Shown here one piece after another: positions 1-64,000 of a stretch of DNA of 64,000 bases; position 1 is the stretch's first letter, and every line of letters begins with the position of its first letter. The stretch spans positions 63,445 to 127,444 of the forward strand of contig JAJTGE010000001.1 in the NCBI GenBank assembly GCA_021298555.1, read 5' to 3'. The translations under genes and the position numbers were made by a program. The notes under the pieces were generated by a model. The model had not been told where the DNA came from, ran no database searches, and was given only the letters and a program-made list of their open reading frames with translations. This DNA is from Oxalobacteraceae bacterium (GTDB taxonomy: Bacteria > Pseudomonadota > Gammaproteobacteria > Burkholderiales > Burkholderiaceae_D).

Positions 1-1
1 G

Positions 2-1270
2 CAGGCCATGACTCAACTGGCCAACCCCACCGCCCTCTTCATTGGCGCAGCCATCATGACCGTGCTCGGCTTGGTGCCGGGCATGCCGCATTTAGTTTTT
101 CTAACACTGGCTCTTGCCACTGCTGGTCTGGGTTTCATGCTGCTGAATCAGGAAGATGTGCTCACCCGGGAAGCCGATCAACAAGCCGCTGATGATGAGA
201 AAGCCGAGGCTCCTAAAGAGCTCGATTGGGATGATGTCGATCAGGTCGATTTAATCGGTCTGGAAATTGGCTATGGACTAATACCGCTGGTCAATCCTGA
301 AACGGGTGGGCAGTTAATGCCTCGCGTAAAAGGTGTGCGCAAAAAACTATCGGCTGAACTGGGCTTTTTGGTTCAACCCGTGCGCATACGCGATGCGCTA
401 AATCTCGATCCCGATGTTTATCACATCGTATTAAACGGTGTGGTTCGTGGTCGTGGTGAAATCAAGAGTGGTCGCGAACTGGCTATCAATCCAGGCAAAG
501 TCTACGGCGAACTGGAAGGCATCGCGACCAAAGAACCCGCCTTTGGTCTGGAAGCGGTGTGGATAGATCCCGCTCAACGCGACTATGCACGCACGCTGGG
601 CTATACGGTGGTTGATCCGGCCACGGCAATTGCTACCCACTTAAATAAAGTATTACGCGACAGCGCTTCCGAACTGCTCTCGCATGACGAAACCCAGCAA
701 TTACTCGATAAGTTAGCAGCCAAGTCGCCCAAGCTAGTGGAAGACCTGGTGCCGGGCAAAATGGCCCTGGGCATCATCACACGCACTTTGCAAAACCTGC
801 TGGCCGAAGGCGTGACGATACGTGACATGCGCACCATCGTTGAAACCTTGTCCGATGTATCGGCCAAAACGCAAGACCCCGAACAACTGACTGCCTATGT
901 CCGTCCCAAACTGGGCCGCATGATAGTGCAAGAGCTGGTTGAAATGAAAGACAACCTGCCCGTTATGACACTGGCGCCCGATCTGGAACAACTGCTCCAT
1001 AACGTATTGACCAATGGCGCACCAGGACAATCGGTCGTGATTGAACCTGGATTAGCTGAAAGTTTGTTTGCAGCACTGCGCGAAGCTGGACGCGTCGTTG
1101 AAGACGACGGTAATCCCGCAGTACTGGTTGTAGCACCTTCGATTCGCCCCTGGCTGTCAAAGATGGTTCGCCACCGCATCCCCGAGATGACGGTGCTCTC
1201 CTACACAGAAATACCTGACGACCAGGCAGTAAAAGTTATTTACACGGTTGAAGCACAGACCAAGTCCTGA
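2..1270 (+). CDS. flhA: Flagellar biosynthesis protein FlhA, C-terminal part (truncated by window edge)
   Basis: Open frame continues to the window edge; IPGMPHLVF-type TM segment then FlhA cytoplasmic domain (GYGLIPLV, LNPDVYHIVLNGVVRG, HE-less C-terminal half); next to flhF. Confidence 0.95.
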   Translation, partial: QAMTQLANPTALFIGAAIMTVLGLVPGMPHLVFLTLALATAGLGFMLLNQEDVLTREADQQAADDEKAEAPKELDWDDVDQVDLIGLEIGYGLIPLVNPETGGQLMPRVKGVRKKLSAELGFLVQPVRIRDALNLDPDVYHIVLNGVVRGRGEIKSGRELAINPGKVYGELEGIATKEPAFGLEAVWIDPAQRDYARTLGYTVVDPATAIATHLNKVLRDSASELLSHDETQQLLDKLAAKSPKLVEDLVPGKMALGIITRTLQNLLAEGVTIRDMRTIVETLSDVSAKTQDPEQLTAYVRPKLGRMIVQELVEMKDNLPVMTLAPDLEQLLHNVLTNGAPGQSVVIEPGLAESLFAALREAGRVVEDDGNPAVLVVAPSIRPWLSKMVRHRIPEMTVLSYTEIPDDQAVKVIYTVEAQTKS

Positions 1271-1296
1271 CCAGACGAGCCGTAACAGGAAAAAAA

Positions 1297-2628
1297 ATGG
1301 AACTTAAACGCATCCTCGCAAAAGATATCCGACGGGCCACCGAAAAGGCGGTTGCGCTGTATGGTCAGGACGTGCTCTTCGTGTCGAATTCACGCGCCAA
1401 CGGAATGATAGAAGTCATCGTCGCCGTAGACGTTAATGCCGAGCCTTGGGTGGAAGCTCCATCACGTGGCGATGGCGAACGCTTTGGTGACATGCTGCAG
1501 CAATCATTTAAAGCGCTGGAAAAAGGTGCGACCGCTTCTGCTGCTGATGAGCGATCGATAGCGCAACTAACTGATTCAGATTACAACGCCAAACAATCAG
1601 TTCAGGCTAATCGCCGTGAAGAAAACGAAAATGATTCTTCAAGCGCATCACAGAATCGCGAATACATACGCGGGCGTGAAATAGTCGACATGGTTCGCGA
1701 TGAATTATCAGCTATCCGTAAAGAATTCAAACTGGCTCAACGCGTGGCAACCTGGCAATCGGAAAGTTCAGCCAATGCGGCCGTCAGACCTCTGATTGGT
1801 GCGTTAGCCGAAGCCAGTATTCCGGTTTCATTGCGTACTTTGCTAGTCGACCATATCAACACCATGACCGATTTGGATGAAGCCAAGGAAGCGCTGCGAT
1901 TGCATCTGACTAAAAGCGTCGGCGAGCACTGGGCAAAACTGCCTCAAAGCGGCGTGCATGCAATCGCCGGCCCGGCGGGCGCAGGTAAGACATTAATGGT
2001 GGCACGCTTAGCGCGTGCAGCAGCCGAACGCAAAGGTGCAGAATCAATCGCCGTCATTAGTTACAGCGATCAGCGCGCCGGTGCCTGGAGCCAGATACAA
2101 ATGTTGTGTGCACAGTCGGGAGTGGACTGCTTACGTGCCAATGATGCTGAAACTCTCAAAACCCTACTCTCTGAACTTGGCCAGCGTCGCCTGGTATTGA
2201 TAGACACCCCCGGTGTGCAGACCGCAGAAAAACTGCAACAAATTATGGCGTGCTGCCCAGAACTTAACCCGCATTTGATCGTGCCGGCGGACGCGTCTAT
2301 GACGACCGTACGACGCTATCTGTCAGACATGAAGATAGCCTGGTCCAGCCTAATGGTCTCGCGCATGGATGAAGCCACCCAACCCTGGGCGCTGCTGCAA
2401 ATGCTGTGCGAAAAACCAGTCAAGCTTTCAGCCGCATCACACAGCCCACTCGCCTCGGATGGGTCTCAAGTACTCACTGCTAACGAACTAGTAGCACTCG
2501 CCATACGCGGACTCGGAATGGAAAGCAATCTGATTGCCGACGAAGTACTGGATAAAGATGAAATGACTGTGGTCACTGCCACTCATGCACTGGTCAACCG
2601 CCAAGAGACTACCGCCCATGCAAGCTAA
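1297..2628 (+). CDS. flhF: Flagellar biosynthesis GTPase FlhF (SRP-type)
   Basis: MELKRILAKDIRRATEKA N-terminus, GPAGAGKT P-loop, LIDTPG; between flhA and flhG. Confidence 0.95.
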   Translation: MELKRILAKDIRRATEKAVALYGQDVLFVSNSRANGMIEVIVAVDVNAEPWVEAPSRGDGERFGDMLQQSFKALEKGATASAADERSIAQLTDSDYNAKQSVQANRREENENDSSSASQNREYIRGREIVDMVRDELSAIRKEFKLAQRVATWQSESSANAAVRPLIGALAEASIPVSLRTLLVDHINTMTDLDEAKEALRLHLTKSVGEHWAKLPQSGVHAIAGPAGAGKTLMVARLARAAAERKGAESIAVISYSDQRAGAWSQIQMLCAQSGVDCLRANDAETLKTLLSELGQRRLVLIDTPGVQTAEKLQQIMACCPELNPHLIVPADASMTTVRRYLSDMKIAWSSLMVSRMDEATQPWALLQMLCEKPVKLSAASHSPLASDGSQVLTANELVALAIRGLGMESNLIADEVLDKDEMTVVTATHALVNRQETTAHAS

Positions 2629-3451
2629 AACTGTTAAACGCAAAACTGAAGTCATAGGCATCGCCAGCGGTAAGGGAGGTGTCGGCAAAACGACGCTTTC
2701 TACCAATCTGGCTGTCGCACTGACGATGATGAACAAGAAAGTCATGCTGTTAGACGGCGATTTGGGCCTAGCCAATGCACAAATTGCGCTGGGTTGTCAG
2801 ACCACGTACAACCTTTCGCATGTGATTGCGGGTGAAAAGACGCTCAAAGAAATCATCGTGACCTCACGTCAGGGCGTCATGCTGGTGCCTGGTGCATCCG
2901 GTGTGCATGAAATGGCGGCGATCAGTCCAGCAATTACCGCTGGTATCGTGCAAGCTTTTTCTGAACTTGATGACGACATTGATTACCTGATATTAGATGC
3001 CGCTGCGGGCATTGCGCCCTCCGTGCTGGCATTTATGGAAGCCTGTCAGCGTCGCTTTATTGTGGTTAAAGATGAACCATCATCGATTGCAGATGCCTAC
3101 GGCATTATCAAAGTCATGACACGCGACCTCGAACTCGATGAAATTTACCTTATACCCAATATGGTAGACAGCCAGGCAGCGGGAGCTCAGCTGTATCGCC
3201 GTGTAAACGAAGTCTGTGATCGTTTTTTAGGCAAGACACTACAATATTTAACCTCAATAGAGTCCGACGAGATGATACTCGCCGCCCTCAAAAAATATCA
3301 GCCCGTAATGGAATTCGCACCCGGCAGTGCCGGTGCTCGCGATTACCGCCGTCTGGCTGATGCCATCACCCACCTGCCTAGTATCAGTGGCGTCTCTGGA
3401 GGACTACAGTTCTTCATGGAACGTCTGGTACGGCAGAACCAAGGGGCTTAA
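2618..3451 (+). CDS. flhG: MinD-like ATPase FlhG/FleN; start at ATG 2618 preferred to the longer ORF
   Basis: IASGKGGVGKTTLSTNLA deviant Walker A; overlaps the flhF 3' end. Confidence 0.93.
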   Translation: MQAKTVKRKTEVIGIASGKGGVGKTTLSTNLAVALTMMNKKVMLLDGDLGLANAQIALGCQTTYNLSHVIAGEKTLKEIIVTSRQGVMLVPGASGVHEMAAISPAITAGIVQAFSELDDDIDYLILDAAAGIAPSVLAFMEACQRRFIVVKDEPSSIADAYGIIKVMTRDLELDEIYLIPNMVDSQAAGAQLYRRVNEVCDRFLGKTLQYLTSIESDEMILAALKKYQPVMEFAPGSAGARDYRRLADAITHLPSISGVSGGLQFFMERLVRQNQGA

Positions 3452-3454
3452 GCC

Positions 3455-4189
3455 ATGCCACCATCCATCCGACTATACGAACAGACTGGAAAAGCCGGTA
3501 AAAGCCCCGACGAGGCGCTCATCCTTGAAAATTTAGGGATGGTTAAACGCATCGCGGTGCACCTAAAGGCACGCATACCTCCTTTCATGGAGGTGGACGA
3601 ACTGGTTCAGGTCGGCATGATCGGTCTGATTGAAGCAGCGCGTGCGTTTGATCCGACCAAAGGGGTCGCCTTCGAAAGCTACGCCCATAGCCGGGTTCGC
3701 GGCGCAATGATCGATGAAGTGCGAAGGTTGTCATTTCTGCCCCGCTCAGCTGTGGCCTTTAACAAGTCTCACAGTACAGCCAACCAGGCACTGGCATCTG
3801 AACTTGGTCGCGCACCGACTCAAGCCGAACTGGCTGAATACATGGGCGTAGAACTGGATAGTTTCGAGAAAGATCGCGGTAACGCACGGCAGTTCGAGAC
3901 CTACTCGATTGAAGTCGTCACAGATGAAGTGATGAATTTACCGGATCAGTCCTCACGGCAGCCAGATGCGATCGTTGAAGAAGCACAGATGATGGAAGCC
4001 CTGACAGGCGCAATTGATCAGCTACCTGAGCGTGACAAACTGGTGATCTCGCTTTATTACGTCGAAGAGCTCAATCTACGGGAGATAGGCGAAGTACTGG
4101 GGGTATCCGAATCACGCGTGTCGCAAATTCTGTCGGCCAATGTGAAAAAACTTCGCAGTCAGCTCAAAACCGAGCCGCGCACACGATAA
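3455..4189 (+). CDS. fliA: RNA polymerase sigma-28 factor FliA
   Basis: MVKRIAVHLKARIPPFMEVDELVQVGMIGLIEAA, region 4 LREIGEVLGVSESRVSQI. Confidence 0.95.
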   Translation: MPPSIRLYEQTGKAGKSPDEALILENLGMVKRIAVHLKARIPPFMEVDELVQVGMIGLIEAARAFDPTKGVAFESYAHSRVRGAMIDEVRRLSFLPRSAVAFNKSHSTANQALASELGRAPTQAELAEYMGVELDSFEKDRGNARQFETYSIEVVTDEVMNLPDQSSRQPDAIVEEAQMMEALTGAIDQLPERDKLVISLYYVEELNLREIGEVLGVSESRVSQILSANVKKLRSQLKTEPRTR

Positions 4190-4202
4190 ACAGAGGTTAG
4201 TT

Positions 4203-5027
4203 ATGGCGCAACAGATCAACACCATATTGCTGCTTTTAATACTGATAGGACTCGTCGGGGTTTTGCTCGTTGTGTTCTTCACGCTGGAAAAGGTGAATCA
4301 CATAGAAACTGGCGAGAGCGCCAAGAAGCCTCGATTCAATCCGACTGAAACCTTCGGTGGCCTGTCCGGCAGAGAGTTATGGGATGCCATGTTGGGCGTA
4401 CCCCTGCGCGGCATTAATCCTAAAGAAATCGCCCTACTCAAGCCACGCTATGAGGTGGTGCTGCAAAAACACCTGGAAATTCTGTTTGAAGAAGGCCAGC
4501 GTGACGGTCGTGAAGGTTTCTCCATGCCGGTGCGCTGCGAACGGGTAGTGCCTACCCTGCGTGGCGATATCGAATCCTGGATACCACATCAATTTGCTAT
4601 GGGTATCTACAAGACTGGCTACAGTTTGATTACCGAGCCCGATGAAGATCATGATCGCCTGCGCGAGCAACTTGACGAAATCGGCGACGAGATTTTCTCG
4701 GCAACGAGCTTGCCACCGCATCCGCTATCCAAACTGCTCATGCCTTACAAAGAAGAAGAAGAATTCCCACCCGAGCAACCGGAAGAATTTGAAGATACCG
4801 ACCAACAAGCTGTGGCTGAGGGTGATGCCGATGCTGAGTCTGTAGCAGCTCTTCCAGCACCAGAAGACTCAACTGAACTAGCTCAGACGGATGAAGCTGC
4901 GGTCGAATCCGCTACCAATGCCAGCAGCGAGCTAGACGAGCTTCAAGCAGCTGCCGAAGCTATGGCCGCTGAACGAGCCGCTGCTGAAACCTCGAAAACT
5001 AAAGAAGAAGCTACCCCAACCGCTTGA
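4203..5027 (+). CDS. Hypothetical membrane-anchored protein with acidic C-terminal tail, in flagellar operon
   Basis: N-terminal TM helix (ILLLLILIGLVGVLLVVFF), conserved-looking central domain, Asp/Glu/Ala-rich C-terminus; 13 nt after fliA. Confidence 0.75.
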   Translation: MAQQINTILLLLILIGLVGVLLVVFFTLEKVNHIETGESAKKPRFNPTETFGGLSGRELWDAMLGVPLRGINPKEIALLKPRYEVVLQKHLEILFEEGQRDGREGFSMPVRCERVVPTLRGDIESWIPHQFAMGIYKTGYSLITEPDEDHDRLREQLDEIGDEIFSATSLPPHPLSKLLMPYKEEEEFPPEQPEEFEDTDQQAVAEGDADAESVAALPAPEDSTELAQTDEAAVESATNASSELDELQAAAEAMAAERAAAETSKTKEEATPTA

Positions 5028-5064
5028 TTTAAATGAGTTCATAAAAAATGAAAGTTTCTCTTCC

Positions 5065-5091
5065 TCAAGTCTTTTGGCACCTTGCCGATAA
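5065..5091 (+). promoter_or_regulatory. Putative sigma-28 (FliA) promoter upstream of fliS
   Basis: TCAAGTCT-N11-GCCGATAA matches the consensus TAAAGTTT-N11-GCCGATAA; 38 nt upstream of the fliS ATG. Confidence 0.8.
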
Positions 5092-5129
5092 TAGGTCTGA
5101 CGCAATGAATTACTCAGGAGCGACAGACC

Positions 5130-5549
5130 ATGAACATGAGAGAACGAGCCCTCGCCAGTTACGGTGATGTGAAAGTAACAACCGGTGTTTCGGGTGCTGA
5201 CAATGTGCAGCTTATCCAAATGCTGTTCGACGGCCTGATAGAGAGTCTCTCTACCGCCCGCGGTCATATGGAGCGCGGTTCCATCTCAGAGAAATCCAAG
5301 AGCCTCTCGCGTGCCGGACGAATCGTGGTTGGCCTGCAAGGCGCACTCGACTTTGAAAAAGGCGGTGACATCGCGCGTAACCTCAATGACCTTTACAGCT
5401 ACGTGACCCGTCGCCTGTTCCATGTCAATGCCAATAACGATTTAGAAGCCCTCCAGGAAGTCCACAACCTGATGAACGAAATCCGTGGTGCGTGGCTACA
5501 AGTACCTACCCTGGTTCCAACCTCGCGCAAGTCGACCGCGCTGAACTAA
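5130..5549 (+). CDS. fliS: Flagellar export chaperone FliS
   Basis: YGDVKVTTGVSGADNVQLIQMLFDGLIESLSTARGHM, GLQGALDFEKGGDIARNLNDLYSYVTRRL. Confidence 0.95.
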   Translation: MNMRERALASYGDVKVTTGVSGADNVQLIQMLFDGLIESLSTARGHMERGSISEKSKSLSRAGRIVVGLQGALDFEKGGDIARNLNDLYSYVTRRLFHVNANNDLEALQEVHNLMNEIRGAWLQVPTLVPTSRKSTALN

Positions 5550-5584
5550 GCTGGTTGATTACTAGTTTTAGTATCAAACATAAC

Positions 5585-5624
5585 AACCCGTTCAGGTAAC
5601 AACCTGGGCGGGTTTTATTTTTTT
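5585..5624 (+). terminator. Rho-independent terminator after fliS
   Basis: Nested stem AACCCG/CGGGTT with inner CAGGT-AACA-ACCTG, followed by TTTATTTTTTT. Confidence 0.8.
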
Positions 5625-5718
5625 AATAATTATGCTGCCTGGCTTAGCTAGGTAAATCCTCCTTTTGCGGCTCCCTGCCCGCCTCAATCTAGCTCCGCAC
5701 AGCGACGATATTCAGACC

Positions 5719-5734
5719 TGACACGATTTTTGCT
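5719..5734 (+). promoter_or_regulatory. Putative sigma-54 promoter upstream of fliK
   Basis: TGACAC-GATTT-TTGCT against consensus TGGCAC-N5-TTGCW; 41 nt before ATG 5776. Confidence 0.6.
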
Positions 5735-5775
5735 TAGTGAATGCCACTTGTAGGCAACTTTGGAAGCAAATTACG

Positions 5776-7354
5776 ATGAACTCAGTATCGAATCCGTCTG
5801 TTAACGCCGCACACCTAGCGAAAAAACCTGGTAAACCAGAGCCTTCTCCCACACCCACGGGTGATGGCGCTGAATTTGGCTCCCTGTTTTCATCCATGCA
5901 GCTAGGCTTACAGGGGCAAGATCTTGCCGCTCAGGCTGGCAACGCAGCACCTACTGCCGCCGGTCTGGCATCCGAAATCCTTGGGCCAGCTGTGCACATC
6001 ATTACCAGCACAACGCCAACCATGGATGATGATAGCTTGCTTGCCTTTGCCCGCTCGCAAGGAATGGATGAATCGTCTCTGGCACTAATATTTCAGCATG
6101 CTGCACCAGAGGCATCGGTACTAGCGCTAGCAGATGCTGCCAGCACTAAGGATGCCAAGGCCTTGCTGGATTTAAATGGCATGGCCAGCCTCGATCAGGA
6201 TGACCTGCTAGCGCATGGATCAGTGGCGCTGGACAAAGAACAGCTAGCGTTAGCCTCTCAAGGTAATGCTAGCGATGAGAAAGTGTCTAACCTGACGATA
6301 ACACCGGTTGCGCTCGAACCCACATTGGATGCTCAAGGCATGAGCATGCTTGACCTGGGTGCCAATGGCAGTATGCGCTGGTCGGTCAATCAACCCGGTC
6401 AACTCACTGCCGCCGAACTAACCCTAAACGCCGCTTCAAAACCGGCAGATGAACCAGCGATAGACGTGGCTGCTGCTGCAGCGGTCGCTGCTTTGAAACA
6501 AAATGTCAGCAAAGAAGCGCCGCCGAATGATCTGGCCGCAACCCTGCTATTGGGCGCTGATGAAGCTGCTCAATTTAGCAAACACCTGGAAACCAAACAA
6601 ATCCTGCATCGCGCAGAAAAGCTGGCTGCCTTGACTGGTGATGCGTTTAAAACAGCCTCCATGAGTGAGGGCTGCCTTGACTGGTGATGCGTTTAAAACA
6701 GCCTCCATGAGTGAGCTCTCATCATTAGGAGCTGTGCAAGAGCCTTCAACTGTAAAAGACACCCTAAGTTTGGGTACCGAACTTACCGGCGAAGATTTAC
6801 AACTGATCTGGGCTCACCGCCAGCAAAATGCTGAAAATTCTAGCAATGGCAACAACACTGGCTCCGGTGCTGGCCAGTCGGCTTCGCAACAAACCAATAC
6901 TGAACTGCGTGCAGACCAGTACGCCAAACTAACCCAGCGACTAGGTGAGGCCTTGGGTCAGCGTTTAGCAGCGCAAATCGCCAAAGGCGATTGGAACGTC
7001 GAACTCACTCTCAAACCACAAGATCTGGGCAATATCGAAATCAAGCTCAACATGAAAGACGGCAATCTGGAAGCCAGCTTTAACGCCAGTAAAGCCATGA
7101 CCCGAGACTTAATCGTCGACAGCTTGCCGCGCCTAAAAGAAACCTTGGCACAGTCAGGCATGGAAGTTGCTCAACTGAATGTGAACGTAGGACAACACGG
7201 TCAAAATGGCGGAAAGTCGACACCCGAGCGTCAAAAGGCGTCCACTGCAGTAAGTGGGGTTTCGACGAATTCACCGGTAAACGCCGGTCTACCCACCGCC
7301 ACTTTGACTACCAGGAAGCCTGAAACCGACAACGGTTTAGATGTCTTGGTCTAA
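5776..7354 (+). pseudogene. fliK: Flagellar hook-length control protein FliK, disrupted by a frameshift (ORF 5776-6687 plus ORF 6665-7354)
   Basis: C-terminal half has the FliK core (LTLKPQDLGNIEIKLNMKDGNLEASFNASKAMTRDLIVDSLPRLKETLAQSGMEV); frame broken by an exact 46-bp tandem duplication. Confidence 0.85.
6624..6715 (+). repeat. Exact 46-bp tandem duplication inside fliK
   Basis: ggctgccttgactggtgatgcgtttaaaacagcctccatgagtgag at 6624-6669 and again at 6670-6715. Confidence 0.98.
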
Positions 7355-7382
7355 TCGTAACGAAACCTCGTAGGGGGATGTA

Positions 7383-8048
7383 ATGGCTGATGAAGCAACC
7401 GCAGCACCAGAAGAACAAGCCGAAGGCGAACCGAAGAAAAAGGGTCCGCTGGTCAAAATCATTCTAATCGTCGTCGGAGTGTTACTGCTCATCGGACTGT
7501 CCGTGGGCGGCACTCTCGTTGCAACCGGTTTCTTCTCCAAGAAACCGAAAGAAGCCGTGGACGCGCAATTGGAAAAACTGGAAGGTCAAGGCGATGGTCA
7601 TGCTCCAGCAGCCGATGGTCATGCACCTGCAGCGGATGGCCATGCGGCCCCTGCCGCTGATAGCCATGGCAAGCCAGCAGCTGATCCCGGAGGAAAAGAA
7701 CTCGCCAGTCCAGAAGGTGAAGCCGAGCGTTGGAAGTTTAATTACTACGCCCTGGAAAAACCGCTACTCTCTAATGTGTCTGGCTCACGCAAAGTAATGC
7801 AAGTCACGCTGACCGTCATGACTCACTATGATGAGCGCGTCATTAAAAATATCAAAACACATGAGCTGGCACTGCGTGCAGGTATCCTCGACGTGATGCG
7901 CCAAAAAACGGAAGCTGATTTGCTTAAACCGGATTTCCGTAAAGCGCTTGCTGAAGATCTGCGTCTGGTTATCAACTCATTACTCGAAAAATACGAAGGC
8001 TTTGGTGGCATCGAAGAAGTGATGTTTACCGAGTTTGTAGTTCAGTAA
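7383..8048 (+). CDS. fliL: Flagellar basal body-associated protein FliL, with His/Ala/Asp-rich linker repeats
   Basis: KKKGPLVKIILIVVGVLLLIGLSVGGTLVATGFF TM, C-terminal FliL domain; GHAPAADG repeats in linker; precedes fliM. Confidence 0.92.
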   Translation: MADEATAAPEEQAEGEPKKKGPLVKIILIVVGVLLLIGLSVGGTLVATGFFSKKPKEAVDAQLEKLEGQGDGHAPAADGHAPAADGHAAPAADSHGKPAADPGGKELASPEGEAERWKFNYYALEKPLLSNVSGSRKVMQVTLTVMTHYDERVIKNIKTHELALRAGILDVMRQKTEADLLKPDFRKALAEDLRLVINSLLEKYEGFGGIEEVMFTEFVVQ

Positions 8049-8090
8049 AAACGAGTTACAAAGAATAAACAGACTGGAACGATAAAAGTC

Positions 8091-9131
8091 ATGGCAACCT
8101 CAGGCAACCTCCTGTCACCAGAAGAGCTCGCGGCCCTCTCCGAGGGTATCGATGACGGCACTATTGCTATCGATACCGGCTTTAATCTGACCACACGTGT
8201 TAAAAAACATGATCTGGCCAGCGAGGACAGTACGCTAGGCGTTAATACGTCATCGCTGGAGATGATTAATGAACGTTTCGTGCGACTGTTTCGCATGGGA
8301 TTGATGGAGGTGCTACGCACCAGCCCACGTATCAATCCTTCGCGTGCACAAATCATACGTTTTGGCGACTATCTAAAAGATATGCGTCCACCTTTGGCAG
8401 TTAATACGATACGTATTAATCCTCTGCGCGGTTTTTCACTGGTAATGATTGAGCCCACACTGGTGTTCTCTGCACTTGATAATTTTTTTGGTGGTACTGG
8501 CAGCGGTATGCCGGGCAACCAAAAGCGTCGTGCAACAGACAAGCCGGGGGATAATCCAAATGCATTACCCCCAACACGCATGTTTACACCGACTGAGTCG
8601 CGTGTAATCAAAATCATTTTAGAAGTTTTTTTTCGTGCTCTTAAAGAAGCCTGGGCACCTCTGCTAGGCGTATCGTTCGAGCATGTAGGATCAGAAATCA
8701 ATCCGCAGTTTGCACAAATAGCGGATGAAAATGATCTGGTGATCATGTCGCGCTTTGAAACTGAAAGTGTCGGCGGAAACAAAGGTTTTATCGATCTCGT
8801 TTATCCATACGCATCATTAAAACCATTGCGCGATTTGTTACGTAACCGCGTTCAGGCTGATGGTAGTGCAGAATCTGATTTGAAATGGCGTAATGACCTC
8901 ACCAAAGCGGCTGGCGACTCCATGGTCGAGCTGCAGGTTTTATTGGGTCAGGTCGTTGATAGTTACGAGCGTATAGAAACGCTCAAAGAAGGTGATCTGT
9001 TATTTTTCAAAAAGCCGGAGCTTGCAACCGTTTATATCGGTGGCCTGCCCGCCTTTGATTGCCAGGTAGGCATGGCGGGACCGAATGTGGCTATTCGCAT
9101 AGAAAAATCCCTTAACCCAGAAACCATTTAA
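8091..9131 (+). CDS. fliM: Flagellar motor switch protein FliM
   Basis: LSPEELAALSEG, EMINERFVRLFRMGL, FFGGTG...FTPTESRVIKIILE. Confidence 0.96.
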   Translation: MATSGNLLSPEELAALSEGIDDGTIAIDTGFNLTTRVKKHDLASEDSTLGVNTSSLEMINERFVRLFRMGLMEVLRTSPRINPSRAQIIRFGDYLKDMRPPLAVNTIRINPLRGFSLVMIEPTLVFSALDNFFGGTGSGMPGNQKRRATDKPGDNPNALPPTRMFTPTESRVIKIILEVFFRALKEAWAPLLGVSFEHVGSEINPQFAQIADENDLVIMSRFETESVGGNKGFIDLVYPYASLKPLRDLLRNRVQADGSAESDLKWRNDLTKAAGDSMVELQVLLGQVVDSYERIETLKEGDLLFFKKPELATVYIGGLPAFDCQVGMAGPNVAIRIEKSLNPETI

Positions 9132-9157
9132 TTCAATCGACTACATCAGGATCCATC

Positions 9158-9478
9158 ATGAGTGACGCGACCGAAGACCAAGATCAGGACAACGCTATTG
9201 CCGAAGCGGCAGTTCACCACCACATTAACCCAGAGGTATTGCAAAACATTTCTGTGGCTATCAAGGTAGAAGTTGGCCGCACAAAAATGAAAATTCGCGA
9301 TCTGCTTCGCTTAACACAAGGCAGTGTCGTTGAACTAGAACGCATCGCTGGCGAACCACTCGACTTACTGGTTAACGACACGGTCGTTGCTCAGGGTGAA
9401 GTCGTTCTGGTCAATGATCGCTACGGCATTCGCTTAACACGCGTTGTTCCCGCATCTGAACGCATGCGCAACATCTAA
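9158..9478 (+). CDS. fliN: Flagellar motor switch protein FliN
   Basis: VGRTKMKIRDLLRLTQGSVVELERIAGEPLDLLVNDTVVAQGEVVLVNDRYGIRLT. Confidence 0.96.
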   Translation: MSDATEDQDQDNAIAEAAVHHHINPEVLQNISVAIKVEVGRTKMKIRDLLRLTQGSVVELERIAGEPLDLLVNDTVVAQGEVVLVNDRYGIRLTRVVPASERMRNI

Positions 9479-9491
9479 CACGCGAGACATC

Positions 9492-9866
9492 ATGCACGCC
9501 ACTGATTGGTTATCCTTTATCGCTAGCTTTACTGTCGTACTAGTCCTTTTGGGATTGGTACTGTTTGCACTCAAGAAGATGCAGAACGGTGGCTTGCCCG
9601 GTATGAGCCCGCGCCGTATCCGCATACTCGATACGATATCTATCGGGCCACGCCAAAAAATCATTCTGCTGCGTGTAAAAGATGAAGACATTTTGGTTGG
9701 TGTGACTGCTCAACAAATTAATACGCTTGCCGGCTTCCCGCTGAGTTCAGAAGAAATGGCAGCTGATCAGGTATCGGCCACCGCTTCGAGCGAGCCTAGT
9801 GCTCCATTGGCCAAGCGCTTTGCTGATTTACTGAACGCTGCAAAACAAAACAAGGATGGGGGCTGA
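9492..9866 (+). CDS. fliO: Flagellar biosynthesis protein FliO
   Basis: Single TM plus SIGPRQKIILLRVKDEDILVGVTAQQI; between fliN and fliP. Confidence 0.9.
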   Translation: MHATDWLSFIASFTVVLVLLGLVLFALKKMQNGGLPGMSPRRIRILDTISIGPRQKIILLRVKDEDILVGVTAQQINTLAGFPLSSEEMAADQVSATASSEPSAPLAKRFADLLNAAKQNKDGG

Positions 9867-9868
9867 TT

Positions 9869-10624
9869 ATGTCTCGCCATGTCCTGACTACCCTACTCGT
9901 GCTGCTCGCAGCATCACTCATGCCTGATGCGGTATTCGCTCAGGGTATGCCGATAGTCAATGTCGTCACTGGCAAAGGTGGGGCAACTTCCTACAGCCTG
10001 ACCCTGCAATTGCTCGGGTTGATGACAGTATTAACGCTGTTGCCATCGATGCTGCTGATGATGACTTCATTTGTTCGCATCATTATTGTGTTTTCGATTT
10101 TGCGTCAGGCGCTCGGAACCGGCCAGACACCACCAAATCAAGTACTCGCAGGCCTGGCCTTGTTTTTAACGCTCTTCATCATGCAACCGGTGATGACAGA
10201 TGTGTACCAAAACGCCATCCTGCCTTACATGAATTCTGGTTTGCCCTTCGAAGAAGCACTGGCTGCTGCAGAAGCACCTGTGCGTGGCTTCATGCTGGCA
10301 CAAACCCGCGAAGAAGATATTGCGATGTTCATGGAAATTTCACGCAGCAGAGCCGAATTAACTGGACCTGAATCGGTACCGTTTACTACGCTGGTACCCG
10401 CCTTCATGACATCAGAATTGAAAAGCGCGTTCACTATTGGCTTTCTGATCTATATACCGTTTGTAGTGATTGACTTGATAGTCTCTTCGGTACTGATGTC
10501 CATGGGTATGATGATGCTCTCGCCAATGATGATATCTATGCCATTTAAGCTCATGCTTTTTGTTCTGGTCGATGGCTGGAGCATGTTAATGGGTTCACTC
10601 GCGTCTAGCTTCGCGATGCCGTAA
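9869..10624 (+). CDS. fliP: Flagellar type III export protein FliP
   Basis: LLMMTSFVRIIIVFSILRQALGTGQTPPNQVLAGLALFLTLFIM. Confidence 0.97.
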   Translation: MSRHVLTTLLVLLAASLMPDAVFAQGMPIVNVVTGKGGATSYSLTLQLLGLMTVLTLLPSMLLMMTSFVRIIIVFSILRQALGTGQTPPNQVLAGLALFLTLFIMQPVMTDVYQNAILPYMNSGLPFEEALAAAEAPVRGFMLAQTREEDIAMFMEISRSRAELTGPESVPFTTLVPAFMTSELKSAFTIGFLIYIPFVVIDLIVSSVLMSMGMMMLSPMMISMPFKLMLFVLVDGWSMLMGSLASSFAMP

Positions 10625-10651
10625 TAAATAGAAAAATAAAAGGACACCATC

Positions 10652-10921
10652 ATGGAAATCTCAACCGTCGTCGATCTGGGCCGCAGCGCACTTTGGGCTA
10701 TCGTCCTGATTTCTTCTCCACTGCTGCTGGTTGCATTAGGTGTGGGTTTGTTTATTGGCGTCATACAAGCAGCGACATCGATTAATGAATCAACACTGTC
10801 GTTTATACCCAAGCTCGCTGCGATGGGTGCAACGCTTGCGATATTTGGTAGCTGGCAGCTGGTAATGCTGGTGGATTACACCAAAGATATTTACAAGCGC
10901 ATACCTGCGCTGTTTTCTTAA
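10652..10921 (+). CDS. fliQ: Flagellar type III export protein FliQ
   Basis: 89 aa, SPLLLVALGVGLFIGVIQAATSINESTLSFIPKL. Confidence 0.96.
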   Translation: MEISTVVDLGRSALWAIVLISSPLLLVALGVGLFIGVIQAATSINESTLSFIPKLAAMGATLAIFGSWQLVMLVDYTKDIYKRIPALFS

Positions 10922-10956
10922 TCTCTACATTAAAAAGGAGCGTTCGGAGCGACGCT

Positions 10957-11730
10957 ATGACATTACTGGCATCCGAAATCGTTGAACGCTTCTATATGTT
11001 CCTGTGGCCGATGCTACGCATCTCGGCCTTGCTGGTGACAGCTCCGCTATTTTCGCTCGACGCCCTCACCCTGCCTATACGCATCATGTTGGCCCTAGTG
11101 GTCACAGTTTTGATCTATCCGTTAGTCAACTGGCCTGTGATTGATCCAGTGACTGCCAACGGCGTATTGCAGATCGTGAATCAAATATTTATCGGCGCCA
11201 TGATGGGTCTGATGCTGCAAATTGCCACCGGAGCACTGACACTTGCAGGCCAAACCATTTCATCCTCTATGGGTTTATCAATGGCCACATTGATCGACCC
11301 TAACGTCGGCAACGTACCCGTTATTGCGCAATTCATCGTTATCCTCTCTACCTTGGTATTTTTAGGCTTTGGTGGTCATGTCATTATGCTTTCTATGGTG
11401 CTCGACAGCTTTACTGCGGTACCCATAGGACAAAGTATTTTGGGACAAGTCGCCTTCGGCAAAGTAGTCGCCTGGAGCAGCATGATTTTTCTCGGCGGAG
11501 TACTTATCTCGCTGCCCGTCATGGTCTCGCTATTGTTCATTAATATAGGCATGGGCGTCATTACGCGTGCCGCACCCAGTTTGAATATTTTTTCTGTTGG
11601 CCTTCCCGCCTCCATCGCCGCCGGATTTCTGGTGTTGATACTGGCTATGGATGGCATCGTTGGCCGCATACAGTGGCTATGGATGCAGGCTTTTAATCAT
11701 GCACGCGATCTCGTTGGTTTAGTGAGTTGA
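10957..11730 (+). CDS. fliR: Flagellar type III export protein FliR
   Basis: RISALLVTAPLFS, GQTISSSMGLSMATLIDPN. Confidence 0.95.
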   Translation: MTLLASEIVERFYMFLWPMLRISALLVTAPLFSLDALTLPIRIMLALVVTVLIYPLVNWPVIDPVTANGVLQIVNQIFIGAMMGLMLQIATGALTLAGQTISSSMGLSMATLIDPNVGNVPVIAQFIVILSTLVFLGFGGHVIMLSMVLDSFTAVPIGQSILGQVAFGKVVAWSSMIFLGGVLISLPVMVSLLFINIGMGVITRAAPSLNIFSVGLPASIAAGFLVLILAMDGIVGRIQWLWMQAFNHARDLVGLVS

Positions 11731-11731
11731 T

Positions 11732-12889
11732 ATGTCCGAGAGCTCAGAAGAAAAAACCGAAGAACCCACCTCGCGGCGCCTGCAAAAGGCCCGTGAGGAA
11801 GGTCAGGTAGCACGCTCTCAGGAATTACCTGCGGCTGCTATTACGATTGCTGCATTAAGCATGATACTTATCACTGGCGGCATGCTGATATCAAAGTTGT
11901 CCGAAGCATTTTCTTCCGGATTTAATTTTGACCGCAAGCTGGTTCACTCATCGAATTTGCTGCCCGCTATTTTTGCTCATGAATTACTGGAAAGCTATCT
12001 ACTGATTGCTCCATTATTATTGCTAACAGCTGCTGTTGCCATTGCATCTTCCGGTGCAACAGGTGGTTTTTTATTTGAAATGGGGGCTGTTGCACCCAAG
12101 TTTTCTAAGCTCAACCCTATGAACGGCTTCAAGCGCATGTTTGGTATGAAAGCCGCTGTCGAATTAGGTAAAGCACTGCTTAAATTTACACTGGTCAGCG
12201 GTGCAGTGGCCTGGGTATTGATGGATAACGTTGGTACTCTGAATAAAATTGGCCGAATGGCGCTTGAGCCCGGCATGTTGATTGCGGGCGAGATGCTCAC
12301 GCGTTCATCGCTTATCATGGCCTGTGCGTTGGTCGTGATTGCCTTGATAGATGTTCCTTTTCAGCGCTGGCAGTTCATGAAACAAATGCGCATGACCAAG
12401 CAGGAAATTAAAGATGAAATGAAGGACATGGAGGGTAGGCCTGAAATCAAGGCACAAATCCGTCGCCGTCAGCGTGAAATGTCGAATGCACGCATGATGG
12501 ACAAAGTAAAAGATGCTGATGTCGTTATCACTAACCCGGAACACTTTGCCGTTGCCCTGGCCTACGATCCGAACGGTGATAGCGCTCCTATACTGCTGGC
12601 TAAAGGTGCTGATGCCATTGCTGCTCGTATTCGTGAAGAAGCAAAAAAACATGGCGTGGAAATTTTTCAAGCAGCACCGTTAGCTCGTGCTCTGTACTTT
12701 ACGACAGAGGTAAACCACCCTGTCCCAGAAGACTTGTATTATGCGGTTGCGCAGGTGATTGCTTATGTCTTTAACTTGGCCAGCATTCGTCCGGGTGCGG
12801 CACCCGTACAGCGCCCACAACCGACCTTACCGCCGAATATGCTGTTCGACGCCGACGGTAGGCTCGAAACTGAGGAGGCGGTTAACTGA
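11732..12889 (+). CDS. flhB: Flagellar type III export switch protein FlhB
   Basis: EEKTEEPTSRRLQKAREEGQVARSQE; VVITNPEHFAVALAYD (NPxH-type cleavage motif NPEH). Confidence 0.97.
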   Translation: MSESSEEKTEEPTSRRLQKAREEGQVARSQELPAAAITIAALSMILITGGMLISKLSEAFSSGFNFDRKLVHSSNLLPAIFAHELLESYLLIAPLLLLTAAVAIASSGATGGFLFEMGAVAPKFSKLNPMNGFKRMFGMKAAVELGKALLKFTLVSGAVAWVLMDNVGTLNKIGRMALEPGMLIAGEMLTRSSLIMACALVVIALIDVPFQRWQFMKQMRMTKQEIKDEMKDMEGRPEIKAQIRRRQREMSNARMMDKVKDADVVITNPEHFAVALAYDPNGDSAPILLAKGADAIAARIREEAKKHGVEIFQAAPLARALYFTTEVNHPVPEDLYYAVAQVIAYVFNLASIRPGAAPVQRPQPTLPPNMLFDADGRLETEEAVN

Positions 12890-14502
12890 TGGACAGAAAT
12901 CTCGACATGGCTGAACTGATCGGAGCCGAAGGTATCTTCCTTCGCACGGCTGACCGCCGCCGATTTGATTACGTGGTGCGTGGCATACGCGACGAAAGCC
13001 TTTCTTTATCGCTCACTAGTGATAACGATGGCTTGCTGGATCATTACGGTCGATTATTAATTAATAAGCTACGCAAGACTGAGGGCTTGCAGGTCGAAAT
13101 TTTTCTGCCACAAAATACCGAAGCCCTGCTTGATCGCTTTAATCAGATACTGGCTGATCTCTCGATTGACGAAGCTCGCAATGCACAAACTTCGCTGGCT
13201 CCTCGCCGCGTTTTGCTTGCGCATGATGCCAAGGCCATCAGTGAACGTGATATGCAACTGATGTCCCGGTTGATACAAGATTTTCCTGGCGCGCATGTAT
13301 CTATCGTGCTGCTGGTAGATAAAATGGGGTCGCAGCTACACGAAAAAAATCTGGAAAAATTTGGTCAACGCTTAATGCGCTGGCCTTTGGAAACACCGAC
13401 ACGCGAAGAAGGCGAAGCCTTGCTTGACATAGCACGCGCTGCCGGTTTTGACGTAGAAGTCAAAAAAGTCTTGGCCAGCACTGGTTACGCCAAACCAGCC
13501 AAAGCTGCGGTTATTGGTAATCCTTTGCCCGCCAACACTATGGCCCACGCAGCCGTCGAAGAAAAAAATGTGATCTCGGCCGGTGAACTAGCCGCCATGC
13601 GTCAGAAAGCACTGCATGGCACAACTGAACGAACTGAACCAACCATGGCTGAGCCAGCCACGCTAGCTGAGCCGACGCATGAGACACCGCCGGTTACTCG
13701 CCAACGCTTGCCTCTGCCTACTCTATTTCGATGGATCGGCGCTCTGATAATCGTGCTTATCGTCACCATCACCGTGATCATTTTATTGTTCCCCCAGCGC
13801 TTGGGCCCCATGCTGTACAGCTCTCCCCTGCTCAAGGCCAAGCTGCCCGAGTGGGCAATGAATGCAGTCGTCAGCGTAACGGGTAAACCACCCACAGCTC
13901 AGCTTGAGGAAGCCAGAGCAGCCACCAAAGAAAACACCACTACAGTTCCGGCGCCACAAGCCGATGTAGTCGATAAGAGTAATGCGACTGACAAGGGTCC
14001 GGCAGTTGAAGCAGCTGCCGCAGCTATCGATACCAAGCCTGCGGCGGAAATCGTAGCCCCGAAAGCTGATGCTAAAGCTGAACAGAAAACAGAAACAAAA
14101 GCCGAAACCGCGCTAAACACGCCTGTAACCCAGCCTGTGCCGGCCGTTACACCAGCGGCACCGATCGCCACAGCGTCACCCGCTGATGCATTGGCACCTC
14201 GGTCCGAGCGTGGCGCAGACAATGCTGTACGCCAGGCACGACCTGGTAGTTATTTTGTTCAGCATGTCTCGCTAAATTCGATGGCAGAGGCACAGGAATG
14301 GCGAGCGCAGTACGCAGCATTAAACAAGGGTCGTATAGCAGCCGTAAAAACGCCGGATAAAGGAGTGAAGTACGTGGTCCTTTCGGGGCCGTTCACAACA
14401 CAAAAAGAAGCCGAAGGATTTGCTGCCAGGCCAGGCGTACCCGCCGATCCGTGGCTACGCCCTGTGAAGTCTCTCCAGCGTGCGCTGGTGAGTAGCCGCT
14501 AA
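12889..14502 (+). CDS. Uncharacterised single-TM protein with C-terminal SPOR-like domain
   Basis: TM ALIIVLIVTITVIILLF; Ala/Pro/Lys-rich linker; C-terminus PGSYFVQHVSLNSMAEAQEWRAQYAAL...YVVLSGPFTTQKEAEGF resembles SPOR; start overlaps flhB stop (TGATG). Confidence 0.8.
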   Translation: MDRNLDMAELIGAEGIFLRTADRRRFDYVVRGIRDESLSLSLTSDNDGLLDHYGRLLINKLRKTEGLQVEIFLPQNTEALLDRFNQILADLSIDEARNAQTSLAPRRVLLAHDAKAISERDMQLMSRLIQDFPGAHVSIVLLVDKMGSQLHEKNLEKFGQRLMRWPLETPTREEGEALLDIARAAGFDVEVKKVLASTGYAKPAKAAVIGNPLPANTMAHAAVEEKNVISAGELAAMRQKALHGTTERTEPTMAEPATLAEPTHETPPVTRQRLPLPTLFRWIGALIIVLIVTITVIILLFPQRLGPMLYSSPLLKAKLPEWAMNAVVSVTGKPPTAQLEEARAATKENTTTVPAPQADVVDKSNATDKGPAVEAAAAAIDTKPAAEIVAPKADAKAEQKTETKAETALNTPVTQPVPAVTPAAPIATASPADALAPRSERGADNAVRQARPGSYFVQHVSLNSMAEAQEWRAQYAALNKGRIAAVKTPDKGVKYVVLSGPFTTQKEAEGFAARPGVPADPWLRPVKSLQRALVSSR

Positions 14503-14532
14503 GGTGAATCGTGCTGTGGATAGAGGCAGGTA

Positions 14533-15696
14533 ATGTCTGAAGAAGAAGCCCAAGTATTTCGTGGCGGTCGTTCAGTTGAGACAGCTGTCAGCGAGCATGA
14601 ACTACGCAAAAAGAAAAAACCAGTCAAGGGACCGGCTGCTGATACACGTTCACTAACAGACCAAAAAAATGGTCCTGGTGATACGCGATCGATAAATGAC
14701 CGTCGAGAAGGACCGTCCATTAGTCATGCAACGCATGATCAAAAGGGCGTCAATGATCAGCGTGCATCGCATGACGCGCAAGGCGAATCGTTTAGTCATG
14801 CAATGCATGATGCAGATGGTCTTTCTGATGTTCGTGCAACCAATGACGGCAGCGGACTGATAGATACGCATCATCTGCACGATGCCGAGGGCGCCGCAGA
14901 TCAGCGTGCGATGCATGATGCAGACGGTTTGTCTGATGGTCGCGGATGGGATGATGGTGAGGGCCTGATTGACACCCGTGCTGCGCTCGATGCAGTGGGT
15001 TTATCTGATGCGCGTGCATTGCACGATGCGGATGGCGCTGCGGATGCCAGAGCCATAGACTATGGCGATGGCCCGTCAGATGTGCAAGCACTGCAGGATG
15101 CAGATGGACCAGCGGATGCCAGAGCCATAGACGATGGCGATGGCCCATCAGATGTACGAGCACTGCAGGATGCGGATGGACCAGCGGATGCCAGAGCCAT
15201 AGACGATGGCGATGGCCCGTCAGCTGTGCAAGCACTGCACGATGCGGATGGACCAGCGGATGCTAGAGCCATAGACGATGGCGATGGCCCATCAGATGTA
15301 CGAGTACTGCAGGATGCGGATGGGCCAGCGGATGCACGCGTCATTGCGGATGCTGAAGGTCCTGAGGATAGGCGAGTGATGGAAGATCATCATGCGCTGA
15401 TACCACCCGGTTCAGAGTTAGCTGGTGAATTTTCTGCAAGTCCAGACGACATTGCAGACGATGTCGTAGTCGATAGTAAAGATGCCGCTATTGCAGCGAA
15501 ATTGGCTGAGCAATCTGAGTATGTTGAATCATTGTTGAATTCGACTGTAACTGAAGAGGCCACGCCATGGGCACTGTCGGTTCATCTTGAACAACGCATA
15601 CAGAAACTGCAGGACGCAAAGGCTAAAGTAAATTCTGAGCTGGATAGCTTGGAAGCCTCCTCGAAAAAACTTGAAAAACGATTGTCATCATTATGA
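14533..15696 (+). CDS. Acidic protein of tandem 12-residue repeats with C-terminal coiled coil; function unknown
   Basis: About 20 units of consensus xDxRAxxDxdGp, no TM, C-terminal HLEQRIQKLQDAKAKVNSELDSLEASSKKLEKRL. Confidence 0.8.
   Translation: MSEEEAQVFRGGRSVETAVSEHELRKKKKPVKGPAADTRSLTDQKNGPGDTRSINDRREGPSISHATHDQKGVNDQRASHDAQGESFSHAMHDADGLSDVRATNDGSGLIDTHHLHDAEGAADQRAMHDADGLSDGRGWDDGEGLIDTRAALDAVGLSDARALHDADGAADARAIDYGDGPSDVQALQDADGPADARAIDDGDGPSDVRALQDADGPADARAIDDGDGPSAVQALHDADGPADARAIDDGDGPSDVRVLQDADGPADARVIADAEGPEDRRVMEDHHALIPPGSELAGEFSASPDDIADDVVVDSKDAAIAAKLAEQSEYVESLLNSTVTEEATPWALSVHLEQRIQKLQDAKAKVNSELDSLEASSKKLEKRLSSL
14638..15399 (+). repeat. Coding tandem repeat array: 36-bp units, 72-bp period clear over 15040-15399, 144-bp superperiod
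   Basis: gcggatgccagagccatagac recurs at 15040, 15112, 15184 and (one change) 15256; SDVQ/SDVR/SAVQ/SDVR alternation. Confidence 0.92.
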
Positions 15697-17060
15697 GCGA
15701 CGCAGACAACGACAAAACTCAAAACGCAGGCGACGATGGGTTCTCGCCTGCTCCTCCTCCTCGGCAAATGACGGAGGAAGAAGCTGGCGTTATGCCTGAC
15801 GATGAGCTCAACGAGAACGAGGCATCCGGTGACACCATTGCCGTCTCTCAGAATACGGCTAATCGAGCACTCGAAGCAGTCCAAATTCTGGTTGAAAATA
15901 ATCGCTCAGCATCGCAACAGCTAGAGTCTTTAATGACTATCGTGCTGGATGCTGCCGAAGTGGCGAATCGCTCAGCATCGCATGTCACCACCACTGGCGG
16001 TCAACTCAATAAAGCTGCTGAAAAGCTGATCGACGGGGCACAAAAAACATCCACCCAATCGAAAGTGGTTTTAGCTTTGGTGGCCGCTATTTTGGTAGGT
16101 TGTGCAGGTACGTTCAGCTTTATCGCTGTGCAATTGCAAGCCAAGGTAGAACAACTCGATGAGATGATGCTGGCTGTGGGTAAGCGCGCGGTTGATCTCA
16201 AGCGTCGCATGGAATCCATGGACGATATCAACACACAATTAACTGAACTAAATCTCAAACAGGAAAGCACGCAATCCGTTCAGCAAGCCATAGAAGAAAA
16301 GATTGCGACGATTATTGATATCGCCAAAGGTGCGCCGAGAAAAGCACCCGAGCCTACAGGAAAGCCAGCAGCGCCCGAACCTGCGGCACCGAAGCCGATA
16401 GAAAAAGCAGAGAAGCCAGAACCGCCTGCGAAAAAAACTGAGGTCAGTAGCGCAGATGCCGCTAAAAAAGTTGAATTAGCAAAAGCAAAGGCCGAAGCAG
16501 CCAAAGCAGAAGCTGCGCGCGCCGAAGCAGCTAACAAAGCCCTGCTTCAACAACTCAGCAGCCTGGATGCGCTACTGAAAGAACAATCAAAATCAGTCAA
16601 AGATTTGTCTGGGCAAGTCAATAACCTGCAAGGCTCGGTATCCAACGTCGAATCGATAAAAAAAGATGTTGAAGGTTTAGCCAAGCTACAGCAGCAGCAA
16701 GAACGAGCTCGTGTGTTGGAAGCAGAAAAAGCCGCTCAAGAACAAGCTGCAGCCAATGCGCGCCGTGATAAAGAACTCAAAGACAAAGAACGCGATCTGG
16801 CTCGCGAGCGAGATCGTTTGCGCGAACGTGATGCCGCGCGTGACCGCGAGTTAGCCAAAGAACGCGAAGCCGCACGCGAACGTGAATTAGCTAAAGAGCG
16901 TGAATTAGCCAAAGAACGCGAACTAGCAAAAGAGCGCGACAAAGAGGGCAAAACCAAAGAGCGTAGCGTGGCGTATAACCGTGAACAATCACGCCCCACG
17001 GGTAATGCGAGTGCTGATGTACCCGCTTACTCCAAACCTACGGTTGCTAAGCCGGAGTAA
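15693..17060 (+). CDS. Uncharacterised TM coiled-coil protein with Arg/Glu/Lys-rich repetitive C-terminal region
   Basis: ATGA overlap with upstream gene; TM VVLALVAAILVGCAGTFSFIAVQL; long coiled coil; ERELAKERELAKERELAKERD repeats. Confidence 0.8.
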   Translation: MSDADNDKTQNAGDDGFSPAPPPRQMTEEEAGVMPDDELNENEASGDTIAVSQNTANRALEAVQILVENNRSASQQLESLMTIVLDAAEVANRSASHVTTTGGQLNKAAEKLIDGAQKTSTQSKVVLALVAAILVGCAGTFSFIAVQLQAKVEQLDEMMLAVGKRAVDLKRRMESMDDINTQLTELNLKQESTQSVQQAIEEKIATIIDIAKGAPRKAPEPTGKPAAPEPAAPKPIEKAEKPEPPAKKTEVSSADAAKKVELAKAKAEAAKAEAARAEAANKALLQQLSSLDALLKEQSKSVKDLSGQVNNLQGSVSNVESIKKDVEGLAKLQQQQERARVLEAEKAAQEQAAANARRDKELKDKERDLARERDRLRERDAARDRELAKEREAARERELAKERELAKERELAKERDKEGKTKERSVAYNREQSRPTGNASADVPAYSKPTVAKPE

Positions 17061-17082
17061 TATTTACCGGCTCAGTGAGGGC

Positions 17083-18048
17083 TTAACTACCAAACGCATC
17101 GACTAGTATTTCTATGCGTCGGTTTTTAGCACGGCCTTCGCGCGTATCGTTGGCTGAAACTGGCTTGGTATCTGCCATGCCCCTCACCATTAAGCGCTAG
17201 CGGTTATGCCCGGACAAAGGCACATCATCGGTATGACCTTCAATAATGATGCGGCCCCCAGCTTCGGTAATGGTCTTACCAATTTTTTTCAACACAGGCA
17301 TAAATTCGGTAGCTAAGTCTGCACTACCGGAATAAAAACTGCCCTGCACTACCAGGCGAATCACGATACGTTCACCATCGCGTTCTACTTGCGCCTGGCC
17401 TTTAACAATTTCTGTCTTTAAGGCCTCGCGTAATTTGTCCAACTGCCGCGCTGTTTCTGCCATTCGATCCGCAGTTTCTATACCTTCGCGCACTTCGACT
17501 ACGCTCTCGACCTGAGCCTGAGCATCAGCGATACGGGCATACAGATCAATTAACTCTTGAGGCAGCACACCCTTGCCACGCTCTGGCAATTGCAAAACCA
17601 AACGGCCGTTTTCTGCATGCAGTTGAATTTTTTTTCCTACTAAGTCTGTAGAGAGTTCTTTTTCGAGTTTGCCGAGGTCTTTGGCGAGTTGTTCTGAAAA
17701 CGGGCCTGCTTCAGTCGCAGGGCCACCGTTAATTGATGGCCCGCCTGCAGCTAGTTGTGTGTCAGTCGGTGGAGCCACCACTACAGGGGGGGCCATGTCA
17801 CTGCCCAGGGATTTTTGCAGCGAACCGCTGACATCACGAAAACGAGTGGGGTCTAAATCAGAAAATGATAAGAGTAAAACAAAAAACGCCATCAGCAGCG
17901 TGACCATGTCGGCAAACGTGACTATCCACGTAGGCCAAGGATGGCGAGGGTGCTGCATGTGATCATCATCTTCAAATAAATCAGACGCAGCGAACATCGA
18001 CTGATGTTCAGGCTTTTCTAAGACTGCAACGTCTGTTTCGGTGGCCAT
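17083..18048 (-). pseudogene. motB: Flagellar motor protein MotB, with apparent internal deletion and in-frame TAG (ORF 17197-18048, C-terminal remnant 17083-17196)
   Basis: PWPTWIVTFADMVTLLMAFFVLLLSFSDLD; OmpA-like GHTDDVPLSGHNR then TAG then in-frame RLMVRGMADTKPVSANDTREGRAKNRRIEILVDAFGS. Confidence 0.85.
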
Positions 18049-18053
18049 CAGAT

Positions 18054-18911
18054 TCAGGACTTGGTGTCCGTCTCAGCTGTCGGTGTTTCGGCCGATGGTA
18101 ACTCGAGCGCGGGTTCAGGATCTGGGACAGGCAAAGCCTCAGGCTCGGGCTCAGGTTCGATTGTTTGTTTGAGATTGCCTAGCAAGAGATCAGGCAGCAT
18201 GCGTGGGTCGCCACCTTTTTGCAGAAACATCATTCCCGCAATCACAAGCTCATAATTATTTTTGACACGCTTACCGTGGCCCATAATTTTTTGCACCATG
18301 GGGCCTAACACCACGTTGGACAGTATGGCGCCATACAGGGTCGTTAGTAAGGCGACCGCCATACCCGGGCCTATGGCGCGCGGATCAGTCATGTTACCCA
18401 TCATGAGCACGAGTCCCAATAGCGTGCCTATCATACCCATAGCAGGGGCCAATTCCTGGGCGTAAGCAAAAAAATCACGTGCATTATCAAAGCGTGTTTT
18501 TTCTTCAGCGAGTTCACGTAACAAAGCATCTTTCATGAGCACTGGTTCCAGACCATCCACCCACAAACGAACTGCCTTGGCGATAAACCTATCGTTGTAT
18601 TCACGATCCTCAAGTAATACCATCCAACGATCGTTATAACGAGCCACACGACCGACTTCTATCATTTCATCGATCAGATCGGTTAAGCGCGTAGGCGAAT
18701 GCGATACTGCCTCACGCGCGGTATTAAATGCACTCTTGAATTCGGGTAGCGTGCTCTTGGACAGAACGCATAAAAAGGTGCCCCCAAACACAATCAGTAT
18801 TGCCGGTATATCGACGAACTGTAAAAAATTACCGCCAGTAGCGAGTGCAATAAGCACCAGGGCGCCAACAACACCGATCACACTTCCGCTTTGAATTTGA
18901 GGCTTAGACAT
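18054..18911 (-). CDS. motA: Flagellar motor stator protein MotA/PomA with Pro/Glu-rich C-terminal tail
   Basis: FVDIPAILIVFGGT, APAMGMIGTLLGLVLMMGNMTDPRAIGPGMAVALLTTLYGAILSN. Confidence 0.95.
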   Translation of the reverse strand: MSKPQIQSGSVIGVVGALVLIALATGGNFLQFVDIPAILIVFGGTFLCVLSKSTLPEFKSAFNTAREAVSHSPTRLTDLIDEMIEVGRVARYNDRWMVLLEDREYNDRFIAKAVRLWVDGLEPVLMKDALLRELAEEKTRFDNARDFFAYAQELAPAMGMIGTLLGLVLMMGNMTDPRAIGPGMAVALLTTLYGAILSNVVLGPMVQKIMGHGKRVKNNYELVIAGMMFLQKGGDPRMLPDLLLGNLKQTIEPEPEPEALPVPDPEPALELPSAETPTAETDTKS

Positions 18912-18917
18912 AATTAT

Positions 18918-20024
18918 TTACGCAGAACGAAGGCGGTATTTATCGATTTTTTCTATTAGGGTAGTCCGCTGTAAATTCAGCAGACGGGCTGTTTTGGAGA
19001 CGTTACCTGACGATCGATCCAAGGCTTGCTCTATGAATGCTCTCTCAATTTGCGCCATTTTTTCTTTTAGCGACAAACCCTCAGGCGGCAACACAGGGCC
19101 ACCTTGCGCCAACATGATGATGTCTTCCACATGATTGCGCTCATCGTCTGCAGGCACCACAAAGGGGACTGTACCCGGCTCTTGCAAAGCAAACATCTGC
19201 AATACATCAGCCGACGGTGGCGCAGGTTCCTCGCCCGCCCGCTCTAACTGCAGTTTTTGCAAACCCTTGGGCAACATGGAAACAGGTATACCAGCCAGCG
19301 TGAGGTACTGACCAGCAAACAGCGTAGAGAATCGATGAACCAGGTTCGATAGCTCGCGCACATTACCCGGCCACTCGTAGGATTTTAAAGCGTCGAGGAA
19401 CTCGGGCGAAAAACTAACCGGCGTACCTTTATGCGCGAATTTTTCTGCATAATGTTTTAACAGCATCGCAACATCTTCACCGCGATCACGCAAGGGTGGC
19501 GTGGTCACAGGGAGTACATTCAATCGGTAATATAAATCTTCGCGAAAGCGGCCCTCGGCGATTTCAAATTCTAAATCGCGGTGCGTCGCGGCGATGACTC
19601 TCACATCCACTTCAACTGCGCGAGACGAACCTACTGGGTCAACCATGCGCTCTTGAAGCACACGCAAAAGCTTTACCTGCATATCTAGCGAGAGATCACC
19701 GATTTCATCTAAGAAAAGTGTGCCGCCATGGGCTAACTCAAAACGTCCCACACGATCAGCGAGCGCACCGGTGAACGCGCCTTTGCGATGACCAAAGAGC
19801 TCGCTTTCCATCAGCTCTTTGGGAATCGCTGCGCAGTTCAACGGAACAAAGTTGGCGTCAGCACGAGAGGATTGATGATGCAATGCCTGAGCAACTAATT
19901 CCTTGCCAGTGCCAGACTCACCATTGATTAGTACCGTCGCAGTCGAGTCCGCGATGGTCTCGATAAGCTTGCGTATCTCGCGCATCGGTGGACTATTACC
20001 AATGATGGGATTCGGCTGTCGCAT
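18918..20024 (-). CDS. Sigma-54-dependent transcriptional activator (AAA+ plus Fis HTH), FleQ/FlrC-like, without N-terminal receiver domain
   Basis: [44 protein letters not shown]-terminal [16 protein letters not shown]; start [13 protein letters not shown]. Confidence 0.9.
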
Positions 20025-20243
20025 CAGATTGTGACCCCTGAAGGTATCGTTAAGGGTACGTAGGAGAAAATAAAGCTTGTTTAAAACCCTATTTCCCGAA
20101 TGTTTCCCGATTGGAACATACGGATGCCATACTGTCAACGTTCCAGAGCCAGCAAAATCAATGACTTAGCATATTAAAAAGATAATTCAGCAATTTAAAC
20201 TTACAAATCACCCCCTGCGAGCTCTGGCTACAATGTCAGAGTC

Positions 20244-21236
20244 ATGTCCCCGGTGACTGGAGAAATGCAGATGCATCTACTACTGCCTATAGTTTTTACC
20301 CTATCCCCCGTGCTCGGTTGGTGGTTGGGTACACCCTGGCTCACGCTTTTGTTGGCTGCCGTCGTCATTCCAGTCGCTGAATGGTTATTGCAAAACCGGC
20401 CGTCGGTTACGCCCAACTATCGCTGGGGTGCATGGCTGCCACGCATCATCATGCTAGCTGTGCTGATCGTTGCTATCAGCCTGACACTGCTATCGCAAAC
20501 CATGGAATGGAATGAGCTGGTGTGGCTTGCACTGTCGTGCGGATATGTGTGTGGCGGTATCGGCATTGTGCTCGCGCATGAGTTGGGCCACAGACGAACG
20601 ACGCTCGATCGCCTGCTTGCGCGCGCACTGCTCACTTCGATAGCGTACGGACACTATGTGCTAGAACATAATCGCGGTCATCATCGTCATGCGGCAACCT
20701 TACATGACCCGGCCACAGCACGACGCCATGAAAGTCTCTGGCATTTCATGCCACGCTATTTTTTTGGCGTGTTTAGAGACTCGTACAAATTGTCGCGCGA
20801 ACAATCGGGCAGAACGAATGAAGCCTTGATGCTGACTGCAATTGCACTCTCGTTCTTTTTGTTTGTACTTGTTATCGCAGGCTGGAAAGGGCTACTGTTT
20901 TGCATAATTCAAGCCGGGCTGGCACAGGCTCTGGTAGCCACGATTGATTATGTTGAACATTGGGGCCTTGAGCGTCGCATCATCGATGGCAAACTCCAAC
21001 GTATAAATGCCAGCCACATCTGGGATTGCGCTAATGCAGTATCGGATGCTTTATTGTTTAATCTGCCCAGACATTCATCGCACCATTTGACCCCCTCGCT
21101 CACCTGCGATGAGCTCCACCGGATTCCCGAATCGCCGCAAATGCCTACCGGTTATGCCGGCATGGTCTTGCTGGCGGTAGTGCCGCCGCTCTACAAAAAA
21201 ATTATGACCCCACGTCTACCCGTGGACAATAACTAA
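20244..21236 (+). CDS. AlkB-like membrane di-iron alkane/fatty-acid hydroxylase family protein
   Basis: Histidine boxes HELGHR, EHNRGHHRHAAT, LPRHSSHH with multiple TM segments. Confidence 0.88.
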   Translation: MSPVTGEMQMHLLLPIVFTLSPVLGWWLGTPWLTLLLAAVVIPVAEWLLQNRPSVTPNYRWGAWLPRIIMLAVLIVAISLTLLSQTMEWNELVWLALSCGYVCGGIGIVLAHELGHRRTTLDRLLARALLTSIAYGHYVLEHNRGHHRHAATLHDPATARRHESLWHFMPRYFFGVFRDSYKLSREQSGRTNEALMLTAIALSFFLFVLVIAGWKGLLFCIIQAGLAQALVATIDYVEHWGLERRIIDGKLQRINASHIWDCANAVSDALLFNLPRHSSHHLTPSLTCDELHRIPESPQMPTGYAGMVLLAVVPPLYKKIMTPRLPVDNN

Positions 21237-21268
21237 TAACAATGACCGAATAATTTGGAGACTCTGCG

Positions 21269-22318
21269 ATGGACACAAAAAAATTAAAAGAGCTACAGTG
21301 GAAAGTATTTCAAAACGTCGCTGCTGCACAGCTAGTGCCCCTCATGCGCATAGGCGATGAACTCAAGCTTTTTACCATCCTCGCTGATGTAGGCCCCTGC
21401 TCAAACGCTGACTTTGCCAAAGCCGCTGAGATTGATGCTCGCTACAGTCTGGAATGGTTATCCGCCATGTGTGCTGCAGGGTATGCCTCGTATGACACCG
21501 ACGAAGGGAAATTTTTTCTCAGTGATGAACAAGCCGCTGTTTTTGCGCATGAAGATAGCACCTCACTCATGATAGGTGCATATGACAGCCTTGCAGCGAG
21601 TGTCATGGATGAACCTAAAATTCGTGCGGCATTTAAAACCGGGCAAGGTGTCGCTTGGGGTGAACATCATCCATGTTATTTCCGTGGCACAGCACGTTTT
21701 TTCAAACCTGTTTATAAATCAAATTTAGTCTCACGCTGGTTACCTAAAATTCCTGCCCTGACTGAAAAACTCAGCGCTGGTGGAAGTTTTGCTGATGTAG
21801 GTTGCGGCCACGGTATATCCACTATGCTGATCGCTGAGCACTTTCCTGCTTCGCAGGTACATGGATTTGATTTTCATGGACCTTCTATCGATGAAGCGAA
21901 ACGACTAGCTGCCGATGCCGGGCTGTCGTCGCGCATCACATATGAGACACGCAGCGCAAAAGACTATCAAGGCACATTTGATGCGATTGCGTTTTTCGAT
22001 TGCCTGCACGATATGGGTGACCCTGTGGGAGCAGCACAACACGCTTATACTCAGTTAAATGACGGTGGCCTGCTAGTCATTATTGAACCCTTCGCCAACG
22101 ACAGATTAGAAGAAAATTTGAATGTGATCGGACAAATGTTTTACTGCGCCTCTACCATGGGCTGTGTACCTGCTTCATTGGCACAAGACGTCGGTTTGGC
22201 ACTGGGCGCGCAAGCAGGCCCTGCTCGGCTCACCATGGTGTTGAAACAAGCTGGCTTTAAAAACGTCGATGTCGTCGCCACCACGGCCACTAATATGGTG
22301 ATGTGCGCAACTAAATAA
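21269..22318 (+). CDS. SAM-dependent class I methyltransferase with N-terminal winged-helix/dimerisation domain
   Basis: FADVGCGHGISTMLIAEHFPASQVHGFDFH motif I/II. Confidence 0.85.
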   Translation: MDTKKLKELQWKVFQNVAAAQLVPLMRIGDELKLFTILADVGPCSNADFAKAAEIDARYSLEWLSAMCAAGYASYDTDEGKFFLSDEQAAVFAHEDSTSLMIGAYDSLAASVMDEPKIRAAFKTGQGVAWGEHHPCYFRGTARFFKPVYKSNLVSRWLPKIPALTEKLSAGGSFADVGCGHGISTMLIAEHFPASQVHGFDFHGPSIDEAKRLAADAGLSSRITYETRSAKDYQGTFDAIAFFDCLHDMGDPVGAAQHAYTQLNDGGLLVIIEPFANDRLEENLNVIGQMFYCASTMGCVPASLAQDVGLALGAQAGPARLTMVLKQAGFKNVDVVATTATNMVMCATK

Positions 22319-22329
22319 GCGAGAACCTC

Positions 22330-22788
22330 ATGAGCACCATTACACAACTGCGCCGCATACTGAAAGAAAGCCACACGATCGCTATTGTTGGCTTATCCGC
22401 CGATTGGTATCGACCTTCGTATTTTGCTGCCAAGTACATGCAAGAACACGGCTTTCGAATTATTCCAGTCAATCCCAAGTACACAGAAATACTGGGTGAA
22501 AAATGCTACCCCGATCTGAAATCCATACCGGACAAAGTAGATATGGTTGACGTGTTTCGCAAAAGCGCTGATTGCGCCCCCATAGCCCATGAAGCCGTTA
22601 CCATCGGTGCCAAAGTACTTTGGTTGCAGATAGGCGTAGAAAATGACGAGGCCCGCGACATCGCACAAAAAGGTGGGCTCGCGTTTGTACAAAACCGCTG
22701 TGTAAAAATTGAATACGCGCGTTTATTTGGTGGCCTGTCTTGGTTTGGTGTGAACACCCGCATTATTTCTGCCCGCCGTCCGGTATAA
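22330..22788 (+). CDS. CoA-binding domain protein (YccU family)
   Basis: IAIVGLSADWYRPSYFAAKYMQEHGFRIIPVNPKYTEILGEKCYPDLKSIP. Confidence 0.88.
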   Translation: MSTITQLRRILKESHTIAIVGLSADWYRPSYFAAKYMQEHGFRIIPVNPKYTEILGEKCYPDLKSIPDKVDMVDVFRKSADCAPIAHEAVTIGAKVLWLQIGVENDEARDIAQKGGLAFVQNRCVKIEYARLFGGLSWFGVNTRIISARRPV

Positions 22789-22875
22789 GCCGACTGCATT
22801 TCATTACCTTATACCGATACATCGACGGACTCATTTACTGATTGATTGACTGATTCATTTACGGATTACATCGCT

Positions 22876-24159
22876 ATGTCCCAAGATCATATTTACGATT
22901 TCGATACGCTTTGTCTGCATGCTGGCCAGATACCCGACGCAGCAACCGGTGCGCGTGCTGTACCTATTTATCAAACAACCTCGTTTGTGTTTGACAGCGC
23001 AGAACATGCCGCCAGTCTGTTTAATTTACAGACCTTTGGCAATGTGTATTCGCGCTTATCTAACCCTACCGTAGCCGTATTAGAAGAACGTATCGCAGCG
23101 CTGGAAGATGGTCGTGCAGCAGTTGCTACCAGCACTGGCATGGCGGCTCAGATGATTGCCATGCTGAATATTTGCGAAGCCGGTGATGAAATCGTTGCAG
23201 CACGCACGCTGTATGGCGGAACACACACGCAGTTAGATGTCAATTTTCGCAAGCTGGGTATTAATACTATTTTTGTCGACTCAGATGATCCTGAAAATTT
23301 TGCCAAGGCCATCACACCGAAAACTAAACTTCTGTATGCAGAAACCATAGGCAATCCGTCGATGAATGTACTGGACATAGAAAAAGTCGCCGCGATTGCT
23401 GCACAGGCTGATTTGCCGCTCTTTATCGACAACACCTTTGCCAGTCCTTATTTGTGCCGTCCATTTCAGTGGGGTGCTGCCGTAGTGATGCATTCCGTGA
23501 CTAAATTTTTAGGTGGGCATGGCACCACCATGGGTGGTGCGATTGTTGAATCAGGAAAATTCAACTGGGGTAATGGAAAATTTCCGACTATGACCGATCC
23601 TTCGCAGGGATATCACGGCGTGCGGTTTTACGAAACTTTTGGTGATTTTGGTTTCACCATGAAATGCCGCATGGAAGGCCTGCGTACCTTTGGCCCTGCA
23701 CTGTCGCCCATGAATGCTTTCATGCTGTTGCAAGGTGTAGAAACGCTGCATCTGCGCATGGAACGTCACTGCAGCAACACGATGACGATCGCCGAGTATC
23801 TCTCAACGCATCCTAAAGTCTCTTGGGTGAATTACCCCGGCTTAAAAAACAATCGCTATCACGCATTGGCAAACAAATACCTGCCTAAAGGTGCAGGTGC
23901 TGTTTTGTCATTTGGCGTTAAAGGAGGCGCAGCCGCTGGACAAAAATTTATAGAGAATGTGGAATTTTTATCGCATCTGGCCAATATAGGCGACGCGAAA
24001 ACGCTAGTCATTCATCCCGCATCAACGACGCATCGTCAGCTGAACGAAGAACAACAAATCGCTGCGGGTGTGCCGCCCGATTTAATACGTTTGGCAGTCG
24101 GCATAGAATCAGTGAACGATATACTTTGGGATATAGATCAGGCTCTGTCCAAAACCTGA
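22876..24159 (+). CDS. metY: O-acetylhomoserine sulfhydrylase (PLP-dependent Cys/Met metabolism)
   Basis: [59 protein letters not shown] lysine. Confidence 0.92.
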
Positions 24160-24171
24160 TGAGGGCTTAAC

Positions 24172-25365
24172 TCAGGCGAGTAAGCGCTGCACCAGCCACA
24201 GAGTGGAAATAGCCAATACGGCGAGAGAACCCCAAACCATGATGCGTTGTTTGTTTTGCTCAGAACGAACCAACATGACAACGGGGAGCGCTACTACGAT
24301 CACGGTCGACAACTGACCAAACTCGACACCAACATTAAACGCAATCAGCGTTTCTAAAAAATAGGATGAAGACAAGCCTAAATCTTTAAGTCCGTTGGCA
24401 AAACCTAATCCGTGAATCAGTCCAAATCCAAAAGCTAGTTGCCAGTGATTCAGTTGGTATTTTTTCTGCAGATTCAATACAGCGGATACCATGATGGAAA
24501 AAGCGATCAATGATTCAATCAGTTTTTCTGGAAGTGACACCAGATTAAAGGTTGCCAGGCCCAGGGTGATGGAGTGAGCAATGGTGAATGCGGTGATCAC
24601 TTTTAAGGCAAAAAATTCTGCCTGACGGTTAACTCTGATGTTGGATGGCACCTCATCCGCTATAGCGAGATCAGCGCGTCTTTTCCATAACATCACGCCT
24701 GGCAATAGCAGTGTGATTAGGAATAGCAGATGATCAGCGCCATTCCAAATATGTTTGGCTCCTTCTTTGGCAAACAAAAATATCGTAGAAATGCGCTTAG
24801 TCTCACCCAACGCAAATCGCTGCACTGCATTGGATTGATCTATGACGGAAGAAATTTCATCGCCATTGAGTGCCAAGCGAAGGAAGGCGCGACCCAGCCT
24901 GTCGTTCTGAGTGAAAAATTCATAACGAATCACAACAAACTTCGCGCTTGATTCAATAGCAGGCCCAACGAACTGCTGTCGCACATACAAGCCGTCGTTA
25001 TGCACCGTGACTGATTGCGCAGTAAATGCTAGCGGCATCACATGCTCATCGATTTCAAGCTTTAACGATTTTTGAATCGCCTCAGTGATGGGCTCTTGCA
25101 GAGATTTGAGTTGATCAGCCGTGGGGGGCGGGTCGCTCTCTTTACCAGGCTTTTGTAATAAGTTACCCAGATCGCGAACATAAAAATCCAAGTCAACGGC
25201 GAGATGACCATCCACTTGTCGAATATTGAGATAGCTGTTTCCGGTCTGATGCGCATAGCTCGTGCTCAACGCGCCCAAGGCAAGCCATGCACAGCAGCCC
25301 AATAAAAAATGCTTCAGCCGCAATGCCACCAAAAAACTCACGCACTTACCAACGCTATCGTGCAT
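24172..25365 (-). CDS. HupE/UreJ-2-like membrane protein
   Basis: FAKEGAKHIWNGADHLLFLITLLLPG, TAFTIAHSITLGLA, GFGLIHGLGFANGL. Confidence 0.85.
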   Translation of the reverse strand: MHDSVGKCVSFLVALRLKHFLLGCCAWLALGALSTSYAHQTGNSYLNIRQVDGHLAVDLDFYVRDLGNLLQKPGKESDPPPTADQLKSLQEPITEAIQKSLKLEIDEHVMPLAFTAQSVTVHNDGLYVRQQFVGPAIESSAKFVVIRYEFFTQNDRLGRAFLRLALNGDEISSVIDQSNAVQRFALGETKRISTIFLFAKEGAKHIWNGADHLLFLITLLLPGVMLWKRRADLAIADEVPSNIRVNRQAEFFALKVITAFTIAHSITLGLATFNLVSLPEKLIESLIAFSIMVSAVLNLQKKYQLNHWQLAFGFGLIHGLGFANGLKDLGLSSSYFLETLIAFNVGVEFGQLSTVIVVALPVVMLVRSEQNKQRIMVWGSLAVLAISTLWLVQRLLA

Positions 25366-25367
25366 GA

Positions 25368-26087
25368 TTATTGGGCCAGCGCTTCAAGAGTCAGTAGTTT
25401 CAAGCTCTGCGGAAAATCCTTGTGCAACTCTTGAACCATTCTTTTGAATTTTTTTTGCCCGTCGTCTTTGGGCACGACTTGCTGATTAATCGCCTGCAGA
25501 TAATGTATACCCAGTATGAAGCGCACTTCTTCGGCACTGACCAAAGGATGTTTTGATTTCAGCAGTGCTTCGCCCAGGCCTATCATTTCCATCAATTCGT
25601 CTTTGGATTGCGAGAACGGTGTAAGAGGATTGTCGGCAAAGCTGTCATAGAAGTGACTCTTCAACAGCATGTAACGCGCATGATCGATAAACGGTGCCTT
25701 GGGATCCAGTTTTATCGCTTCACGGTAGGTCTGCAAATGTGAAATATAAAGACCTGTTTTAGGCGACGCCTCTAGCTTTTCTGGTGTTCGAGCTAATTCA
25801 TTTAACAATAATGATGTCTCCAGGCCTTTGACTATGCCATGGCTAATCATGTCTTGGTTAAACAGCTCTCTAAGTTCATCAAGCGTGACAGCAATCTGAT
25901 ATTTTGCCTTGGCACGGGCCGTAGCAGGCGCAGTGGAGTCAGCAACCGCATGCATTTCCTGAAGCTTGGCTAAATAACTTTTTCTGGCTTCGCTATTGAT
26001 GGAATCATGCGCTACCACCATTTGAGTGGTAAGCGCACTAACAACAATAACAATACCTAAAAAAAAGGGTCGCAAATTCATCATCAT
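25368..26087 (-). CDS. Hypothetical exported protein
   Basis: N-terminal signal-like hydrophobic segment; helical; adjacent to 24172-25365. Confidence 0.65.
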   Translation of the reverse strand: MMMNLRPFFLGIVIVVSALTTQMVVAHDSINSEARKSYLAKLQEMHAVADSTAPATARAKAKYQIAVTLDELRELFNQDMISHGIVKGLETSLLLNELARTPEKLEASPKTGLYISHLQTYREAIKLDPKAPFIDHARYMLLKSHFYDSFADNPLTPFSQSKDELMEMIGLGEALLKSKHPLVSAEEVRFILGIHYLQAINQQVVPKDDGQKKFKRMVQELHKDFPQSLKLLTLEALAQ

Positions 26088-26662
26088 GACTCGGCTGGCT
26101 TATCAGGCATGTCGAGTTTTTCACCATTAAAATAGGCCTTGGCACCGGCATGAACAGCCATACCAAATTTGCCTTTGCCTGGATTAACCAATTGCAGTTT
26201 ATCGGCCTCTTGCATCAATGATGCCGCAATCAAAAATCCATGATGTAAAGGCAGATCTGAACGCGTAATCAAAAGATACTTGCCGTTATCAACTAAAACT
26301 TCTAATGGCAGCGGTGCGTACTCTTCAAACGGAGGCGAACCTGTAAACATCAGACGCGCATGCATATAGGATAAAACAGTGAGCTTGCTTTGATTGGATT
26401 TCAACAAAGCAGCAATACGCGGCATATCATGCGCACGACTGACCATCGCACGACTAAGCGGCAGTTTTTCACGCAACACAGCTACCCACTCGTCTCCCAC
26501 CTCGTCGCCGGGTAAATCCGCATGCGAGGTCAGTATCTGCAGATGACGCTTACGGAAAACATCCCATTGTGCATACGGGGTATGAGCAAAACTGGAAATA
26601 GCGGGAAATGAAATACCCGCTAGCAGGCTAAGTGCTCGGGTAATGAATTGTCTTCTGAACAT
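26084..26662 (-). CDS. Hypothetical exported protein (signal peptide; distant substrate-binding-like features)
   Basis: MFRRQFITRALSLLAGISFPAISSFA; 4-nt overlap with downstream gene. Confidence 0.65.
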   Translation of the reverse strand: MFRRQFITRALSLLAGISFPAISSFAHTPYAQWDVFRKRHLQILTSHADLPGDEVGDEWVAVLREKLPLSRAMVSRAHDMPRIAALLKSNQSKLTVLSYMHARLMFTGSPPFEEYAPLPLEVLVDNGKYLLITRSDLPLHHGFLIAASLMQEADKLQLVNPGKGKFGMAVHAGAKAYFNGEKLDMPDKPAES

Positions 26663-26670
26663 GGTCTTTC

Positions 26671-26701
26671 CAAAAAAAGAGCGAGGTAAAACCTCGCTCT
26701 T
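26671..26701 (-). terminator. Strong rho-independent terminator/attenuator between acetamidase gene and downstream exported-protein gene
   Basis: Minus strand AAGAGCGAGGT-TTT-ACCTCGCTCTT then TTTTT: perfect 11-bp stem plus U-tract. Confidence 0.9.
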
Positions 26702-26723
26702 AAGTCTGCTTCATTCCAATGAT

Positions 26724-27974
26724 TTATTTATCAAAAATATTCATTGGGCAAATCGTTGTTACTGCGTAGTTAGGAACGTCAACGACGTTACTGATACGCA
26801 GATCACAAGCAACGCTGGTGACAACAAATGCTTGCTCTTTGGACAGACCTTTCGTGGTCTTGAGCCAGTCAATCATGTTGATCAGTGAGTTACGAGCAGC
26901 CAAAGTAACGTCGTTAGACAAGTTAGTCAGTGGCTTGATTTTTTCGCTATCCAAATATGTCCACTGTGGTGGTACTTCGCCAGCGGCTTTGAACGGATAA
27001 CCCACAACAGCGTGGAAGCTATCTGGCTCGAGCTTTTTAATCTGCGAACCGCCTTCGAACATAGGCTGCTTAACGACTGAAGCCATACCCTTGCGGATGG
27101 AGGTCTCAACAGTGACAACAGCACCCATTTCGATCGCTGTACCAGCCACTTCGCCATCGCCCTGTGCAAAGTGCACGTCGCCGATGAAAAGTCCGCAACC
27201 GTCAATGAAGCAAGGTAACAACAAGGTCGTACCTTCAACCATTTGCTTCACATCCATGTTACCGCCATTTTCACGTGGTGGGATGGTGCGCAAGCATCGG
27301 TCTTTATGGCTGCCTTTCGGGCCGCAAATTTCAGGTGGACGCGCGCTCGTTGGCTCAGGAGGCAGAGCAACACCGCCGGCAGCTGCCAGTTGTGTTTCAC
27401 GTGCAAACCATGCATCAACTTCTTGCGTGCCCGGCATAACGCCAACGGAACCCATAAAGCCATTCATAGGAATACGTACACCAGGAACTTCGGCTGATAC
27501 GGCCTCGACGTGGTTTAGCTTCCAGTTAGCAATAAACGGCTCGGTGTACAGATCAGGTAAAAAGCCAAAACCTGGAATGATGGTGGTGTAACCATATTCG
27601 TTAGGTGTGACGTTGATCAGTTTGATAGCCAGCACGTCACCGCGCTTTGCACCTTCGATGTAGATTGGACCGGTCATTGGGTGAATCAGATTCACGTCAA
27701 TCGCAGTCACATCTTTTGGCTTCGAATTGATATTCAAATTCGAGTCAAGCGCATCACGGGTATGCACCACAATCAAATCACCTGGCTTAGCACGAGCGAC
27801 AGGTTTGATCGCAGGGTGATAACGGTTAAAACAGTTCGGGTCTTGCTCGCAATGAGCACCCTTCTTTTTGACTTCGACTATCGTCTGAGTCTTTACTTCA
27901 GCCGTATCTGCAAAAGCAGACGGGGCAATGGCTGCGGCCAATAAGGCAGCAAGCACGGCAGGAATTAAACGCAT
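26724..27974 (-). CDS. Acetamidase/formamidase family protein with signal peptide
   Basis: Signal MRLIPAVLAALLAAAIAPSAFA; GDLIVVHTRDALD, GPIYIEGAKRGDVLAIKL, GDVHFAQGDGEVAGTAIE. Confidence 0.9.
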   Translation of the reverse strand: MRLIPAVLAALLAAAIAPSAFADTAEVKTQTIVEVKKKGAHCEQDPNCFNRYHPAIKPVARAKPGDLIVVHTRDALDSNLNINSKPKDVTAIDVNLIHPMTGPIYIEGAKRGDVLAIKLINVTPNEYGYTTIIPGFGFLPDLYTEPFIANWKLNHVEAVSAEVPGVRIPMNGFMGSVGVMPGTQEVDAWFARETQLAAAGGVALPPEPTSARPPEICGPKGSHKDRCLRTIPPRENGGNMDVKQMVEGTTLLLPCFIDGCGLFIGDVHFAQGDGEVAGTAIEMGAVVTVETSIRKGMASVVKQPMFEGGSQIKKLEPDSFHAVVGYPFKAAGEVPPQWTYLDSEKIKPLTNLSNDVTLAARNSLINMIDWLKTTKGLSKEQAFVVTSVACDLRISNVVDVPNYAVTTICPMNIFDK

Positions 27975-28039
27975 TCAAATCTCCGGTGGTGTGTAAAGAG
28001 TGGGGTTCTTACAGCGCTAAGGCGATTATTCATACCAAT

Positions 28040-28073
28040 AACAATACGAACTTAACAGTCCACCCGTATTGTT
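28040..28073. repeat. 9-bp inverted repeat with 16-nt spacer upstream of the acetamidase gene
   Basis: AACAATACG ... CGTATTGTT. Confidence 0.6.
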
Positions 28074-28305
28074 GCTAAGCAATACTTTTTTGTCCAGAGA
28101 AACTGTTTTTATCCTGTGCAACTTAAAGATTAATTCTCCACTCATAATTTCTTTATTGATATTTTTAGTGACTTACTCTCAGTTTTATTACAGCAATAAG
28201 CTATCAATTCAACAATTAGGCTTCTAATAGTTTATTTAAATATAGTTTGTATTGGGCTATACTGAATTTTCCAACCTTGCTTCTCTTATTACCATTAACG
28301 CTGAA

Positions 28306-28644
28306 ATGAATGAACAAACCACCACTGAACTTGATCTACCAAGCATGCGAGAGGCTGCTAACCACGCGTGCGCCTTGATGCGGGTCATGTCCAATCCTGA
28401 CCGCCTGATGTTGCTATGCCAGTTAGCGCTAGGCGAACGCCGCGTCGGTGAGTTAGAAGAACTGCTGGACATACAGCAGCCAACGTTGTCGCAACAACTC
28501 GCCGTACTTCGTGAAGAGGCTCTCGTAGAAACACGCCGCGAGGGCAAACAAATTTATTACCGCATAACCAGCCAGGCAGCACTGGCTGTCATGCATGTTC
28601 TTTACCAACAATTCTGCATCTCACCTGAAGGAGACTCCGCATGA
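28306..28644 (+). CDS. ArsR-family HTH regulator (BigR/SqrR-like context)
   Basis: [65 protein letters not shown]. Confidence 0.9.
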
Positions 28645-29078
28645 ACATCGATAGCGTGCACTTTACCCCCGGCATGTCGCTGCTGGGTGGTTTGATTATT
28701 GGTCTAGCGTCAGCACTTTTTTTGCTCGCTAATGGCCGTATCGCAGGTATCAGCGGTATTTTGGGTGGACTGCTACGACCCAAAGCCGATGATGTGGTGT
28801 GGCGAGTAGCCTTTTTATTAGGGCTGGTTTTGGCGCCGGCTGTGTTGTCGCTGTTTATCGCGCCGCTTACGCCAACAATAGAGGCTGGCCCAACGACACT
28901 CATCATCGCCGGGTTACTGGTAGGCATAGGCACACGTTACGGTGGTGGTTGCACTAGCGGTCATGGCGTTTGTGGCTTGTCGCGATTGTCTCCGCGCTCA
29001 TTAATTGCCACGCTAGCTTTTATGGGTAGCGGTGTAGCTATCGTGTTCGCAATGCGTCACCTCATGGTTCATCCGTAA
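28641..29078 (+). CDS. YeeE/YedE-family sulfur transport membrane protein (first half)
   Basis: [30 protein letters not shown]. Confidence 0.9.
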
Positions 29079-29107
29079 CACGGTCAACGATTCAATTGGA
29101 GCTAACA

Positions 29108-29578
29108 ATGAAAACACATTTAGATGCCATATCCTCGTTTATCGTGGGTCTGATCTTCGGTATAGGTTTAATTTTTGCTGGTATGACTGACCCATCGAAA
29201 GTTATAGGATTTCTTGATGTCGCAGGCCTGTGGGATCCCTCACTTGCATTCGTTATGGGGGGCGCAATCTTGGTCGGCGTAATTGCTTTTCGTTTTGCCC
29301 GTCACCGCACCATGAATTTTTTGGGCGGTGCATTTCGATTGCCTACCAAAAACGATATCGATATGCGCTTGGTCGTTGGTAGCCTGCTATTCGGTATAGG
29401 CTGGGGCATGGCGGGTTTTTGCCCTGGCCCTGCCCTAGTCTCTTTAGGTACTGGCGCACCCGAAGCGATACTTTTTGTACTCGCTATGGTCGCTGGCATG
29501 GCATTATTTGAAGGCGCTGAGCGGCTTTGGCAAGGCAGTGATGTCGCCGCCAATGATGCGCCTGCAAACCCGCAGTAA
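29108..29578 (+). CDS. YeeE/YedE-family sulfur transport membrane protein (second half)
   Basis: GLIFGIGLIFAGMTDPSKVIGFLDVAGLWDPSLAFVMGGAI; GIGWGMAGFCPGPALVSLGTG. Confidence 0.9.
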   Translation: MKTHLDAISSFIVGLIFGIGLIFAGMTDPSKVIGFLDVAGLWDPSLAFVMGGAILVGVIAFRFARHRTMNFLGGAFRLPTKNDIDMRLVVGSLLFGIGWGMAGFCPGPALVSLGTGAPEAILFVLAMVAGMALFEGAERLWQGSDVAANDAPANPQ

Positions 29579-29624
29579 GATAGACCCTGAGTACCCCGTT
29601 GATAACCATTCCAAGGAGACTGTG

Positions 29625-29819
29625 ATGATGAAAAACGTTGGCGTTACCGACCGCGCACTGCGCATCTTTTTTGGCAGCTTGCTCATACTGCTATCCCTAC
29701 TGAACATCATAGGTCCGTTGGGTTGGCTGGGCTTGATACCCATTGCTACCGGAGTGGTGCGCTTCTGCCCCGCGTACACGATACTGAGACTAAACACCTG
29801 CGCTAAAGAGTCTAACTAA
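29625..29819 (+). CDS. DUF2892-family small membrane protein (YgaP C-terminal-like)
   Basis: MMKNVGVTDRALRIFFGSLLILLSLLNIIGPLGWLGLIPIATGVVRFCPAYTILRLNTC; SD AAGGAG. Confidence 0.88.
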   Translation: MMKNVGVTDRALRIFFGSLLILLSLLNIIGPLGWLGLIPIATGVVRFCPAYTILRLNTCAKESN

Positions 29820-29823
29820 CACC

Positions 29824-30465
29824 ATGCCTAAAGTTCGTTCCAAAGGTTTTTCCAATCCCGCGGCCACCTGGGATGCGCGTTTCGCTTCAACTGATTACAT
29901 CTTTGGCAAAGAGCCGAATGTATGGTTAGCGCAGCATGCCGACAAGCTTATTCCCGGCGGTCGCGCGCTGGCAGTGGCCGATGGTGAAGGTCGCAATAGT
30001 GTGTGGATGGCTGAGCGAGGTATGCAGGTCGATGCCTTTGATATCTCGCCTGTCGGCGTAGAAAAAGCGCGGCAACTTGCCTCAACTGCGGGTGTTTTAG
30101 TTAATTTAACAGTGAGTGATTGTGATGGCTGGCACTGGCCATCCAATCACTATGATGTGGTTGCTGCGATTTTTATACAGTTTGCTGATCCAGAGACGCG
30201 AACACGTTTATTTCGCAGCATGATGAAAAGTCTCAAGCCTGGTGGTGTGCTTTTACTGCAAGGCTATACGCCTAAGCAATTGGATTACAAAACCGGCGGA
30301 CCACCCTTGGCTAGTCACATGTACACAGAAGAATTACTGCGTGCCGAGTTTGCTGAGACAGACATTATCGAACTTCGTAGCTATGACGACGTGCTGCGTG
30401 AAGGTACGCAGCACAGTGGGCAATCGGCGTTAATCGGCTTAGTCGCTAAAAAACTGATGGCTTAA
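29824..30465 (+). CDS. SAM-dependent methyltransferase (TehB/thiol methyltransferase-like fold)
   Basis: [49 protein letters not shown]. Confidence 0.85.
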
Positions 30466-31460
30466 CTTTTGCCGCGTATACCCAAACGACCGAGTAAGGC
30501 TCGGTCGTCTTCGACTTCCGGATTACCTGTCACCAGCAATTTATCGCCATAGAAAATTGAATTGGCGCCTGCCAAAAAGCACAGTGTTTGCACACCCTCG
30601 CCTAACTGACGACGACCTGCAGATAACCGCACTCGTGCTTTGGGCATAGTGATACGAGCTACGGCTATCGTGCGAACAAATTCCAGGGGATCTAACGCTT
30701 CTTGGTCTGCCAGCGGTGTACCTTCAACGGCAACCAAATGATTGATGGGCACGGACTCTGGGTACGGATTCAAATTCGCTAGTTGCGAAATCAAACCTGC
30801 ACGCTGTTCCCGTGTTTCGCCCATGCCGACAATACCGCCACAACACACTTTCAAACCAGCCTCACGCACATGCTCCAAGGTATCTAATCGATCTTGATAG
30901 TCTCGCGTACTGATGATGTCGTTATAAAACTCAGGCGCCGTATCGAGGTTGTGGTTGTAGTAATCCAAACCTGCATTTTTTAAGCGCTCTGCTTGTTCTT
31001 CTTTGAGCATGCCTAAGGTGGCGCAGGTTTCTAATCCCAAGCCTTTAACCGCCTTGACCATCTCTTCAACCGCATCCAAGTCTCGATCTTTGGGTGCGCG
31101 CCAAGCAGCCCCCATACAAAACCGCGTAGCACCACTGTCTTTAGCGGCCTGAGCCGCTGCAACGACGTCATCCACAGCCATCATTTTTTCAGCTGTCACA
31201 CCGGTATCGTAATGCGCCGATTGCGGACAATAACCGCAGTCTTCCGGACAGCCGCCGGTTTTAATCGACAAGAGCGTTGCGAGCTCGACTTCATTGGCAT
31301 CGAAATGTTCGCGGTGTATTTTTTGTGCGCGCCACATCAAATCATTAAACGGCAGCTCAAACAATTTCATCACTTCGGCCACTGGCCAGATATCGCGAGC
31401 AGCAGCTAAGGTGGCAATTTTTTTACTAGCTGAGTGAAAAGTGATGGGTTGCGATGACAT
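30462..31460 (-). CDS. bioB: Biotin synthase
   Basis: [22 protein letters not shown] radical SAM motif, [13 protein letters not shown]. Confidence 0.97.
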
Positions 31461-31490
31461 GCAGGTATCCTGAGTAAATAAAATGAATAA

Positions 31491-32198
31491 CTAACTTGAT
31501 GATCTTACAGGCCACGTAGGCAGACTAGAAAAATCCAAGGTATCTGCTGCACTTGCCACCGACGGTTGCGACATCCAGGGCAAACATCCTAAATAAGGAG
31601 CTGACAAATGCTCACGCAATGTATCGATATTGGCCGCCTGATGTGGCATGGTTGGATCAATTTGATTCACCACCCAACCGGCCAAATGCAAACCTCGTGC
31701 TGCGATCGCCTCGGCTGTCAACAACGCATGGTTCAAACAACCCAAACGTAAGCCAACCACGAGGATAACATCAAGCTGCAATTGTGCAGCGATGTCCGCC
31801 ATGCCGGTCTGGGGTACCAAGGGCACACAAAAACCACCCACACCCTCAACAATCACAGCATCTGTTTGCGCACGTATCTGCTCAAACGCCGCAAAAATAT
31901 CGGAGGGTTTTATCTGTTTGCCCTCCAGTGCTGCAGCCACATGCGGCGCAGCTGGCTCTCTATACAAACAAGGCGCAATTAACTGCGCGGGCAAACTCAC
32001 ACTAGCCTCAGCACTCAAGAGCGCCACATCCTCATTCCACCACTGGCCATCACGCAGCTCAGCACCTGCTGCCACAGGTTTCATACCCGCGACCTTGATG
32101 CCCAAGCGTGCCAATCCGTGTATGAGTGCCGCTGACACCAGCGTCTTACCTACACCCGTGTCGGTACCCGTGACAAAGTAATCAATCCGGTTACTCAT
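31491..32198 (-). CDS. bioD: Dethiobiotin synthetase
   Basis: YFVTGTDTGVGKTLVSAAL, GMKPVAAG. Confidence 0.95.
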   Translation of the reverse strand: MSNRIDYFVTGTDTGVGKTLVSAALIHGLARLGIKVAGMKPVAAGAELRDGQWWNEDVALLSAEASVSLPAQLIAPCLYREPAAPHVAAALEGKQIKPSDIFAAFEQIRAQTDAVIVEGVGGFCVPLVPQTGMADIAAQLQLDVILVVGLRLGCLNHALLTAEAIAARGLHLAGWVVNQIDPTMPHQAANIDTLREHLSAPYLGCLPWMSQPSVASAADTLDFSSLPTWPVRSSS

Positions 32199-33391
32199 AC
32201 AGACTCCGCATCGAGTGTATTGACCAAGCTAATTAATTGCGCCACCTGCGCGTGTGTGTGCGATGACGAAAAGGTCACTCGTAACCTGGAAGTACCCACA
32301 GGTACGGTGGGTGGCCTGACAGAACCCACCCAAAAACCGTCTTCACGCAAACTCTGCGCAGCGGTCATGGTGGCTGCGTTGTCACCTATCACCACTGGTT
32401 GTATGGGCGTGATGGATTCCAGCACATGCCAGTGCTGAAGATTAACGGACGATTTCCATTGCGTTATACGTTCATTTAATAACGCACGGCGATCAGCACC
32501 CTCTTGACTAGCTATGATGCCCAGACTGGTCAGCAATGCATGAGCCAAAGCTGGTGGCGACGCAGTGGAATAAATATACGGGCGAGCTCGCTGTATCAAC
32601 CACTCGATAATGGTTTCATGTGCCGCAATAAATGCACCCGCAATACCCGCTGCTTTACTTAGCGTACCCACCAAAATTAATCGCTCAGAACACAGCGCAA
32701 ACTGCTCAACTACACCACGACCATGTTTGCCCATCACACCAAAACCATGAGCGTCATCTACGATTAGCCAGGCATCGTGTATTTCACACAGACGCATGAT
32801 CTCGTTAAGTGGTGCTATATCACCGTCCATGCTAAACACACCGTCTGTTACGATCAATTTGCGCGCTGCTGTACTAGAAGACAACATCGCGTTTAATGAT
32901 GCAACATCTCTATGCGGATAAATAGTTACTTTCGCACGTGACAAACGTGCTGCATCGATGAGTGATGCATGATTGAGCGCTTCAGAAAAAATATCAGTCG
33001 AACTATCAGCAAGCGCCGTAATCACTGCCAAATTGGCCATGTAGCCGCTCGCTAAATACAGCCCACGACCTGAGATGAGATTGGGCTCGAAAAATTCTGC
33101 CAGAGCCGCTTCCAGCTTTTCATGTGCACGAGAATGTCCGCTTATAAGGTGTGATGCGCCACTACCAGCACCGTATAACGATACGCCTACATTTAGCGCC
33201 TCCATGACACGCGGATCAGAGGCCAAACCTAAATAATCATTGCTGCAAAACGAAATGAGGTCGTGACCCTCTACCCGCATGTGCGGCGCACAGGCCGTCT
33301 CTGCATTCCATCGTCTACGCCACAATTGCTGCTGTTTCAGGGTGTCTAGCTGAGCTCTCAAGATCGTCAGCATGGATGCATCACTTGTCAT
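32195..33391 (-). CDS. bioF: 8-amino-7-oxononanoate synthase
   Basis: ISFCSNDYLGLA, VDDAHGFGVMGKHGRG, GTLSKAAGIAGAFIA. Confidence 0.95.
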   Translation of the reverse strand: MTSDASMLTILRAQLDTLKQQQLWRRRWNAETACAPHMRVEGHDLISFCSNDYLGLASDPRVMEALNVGVSLYGAGSGASHLISGHSRAHEKLEAALAEFFEPNLISGRGLYLASGYMANLAVITALADSSTDIFSEALNHASLIDAARLSRAKVTIYPHRDVASLNAMLSSSTAARKLIVTDGVFSMDGDIAPLNEIMRLCEIHDAWLIVDDAHGFGVMGKHGRGVVEQFALCSERLILVGTLSKAAGIAGAFIAAHETIIEWLIQRARPYIYSTASPPALAHALLTSLGIIASQEGADRRALLNERITQWKSSVNLQHWHVLESITPIQPVVIGDNAATMTAAQSLREDGFWVGSVRPPTVPVGTSRLRVTFSSSHTHAQVAQLISLVNTLDAESV

Positions 33392-34184
33392 GAGAGCTAT
33401 CGGTAAGCCAGGTCGGTTTACGTTTTTGCAGAAATGCCTGAACACCTTCGCGCCCCTGTTCTGAGCTACGAACATCAGCGATACGGCGCACGGTATCAGC
33501 AATTAATTCCTGATCTATGGTCGCACAAGAGACATCGCGGATTAAGCGTTTCGCTTCATCCATCGCGTGTGGGCTACATGAAAGTAAGGCATGAACTAAT
33601 CGCGCTACTTCATGATCGAGTTCGGTATCTTCTACGGCTATGTGAATCAAACCTATGCGTTTTGCTTCATGTGCATCAAAACGTTCAGCAGTCAGAAAAT
33701 AGCGCCGGGCCTGACGCTCACCTATGGCACGCAACACATAGGGTGAGATCGTCGCTGGTATTAAACCCAGTCTGACCTCAGATAAACAAAACCCAGCTGA
33801 TGTACTGGAAACCACCATATCGCAGGCGGCAATCAAGCCTATGCCGCCAGCATAACAATCACCCTGCACACGCGCCACGACAGGTTTGGTGCAAGAATAA
33901 ATAACATGCATCATGTCAGCTAAAGCAGCAGCATCGGCTAAATTTTCTTCATCGGTGTGCAATGCCATTTTCTTCATCCAATGAAGATCAGCGCCTGCAC
34001 AAAAAGCGGTACCACGCGCTGCCAGCACGATGACGCGTACTTGCTGATCTTGATCCAAGCGATGAAAAGCCAGCGTTAGTTCGGCAATGGTCAGTTCGTT
34101 GAATGCATTACGCACACCAGGACGATTCAACCAAACAGTAGCAACATGCGCTTGTTGATCGATTTCAATTGTCTGAAAAGACAT
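33381..34184 (-). CDS. Enoyl-CoA hydratase/isomerase family (methylglutaconyl-CoA hydratase-like)
   Basis: VWLNRPGVRNAFNELTI, GTAFCAGADLHWMKKM. Confidence 0.9.
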   Translation of the reverse strand: MSFQTIEIDQQAHVATVWLNRPGVRNAFNELTIAELTLAFHRLDQDQQVRVIVLAARGTAFCAGADLHWMKKMALHTDEENLADAAALADMMHVIYSCTKPVVARVQGDCYAGGIGLIAACDMVVSSTSAGFCLSEVRLGLIPATISPYVLRAIGERQARRYFLTAERFDAHEAKRIGLIHIAVEDTELDHEVARLVHALLSCSPHAMDEAKRLIRDVSCATIDQELIADTVRRIADVRSSEQGREGVQAFLQKRKPTWLTDSSHDK

Positions 34185-34231
34185 ATCCGTCTCCATGCAT
34201 AGGATGTCGTACAGAATAACTACATAGGTCG

Positions 34232-34846
34232 TCAGTCAGACCTTGACGACTTTGGTTTGAACACGTTTTGAGCATCATCTAAAGGTAGGCGTTGTCGATG
34301 GGGTTCGACCTCGGTGAGTGGCTCGACTTCCTGCATGCTTTGCATACAACGTATGGCGAGCTGCTGGTATTCGACTGTTCCACGATGCTTCCAGGCGATT
34401 TCATCATCAGACAGAGTGCGCGCGATTTTTGCTGGCATCCCCATTACTAAACTTTTTGGCGGAACCACCATGCCAGTCTTTACAAACGACATGGCTGCAA
34501 CAATTGATGATTCACCAATGACTGCATTATCCATCACCACGGAATTCATACCTATCAATACATTGCGTCCTATGCGCGCGCCATGAATAACGGCACCATG
34601 ACCGATATGACCATCGACTTCAATTACCGTATCGCTCCCAGGAAAGCCATGCACCACACAGGTATCTTGAAGATTGGCGCCCTCTTCCATAATCAAACGC
34701 CCAAAATCACCCCGCATACAGGCCAAAGGGCCCACGTAGCAGCGTGGGCCTATGATGACATCACCGATTAATACAGCTGTCGGATGTACATAAGCACTGG
34801 GATGAACAACCGGCACGACACCTTCAATTGCATACACTTTGGCCAA
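34232..34846 (-). CDS. Hexapeptide-repeat protein, PaaY/gamma-carbonic-anhydrase-like
   Basis: Left-handed beta-helix hexapeptides; VHGFPGSDTVIEVDGHIGHGAVIHGARIGRNVLIGMNSVV. Confidence 0.88.
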   Translation of the reverse strand: MAKVYAIEGVVPVVHPSAYVHPTAVLIGDVIIGPRCYVGPLACMRGDFGRLIMEEGANLQDTCVVHGFPGSDTVIEVDGHIGHGAVIHGARIGRNVLIGMNSVVMDNAVIGESSIVAAMSFVKTGMVVPPKSLVMGMPAKIARTLSDDEIAWKHRGTVEYQQLAIRCMQSMQEVEPLTEVEPHRQRLPLDDAQNVFKPKSSRSD

Positions 34847-34859
34847 GCTGTTCTCCCGA

Positions 34860-35840
34860 TCAGCGGCGTGGCTGTATGACGATTTTTCCAGTCACTTTGC
34901 GTGACGCCATATCCATTAATGCCTGGGGTGTTTGTTCCAAACTGTAGGTTGCTGAAACATGAGGACGAATCTTGCCCGATGCCTGCCATTCAAGCAGCTT
35001 ATGCATCGCTGCCATGTGGTTTTCTGGTTCGCGACGTACAAAGTCTCCCCAAAATACACCCAACACAGAAGCACCTTTTAAAAGTGGCAAATTCAATGGC
35101 AGTTTGGGTATTTCGCCGTTAGCAAAACCAATCACCAAATAGCGACCACGCCAGGCTATAGAGCGAAATGCGGGTTCGGTATAGCTCCCACCCACCGGGT
35201 CATAAACCACATCCGGGCCTTTGCCATTAGTAGCTTTTTTGATCGCTTCACGCAAATCTTCCGTGGTGTAGTTAATCAATACATCCGCACCATGCAGCTT
35301 GCATACAGCGAGCTTCTCATCGGTGGATGCAGCTGCTATGACTTTGGCACCCAAGGCCTTACCAATTTCTATCGCCGCAATGCCCACACCACCAGCGGCT
35401 CCCAGAACCAACATCGTTTCACCTGCTTTTAATTCAGCTCTGTCGACAACTGCGTGGTATGACGTGCCGTACGTTAGAGTGAGCGCAGCAGCCGCTTCAA
35501 ACTCCATTTGTTCAGTCATAGGGAATACGGAAGACTCTGCTACCGCTATCTGCTGCGCAAACGCACCCTGGGGCACAAAGGCAAACACGCGATCACCACG
35601 TTTAAAATTAGTCACGCCCTCACCTAATGCACGCACTACTCCGGCACACTCATTGCCGGGTGTAAAAGGTAATTCAGGTTTGAACTGGTATTTGTTTTGA
35701 ATAATTAATACATCAGGAAAATTAACACCCGCAGCAAAAATATCGATCATCACTTCGCCAGCTTTGGGTACGACGTCTGGTAGCTCTTCTATGATCAGTG
35801 TTTCTGGCAGGCCCCAGGCTTTGCAAACGACGGCTTTCAT
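34860..35840 (-). CDS. NADPH:quinone oxidoreductase / zinc-type medium-chain dehydrogenase
   Basis: AAGVNFPDVLIIQNKYQFKPELPFTPGNECAGVV, VLGAAGGVGIAAIEIGKALGAKVIAAAST. Confidence 0.92.
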   Translation of the reverse strand: MKAVVCKAWGLPETLIIEELPDVVPKAGEVMIDIFAAGVNFPDVLIIQNKYQFKPELPFTPGNECAGVVRALGEGVTNFKRGDRVFAFVPQGAFAQQIAVAESSVFPMTEQMEFEAAAALTLTYGTSYHAVVDRAELKAGETMLVLGAAGGVGIAAIEIGKALGAKVIAAASTDEKLAVCKLHGADVLINYTTEDLREAIKKATNGKGPDVVYDPVGGSYTEPAFRSIAWRGRYLVIGFANGEIPKLPLNLPLLKGASVLGVFWGDFVRREPENHMAAMHKLLEWQASGKIRPHVSATYSLEQTPQALMDMASRKVTGKIVIQPRR

Positions 35841-35899
35841 GGTGTTCCTCTTCTGTTTTTGTTGTGATGACTACGGGTATTAGTTTTATAAGCAGTAGC

Positions 35900-36679
35900 T
35901 TAATGAAATTTGGGAGCACGCTTTTCTATAAAAGCACGCACACCTTCTTTACCATCATCGCTCTCGCCTGAGGCATACATAGCATCCCGCTCAGCCACTA
36001 AGTGCTGCGCTAGTGAATTATGATGAGCGTGGTTGATCAGTGATTTGATACGTGCTTGCGCCTGCACGGGCCCATCGGCTAGTTGCCGTGCTAATTTTTT
36101 TGCTATTGCAGGCAAATCAGCATCAGGATGAACAGCATCAAATAAACCCAGTTGCAAACACTCATGCGACGTTATGGGTCGGTTAGTCATGAAAATTTCC
36201 ATTGCTCGCGAAGCACCCGCGCGTCGCGTTACAAACCATGAACCACCCACATCGGGAGTCAGTCCCAGTGCCGAATAGCCGCCGCGTAGCTTAACGGATT
36301 CAGCTGCCAGCACCAGATCACCACACAATGCCAAACCTATACCACCACCACCGATAGCACCATTGATTGCGCACACCACGGGAAAGGTAAACATAGACAG
36401 CAGATTCATTGCCCCATGTACTGGCTCAAGCAAGACACGCAATGTATCCGTCAGCGGGCGCGTAGTATCTGCCATGCTGTGCACATCACCACCAACACAA
36501 AACTGTTTGCCCTGCGCTGTAATGAGTAAAGTTCGAACACTACTGTCTTCAGCTATCTGTTCAATGGCAGCTGCAAAAGCACTTGCCATAGCCATATCCA
36601 ATACATTTCCACGTGTAGGATTATTAAAGGTAAGAACAGCTAAGCCTTGGTCTATCTCCAAGGTGACGGGTGAGGACAT
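35900..36679 (-). CDS. Enoyl-CoA hydratase/isomerase family (PaaG-like)
   Basis: LTFNNPTRGNVLDMAMA, GKQFCVGGDVHSM, CAINGAIGGGGIGLAL. Confidence 0.9.
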   Translation of the reverse strand: MSSPVTLEIDQGLAVLTFNNPTRGNVLDMAMASAFAAAIEQIAEDSSVRTLLITAQGKQFCVGGDVHSMADTTRPLTDTLRVLLEPVHGAMNLLSMFTFPVVCAINGAIGGGGIGLALCGDLVLAAESVKLRGGYSALGLTPDVGGSWFVTRRAGASRAMEIFMTNRPITSHECLQLGLFDAVHPDADLPAIAKKLARQLADGPVQAQARIKSLINHAHHNSLAQHLVAERDAMYASGESDDGKEGVRAFIEKRAPKFH

Positions 36680-36751
36680 GAGCAACGCTCCGATATGAAT
36701 GACATGAACCTGATGGGTTATCAGGCTAGGAATAAAGCTAAAGACGCCATT

Positions 36752-38101
36752 TTAACAAAGCGGAAAACTCACGCTGATCTCCAGCCCATTGGGATGTGCA
36801 CTTTGCATCAGCAGATTTCCACGATTTGCCAATACACGTTCTTTTATGCCAATTAAACCCAGGCCCTTTGCAGGCTTATCCGGTATGTTAGATGTGGGTA
36901 AACCTTTGCCATTATCAGCAATACGCAGCACTAAAGACTGCGCAGACTTATCGACACGCACATCAATATCGACATGGGTGGCATCCGCATGGCGCAATAC
37001 ATTGGTCAACGCCTCTTGTATGATTCTGTAAGCTGCTACCGACAGTCGCTGAGGTAATTCAGCACCATACAATTCCACTTTCAATTGATAACTGAGCTCA
37101 GAATCACTACGAGACTGACGTTGACGTATAAGTTCGCGCAAGGCCTGCTCAAGTGCAATATGGTGCTCCTCGTCGCCTTGCAAACCATAAGGCCTTAGCT
37201 GCACTAGCAAGCTTTTCAATTGCGACAAAATACGGCTGCTATTGTCATACATGGCACGCGCACAGTCTTGCAGAGCGGACTGACCTTCCGTCTTTTTTAA
37301 AAGATAGGAAGCATCTACCTGTATCGCCGTTAGCAATTGTCCAAATTCATCGTGCAAATCATGCGCCAGCTGACGCCGTTCTTCTTCTTGCACATCCTGT
37401 AAGCGATGCAACAAATCTCGCTGTTTGGTGAGCTGCTCTGTCAGCGCCGCAGATAAATGATTCAGTGCATTCGTAATTTGATTGAGTTCGCGAGTTGCAC
37501 ATGCTGGAATAGGATGGTCGTAATCGCCGTCTTCTATACGCGTAATACCTGCAAGTATTTCTTTTAGTGGGGATAAAGCATGCCGCACACTGTATGCCAA
37601 CGCCAATACCAACACTAACACCAAGATACTAAACAATGCTAACTGCAGCCAGACACTATTAATTGCCTCAGATATTTCAGGCTGTGGATTTGGTTCTAGC
37701 ACCAGAGTTACGTGGCTGCCCCCAGGTCGCCTCACGGATAATGAATACTCAGATAAACCAACATCACCTGCCATAAAACGATTTAACCAAGGTAACGTAC
37801 TACCTGGTTCAGCTGTTGCCTTCTGGGTTAGGCGCTTACCCTGATCATCGAGCAAGGTAACGTGAAAATGTCTGAATGTCTCACTGCGATTAAGTTGATC
37901 TATGCGTAAGGTATGGTGCTCTAGCGACTCCCCTTGCTGCAATTCAGAAAGAACTGTCATCAATTGACCAATTCGCTGGCTGCCCTGCATTTCATCAGCA
38001 ATATCCTGACGGACTGAAAAAAGAGTAAGCACACATGCCAGTATGAGCATCACTAGACCTGCCAAGCCGAGTCTGAGCAAAAGTCGCGTGACTAACTGCA
38101 T
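36752..38101 (-). CDS. Membrane sensor histidine kinase (HisKA_3/NarX-type), orphan
   Basis: Two TM, HAMP, RRQLAHDLHDEFGQLLTAIQVDASYLL, HATPase DNGKGLP. Confidence 0.92.
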   Translation of the reverse strand: MQLVTRLLLRLGLAGLVMLILACVLTLFSVRQDIADEMQGSQRIGQLMTVLSELQQGESLEHHTLRIDQLNRSETFRHFHVTLLDDQGKRLTQKATAEPGSTLPWLNRFMAGDVGLSEYSLSVRRPGGSHVTLVLEPNPQPEISEAINSVWLQLALFSILVLVLVLALAYSVRHALSPLKEILAGITRIEDGDYDHPIPACATRELNQITNALNHLSAALTEQLTKQRDLLHRLQDVQEEERRQLAHDLHDEFGQLLTAIQVDASYLLKKTEGQSALQDCARAMYDNSSRILSQLKSLLVQLRPYGLQGDEEHHIALEQALRELIRQRQSRSDSELSYQLKVELYGAELPQRLSVAAYRIIQEALTNVLRHADATHVDIDVRVDKSAQSLVLRIADNGKGLPTSNIPDKPAKGLGLIGIKERVLANRGNLLMQSAHPNGLEISVSFPLC

Positions 38102-38275
38102 GATCGCTCCAATACCGATGAGTGAGTCCTGCGTAAACAGGTAACTATTTACGCACTAAGGAAATAATTATACGGGCGCGTGATGGTATTACTCTGGGAT
38201 CGCGCGTACGCCAAATGAAGAAAGATCGATACTTGCTTGCAGTCGAAGAGAAGCTTGGCCTGCATTAGGGCTACA

Positions 38276-39091
38276 TTAATTATCAGAAAAACGTACCAAT
38301 CGAATACTGGAACGCTGACAATCCTCTGCAAATTTTGGACTCACAAGATAATGAAACTCGGCTGCGCGTGCCCCACCTATGGGATCAGAGTAGTCAGTAG
38401 AGGGACGGCCGGGATGACACATTAGCAGGGTGCCACTCGGTGTAAGTTGCAGCCAGTGGCGCATACGCCTGTCAAAGTTGGCATTTGCGCTCAGCCCGTA
38501 CACCCCAGCGAAGTGTTCTGTTTTCTTTAAACCGTGCTGCTCTACGAAACTTGAAAATCCACGGCTGGCATAGCGCAATATGAATGACTTGATGTGACTG
38601 CCGCCGTCATCAATTAATCGGTCAGGAGTGCGTATCCAGGGACGCTCATCTGTCTTGTTCCAACGTGAATTAATCGCGTCCATCATGGCCTGACGAATCA
38701 CAGGAAAAGCATGAACATGCTGATGACCATCGATAAAATCAGGCAAGCGTCTGAAATGCTGCGTAAAAAGATCAATTTGTCGCAGAAAACGATCTTTGAG
38801 TTTATGACCTGTGAATCGCCCAGATTGCGTAGCGATCAGCCAATGAATGAGCGGACGATTACCGCTGGTATCAGGAAAGGCATGAGTAAGGTTGAGGTGG
38901 ACACCCACGTCCGCGCGATCCTGCAAATCACGAAGTCGCTGCGCTCCCTCGGGCCAAAAAGTACCCTCAGTCAGTACTGAAGTTGCAGTGAGTCGACGAC
39001 ACGCGATCAGGTCTAGTATGCCGTCGGAAATATCTTTCGATAGTCCAAAATCATCTGCACACAACGTAATCTTACGCGGCCTGTCTATCAT
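38276..39091 (-). CDS. ChbG/YdjC-type carbohydrate deacetylase
   Basis: ITLCADDFGLSKDISDGILDL, DVGVHLNLTHAFP, FIDGHQHVHAFPVI. Confidence 0.88.
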   Translation of the reverse strand: MIDRPRKITLCADDFGLSKDISDGILDLIACRRLTATSVLTEGTFWPEGAQRLRDLQDRADVGVHLNLTHAFPDTSGNRPLIHWLIATQSGRFTGHKLKDRFLRQIDLFTQHFRRLPDFIDGHQHVHAFPVIRQAMMDAINSRWNKTDERPWIRTPDRLIDDGGSHIKSFILRYASRGFSSFVEQHGLKKTEHFAGVYGLSANANFDRRMRHWLQLTPSGTLLMCHPGRPSTDYSDPIGGARAAEFHYLVSPKFAEDCQRSSIRLVRFSDN

Positions 39092-39474
39092 GCGTTCTCT
39101 CCAGAAGCAAATGCCCAATAGCGCGCCAGTACAAATGTCAGTGTAGCGACTGCCACCAACACCAAGGCCAGCGCAATTCGAAAATCCAATAGTGTGTACT
39201 GTAGCAGCGCCCAGTACAAGAGTTCATTGACAGCAAAGCTCATCAAAGCAACCAAAAAAAACCGGCCGCGCGAACGCGACACAGTCGTTTCTTGATTACG
39301 AAAAGTAAAATATCGATGACCAGCGTAACTGACTTGGAAAGCCAGTATAAAAGCAATGATATTTGCGATTAGTGGTGCCAGACCAAGGGGAACCAAAATT
39401 AAAGCAACGCTACCCAGATGAATAAGCATGGCGGTAACTCCCACCACGCCAAACCAAAAAAGCTGACGCGTCAT
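39088..39474 (-). CDS. GtrA-family membrane protein
   Basis: Four TM; FWFGVVGVTAMLIHLG, FQVSYAGHRYFTFR. Confidence 0.88.
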   Translation of the reverse strand: MTRQLFWFGVVGVTAMLIHLGSVALILVPLGLAPLIANIIAFILAFQVSYAGHRYFTFRNQETTVSRSRGRFFLVALMSFAVNELLYWALLQYTLLDFRIALALVLVAVATLTFVLARYWAFASGENA

Positions 39475-40556
39475 TGTTTATTGCTGGGCTTAGTGGGCAG
39501 CTGACGACTGCGCACGATACGACTAACAAAGTAAGCCGGGCGTTGCTTGACCTCAGTAAAAATCCGGCCTATGTACTCACCTAATATTCCTATAGACAAT
39601 AGTTGAACGCCACCCAGAAAAGTAATAGCAACGACTAGTGTGGGCCAACCCGTGGCATCGTTACCATACAATAAAGTCTCAATAACTACGAAGACGGCAT
39701 AAGCGATCGATGCAAAAGAAATTATGCCACCCACGACGGTCCATAATCGCAGAGGAACATTCGAAAAAGCAGTTAACCCAGTGGCTGCCAGTCGCAACAA
39801 ACTAAAAAAGTTAAAACTACTTTTTCCATGTCGTCTGGGATCAGTTCGTACCTTGATACCCAGGCGAGTAAAACCTACCCAGTTATAGAGCCCCTTCATA
39901 AACCGGTTGCGCTCAGGCATGATGTTTAAAGCATCGAGCAGTACGCGATCCAGTATGCGAAAGTCTTGAGTGTTTTCGGGGATTTTATTTCGCTCACCGA
40001 AATTAAGTAAGCCATAAAATGCGTGAGTAAATATGCGTTTAAGAAATGACTCATCATTTCTATCGGACCGAACAGCAAACACCATGTCATATCCGCGGCG
40101 CCACTGCTCTATAAAGGCAGGAATCAATTCCGGTGGATGCTGAAAATCACAATCAATCAATACTGCTAAATCACCCTGAGCCTCGCCTATGGCAGCTGTC
40201 AATGCGATTTCTTTTCCAAAATTACGTGATAGTTGAATCAAACTGACGGGCAAAACATCCATCACGCTCATCACACGCTCTACGGTTGCGTCTTGGCTAC
40301 CATCATCTACCACGATGAGCTCATGCCTCAAACCGAGATCATTCATTAAGGTATGCAGGGTGTCGAGCATAGGAAGAATGTTGCCTTCCTCATTGAATGC
40401 CGGCAAAAGACAACTGACTAGCGGGTTTGCCGGCCGGCCAATTGCACGTGAGTGCAACATAAACTCAGAAGCGCTATCTTCTGGCAACACATCAATGGCA
40501 GTAGGTAAATCAGTTTTCATGGGAAGGGAAAGTAGTCGCCTAAGTATGTGGCGCAA
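39471..40556 (-). CDS. GtrB/ArnC-like polyprenyl-phosphate glycosyltransferase
   Basis: CLLPAFNEEGNILPML, IVVDDGSQDATVERV, LIDCDFQHPPELIPAFIEQW, two C-terminal TM. Confidence 0.92.
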   Translation of the reverse strand: MRHILRRLLSLPMKTDLPTAIDVLPEDSASEFMLHSRAIGRPANPLVSCLLPAFNEEGNILPMLDTLHTLMNDLGLRHELIVVDDGSQDATVERVMSVMDVLPVSLIQLSRNFGKEIALTAAIGEAQGDLAVLIDCDFQHPPELIPAFIEQWRRGYDMVFAVRSDRNDESFLKRIFTHAFYGLLNFGERNKIPENTQDFRILDRVLLDALNIMPERNRFMKGLYNWVGFTRLGIKVRTDPRRHGKSSFNFFSLLRLAATGLTAFSNVPLRLWTVVGGIISFASIAYAVFVVIETLLYGNDATGWPTLVVAITFLGGVQLLSIGILGEYIGRIFTEVKQRPAYFVSRIVRSRQLPTKPSNKQ

Positions 40557-41015
40557 GCTTCGCGGAATGTAATGGCACTGGCTTAGTGGGTCAAGCGCAT
40601 GGGGTTATCAGGCCTACCTGTAAGTGCTTCCTACCACAGAGCACCACGAGTCATGGGCTGTAAGCACGCCAAGCTGGTCTGTCAGCCGCATTTGCCCACG
40701 ATATCAGGCATTGTTTTTTTAGATTGTATCGCAGCTGATTGCGCCCTCTTTTTTCTGCCCTGGGATGACCGGTATCTTCGCTAGCCAAGTTGCCAAGTTC
40801 ATCGACTCGGTTAACGATCACTTAAGCCAGTCTTTTGCTCCCGCAAACTATCGGTGCTGGGAACTTTACTACAGGAAAAATTACTTTTTGTTTTGATTAA
40901 AAACAAATAATTAAATTTTTTTTGTTTTCGCTACGCTTATTGACCTACTTTGTGGCACTTAAACTCAAGCTTCATCAGAACTAGCTCAATTAGCCCTCGC
41001 ATCTAATGTATAGTA

Positions 41016-41441
41016 TTGAGCGTTAATCAGTGTTCATCTGGACAATCCAAACTACACGCACAAGGAAAACTCAAATTGACCAAGCGTCCACGCCCAGCAG
41101 ACGTATACCTACGATTCCTGCAACTGACTGAAACAGTTCGAGGTATGCCAGCACTTCCTCCGCTAGAACCTCTAGAGGAACGCATACTTGAACTCATAGC
41201 CTATGCAAGACAAAAAAAAGAACGTTTGTCAGTCAAAGATTTAATGGGCAAGCGCGAGCTGGGTTCGCCAGCAATGCTGCATGGACGCTTAAAATCCATG
41301 CGCGAAAAAGGCTGGATCAGACTAGAAGAAACCGAAGACGCAAGGCGCAAACAACTCGAACTCACACCCGCTGCATTGACCCACTTTGACAAACTTTCCC
41401 GTTGCCTGATTCAGGCGGTAAAAAAATCTGGGCTTGTTTAG
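41016..41441 (+). CDS. MarR-like winged-helix regulator
   Basis: KDLMGKRELGSPAMLHGRLKSMREKGWIRLEETEDARRKQLELTPAAL. Confidence 0.75.
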   Translation: MSVNQCSSGQSKLHAQGKLKLTKRPRPADVYLRFLQLTETVRGMPALPPLEPLEERILELIAYARQKKERLSVKDLMGKRELGSPAMLHGRLKSMREKGWIRLEETEDARRKQLELTPAALTHFDKLSRCLIQAVKKSGLV

Positions 41442-41463
41442 TCATTTAGTACCCACACCGTAT

Positions 41464-41482
41464 CCGGGCGCATTGCGCCCGG
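41464..41482. terminator. GC-rich perfect hairpin (possible terminator without U-tract)
   Basis: CCGGGCGC-ATT-GCGCCCGG, just after the MarR-like gene. Confidence 0.5.
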
Positions 41483-41528
41483 GCTAGCATGATCCGGGTT
41501 TAGCCACAATCTACCACCGTCTGTTGGT

Positions 41529-41609
41529 TCATCTTTTCATGGTGATATAAACCGCTACGGCGATCACCAGAGCCACTCCCAGCTCCAATCCCACAATTAT
41601 CCATTCCAT
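41529..41609 (-). CDS. Candidate 26-aa single-TM membrane microprotein (not in ORF track)
   Basis: MEWIIVGLELGVALVIAVAVYITMKR; Shine-Dalgarno AAGGAG 6 nt before ATG; one hydrophobic helix. Confidence 0.55.
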   Translation of the reverse strand: MEWIIVGLELGVALVIAVAVYITMKR

Positions 41610-41926
41610 CCAGCTCTCCTTCGCGCTCATCCATGACGTGAATGCCATCGCTACACATTACCGGCCTGCTCGCCGTGCTGTTTCGCAGTAAACGTCCAGA
41701 TGTTGTATTTCCGTGGAACACTTTGCCCGCTTGATTGTCGAATGGTAGCCGCTCACGTCAGACCATGCTTGGCATGACGAAGAAACTAAACTTATAGCCA
41801 AATTTCTTTGGGGCAAAAATCAAAAGTATTCCGCCCTTAAAACAGCACAAATGTTTGAAAAAAATCAAATATGGCACCACGTCAACACATCACATTCACA
41901 CTATCGCGATCTATAAGGAAGAAGCC

Positions 41927-42679
41927 ATGATCAATGAACCATGGATCAAGGACTTATTCGATGAAAAACCAGCTCGCTCCCTGGAAAGCATCCATAACGC
42001 TCTACATCCATCTAAGCAACAACTTGCTGCCTTGGAAGCCTATACAGAAAAAATTCGGCAATTAGAACGTAAACGTATTGCCCATGACTTGCATGATGAC
42101 TTGGGTGGACATCTGAGCGCTCTTAAGATGATGCTAAGTCATGTTTGGAAAAATCTTCCGCAGACAGCAGCGCTGACTAACCAGTATGCGTATCTGGATC
42201 AATTAATCAATGCCTGCATTGATTCTATTCATACTATTTCAGCCGATCTGATACCAGATCTCATTCAAGCCGGCTTACCTTCCGCACTCGCCTACTTAGC
42301 TAACGAATTAGAACGTCAAGCACAGATACCGTGTGAATTTCTATGCCGTCTACATACGGCCGATATAGACAAAAAAGTAGCGGCTACGCTGTTTAGAATT
42401 GCTCAAGAAGCTTGCACAAATATTCGCAAACATGCCAACGCTACCAGCGCAGAATTACATTTGTTCAGTAATGAGAGTGAAGTACAACTTGAAATTATTG
42501 ACAATGGTTGTGGTATCCCTGAAAAACTTAGCTATAGCTCGCAATCATTAGGATTACAGAGCATGCATGAACGAACTGCAGAACTCGGAGGCCGCCTGGT
42601 AATCGCTTCTCGCGGCGGCAAAGGAACCTTGCTATCAATTCGTGTCCCTTATTTTCCTGTAGCTGGGTTTAAAGATTAA
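41927..42679 (+). CDS. Soluble histidine kinase (HisKA_3) without recognisable sensor domain
   Basis: RKRIAHDLHDDLGGHLSALKMMLSHVW, FRIAQEACTNIRKHANAT, DNGCGIPEKL. Confidence 0.88.
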   Translation: MINEPWIKDLFDEKPARSLESIHNALHPSKQQLAALEAYTEKIRQLERKRIAHDLHDDLGGHLSALKMMLSHVWKNLPQTAALTNQYAYLDQLINACIDSIHTISADLIPDLIQAGLPSALAYLANELERQAQIPCEFLCRLHTADIDKKVAATLFRIAQEACTNIRKHANATSAELHLFSNESEVQLEIIDNGCGIPEKLSYSSQSLGLQSMHERTAELGGRLVIASRGGKGTLLSIRVPYFPVAGFKD

Positions 42680-42689
42680 TTTTTAGTGA

Positions 42690-43367
42690 TTGACTATGAT
42701 ATCTATGAGCCAACCTTTGGCTCCGCGACGAAATGTACTCATTGTTGACGACCATTCCATCGTACGCGAAGGACTAAAAAAAATTATTGGCGATAGTGGC
42801 CAATTTACTATTAGTGCAGATGTCGAAAGTGGTTTGCTTGCTATTCAGCGAGTACGTGATACCGCGATAGACTTGGTTTTGTTAGATATTTCGCTACCGG
42901 ATAAAAATGGTATTGATGTACTGAAGCAAATTAAAAAAGAATACCCGAATCTGCCCGTCTTAATTCTGAGCTTGCACCCTGAAAATCACTATGCGGTGCG
43001 CGCGCTACAAGCCGGCGCTTCAGGTTATGTAAATAAAAAAAGCACATCGACTGAACTACTCGATGCTATGCACACTGCTATCAGTGGGCTCAAATTTATC
43101 ACACCCACTTTAGCTCAAGAACTGGCTCACGGTCTGAACAAGGACAGATCACGCGCACTCCATGCAAGCTTATCAGATCGAGAATATCAGACCCTCATCA
43201 TGATAGGCAGCGGCAAGACTGTGACAGAAATTGCCCAACAACTGACGCTATCAGTTAAAACCATCAGCATGTATAGATCTCGCCTGCTGCAAAAAATGAG
43301 CCTGCGAAATAACGCCGAGTTGACTCATTACGCCCTAAGAAACCAGCTGGTACCCGATTTGACCTAG
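42690..43367 (+). CDS. NarL/FixJ-family response regulator
   Basis: NVLIVDDHSIVREGLKKII, LVLLDISLPDKNGI, LuxR HTH KTVTEIAQQLTLSVKTISMYRSRLLQKM. Confidence 0.93.
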   Translation: MTMISMSQPLAPRRNVLIVDDHSIVREGLKKIIGDSGQFTISADVESGLLAIQRVRDTAIDLVLLDISLPDKNGIDVLKQIKKEYPNLPVLILSLHPENHYAVRALQAGASGYVNKKSTSTELLDAMHTAISGLKFITPTLAQELAHGLNKDRSRALHASLSDREYQTLIMIGSGKTVTEIAQQLTLSVKTISMYRSRLLQKMSLRNNAELTHYALRNQLVPDLT

Positions 43368-43434
43368 GGCCTGCTTCGCATTATAAGTTGCACATACGCT
43401 AAACAGGATTTGCACTATTGATACTTTCAGATAC

Positions 43435-43461
43435 TCAAGATTCGGGGCAAATTGCCGTTAT
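43435..43461 (+). promoter_or_regulatory. Putative sigma-28 (FliA) promoter upstream of the flgM-like gene
   Basis: TCAAGATT-N11-GCCGTTAT, 53 nt before ATG 43515. Confidence 0.65.
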
Positions 43462-43514
43462 TACTATTGAATACAGATACTGGTGCAGCGGGCAGTATTA
43501 ACACAGGAAAAATC

Positions 43515-43808
43515 ATGAATACCAACGATCCGGCGGGTAATGAGACGCCAGTCGGTCATTCCGGCGAAAATAAATTATCACCTCCAGTCAGTGGCGGGAC
43601 TGTCTCTGCGCACCCGATTACTACTCCGCTCAGTCATTCCCGACCTTCGCGTCTGACTGGCTCAAGCTCCTTAAGTCGCTCGGTCAATTCTCTACGGATT
43701 ACTGAACTTCGTCAAAAAATTGCAGACGGTAGCTACACGCTTGATGCTGCCAGAATTGCTGAGAGCCTTATGAATGCAGCACGTGATTTTTTTATTCGTC
43801 GCCACTGA
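43515..43808 (+). CDS. flgM: FlgM-like anti-sigma-28 factor
   Basis: C-terminal RITELRQKIADGSYTLDAARIAESLMNAARDFF matches the FlgM sigma-binding pattern; preceded by a FliA-type promoter. Confidence 0.72.
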   Translation: MNTNDPAGNETPVGHSGENKLSPPVSGGTVSAHPITTPLSHSRPSRLTGSSSLSRSVNSLRITELRQKIADGSYTLDAARIAESLMNAARDFFIRRH

Positions 43809-43850
43809 ATTTCAGCGCGCCCCTTTTGCCCAGAGTTACAACGCTTTACG

Positions 43851-44372
43851 CTACAGGGGTAATTTCTTCCCGGCACGCGAAGGTGGATGACATAAGCCGC
43901 AACGGTAAGCATGGTGTAAGTCAAACGTATGGCTAATGAAGTGTCCATGACAATCACTGCACTTAGCTAGCGTTAACTGCTTGCTATCAAAAAATCGTAA
44001 TAAGGTCCACGCTCGGGTGAGCGACAGCACGGGTACCTGATCGGGGTCACTGCCAACCTGCTCTTGATACAAACGATAGCTTTTAATGACAGCCGAAATG
44101 CCGTTAGCCTGCGTGTGCTGTACTAAATAACAGTAAATATTCATAAACAGTGAAGCATGAATATTCGGCTGCCAGCTGACAAACCAGTCAGTAGAAAAAG
44201 GGAGCATGCCTTTGGGTGGAGATACGCCGCGTATTTCTTTATACAACCTTGACAGGCGCTCTCTGGAAAGAGTTGTTTCATTCTCGAGTACTTGTAGACG
44301 CGCACCTAATTCAATTAGTTGCGAGGCAAGCCGAATTTGTACGCCATCGGATACGACACTTTTAGTAGTCAT
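43851..44372 (-). CDS. flhC: Flagellar transcriptional activator FlhC
   Basis: IRLASQLIELGARLQVLENETTLSRERLSRLYKEIRGVSPPKGMLPFSTDWF; zinc Cys pairs CSDC and CGLC. Confidence 0.92.
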   Translation of the reverse strand: MTTKSVVSDGVQIRLASQLIELGARLQVLENETTLSRERLSRLYKEIRGVSPPKGMLPFSTDWFVSWQPNIHASLFMNIYCYLVQHTQANGISAVIKSYRLYQEQVGSDPDQVPVLSLTRAWTLLRFFDSKQLTLAKCSDCHGHFISHTFDLHHAYRCGLCHPPSRAGKKLPL

Positions 44373-44393
44373 AATAAACTGCGACCAGTTTGA

Positions 44394-44714
44394 CTAACAC
44401 TCCTTGCCCTCAAAGGGCTGAGCAGCCATCAATATCGCTGCATGTGTATTGGTCAGAGAGATTTCCCGACCTTGTCGTGTCAACAGTTCAATAATGCTTG
44501 CATCATCAAAACGCAGCCGCGCCAGCATCATATTGCCTGACGCTAGCCTGATGACTTGTGCGCTCGATAATTTATCGAGCACGTCGACTAATTTACCTGG
44601 CAAGCCCAAACGAAATATTGCGCTGTCACGATCGGCGCGTATCATCTCTCGCGCCAAGATTAGATAACTCAGATTCGCATCTCGAATCTCAGACAGAATT
44701 TCATGACTTTTCAC
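44394..44714 (-). CDS. flhD: Flagellar transcriptional activator FlhD
   Basis: EIRDANLSYLILAREMIRADRDSAIFRLGL; directly upstream of flhC. Confidence 0.92.
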   Translation of the reverse strand: MKSHEILSEIRDANLSYLILAREMIRADRDSAIFRLGLPGKLVDVLDKLSSAQVIRLASGNMMLARLRFDDASIIELLTRQGREISLTNTHAAILMAAQPFEGKEC

Positions 44715-44862
44715 ACGACTTCCTTCGATCTATTACGACACAACTACGAGCTTGCGTGCCATATTCTGAGATCAGTTTCTGCTTAAGGATAGCAGTGCTG
44801 GTCGGTAATTTTTGTCAGTGCAGCCAGATTAAATTTGTCAGTCGTAGTCTTACATCAGCGGG

Positions 44863-45804
44863 TTACAGTTCGTAGCTCTCATGACCACCTGCCAATGCAT
44901 GTTCGACCATTTTGCGCGTCAAGGTAGGGGCAAGTAACTCTATAAAAATAAATACATAGCTGCGCAAATACGCTCCTTCTTTTAATGCAACGCGCGAAAG
45001 ATTCATACCAAACAAATGGCCCGCAGGAATCGCTTTGAGAGCCACATCACGCAAAGAGTTGTAGGCCAAACCAGCAATAATGCCTACTCCCATACCCAAT
45101 TCCACATAAGTTTTGATCACATCGGCATCTATCGCTTCAAGTACCACGTCGGGTTTGAGTCCACGGCGCGCAAACGCCTGATCTATTTTGTTTCTGCCAG
45201 CGAATGCCGCATCGTAGGTAATGAGTGGGTAAGCTGCGATATCTTCTAATGTGATGGACTTGAGTTTGAGCAGCGGGTGCTCGGTGGGTACAACAATCAT
45301 GTGCTCCCACTGAAAACAAGGCAGTGACACCAGACCATCAACTTCAGCAATCGCTTCAGTGGCAATCGCCATGTCGGCCTGATTGTTCAGCACCATGTCT
45401 CCGACTTGCTTGGGATTACCCTGCAATAAAGACAGCCTAACCTTGGGAAATTTTTGTGAAAACTGCTGTACTACCGACGGCAAAGAGTAGCGTGCTTGCG
45501 TGTGCGTGGTGGCAATCGTAAAGCTGCCCGAATCCTGAGCAGCGAATTCCTTGCCTATGCTTTTGAGACCCTCAACTTCTTGCAGTATCAATTCCACCGA
45601 CTTGAGCACCTGCCTGCCCGGCTCAGTCAGGCCACGTATACGTTTACCATGCCGGCTGAAAATATCGATGCCCAGTTCCTCTTCCAGCTCAATGATGGCT
45701 TTGGAAACACCCGGCTGAGACGTAAAAAGGGCTTTGGCAGCATCTGTCAGGTTGAAATTTTGTCTGACCGCCTCGCGCACAAAACGAAATTGGTGGAGAT
45801 TCAT
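44863..45804 (-). CDS. cysB: LysR-family regulator CysB/Cbl
   Basis: MNLHQFRFVREAVRQNFNLTDAAKALFTSQPGVSKAIIELEEELGIDIFSRHGKRI; divergent from sulfate assimilation genes. Confidence 0.92.
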   Translation of the reverse strand: MNLHQFRFVREAVRQNFNLTDAAKALFTSQPGVSKAIIELEEELGIDIFSRHGKRIRGLTEPGRQVLKSVELILQEVEGLKSIGKEFAAQDSGSFTIATTHTQARYSLPSVVQQFSQKFPKVRLSLLQGNPKQVGDMVLNNQADMAIATEAIAEVDGLVSLPCFQWEHMIVVPTEHPLLKLKSITLEDIAAYPLITYDAAFAGRNKIDQAFARRGLKPDVVLEAIDADVIKTYVELGMGVGIIAGLAYNSLRDVALKAIPAGHLFGMNLSRVALKEGAYLRSYVFIFIELLAPTLTRKMVEHALAGGHESYEL

Positions 45805-46016
45805 TGCAGCTCCCGTCGCATCCAGAAAATCATTCAGAACTTAAGTCATTGATTTTCATGTATTTTTAATGATTTTTTTGGTTAAATAATGCCAATTAGA
45901 AAATACTCTTAGGCAGGACTTCTATATATCTGCAAATCATATAAGCAAATAAATTCTCTGTCGTTTGGAATATAGACGAAGTTTATTAGCATTTCGGCTT
46001 CTTTGTGTGAGGCCTT

Positions 46017-46790
46017 ATGACGCTTACTTATGTGATTTCCGGTTTTGCCGTGGGTCTGCTAGTCGGATTGACGGGCGTGGGTGGCGGTTCGCTCATGACG
46101 CCTTTACTGACCTTGTTGTTTGGAGTTAATCCAACCGTGGCGGTAGGTACTGATCTCGCGTTCGCCTCCATTACCAAAACTGCCGGCACACTGGCCCACA
46201 GAATACGTAACAACATTCATTGGGAAATCGTCGTTCGCCTGTGTATAGGCGCGCTGCCAGCCGCTGTAATCGCCACGTTGGTGCTGAAATACTTTGGCGC
46301 ACTCGATAAACACATAGGACAAATCATTCGCTACGCGATTGCGTTCTCAGTATTGCTGACCGTGGTGGCCATTATTGGTCGCGGTCGCATGCTGGCGTGG
46401 ATGAACTCTCACCCCGAACGCCAACTGCATGGACGTAAACAAGCCATTGCTACCATCATCGCCGGTAGCATTATTGGGGCTCTGGTGACGATTTCTTCTA
46501 TAGGTGCAGGCGCTATCGGAGCAACTATTTTGGTACTGCTGTATCCCAATTTAAAACCGGCGGAAGTGGCAGGAACAGATATCGCGTATGCCGTGCCACT
46601 AACCGCTATTGCGGCACTAGGACACTGGTGGTTGGGCTCTATTAATTGGGAGCTACTAGTGATGTTGCTGCTGGGCTCAGTGCCCGGCATCACGATAGGT
46701 TCACTCGTTGCACGCTCTGTGCCTGAACAATTCTTACGCGGCTTACTTGCCACTACCTTAACGGGTGTGGCGGCTAAGCTGGTTCTGTAA
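46017..46790 (+). CDS. TauE/SafE-family sulfite exporter
   Basis: VGLTGVGGGSLMTPLLTLLFGVNPTVAVGTDLAFASITK. Confidence 0.9.
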   Translation: MTLTYVISGFAVGLLVGLTGVGGGSLMTPLLTLLFGVNPTVAVGTDLAFASITKTAGTLAHRIRNNIHWEIVVRLCIGALPAAVIATLVLKYFGALDKHIGQIIRYAIAFSVLLTVVAIIGRGRMLAWMNSHPERQLHGRKQAIATIIAGSIIGALVTISSIGAGAIGATILVLLYPNLKPAEVAGTDIAYAVPLTAIAALGHWWLGSINWELLVMLLLGSVPGITIGSLVARSVPEQFLRGLLATTLTGVAAKLVL

Positions 46791-46813
46791 ATCGGATTAT
46801 CCAAGGACTTTCT

Positions 46814-48511
46814 ATGTATCGCTACGACCAGTACGACCATCAAATCGTTAAGGAACGCGTCGCACAATTTAAAAGCCAGGTTGAACGCCGCCTGTCTGAT
46901 GAACTCAGCGAAGATGAATTCCGACCACTCAGATTACAAAATGGTCTCTACATGCAGCGGCATGCTTACATGCTGCGGGTAGCTATTCCTTATGGCTTAT
47001 TGTCATCAGCACAAATGCGTAAACTGGGGCACATAGCACGCGCTTACGATCGCGGCTATGGCCATTTCACCACGCGTCAGAATATTCAATACAACTGGAT
47101 TGAACTTGAGCAAACGCCTGAAATACTGGCTGAATTAGCTTCGGTTGAAATGCACGCAATTCAAACGTCGGGTAATTGCATACGTAACATCACCGCCGAT
47201 CAGTTTTCCGGCGTGGCTGCCGATGAGTTAGCCGACCCACGGCCATATATAGAAATTTTGCGTCAGTGGAGTACCTTCCATCCTGAATTTGCATATCTGC
47301 CACGCAAATTCAAAATCGCTGTCAACGCGGCGGCTGAAGATCGCGCTGCTGTTCAGGTACACGATATCGGTCTTAATCTCATCAAAAATTCTGCAGGCGA
47401 ATTAGGTTTTCAAGTGTTGGTGGGTGGTGGGCTAGGTCGGACTCCCATCATAGGCAGTGTGGTTCGTGAATTCCTGCCTTGGGAACACCTGCTGACCTAC
47501 ACCGAAGCCATCATGCGTGTGTATAACCAGTACGGACGTCGCGATAACAAATACAAAGCCCGCATAAAAATACTGCTCAAAGCTTTAGGTGTAGAAGAAT
47601 TCACGCGTCAGGTTGAAGCTGAATGGTTAGCTACCAAAGATAGTCCCAGCACCATCACTCACGAAGAACTCAACCGCATGAGCAGCTATTTTGCGCCGCC
47701 TGCCTACGAAAATCTTCCTAGTGATGAAACTGCTTTGCAATCACTACGCACACAAAATAAACCTTTCTCTAACTGGGTACTGCGTAATGTTCGCCCGCAC
47801 AAAGTGAGTGGCTATGCCATTGTCTCAGTGTCATTGAAAAAAACAGGTGTACCGCCCGGCGATGCGACGGCTGATCAAATCGATTTCATAGCTGATTTAG
47901 CTGATCGCTACAGCTTTGGTGAATTGCGTGTTACCCATGAACAAAATCTCGTTCTTGCCGATGTTAAGCAATCGGAGTTGCTGCCGTTGTGGGAAGAACT
48001 CAAGGCGCATGGTTTAGCCACACCCAATATTGGTCTGCTCACCGATATCATTTGCTGCCCGGGGGGTGATTTCTGTTCACTGGCCAACGCCAAATCGATT
48101 CCGATTGCGCAAGCGATTGCTGAACGTTTTGATAGTCTGGATTTTCAGCACGATATCGGTGAAATTGAACTCAATATTTCTGGCTGCATCAATGCTTGCG
48201 GTCACCATCACGTAGGATCGATAGGCATACTGGGTGTCGACAAAGATGGTTCAGAGTGGTACCAAGTATCGATAGGTGGCGCACAAGGCAATCAAAGCGC
48301 GATAGGCAAAATCATAGGCCCATCATTTTCTGCCGGACAAATGCCAGAAGTCATCAGCCGCTTGTTGGAAGTGTATGTACGCGACCGTATAGAAGAAGAG
48401 CGTTTTATTGATACCGTCAACCGTATAGGTATCAATCCGTTTAAGGATCATGTGTACGCCACACCGATTAAACATGCCGCCTTTGTCGCTGGCGAGGATG
48501 CATATGCCTAA
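46814..48511 (+). CDS. cysI: Sulfite/nitrite reductase hemoprotein (CysI-type)
   Basis: GHFTTRQNIQYNW, siroheme/Fe4S4 motifs CCPGGDFC and NISGCINACGHHH. Confidence 0.93.
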   Translation: MYRYDQYDHQIVKERVAQFKSQVERRLSDELSEDEFRPLRLQNGLYMQRHAYMLRVAIPYGLLSSAQMRKLGHIARAYDRGYGHFTTRQNIQYNWIELEQTPEILAELASVEMHAIQTSGNCIRNITADQFSGVAADELADPRPYIEILRQWSTFHPEFAYLPRKFKIAVNAAAEDRAAVQVHDIGLNLIKNSAGELGFQVLVGGGLGRTPIIGSVVREFLPWEHLLTYTEAIMRVYNQYGRRDNKYKARIKILLKALGVEEFTRQVEAEWLATKDSPSTITHEELNRMSSYFAPPAYENLPSDETALQSLRTQNKPFSNWVLRNVRPHKVSGYAIVSVSLKKTGVPPGDATADQIDFIADLADRYSFGELRVTHEQNLVLADVKQSELLPLWEELKAHGLATPNIGLLTDIICCPGGDFCSLANAKSIPIAQAIAERFDSLDFQHDIGEIELNISGCINACGHHHVGSIGILGVDKDGSEWYQVSIGGAQGNQSAIGKIIGPSFSAGQMPEVISRLLEVYVRDRIEEERFIDTVNRIGINPFKDHVYATPIKHAAFVAGEDAYA

Positions 48512-49031
48512 CATTATCAAAGACAAAGCCATAGTCTCCGACGATTGGACGGTACTAAAATTAACCGAAGGCATAGCACCCGAATCGGTTGTTGTGCCTG
48601 CAGGTAAACAGATCGTTCCTCTCAAAGTCTGGTTGACTCAACAAACGCAATTAGCTGCGCGCAGTGATGTTGGCGTATGGTTTGCCAGCGATGAACGTGC
48701 CGAAGACTTGGGCGCTGCAGTCACTACCTTGCCACTGATTGCGATTGATTTCCCCAGTTTTTCAGATGGTCGTGGTTACTCTATCGCTTATCAGCTACGG
48801 GCCAAATACGGCTTTGAAGGGGAGCTGCGAGCCATAGGCGATGTGTTACGAGATCAACTGTTTTACATGCAGCGTGTGGGCTTTAATGCCTTTGCCACGC
48901 GTGCCGACAGATCGATAGACGATGCGCTTAAAGGCTTAACTGATTTTTCAGACACATACCAAACCTCCTGGGATCAAAAAACCCCTCTCTTTCGCCGAGT
49001 GTCGCGCCCTGCCGCTGAGGAAACGCTATGA
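48498..49031 (+). CDS. DUF934 family protein, sulfite-reductase-linked
   Basis: FPSFSDGRGYSIAYQLRAKYGFEGELRAIGDVLRDQLFYMQRVGFNAF. Confidence 0.9.
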   Translation: MHMPNIIKDKAIVSDDWTVLKLTEGIAPESVVVPAGKQIVPLKVWLTQQTQLAARSDVGVWFASDERAEDLGAAVTTLPLIAIDFPSFSDGRGYSIAYQLRAKYGFEGELRAIGDVLRDQLFYMQRVGFNAFATRADRSIDDALKGLTDFSDTYQTSWDQKTPLFRRVSRPAAEETL

Positions 49032-49765
49032 GTGCGGCAAACTACGATAGAGTACTGGCAGAAACTCACGCCACGCTGACGCGTATCGCTAAGGACTATG
49101 CTCCTGCTGTATTTGCATCCAGTTTGGCTGCAGAAGATATGGTGCTTACCGATCTCATTTTAAAAAACAAGCTGGCTATCGCTATTTTCACGCTAGAAAC
49201 TGGTCGTCTACATGCCGAAACATTGGGTGTGCTTACCGCTATACGGTCACACTACGGTGTCGATCTGGCGCAATACAAACCTGATCCAGCAGCTATCGAG
49301 GCCTATATCAGCGAAAATGGTCTCAATGCATTTTATGACAGCGTAGAAATGCGCAAAGAATGCTGCCGTATCCGCAAAGTGGAGCCACTCAATCGTGCAC
49401 TCGCCGGTAACAAAGCCTGGATCACTGGACAGCGCCGCGCGCAATCGAGTACGCGCAGCGACTTGGCTGTGCAAGAAGATGATGCAACACACGCCATGCA
49501 AAAATTTAATCCGCTAGCGGACTGGACAGAAGAGCAGATTTGGCACTACATCCATAGTAACCAGGTGCCTTACAATCCCCTGCATGATCAGGGTTACCCG
49601 TCCATAGGCTGCGAGCCCTGCACGCGCGCCATACAGCCCGGCGAAGATATACGTGCTGGTCGCTGGTGGTGGGAATCGCCAGACACTAAAGAATGCGGAT
49701 TGCATATTGTTGATGGCAAACTCATACGAATTAAACCTGCTGCTACCGAGATACCTACATCATGA
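49028..49765 (+). CDS. cysH: Adenylylsulfate (APS)-type reductase
   Basis: FASSLAAEDMVLTDL, KECCRIRKVEPLNRAL, GCEPCTRAI: four Cys as in Fe4S4 APS reductases. Confidence 0.93.
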   Translation: MSAANYDRVLAETHATLTRIAKDYAPAVFASSLAAEDMVLTDLILKNKLAIAIFTLETGRLHAETLGVLTAIRSHYGVDLAQYKPDPAAIEAYISENGLNAFYDSVEMRKECCRIRKVEPLNRALAGNKAWITGQRRAQSSTRSDLAVQEDDATHAMQKFNPLADWTEEQIWHYIHSNQVPYNPLHDQGYPSIGCEPCTRAIQPGEDIRAGRWWWESPDTKECGLHIVDGKLIRIKPAATEIPTS

Positions 49766-50697
49766 ATACTCCGGTCGAAAAATTATTTATTGATGCTGCC
49801 AGCAATCGGCATTTAGATTGGCTAGAGTCCGAATCTATACACATCATGCGTGAAGTCGCCGCCGAATGTACTAATCCAGCGTTGCTCTTTTCGGGTGGTA
49901 AAGATTCGGTTGTGCTGTTACGACTCGCTGAAAAAGCATTTCGCCCCGGGAAATTTCCTTTTCCTTTAGTTCATATTGATACTGGCCACAATTTTGAAGA
50001 AGTCATTCGTTTTCGTGATCATCGTGTGGCTGAACTCGACGAGCGATTAATCGTAGGCTCAGTTGAAGATTCCATTAAGCGTGGAACGGTGCGCTTGCGT
50101 AATCCGCAAACTGATTCACGTAACGCAGCGCAAGCAGTTACGCTGCTTGAAACGATTGCGCAGCATAAATTTGATGCCTGTATCGGCGGCGCACGTCGCG
50201 ATGAAGAAAAAGCGCGTGCTAAAGAACGTATTTTTTCTTTTCGCGACGACTTTGGTCAGTGGAACCCAAAAGCACAGCGCCCTGAATTATGGGATTTGTA
50301 TAATACGCGCGTGCACCCCGGTGAAAACATGCGTGTATTCCCCATCTCTAACTGGACTGAGCTCGATGTGTGGCAATACATCGCCAGAGAAAAACTCGAA
50401 CTACCCACGATTTATTTCGCCCACGAACGCGAGGTTATTCCGCGCAATGGTTTGTTGGTACCGCTGACTCCACTAACGCCAGCACATGAGGGTGAAACAG
50501 TCGAAAAACGCAGTGTGCGTTTCCGCACTGTTGGCGATATTTCATGTACATGCCCTGTGGCTTCTACGGCGTCAACTGTTAACCAAATTATTGCGGAAAC
50601 AGCCATCACTCAAATTACCGAGCGTGGCGCAACCCGCATGGATGATCAGACCTCTGAGGCGTCCATGGAAAAGCGCAAAAAAGAAGGATATTTCTAA
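49762..50697 (+). CDS. cysD: Sulfate adenylyltransferase subunit 2
   Basis: ALLFSGGKDSVVLLRLAEKAF, CIGGARRDEEKARAKERIFSFRD. Confidence 0.97.
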   Translation: MNTPVEKLFIDAASNRHLDWLESESIHIMREVAAECTNPALLFSGGKDSVVLLRLAEKAFRPGKFPFPLVHIDTGHNFEEVIRFRDHRVAELDERLIVGSVEDSIKRGTVRLRNPQTDSRNAAQAVTLLETIAQHKFDACIGGARRDEEKARAKERIFSFRDDFGQWNPKAQRPELWDLYNTRVHPGENMRVFPISNWTELDVWQYIAREKLELPTIYFAHEREVIPRNGLLVPLTPLTPAHEGETVEKRSVRFRTVGDISCTCPVASTASTVNQIIAETAITQITERGATRMDDQTSEASMEKRKKEGYF

Positions 50698-52025
50698 TGA
50701 ATGCTGTCGTGGATACAACCAGCCTGCATAGCAACTCGCAATCGCACGATAGAGGCATGCTGCGCTTTATTACGGCCGGGTCAGTGGATGATGGAAAAAG
50801 TACATTGATAGGCAGACTGCTGTTTGACAGCAAAGGTATTTTTGCCGATCAGCTCGATGCTATTTCCCGTGCACGTCACAAGCGTACTGTGGGTGACATG
50901 GTTGATCTGTCATTACTGACCGATGGTCTTGAAGCTGAACGCGAACAAGGTATCACTATCGATGTGGCCTATCGCTACTTTGCCACACCAAAGCGAAAAT
51001 TCATTATCGCTGATGCACCAGGTCATGAGCAGTACACTCGTAATATGGTGACAGGTGCGTCAACAGCCGATGCAGTCATCATCTTGATTGATGTATCTAA
51101 AGTCGATATATCTGCTGAGGGTCAAGCCAAATTGCTGATACAAACAAAACGCCATTCGACTATCGCGAAATTACTTCAGATACAGCATGTCATTGTGGCA
51201 GTCAACAAGATGGATCTGATCAATTACGATCAAACTGTCTATAACCACATTGTGTCGTCGTATCAGCAATTTGCCGAGCAATTGGGTTTAAAAGACATAC
51301 ACCCCATACCTTTGTCTGCGCTTGCGGGTGATAACGTTGTTACACGCAGTGAAAAAATGGCTTGGTATTCAGGACCCACACTAATAGAGCTACTTGAATC
51401 ATTATCCGTTTATGACGATGAGCACCAAGCGGCATTTCGTTTTCCGGTGCAGCTGGTGGCACGTCACAATGGTCATGAAGCGAATGACTTTCGCGGCTAC
51501 ATGGGCCGGATAGAGTCTGGCACGGTACACAAAGGCGATGTGCTGGTAGTACAGCCCTCGGGCCAACGTGCAACGGTTAAAGACATTTTGACTCTGGATG
51601 GTTCGCTACCGACGGCTTCCGCAGGAAAATCTATTACCTTGCTGCTCGATGAGTATTTAGATATTTCACGCGGCGATATGCTGGTATCCGCCGATGCTCC
51701 TGCGAGCTTACTTAAAAATTTCAGCGCCGATGTATGCTGGCTATCGGAAGAACCTTTGGACCTTGGCAGAAAATACTGGCTTAAACACACCACTCGTCAG
51801 GTCGCTGCCAAAGTGACTGCCATAGACTCACTGTTAAACATCAACACTCAGCAAGCTGACGCGGGCACAGAACTCAAGCTCAATGGTATAGGCCGGATAC
51901 GACTGACGGTTCAGCAACCTCTAGCCGCTGACTCGTATGACGACATACGCGCCACCGGCAGCTTCATACTGATCGATGAAATCTCGCATCAGACCGTGGC
52001 CGCTGGCATGATACGGCTAGACTAA
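50697..52025 (+). CDS. cysN: Sulfate adenylyltransferase subunit 1
   Basis: FITAGSVDDGKSTLIGRLL, DAPGHEQYTRNM, NKMD. Confidence 0.97.
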   Translation: MNAVVDTTSLHSNSQSHDRGMLRFITAGSVDDGKSTLIGRLLFDSKGIFADQLDAISRARHKRTVGDMVDLSLLTDGLEAEREQGITIDVAYRYFATPKRKFIIADAPGHEQYTRNMVTGASTADAVIILIDVSKVDISAEGQAKLLIQTKRHSTIAKLLQIQHVIVAVNKMDLINYDQTVYNHIVSSYQQFAEQLGLKDIHPIPLSALAGDNVVTRSEKMAWYSGPTLIELLESLSVYDDEHQAAFRFPVQLVARHNGHEANDFRGYMGRIESGTVHKGDVLVVQPSGQRATVKDILTLDGSLPTASAGKSITLLLDEYLDISRGDMLVSADAPASLLKNFSADVCWLSEEPLDLGRKYWLKHTTRQVAAKVTAIDSLLNINTQQADAGTELKLNGIGRIRLTVQQPLAADSYDDIRATGSFILIDEISHQTVAAGMIRLD

Positions 52026-52034
52026 TTCCACGCC

Positions 52035-52778
52035 ATGCAGGATTTGCTTGCCAGGCCCGTTCTACCGCACGCTGGCAAGGTCTGGCTAATAGGCGCAGGG
52101 CCAGGTGCAATCGACTTAATCACCGTTCGCGGTGCAGCCCTCCTAGGTCAAGCAGAGGTCGTGCTGCATGACGCGCTAGTGACTTCTGAAATACTCGGGC
52201 TGTGCTCACAAGCGCACCTGGTATCGGTAGGCAAACGCAGTGGTCAACGTTCTACCGCTCAAACCGTCATCAATCAACAACTCATCGCTTGTGCCAGACG
52301 TTTTGAACGTGTGGTTCGTTTAAAAGGTGGCGATCCTATGTTGTTCGGCCGGGCCGATGAAGAACTCCGCGCTTTGGAATCTGCCGATATCCGCTATGAG
52401 ATTGTGCCGGGCATTACGACTGCATTTGCAGCAGCTGCAGCCATATGCCAGCCCTTAACTAAACGTGGCGTAGCGCGTAATGTCGCGTTTTTCACATCCA
52501 CTACTGCAAAGGGAGAAACAGATGAAGCTGCCTTGCCGAGTTGTGACACTCTGATTCAATACATGGGTGGACATGAAGCCATCTCCACTGCCAAACGTTT
52601 ACTTGCCGTCGGCAAATCGCCAGACACGCCTGTCATTGCCATAGAAAATGTGAGTCGCACGAATCAAAAAGTAATGCGTATGACGCTTATACACATGGCG
52701 CAGGGATTACCCGATTGTTCAGGACCTGTACTGGTGATGATAGGTGAGGCACTGCGAGCACGGATTAAGGACAGCTGA
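52035..52778 (+). CDS. cobA: Uroporphyrinogen-III C-methyltransferase
   Basis: VWLIGAGPGAIDLITVRGAALLGQAEVVLHDALV, VRLKGGDPMLFGR. Confidence 0.95.
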   Translation: MQDLLARPVLPHAGKVWLIGAGPGAIDLITVRGAALLGQAEVVLHDALVTSEILGLCSQAHLVSVGKRSGQRSTAQTVINQQLIACARRFERVVRLKGGDPMLFGRADEELRALESADIRYEIVPGITTAFAAAAAICQPLTKRGVARNVAFFTSTTAKGETDEAALPSCDTLIQYMGGHEAISTAKRLLAVGKSPDTPVIAIENVSRTNQKVMRMTLIHMAQGLPDCSGPVLVMIGEALRARIKDS

Positions 52779-52804
52779 GCAAGCCATACACCACTGAAAA
52801 GAGA

Positions 52805-53182
52805 TTATTCTGCAATCGTGCGCAAGCAGTAATCGGCAATACTTTCCTGCACAGACTCGTCTTCTCCGACCGCATGTGAGAGATGGATTTCAATATCTGG
52901 AAATGTCGCTCGCAGCTCATCTAGCAAAGGCGGCAAATCGCGCAGTACATGACCACCCTGACCAAGAAATACGGGCACAACGCTAATTTTTTTGTGACCC
53001 TCCTGCACCAGTTGTGTCACTACTGCCGGTAAGCGTGGCTCCATAAGTTCCAAAAACGCCAATGACACGTTTACATCAGCTCGCTTAGCACGGGCACGTT
53101 CTGCTAAGCGCTCAAATGGTATTGCCCAACGGGGGTCGCGGGCGCCGTGCGCAAATAATACGAGTGCTTGTTTTGTATTCAT
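52805..53182 (-). CDS. CbiX/SirB-like sirohydrochlorin chelatase
   Basis: ALVLFAHGARDPRWAIPFERLAERAR, PVFLGQGGHVLRDLP. Confidence 0.88.
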   Translation of the reverse strand: MNTKQALVLFAHGARDPRWAIPFERLAERARAKRADVNVSLAFLELMEPRLPAVVTQLVQEGHKKISVVPVFLGQGGHVLRDLPPLLDELRATFPDIEIHLSHAVGEDESVQESIADYCLRTIAE

Positions 53183-54318
53183 TAGTGTCGCTCCACCCAC
53201 CAAAGAGCCGATATTGCCGCTAAAAGAAAACAAGCGCTGGGGGTGACTGCCGTAGCCAACGGCGGCCAGGTATTCAGCAACCCCACATGGGAAAATAAAT
53301 TATTCAGCAAATGAAACGACACACCTATCATGATGCCAATAAAAATTTTGAGCGAGACTCCGCCGCTGCGACTTTGCAGGTAGGCGAATGGCAGGGCCAA
53401 CGCCATCATCACAAAAACAGCCAATGGATAGAGTAGTTTGGTCCACAAAGCGATTTCATAACGCTCGCTACGCTGTTTGTTATCTTCTAAATGCCGACTA
53501 AACTGAGCCAAATCGACTGCCGACATTTTGTTAGGTTCGGCCACCAGAACTGCCATGATTTCGGGGGTAATTTCGGACTGTAACGTAGTGGTCTCAAATT
53601 TTCGGCCAAGAACCATGGCTGGCTGACGTGATCCTACGGGTGAGCGATCGGGCGCAAAACGTAATTCTTCTACATTACTTAATTGCCAACGACCATCCCC
53701 AACAAAACGAGCTTCATCGGAAGAAATAATTGCCATCATCTGCATCTCACGATCAAATTCATAGATCTTTAAAGATCGCAATACACCATCTGTTTCTACT
53801 TTTTTTGCATTTAAAAATCGCGAGCCTGACACGGACTTTCCATCGGACCCCCGAATGACATCCTTGGCCCATAGGCCAGAACGAAACTCTGATGAAATAG
53901 CTGCGCCCATAATGCGCCGCTTAAAATTTTCTGCAAAATCAGAACATCGCGGTGCGACGAATTCGCCAATCACAAACGTCAACACCACTAGCATGATGGA
54001 CACCGGCAACATTAAACGTATCGCTCTTCCCATAGATAAGGAAGAGGCACGCATGACAGTAAATTCCGAACGCGCCGCCAGCTGTGCCATGACATAAATC
54101 GTACCTATGAGCGCCACAATCGGCATCAACTCATAGGCGTAAGCAGGCAGCCCCAAGGTGACGTAAATAAATGCATGCTCGATACGCCAGGCACCACGAC
54201 CTACCGACCGAATCTCGCCCATCATGTCAAAAAAGGCAAATAACGCTAAAAAAGCGACGAGCACAAAAAATACGGCTCGACAAATTTCAATCGTAAAGTA
54301 GCGGCGTAATACTCTCAT
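53182..54318 (-). CDS. lptG: LPS export permease LptG
   Basis: MRVLRRYFTIEICRAVFFV, six-TM YjgP/YjgQ architecture next to lptF. Confidence 0.93.
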   Translation of the reverse strand: MRVLRRYFTIEICRAVFFVLVAFLALFAFFDMMGEIRSVGRGAWRIEHAFIYVTLGLPAYAYELMPIVALIGTIYVMAQLAARSEFTVMRASSLSMGRAIRLMLPVSIMLVVLTFVIGEFVAPRCSDFAENFKRRIMGAAISSEFRSGLWAKDVIRGSDGKSVSGSRFLNAKKVETDGVLRSLKIYEFDREMQMMAIISSDEARFVGDGRWQLSNVEELRFAPDRSPVGSRQPAMVLGRKFETTTLQSEITPEIMAVLVAEPNKMSAVDLAQFSRHLEDNKQRSERYEIALWTKLLYPLAVFVMMALALPFAYLQSRSGGVSLKIFIGIMIGVSFHLLNNLFSHVGLLNTWPPLATAVTPSACFLLAAISALWWVERH

Positions 54319-55448
54319 CAGGTCGTTGTCCTTTTAAGTGCAAATAACTGTCGCCCAAGGATGAGTAAAGCCATAGGATGCCAACGACTATTCGTGTTGT
54401 TACGCCAGAAAAATAGCACTGAAATCACCAGCAAAGCGGATAAATGGAGCGGCCACCAGGCTGAAGTAAAGGAGAGCCTGCCCTGACCTACCGCCGCTTG
54501 CACTATGCCCACTGAATTCAAGTACGAGACAGCCAGAACTAAGGCAATCATGAGGTTGAGTGTGCGTCCACGACGCGGATTAACAAAACCTAGGGGTATT
54601 GCTAACAACATCTGCAATAAGCACATTACAGGCAACGAAACTCGCCAGAGTAGTTCTGCCATATTAGAAGGATTAGGGGATTCAATTAACGATCGCGTTG
54701 ATAAAACGCGTGCTGATTTATTGTCGGTTAATTCGCGTTGCGAGCTTGAAACCACGATTACATAGCGACCAAAATCCATCGTCTGAAAATCGGGTGACCC
54801 GGGCGTTCCATCGTATCGATGACCATTACGCAGCTCAAGTAGTTTGTCGCCTCGTTGGTCCAAAATGACTGAGCCTTCTTGCGCCACTACCACGCTGCTG
54901 TTTTTACCTTGGGACTGACTTACAAAGACATTTTCAACTTTGCTAGTATCGGACGAAAGTCCCTCGACAAAAAATATTCTATCGCCTGATGCGGATTCTT
55001 GAAATTTTCCTGGTGATATACGCGAAATATCTTCGCGATTGCGGAATGTCTCTTTATATTCAGCAGAGAGCCGACTAGCCCAAGGAGTTAGCCATAGCGA
55101 CAGTGATGCCGTTAATAAAACTATGGGCATACCTATGGACATGATGGGTCGTATCCAACGCATGAGCGATAAACCCGACGCAAACCACACTATCATTTCT
55201 GAATCTTGATAGCTACGTGCCACCACCAACAAGACGGAAATAAAGGCCGTTAGCGAAAGAATCACAGGAAGGTAAATCAACGCTGCAAAACCCAGCAATG
55301 CGACCACATCGCCAGTGGCGACTCTGCCGCCCGCTGCATCGCCCAGTATCCGTATAAGCATCACGGTAATGACGATGGTGAACAGTGTTGTGAAGACCGC
55401 GCCGACCGTATTAAGCAGTTCGCGGCGTATTGCGCGCTGAAAAATCAT
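54318..55448 (-). CDS. lptF: LPS export permease LptF
   Basis: MIFQRAIRRELLNTVGAVFTTLF; divergent from pepA. Confidence 0.93.
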   Translation of the reverse strand: MIFQRAIRRELLNTVGAVFTTLFTIVITVMLIRILGDAAGGRVATGDVVALLGFAALIYLPVILSLTAFISVLLVVARSYQDSEMIVWFASGLSLMRWIRPIMSIGMPIVLLTASLSLWLTPWASRLSAEYKETFRNREDISRISPGKFQESASGDRIFFVEGLSSDTSKVENVFVSQSQGKNSSVVVAQEGSVILDQRGDKLLELRNGHRYDGTPGSPDFQTMDFGRYVIVVSSSQRELTDNKSARVLSTRSLIESPNPSNMAELLWRVSLPVMCLLQMLLAIPLGFVNPRRGRTLNLMIALVLAVSYLNSVGIVQAAVGQGRLSFTSAWWPLHLSALLVISVLFFWRNNTNSRWHPMALLILGRQLFALKRTTT

Positions 55449-55485
55449 TCGGGGTCTATAATTACCTAGATAAAAAGGAGCGCTC

Positions 55486-56985
55486 ATGGACTTTAGCATA
55501 AAAGCTTTTAATACAAAAAACGCAATCGCAGAGCACAAATCATCGTGCATAGCGGTCGGAATATATGAAGGTGGCAAACTCAGCGCCTCGGCCAAGGCAC
55601 TCGACCTCAAGGGCGTATTGACTACGGCTGTCAAAACTGGGGATATCACCGGTAAAGCGGGAACAACCCTGCTAGTTCATCGCGCCGGCGAAGCAGCCAA
55701 GCGCGTATTGTTGGTGGGTCTGGGTGCGGAGGATGCCGTATCTGACCGTAATTTCATTTCTGCAATTCAGTCAGTATCGCGAGTGTTCTCTCATTTAGGC
55801 GCTAGCGATGCCATGCTCGCGCTACCGCTCGACTGCGTCAAAGGGCGCGACGCGCACTGGGCAATACGAACATTGATACCCATCCTGCGAGAAAGCGTAT
55901 TCCGTGCTGATAGCTTGAAAAGCAAGAAGGACGACACGCCTACAGGTGTTCGCAAAATCACTCTGCTGGTAGCTGAAGCTAATTCGGCCACACGTCACAC
56001 CTTAAAGCAGGCAGTTGCTGTCGCCAATGGCTTGGATTTAGCCAAGACACTAGGCAATCTGCCACCGAATATTTGTACTCCGACGTATTTGGCTACAACA
56101 GCCAAGCAGATCGCTCGTGAGGTGGGGTTAGGTGTAGAGGTACTCGATCGCAAGCAACTTGAAGCACTCAAGATGGGTAGCTTTCTGTCGGTTACCAACG
56201 GTAGTGATCAACCACCCAAGTTTATTATTCTTAAACACCAGGGCGGCAAGGCTAAAGATGCGCCTGTGGTTTTAGTTGGTAAGGGTATTACTTTCGATAC
56301 TGGCGGTATTTCACTCAAGCCCGGTGGCGGCATGGATGAGATGAAATACGATATGTGCGGAGCTGCGTCTGTACTCGGAACCATGCAAGCCGTGGGTGAA
56401 ATGGAATTACCTCTGAACGTCATAGGCATCATCCCAGCCTGCGAAAACATGCCTTCGGGTAGCGCCACTCGCCCCGGCGACATAGTCACCTCTATGTCAG
56501 GTCAGACCATAGAAATTCTTAATACCGATGCTGAAGGGCGCTTAATATTGTGTGATGCCCTCACCTATGCCGAGCGTTTCAAACCAGCGTGCGTGATTGA
56601 TATCGCTACACTCACCGGTGCGTGCATCACAGCGCTGGGTCATCACAATACGGGGCTCTTTACTCGTCACGATAAAGCACATGATGCTTTAGCGGATGAA
56701 TTACTTGCAGCCGGCAAATACTCCCATGACACTGCATGGCGTATGCCTATCGAAGAAGCCTACAACGAACAGTTGAAATCTAATTTCGCAGACATGGCCA
56801 ACATTGGTGGACCACCCGCCGGCAGCATCACTGCCGCGTGTTTCCTTGAGCGCTACACCCGCAAATACACCTGGGCTCATTTGGACATTGCAGGTACTGC
56901 CTGGAAGAGTGGCGGCGCCAAAGGATCGACTGGCAGACCCATTCCGATGCTGACTACCTTTCTGATAGACCGCGCTGAAGGCTAA
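55486..56985 (+). CDS. pepA: Leucyl aminopeptidase
   Basis: [45 protein letters not shown]. Confidence 0.97.
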
Positions 56986-57003
56986 TCCCTTACCAACCCC
57001 TTA

Positions 57004-57045
57004 TCTGCGGATCGTTGCTCGTCACCGATCCGCAGAGTCGTTTTG
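57004..57045 (+). terminator. Hairpin terminator after pepA
   Basis: TCTGCGGATCG/CGATCCGCAGA perfect 11-bp stem followed by GTCGTTTTGAT. Confidence 0.75.
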
Positions 57046-57064
57046 ATCTCCAACTTCGCTTTTT

Positions 57065-57829
57065 ATGAAACTCGCCACCTGGAACGTCAACTCACTTAAA
57101 GTTCGTTTGCCGCAGGTTGTGCAATGGCTGGAAAATAATCCCGTCGATGTACTCTGCTTGCAAGAAACCAAGATGACGGACGATAAATTTCCACAGGCTG
57201 AAATAGAAGCACTGGGCTACCACGTCGCTTTCAGCGGTCAAAAAACGTATAACGGTGTGGCCATACTGTCGCGTCTGCCCATGACCGATGTAGTGAAAAA
57301 TAATCCCTTGTTTGATGATGAACAACAACGCATCATTAGTGCCACGATTGATGGCATACGCGTTATTTGCGCCTATGTGCCCAATGGTCAAGCCGTCGGC
57401 ACAGATAAGTACGCCTATAAACTTAGCTGGCTGGACGCGTTGTCACGCTGGCTGGAAACTGAATTACAAAAATATCCCAATCTGGCCATTCTTGGTGACT
57501 ACAACATTGCGCCAGCGGATGAGGATGTACATGATCCCATCGCCTGGAAAGATCAGGTCTTGTGTTCAGACGAAGAGCGTGCCGCGTTTAAACGCCTATG
57601 CGCATTGCCTCTGGTAGATTCATTCCGAATGTTTCCGCAAGCTGAGAAAAGTTATAGCTGGTGGGATTATCGTCAGATGGCTTTCAGGCGTAACCGAGGT
57701 GTGCGCATAGACCATGTTCTGCTATCTGCGCCACTCGCTGCACGCTGCACGGCCTGTGAGATAGACAAGCTGCCCAGAAAATGGGAACAACCTTCAGACC
57801 ACACACCAGTGGTTGCTACTCTGAGCTAA
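57065..57829 (+). CDS. xth: Exodeoxyribonuclease III
   Basis: MKLATWNVNSLKVRLPQVVQWLE, LQETKMTDDKFP, ILGDYNIAP, SDHTPVVATL. Confidence 0.95.
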   Translation: MKLATWNVNSLKVRLPQVVQWLENNPVDVLCLQETKMTDDKFPQAEIEALGYHVAFSGQKTYNGVAILSRLPMTDVVKNNPLFDDEQQRIISATIDGIRVICAYVPNGQAVGTDKYAYKLSWLDALSRWLETELQKYPNLAILGDYNIAPADEDVHDPIAWKDQVLCSDEERAAFKRLCALPLVDSFRMFPQAEKSYSWWDYRQMAFRRNRGVRIDHVLLSAPLAARCTACEIDKLPRKWEQPSDHTPVVATLS

Positions 57830-58878
57830 TTTACTGGCCTAGCGGTTGCTACAGCTTTAGCTATATCCTCTGGTTTGATTAAAGCCAACGTGGCTAGTAG
57901 TGCTTTTGAAAAAACATGCAATGCTTCTTCAAAACTTGGTGTGTTTGCCGGAGAGTCATAAACCATATCTGCTACAAAAAACTCGTATTGATTCTTTAAA
58001 TGTTTACTATCACCTGCCCAACTAAGCGCATCGGTTAATTGAGCCAACGGTGCCGAAAAAAACTGAGGATGCTGACTTCGAAATTCAACCGCGTCATTAA
58101 CAATGACATCTGACAACATTCGGGCGAAAAATTCAGAATCTGACAGTGCCGCCGGATCACTCTGAATAATTTGATGCACGTCGTAAAGATGACGTACCAG
58201 CGCTTTATCCCAGTCCAAAGAAGTATTCAAGGCTTTATCGTTAGTTTCTTTTTGGAGTTGGAATGCCAAGCGGCGAGGAAATGACACCAGCTTCTCTGCT
58301 ATGGCCTCTTGCATAGAAACGCATTCAATTTCAATCGGTGATACATATGAACCCAAAATTAGCTTATCAAGTAGCAAGCCTACGCTGCGCGATTCTGAAG
58401 GAGCTCTCAGGTTTGAGTGATTGAATTCAAGCAGAAGGTGGGGACGTAATGATGAGGGTTTGGAAAAAGCCGATTCATACTCCACATCGATACCTGAGTA
58501 ACTATTACTATCCTGCGAACGACGCGTAATAGAATTTTTTCCAAAGCCGCCAGCTTCCAAGGCACTGATCACCATTTTGACAAATATACTGAGCTTGCGC
58601 CTTAAAGCAGCCTTGGGTAACTGGGCTGTTGCTGCAGTAGGGACTAGCTTGAAGTCAACGTCCTCAGACATTCGGTGCAAAATCCCGTAGGCTTTTGACA
58701 AACACGTCCCCCCACAAAAAACAAATCGAAAATCTGGCGATGGTGGCAGCGCTTGAATCAGGGTAATTGCATCTAAAACAAAATAGTCCTTTTCAAGCGC
58801 AAACCCAGGTAAGGAAAACATCGATTCAGCTTCAAAATCTGAAATCCTTTCGATGAGATCCGCGGGTAATTTTTTCAC
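57826..58878 (-). CDS. AbiEii/AbiGii-family nucleotidyltransferase toxin
   Basis: FVFCGGTCLSKAYGILHRMSEDVDFKLV (GGTxLxK...SxDxDF); pairs with upstream antitoxin-like gene. Confidence 0.88.
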   Translation of the reverse strand: MKKLPADLIERISDFEAESMFSLPGFALEKDYFVLDAITLIQALPPSPDFRFVFCGGTCLSKAYGILHRMSEDVDFKLVPTAATAQLPKAALRRKLSIFVKMVISALEAGGFGKNSITRRSQDSNSYSGIDVEYESAFSKPSSLRPHLLLEFNHSNLRAPSESRSVGLLLDKLILGSYVSPIEIECVSMQEAIAEKLVSFPRRLAFQLQKETNDKALNTSLDWDKALVRHLYDVHQIIQSDPAALSDSEFFARMLSDVIVNDAVEFRSQHPQFFSAPLAQLTDALSWAGDSKHLKNQYEFFVADMVYDSPANTPSFEEALHVFSKALLATLALIKPEDIAKAVATARPVN

Positions 58879-59282
58879 ACTTCGTACCGAATTGATTTGT
58901 TACCAAAACCTATGCGTCGCGTAACCCGGGAACTACCCACATTTACTACCGTGGACATGGGCATTTGAGTGGTCTTGCCATCCCTATAGTCTTTCGCGGA
59001 AGCTCCCAGCTCAGGATTGACACCCAGCTTGGTTAGCGCCTCCAAACCAATTTCAATCAGCGGCACAACGGGAACAGGCTTGCCAGTCAGAGTGCTTTGC
59101 TTGGCTTTGACATACAGCCCATAGCCAGCCTTAACAAGTAAACCCTTTTTGATTGCACTTCTCAGTGCCCTTCCAACTTGATCATAGCCGCCAAATTTGT
59201 CGAAATCTTTACGCAAAAAAACCTTAGCCGCAGAGCGCCGCAAGCTCATCTCTATCCGCTCTTCCAGAGTCATTTTAGGCAT
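58875..59282 (-). CDS. AbiEi-like antitoxin / DUF6088-type winged-helix protein
   Basis: FLRKDFDKFGGYDQVGRALRSAIKKGLLVKAGYGLYVKAK; 4-nt overlap with toxin gene. Confidence 0.82.
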   Translation of the reverse strand: MPKMTLEERIEMSLRRSAAKVFLRKDFDKFGGYDQVGRALRSAIKKGLLVKAGYGLYVKAKQSTLTGKPVPVVPLIEIGLEALTKLGVNPELGASAKDYRDGKTTQMPMSTVVNVGSSRVTRRIGFGNKSIRYEV

Positions 59283-59292
59283 GATTTTTCCA

Positions 59293-59322
59293 CAAAAATA
59301 CGACATTAGTGTCGTATTTTTG
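59293..59322. promoter_or_regulatory. Perfect 13-bp inverted repeat with 4-nt loop at the AbiE antitoxin start; candidate autoregulatory operator
   Basis: CAAAAATACGACA-TTAG-TGTCGTATTTTTG. Confidence 0.75.
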
Positions 59323-59388
59323 CGGAATTTTGCTAACGTGTCAATTAGTCTGCAGAAAGGTGATTTAGCCTGCGATTGAGATGACTAA

Positions 59389-61290
59389 TCAGCCCTTAAG
59401 TGCAAAGCGTATTTGATCGAGCGATGACGGATCTTCTATGGTGGTGATATCGCCTGGATCACGTCCTTCGCAAATCGCCTGTATCAAACGCCGCAACAAC
59501 TTACCTGAGCGTGTTTTGGGTAGCAAATTTACGCAGTGCACACGTGCAGGTCGCGCTACTGCCCCTAACTGTTTATCTACCAAGCCCCAGACTTCAGCTT
59601 CCAGTGCCATGCGTGCCTTGGGATCAGTGGCCGTATCAGCATGTTTGGGTACCACGAAGGCAACAGCAACCTGCCCTTTTAACGAGTCTTCTACACCCAC
59701 GACTGCCACCTCCGATACATTCGGATGGCTAGAGATACTCTCTTCGATCTCACGCGTACCCAAACGATGACCGGCAACGTTAATCACATCATCCGTTCTG
59801 CCTAAGATGAAGTAGTAACCATCATCATCACGTATGCCCCAATCAAACGTGGAGTACACCTGCTCGTTACTAAAATTAGACCAATAGGTGTTTACGAAAC
59901 GTTGATCGTCACCATAGACAGTCTGCATGCAACCCGGCGGTAACGGGCCTTCAATAACCAGCACGCCTTTTTCATTGTTACCGCAAAGCTCACCGCTAGA
60001 TTCGTTCAACAATTTCATTCTATAGCCTGGCATGGGCACGCCCGGGCTGCCCAAGCGTGTGGGCTTGTCTTCTACACCTTTGGCAATCGAGAGCACAGGC
60101 CAGCCGGTTTCGGTTTGCCAGTAATTATCAATAATAGGTACACCTAATTCACCTGCGATCCAATCCGACGTCGGCTCATCCAAAGGCTCACCCGCCAGGT
60201 ACAAGGCTTTGAGTGACGAGAGATCATGCTTGCGCATGAGTTCAGACGGATGTTTTTTTAGTACACGCACCGCAGTAGGTGCTGAAAACATGCGGGCCAC
60301 TTTGTGCTTTTCAACGAGCTGCCACCAGATACTGGCGTCGGGTCGAACCGGTACACCTTCGTACAGTATGGTGGCCATACCAGCGATTAGTGGTCCATAA
60401 ACAATATATGAATGACCTACCACCCAACCGATATCAGAGGTACAGAAATACGTCTCACCTGGCTTGCCACAAAAAATATGATCCATCGACGTAGCCAGCG
60501 CAACAGAATACCCACCCACATCACGTTGTACCCCTTTAGGTTTACCTGTCGTTCCTGAGGTGTACAAAATATAGGAGATGTGTTCGGAATTAAGCCAAGT
60601 CACCGGTATCTTTGCATCGATGAATTGACTACGCTGTTCTGCGTAATCAATATCACGACCAGCAACCAGTTCCATAGGTGAGAGATGGCGATCCACCAAC
60701 AACACATGCGCTGGCTTGTGTGATGCCAGACGTATCGCTTCATCTAATAAAGGCTTGTACGGAACAACTTTGCCAACGCGCGAACCTGCATCAGCTGACA
60801 CGATCAAGCATGGCTTGGCGTCATCAATACGGGTCGCCAAACTGTGTGCTGCAAACCCACCAAACACAACAGAATGGATAGCTCCCATACGTGCACAAGC
60901 GAGCATGGCAAATACCGCTTCGGCAATCATGGGCATGTAAATCAATACCATGTCACCCTTACCTACTCCCAGCGATTGCATGATGGCAGCTGTGCGTTCG
61001 ACTTCGCGTTGGAGCTCGCGATAAGTCCAGGTTTTTTCTGCGGGGGATGCGTCCGGAGTCTCAGTTGTAATGGCGATCAATGCGGCTTGATCACCTTGTG
61101 TATCAACCCAGCGGTCTATCGCATTGTGGCAAAGATTGGTTTGCCCACCCACGAACCAGTGTGCAAACGGTGGCTTGGAATAATCCAGCACGCGAGAAAA
61201 CGGTGTATGCCATTCAATGCGTTTCGCTTGTTCACCCCAAAATGTTTCGGGATCATTGATGGATTGCTTATACAACTCGTTGTAGTTCAT
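59389..61290 (-). CDS. prpE: Propionate-CoA ligase
   Basis: YILYTSGTTGKPKGVQRDVGGYSVAL; next to prpF/acnD. Confidence 0.95.
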   Translation of the reverse strand: MNYNELYKQSINDPETFWGEQAKRIEWHTPFSRVLDYSKPPFAHWFVGGQTNLCHNAIDRWVDTQGDQAALIAITTETPDASPAEKTWTYRELQREVERTAAIMQSLGVGKGDMVLIYMPMIAEAVFAMLACARMGAIHSVVFGGFAAHSLATRIDDAKPCLIVSADAGSRVGKVVPYKPLLDEAIRLASHKPAHVLLVDRHLSPMELVAGRDIDYAEQRSQFIDAKIPVTWLNSEHISYILYTSGTTGKPKGVQRDVGGYSVALATSMDHIFCGKPGETYFCTSDIGWVVGHSYIVYGPLIAGMATILYEGVPVRPDASIWWQLVEKHKVARMFSAPTAVRVLKKHPSELMRKHDLSSLKALYLAGEPLDEPTSDWIAGELGVPIIDNYWQTETGWPVLSIAKGVEDKPTRLGSPGVPMPGYRMKLLNESSGELCGNNEKGVLVIEGPLPPGCMQTVYGDDQRFVNTYWSNFSNEQVYSTFDWGIRDDDGYYFILGRTDDVINVAGHRLGTREIEESISSHPNVSEVAVVGVEDSLKGQVAVAFVVPKHADTATDPKARMALEAEVWGLVDKQLGAVARPARVHCVNLLPKTRSGKLLRRLIQAICEGRDPGDITTIEDPSSLDQIRFALKG

Positions 61291-61323
61291 ACCGTTCCCC
61301 TGCTTTTTTTTTGTATACCTATA

Positions 61324-62520
61324 TCAAAAGCTATCGCCTGGCACTCTGACCCATCCCTCCATGAGCACACGAGCACTGCGACTCATGATGGCTTTGGTAA
61401 CACTCCATTCGCCGTTTGTATTGACTGCTTCAGCTCCCACACGCAGTGTTCCTGATGGATGTCCAAAACGAACAGCGCTTAACGCTCCACCACCAGCTGC
61501 GGTATTCACTAGTGTGCCTGGAATAGCAGCTGCTGTGCCTATTGCAACTGCAGCTGTACCCATCATCGCATGATGCAGCTTGCCCATCGACAGAGCGCGT
61601 ACTAACAGATCAACCTCATCAGCCTTCACATGCTTACCGCTCGATGACGTGTAATCGGTTGGCTTGGCAACAAAGGCCACCTTGGGGGTGTGCTGACGCG
61701 TAGCGGCTTCCTCAATTTCGTTTATCAAGCCCATACGCAGCGAGCCATGCGCGCGTATCGCCTCAAACATCGCCAACGCTTTAGGGTCACTATTGATAGC
61801 CTCTTGTAATTCTGTGCCGGTATAACCAATTTCCTGAGCGTTGATAAAGATAGTCGGTATACCTGCATTGATCATCGTTGCGTTCAAAGTGCCAACGCCG
61901 GGTACCTCGAGCTGATCTACAACGCGCCCGGTAGGAAACATCGCTCCGCCAGCGCCATCTTCATCGGCTGCCGGATCCATAAATTCCAGTTGCACTTCTG
62001 CCGCCGGAAAGGTCACACCGTCCAGTTCAAAGTCACCGGTCTCTTGTACTACCCCATTAACCATAGGTACATGGGCGATGATAGTTTTACCGATGTTAGC
62101 CTGCCAGATACGAATTGTGGCCATACCATCGTTAGGTAAACGACTCGCATCAACTAAACCATTACTGATTGCAAAGGGGCCTACTGCAGCTGACAGATTG
62201 CCGCAATTACCGCTCCAATCAACGAAGGCTTTATCGATCGACACTTGACCAAACAAATAATCAACATCGTGATTTGCTTGCGTACTTTTAGCGAGAATGA
62301 CTGATTTACTGGTGCTTGATGTCGCGCCACCCATGCCATCAATCTGCTTACCGTAAGGATCGGGGCTACCGATAACGCGCAATAAAAACTTGTCACGAGC
62401 TGCCCCTGGTTTTTGAGCGCTCTCTGGCAAATCTTGCAGACGGAAAAAAATACCTTTGCTGGTACCGCCGCGCATATAGGTAGCAGCGACTTTAATTTGA
62501 GGAGCATGTGCCATGGTCAC
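61324..62520 (-). CDS. prpF: 2-methylaconitate cis-trans isomerase
   Basis: ATYMRGGTSKGIFFRLQDLP, DYLFGQVSIDKAFVDWSGNCGNLSAAVGPFAI. Confidence 0.95.
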   Translation of the reverse strand: MTMAHAPQIKVAATYMRGGTSKGIFFRLQDLPESAQKPGAARDKFLLRVIGSPDPYGKQIDGMGGATSSTSKSVILAKSTQANHDVDYLFGQVSIDKAFVDWSGNCGNLSAAVGPFAISNGLVDASRLPNDGMATIRIWQANIGKTIIAHVPMVNGVVQETGDFELDGVTFPAAEVQLEFMDPAADEDGAGGAMFPTGRVVDQLEVPGVGTLNATMINAGIPTIFINAQEIGYTGTELQEAINSDPKALAMFEAIRAHGSLRMGLINEIEEAATRQHTPKVAFVAKPTDYTSSSGKHVKADEVDLLVRALSMGKLHHAMMGTAAVAIGTAAAIPGTLVNTAAGGGALSAVRFGHPSGTLRVGAEAVNTNGEWSVTKAIMSRSARVLMEGWVRVPGDSF

Positions 62521-64000
62521 GCTGCCTTAGTCGATGCTAAAAAATCTTGCGCAAATCGTTGCAACACACCACCTGCTTCGTAAATGGATGCTTCTTCTGC
62601 GGTATCGAGCCGGCAGTTCACCGGCACTTCTATACGCTCGCCATTTTTTCTGTGAATGATGAGTGTGAGCTCAATGCGTGGTTTGCGTTCACCCACTACA
62701 TCAAAGGTTTCAGTGCCATCGATACCCAGTTTTTTTCTATCGGTACCTGCTTTGAATTCCAGCGGTAAAACACCCATACCTATTAAATTAGTACGGTGTA
62801 TGCGCTCAAAGCCTTCGGCAACTATCGCCTCTACTCCTGCTAGCCGCACGCCTTTGGCAGCCCAGTCGCGTGATGAACCTTGACCGTAGTCTGCACCCGC
62901 AATAATAATCAGTGGCTGTTTACGTTCCATGTAGGTTTCTATTGCTTCCCACATGCGCGTCACTTTGCCTTCCGGCTCTATGCGCGTTAATGATCCTTTT
63001 TTAATTTTTCCATCGACAACCGCCATTTCATTCATCAACGTTGGATTAGCGAAGGTTGCACGCTGAGTCGTTAGATGATCTCCACGGTGCGTTGCATAGG
63101 AATTGAAATCTTCCTCTGGTAATCCCATTTTGGCCAGATACTCACCTGCTGCGCTGTCGAGCAAAATCGCATTCGATGGAGATAAATGATCGGTGGTGAT
63201 GTTGTCACCTAAAACAGCCAGTGCACGCATACTCGTTAAGCTGCGCTCACCTGCCAAGGCACCCTCCCAATACGGTGGACGACGTATATAGGTTGACTGA
63301 CCACGCCACTCATACAAAGGGCTAACTTTGGTGCCGCTATCGGATTGAATCGCAAACATAGGTTCGTAAACCTTGCGAAACTGTTCTGGCTTGACGCTGG
63401 ATTTAACAATGGCATCAATCTCTTCATCGGTAGGCCAGATATCTTTTAAGCGAATTTCTTTACCATCAACTACCGTCAAAATATCTTTTTCAATATCAAA
63501 GCGTATGGTGCCTGCAATCGCATAAGCAACGACTAAGGGTGGTGACGCAAGAAAAGCTTGTTTGGCATAAGGGTGTATACGTCCGTCAAAATTTCGGTTG
63601 CCTGATAAAACCGCTGTGGCATACAAATCACGAGCTATGATTTCTTTTTGAATCACCGGATCCAACGCCCCCGACATGCCATTACATGAAGTGCAGGCAT
63701 AGCCCACCACGCCAAAGCCCAACTTTTCTAAGTCGTCCATCAAACCGGCTTCTTCAAGATACATAGTCACAGCTTTGGAGCCTGGCGCAAGTGATGATTT
63801 CACCCACGGCTTACGCGCCAAACCCAGCTGGTTGGCATTACGTGCCAAGAGAGCAGCAGCAATCACATTACGCGGATTTGATGTATTGGTGCAGCTGGTA
63901 ATTGCTGCAATGATGACAGCACCATCTGGCATTTGGCCCGGCACCTCTTCCCATTGTCCTGCAATCCCTTTGGCGGCTAATTCAGACGTGGCTACACGCG
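62517..64000 (-). CDS. acnD: Fe/S-dependent 2-methylisocitrate dehydratase AcnD (truncated by window edge)
   Basis: AAITSCTNTSNPRNVIAAALLARNA, GYACTSCNGMSG, GADYGQGSSRDWAAKGV. Confidence 0.93.
   Translation of the reverse strand, partial: RVATSELAAKGIAGQWEEVPGQMPDGAVIIAAITSCTNTSNPRNVIAAALLARNANQLGLARKPWVKSSLAPGSKAVTMYLEEAGLMDDLEKLGFGVVGYACTSCNGMSGALDPVIQKEIIARDLYATAVLSGNRNFDGRIHPYAKQAFLASPPLVVAYAIAGTIRFDIEKDILTVVDGKEIRLKDIWPTDEEIDAIVKSSVKPEQFRKVYEPMFAIQSDSGTKVSPLYEWRGQSTYIRRPPYWEGALAGERSLTSMRALAVLGDNITTDHLSPSNAILLDSAAGEYLAKMGLPEEDFNSYATHRGDHLTTQRATFANPTLMNEMAVVDGKIKKGSLTRIEPEGKVTRMWEAIETYMERKQPLIIIAGADYGQGSSRDWAAKGVRLAGVEAIVAEGFERIHRTNLIGMGVLPLEFKAGTDRKKLGIDGTETFDVVGERKPRIELTLIIHRKNGERIEVPVNCRLDTAEEASIYEAGGVLQRFAQDFLASTKAA

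Follow-up and report, generated by a model that had tools for sequence, protein, structure and literature searches.

A conserved three-gene module behind flhB in Burkholderiales: a candidate envelope scaffold tied to one type of flagellum

Introduction

To our knowledge, the anchoring and siting of flagella are understood mainly from a few gammaproteobacteria. The module described here would provide a compact, genetically linked candidate for these tasks in bacteria abundant in fresh water, cultured Limnohabitans strains among them; no earlier description of it was found in the open-licence literature.

One of the closest described arrangements is the pair GspA/GspB. In GspA, a cytoplasmic AAA+ domain and a transmembrane (TM) segment are combined with a module that binds the wall; its partner GspB serves as a scaffold in the membrane, and individual lineages have lost the wall-binding parts or replaced them, for example by polyampholyte tails (PMC9239104). 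Among SPOR domains, a glutamine residue makes contact with denuded glycan (PMC6895207). FipA, a DUF2802 protein, is a membrane anchor for FlhF (PMC11620751).

Layout of the locus

The window, that is, the whole stretch of 64 000 nucleotides that was analysed, contains three open reading frames (g1, g2 and g3) directly 3' of flhB. The coordinates given for them in the original prediction were reproduced, as were the coupling and close spacing claimed there: the flhB stop and the g1 start share TGATG (12887–12891), g1 and g2 are 30 nt apart, and g2 and g3 overlap in ATGA (15693–15696). The features are as follows:

1297–3451, forward strand: flhF (SRP54 GTPase, 1297–2628) and flhG (ParA/MinD-like, 2585–3451) of the same flagellar cluster, named by Pfam family and gene order
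11732–12889, forward strand: flhB, invariant upstream partner of the module
12889–14502, forward strand: g1, 537 aa, with predicted pseudo-AAA+ domain, one TM segment, low-complexity linker and SPOR domain
12931–13488, forward strand: predicted pseudo-AAA+ domain of g1, approximately residues 15–200, lacking Walker A and keeping a Walker-B-like Asp (AlphaFold2, Foldseek, motif counts)
13732–13791, forward strand: TM segment of g1, approximately residues 282–301 (alignment, orthologue hydropathy)
14242–14427, forward strand: SPOR domain of g1, residues 452–513, with Q458 (glycan-contact Gln) and S461 (Pfam PF05036; PMC6895207)
14533–15696, forward strand: g2, soluble, with a short conserved N-terminal motif, a C-terminal helix and a variable linker between them
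15016–15335, forward strand: acidic 24-aa (2 × 12) repeat array of g2, the genus-specific version of the linker (TRF; absent outside the genus)
15565–15693, forward strand: helix/coiled-coil motif conserved at the C terminus of g2, P-W-x-L-S-x-H-L-E-x-R-I ... (related motif in Limnohabitans g2)
15693–17060, forward strand: g3, 455 aa, with conserved N-terminal helix VLDAAEVANRSA, one TM segment, long coiled coil and R/E/K-rich tail
16068–16124, forward strand: TM segment of g3, approximately residues 126–144, predicted N-in (charge counts in orthologues)
16449–16958, forward strand: predicted long helix of g3, residues 253–422, ending in an R/E/K (polyampholyte) stretch (AlphaFold2)
17197–20138, reverse strand: motB (broken), motA and the gene of a sigma-54 activator, all convergent with the module and lying beyond its downstream end

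Upstream of the module the cluster contains flhA, flhF, flhG, fliA, fliK and fliL (assigned with Pfam; two ORFs of this stretch were left unassigned) and fliM-N-O-P-Q-R (named by sequence and order). The genes from flhB onward, including the module, are probably transcribed together. The motB gene (17197–18048, reverse strand) lacks 27 codons within its OmpA-like domain relative to a same-genus relative and carries an in-frame stop there. The lesion may be real or may stem from faulty assembly; relatives carry intact motB.

Conservation and link to one flagellum type

Among 20 further genomes of the genus, 19 have intact orthologues of g1–g3 behind flhB in the same order, within the limits of their contigs. 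Scanning 85 462 species genomes for the N-terminal domain of g1 yielded 77 further loci; distant relatives may be missed because the scan relies on degenerate patterns. All of these loci belong to Burkholderiales with the exception of one metagenome-assembled genome (MAG) labelled Akkermansia, the flhB of which groups inside Limnohabitans. The carriers are freshwater Oxalobacteraceae MAGs, Limnohabitans and other Comamonadaceae, and marine betaproteobacteria. Together with the window, 78 loci were available for counting, most of them from MAGs. The gene flhB directly precedes g1 in all 77 loci that include it (the remaining locus begins at g1), and the two genes share 4 nt in 60 cases and 1 nt in 9. 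A g3 gene is present in 68 of 78, the other ten ending (contig or retrieved flank) before its position, and in each of the 51 loci long enough to include the sigma-54 gene, that gene is convergent. The module is thus real, not a product of chance, and it is conserved beyond the genus of the window. In one locus (L151:5788–6959), flhB is present as two overlapping ORFs, perhaps because of an assembly frameshift.

A profile search across the class (321 genomes) gave no additional relatives. One match (G446, E=3.5e-5) was discarded as a chance match to a protein that is FolC-like by sequence; matches of the g3 profile in G109 and G134, judged by length and E-values, look like chance matches between coiled coils.

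In a sample of the order comprising 300 genomes, six have an FlhB at least 54% identical to that of the window, after which identity drops to at most 45% in approximately 200. The carriers of g1 are exactly these six, with none among the approximately 200 other FlhB carriers. In the FlhB tree, all 32 FlhB sequences from module loci form one clade (support 100/99), apart from other betaproteobacteria and from gammaproteobacteria. The module is tied to one flagellum type. The claim of an undescribed module linked to flagellar genes is accordingly borne out by co-conservation with flhB (77/77 loci, 6/6 genomes, one FlhB clade), and the contrary outcome, a lack of co-conservation, is clearly contradicted. 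The FlhB nearest to the clade, on a long branch (G927), has no module at its flhB locus.

The distribution of this flagellum type is patchy: it occurs in one genus of its family, in one sampled species of a second family (f12), which also carries a second FlhB, and in some members of a third (f17). Such patchiness fits horizontal transfer with loss, short of proof. One genome of the window's genus, rated 100% complete (G013), has a different FlhB elsewhere in the genome; at L040:8405–10360, beside genes that elsewhere follow the cluster, all that is left is fliO and the half of g1 with TM segment and SPOR. In another genome, which has two FlhB types (G124, L159:8440–9681), g1 is unlinked from flhB and lies in another flagellar region, near motAB-like genes and apparent flgA/flgM/flgN genes. 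A second FlhB/FliP/FliR-like set (33%, 39% and 22% identity) lies on contig C85 (L062) of the window's own genome and probably represents a type III secretion cluster of the non-flagellar kind. Cultured Limnohabitans strains carry the flagellar cluster of the module (L115, L123, L152 and other loci); Limnohabitans australis, however, is described as non-motile (PMC3031073).

The pseudo-AAA+/SPOR protein g1

The first 237 residues of g1 were modelled with AlphaFold2 on the basis of 79 homologues, which gave an alternating alpha/beta core at a mean pLDDT of 79.6 (80–95 in most blocks). The best-matching solved structures listed by Foldseek were overwhelmingly AAA+ proteins (among them ORC/Cdc6, RFC and NSF; probability 1.00, E from 1.9e-5) at a moderate TMq of approximately 0.5, and an AAA+ fold is predicted from this model. 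According to column counts, Walker A (GxxxxGK[TS]) is missing in all 79 g1 sequences, LLDHY standing at that position, and the Asp of the Walker B strand is kept in 77 of 79; the domain is predicted to be catalytically dead, without ATP binding. This pseudo-AAA+ domain is the most conserved part of g1 and had been missed in the first reading. Sequence searches in Pfam, NCBIfam and the PDB matched no family to it. Alignment by hhalign with ExeA/GspA-like proteins (sampled as members of TIGR03015) gave P=0.0086, in register at Walker B, the NtrC-type AAA control giving 0.64, which is at most suggestive of kinship with GspA/ExeA-like ATPases.

A TM segment and a SPOR-like domain had been proposed for g1, and both were recovered, as a hydrophobic segment at approximately 282–301 and as a match to PF05036 (E=2.8e-9, above the gathering score). 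SPOR is the sole Pfam domain in g1; the peptidoglycan-binding domain PF01471 was not found there. Lys and Arg are more abundant on the N side of the TM segment in 70 of 74 orthologues, with equal numbers in the rest, and an N-in/C-out topology is predicted. In other lineages the Pfam score of the SPOR domain is weaker or absent, with the QH...SGPF pattern still in place. The contact Gln is kept in the window and in most relatives, the residue three positions further on being Ser, Ala or Thr; these conserved residues make the domain a putative binder of denuded glycan.

Thirteen g1 proteins of the Limnohabitans type (329–341 aa) end without a SPOR domain and keep the pseudo-AAA+/TM core together with the rest of the module, g2 lying close behind g1 wherever it could be mapped. 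Strongly supported branches of the FlhB tree force at least three changes between presence and absence. The domain has been lost repeatedly in Limnohabitans; as an essential part of the module it is ruled out by this repeated loss. Since some Limnohabitans do without SPOR, g1 cannot bind the wall in every lineage. The SPOR proteins that act in cell division, such as DamX, resemble g1 in having a single TM segment, an N-in orientation and a C-terminal periplasmic SPOR domain with the key Gln; g1, as predicted, differs from them in its large pseudo-AAA+ domain, which is the best conserved part, in its linkage to flhB and in the dispensability of SPOR in one clade.

The partner proteins g2 and g3

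The original prediction had described g2 as an acidic repeat scaffold. The repeats are present as an array of a 72-bp unit (4.4 copies, 90% matches, 36-bp sub-period; TRF); as a general feature they did not stand, orthologue comparison having placed them in the genus of the window only. Outside it, g2 usually comprises 120–210 aa (up to approximately 370 in some MAGs) and consists of an N-terminal motif like IRSDxPHAVxMxxGSNVAxRK and a C-terminal motif like WEQDNPVKxRIxQLRxRNAxLxEQLQRL, joined by linkers that are rich in proline and alanine or otherwise repeat-rich. The Limnohabitans version (W..DNPVK.RI.QLR.RNA.L) is related to the C-terminal motif in the window. Since the linker between the conserved motifs differs outside the genus, the acidic repeat is regarded as a spacer variant, and its restriction to one genus rules it out as the functional core. 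For some marine loci, none of the sequence between g1 and g3 could be identified as a g2 ORF.

The most conserved parts of g3 in alignments are the helix before the TM segment (VLDAAEVANRSA) and the stretch after it. Lys and Arg are more abundant on the N side of the TM segment in 49 of 55 orthologues, and by this charge rule alone the coiled coil is probably periplasmic. AlphaFold2 gave two very long helices at a pTM of 0.29, so that only the helicity of the model is informative. Of the earlier description of g3, the TM segment (placed here near residue 126) and the long helical part were retained; the R/E/K-rich tail belongs to the genus and was not found in orthologues outside it. No Pfam entry scored above the cut-off for g3, a gspB-type partner match included. 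For g2 and g3, Pfam and NCBIfam gave weak hits (MSCRAMM, ATG14 and similar) that stayed below the cut-off and were set aside as composition or coiled-coil matches.

Proposed function and comparison with known systems

By analogy with GspA/GspB, the three proteins may constitute an accessory envelope scaffold that anchors the flagellar basal body to the inner membrane and the wall, a reading to which a probability of roughly 50% is assigned. The dead AAA+ domain of g1 would lie in the cytoplasm and its SPOR domain, where kept, on peptidoglycan in the periplasm; g3 would extend as a coiled-coil rod from the inner membrane into the periplasm, with the polyampholyte tail added in the window's genus; and g2 would act as a tether in the cytoplasm, both of its ends carrying a binding motif and the spacer between them being adjustable. 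Jointly they would tie the basal body and the export gate to the inner membrane and the cell wall during assembly, much as GspA/GspB act on the type II secretin. We infer that g1, g2 and g3 bind one another and the basal body, and that their role is one of anchoring. The scaffold role suggested originally agrees with the domain anatomy.

This reading is preferred because g1 and g3 share both the parts of GspA/GspB and their kind of variation: an AAA+ domain, a TM segment and a periplasmic peptidoglycan-binding domain would be combined in one protein, with a membrane scaffold as partner, and the variable loss of peptidoglycan-binding parts is paralleled by the SPOR loss in g1 and the polyampholyte tail in g3. 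In contrast to GspA, however, g1 has no Walker A and carries SPOR instead of PF01471, and the module includes a third, soluble tether (g2), belongs to the flagellum and shows no significant sequence homology to that pair. If the GspA/GspB-like scaffold is true, flagella and secretion machines share one way of wall attachment. Variants that occur in nature, in which SPOR is missing, the linker is exchanged or g1 is halved, would serve as ready-made tests.

The main rival, polar placement, is possible at a lower level of confidence. The module would mark or hold the flagellar site. At the new pole, SPOR would bind denuded glycan; the pseudo-AAA+ domain would recruit FlhF/FlhG or C-ring parts, with g2 bridging them, and the module would thus do the work of FipA beside FimV/HubP. 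The presence of flhF and flhG in the same cluster points this way, although the gene coupling is to flhB and not to these genes, and SPOR has repeatedly been lost from an otherwise intact module. FipA resembles the module as a small membrane-anchored factor that is encoded in the flagellar cluster of FlhF/FlhG users; the module differs in architecture and gene position and has no DUF2802, which Pfam did not detect in g1–g3. FipA was not found in the window's genome or, overall, in nine of the ten genomes searched, including all five of the window's genus, where FimV-type proteins are present; its absence says little, however, because two genomes with another flagellum (G013, G035) also lack it. 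A ParA-type gene precedes the paralogue of the g1 core described below in G323, but in this lineage only.

The analogy to HubP/FimV and TipN drawn in the original prediction from repeats and SPOR was not supported. Acidic cytoplasmic repeats and wall contact would indeed recall HubP/FimV, but here they are split over two proteins and confined to the window's genus; SPOR is missing in 13 loci, and neither LysM nor the C-terminal FimV domain was found in g1–g3 (Pfam, NCBIfam). Replacement of HubP is less likely because a FimV/HubP-type protein (FimV core) is encoded elsewhere in the window's genome.

In other polar motors, stators are held by accessory periplasmic structures. A corresponding support of the motor, with the periplasmic coiled coil of g3 and the wall anchor of g1 holding the stators, is considered unlikely: many loci have motAB as the following gene pair and g1 lies near motAB-like genes in G124, but the adjoining motAB varies in type, orientation and presence, and flhB never does. 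An export-gate accessory that acts on FlhB/FliPQR function or specificity switching, its wall domain being incidental, would also fit the coupling to flhB and the nearly invariant reading-frame overlap, but is highly improbable, as two proteins that span the membrane, one of them carrying a domain for wall binding, exceed the needs of such a role.

A g1-core paralogue among type VI secretion genes

In at least three genomes (G323, G012 and G006; clusters L160:7837–16927, L248:4574–12602 and L249:6394–14435), a type VI secretion cluster contains a paralogue of the g1 core (predicted pseudo-AAA+ domain and TM segment, without SPOR), and the core is therefore not confined to flagella. A broader proposal, which must be called doubtful, is that the pseudo-AAA+/TM protein represents a new class of envelope-machine adaptor that with g2 and g3 forms an unknown system, independent of HubP and FipA, for siting and anchoring a polar flagellum, and that its stripped-down paralogue serves type VI secretion. 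Downstream of the paralogue lie genes for a multi-TM-looking membrane protein and for a regulator pair, an HTH protein and a LuxR-type response regulator, followed by the sheath genes of the secretion system. In two more genomes the paralogue is accompanied by part of this downstream set, on contigs that end before the sheath genes.
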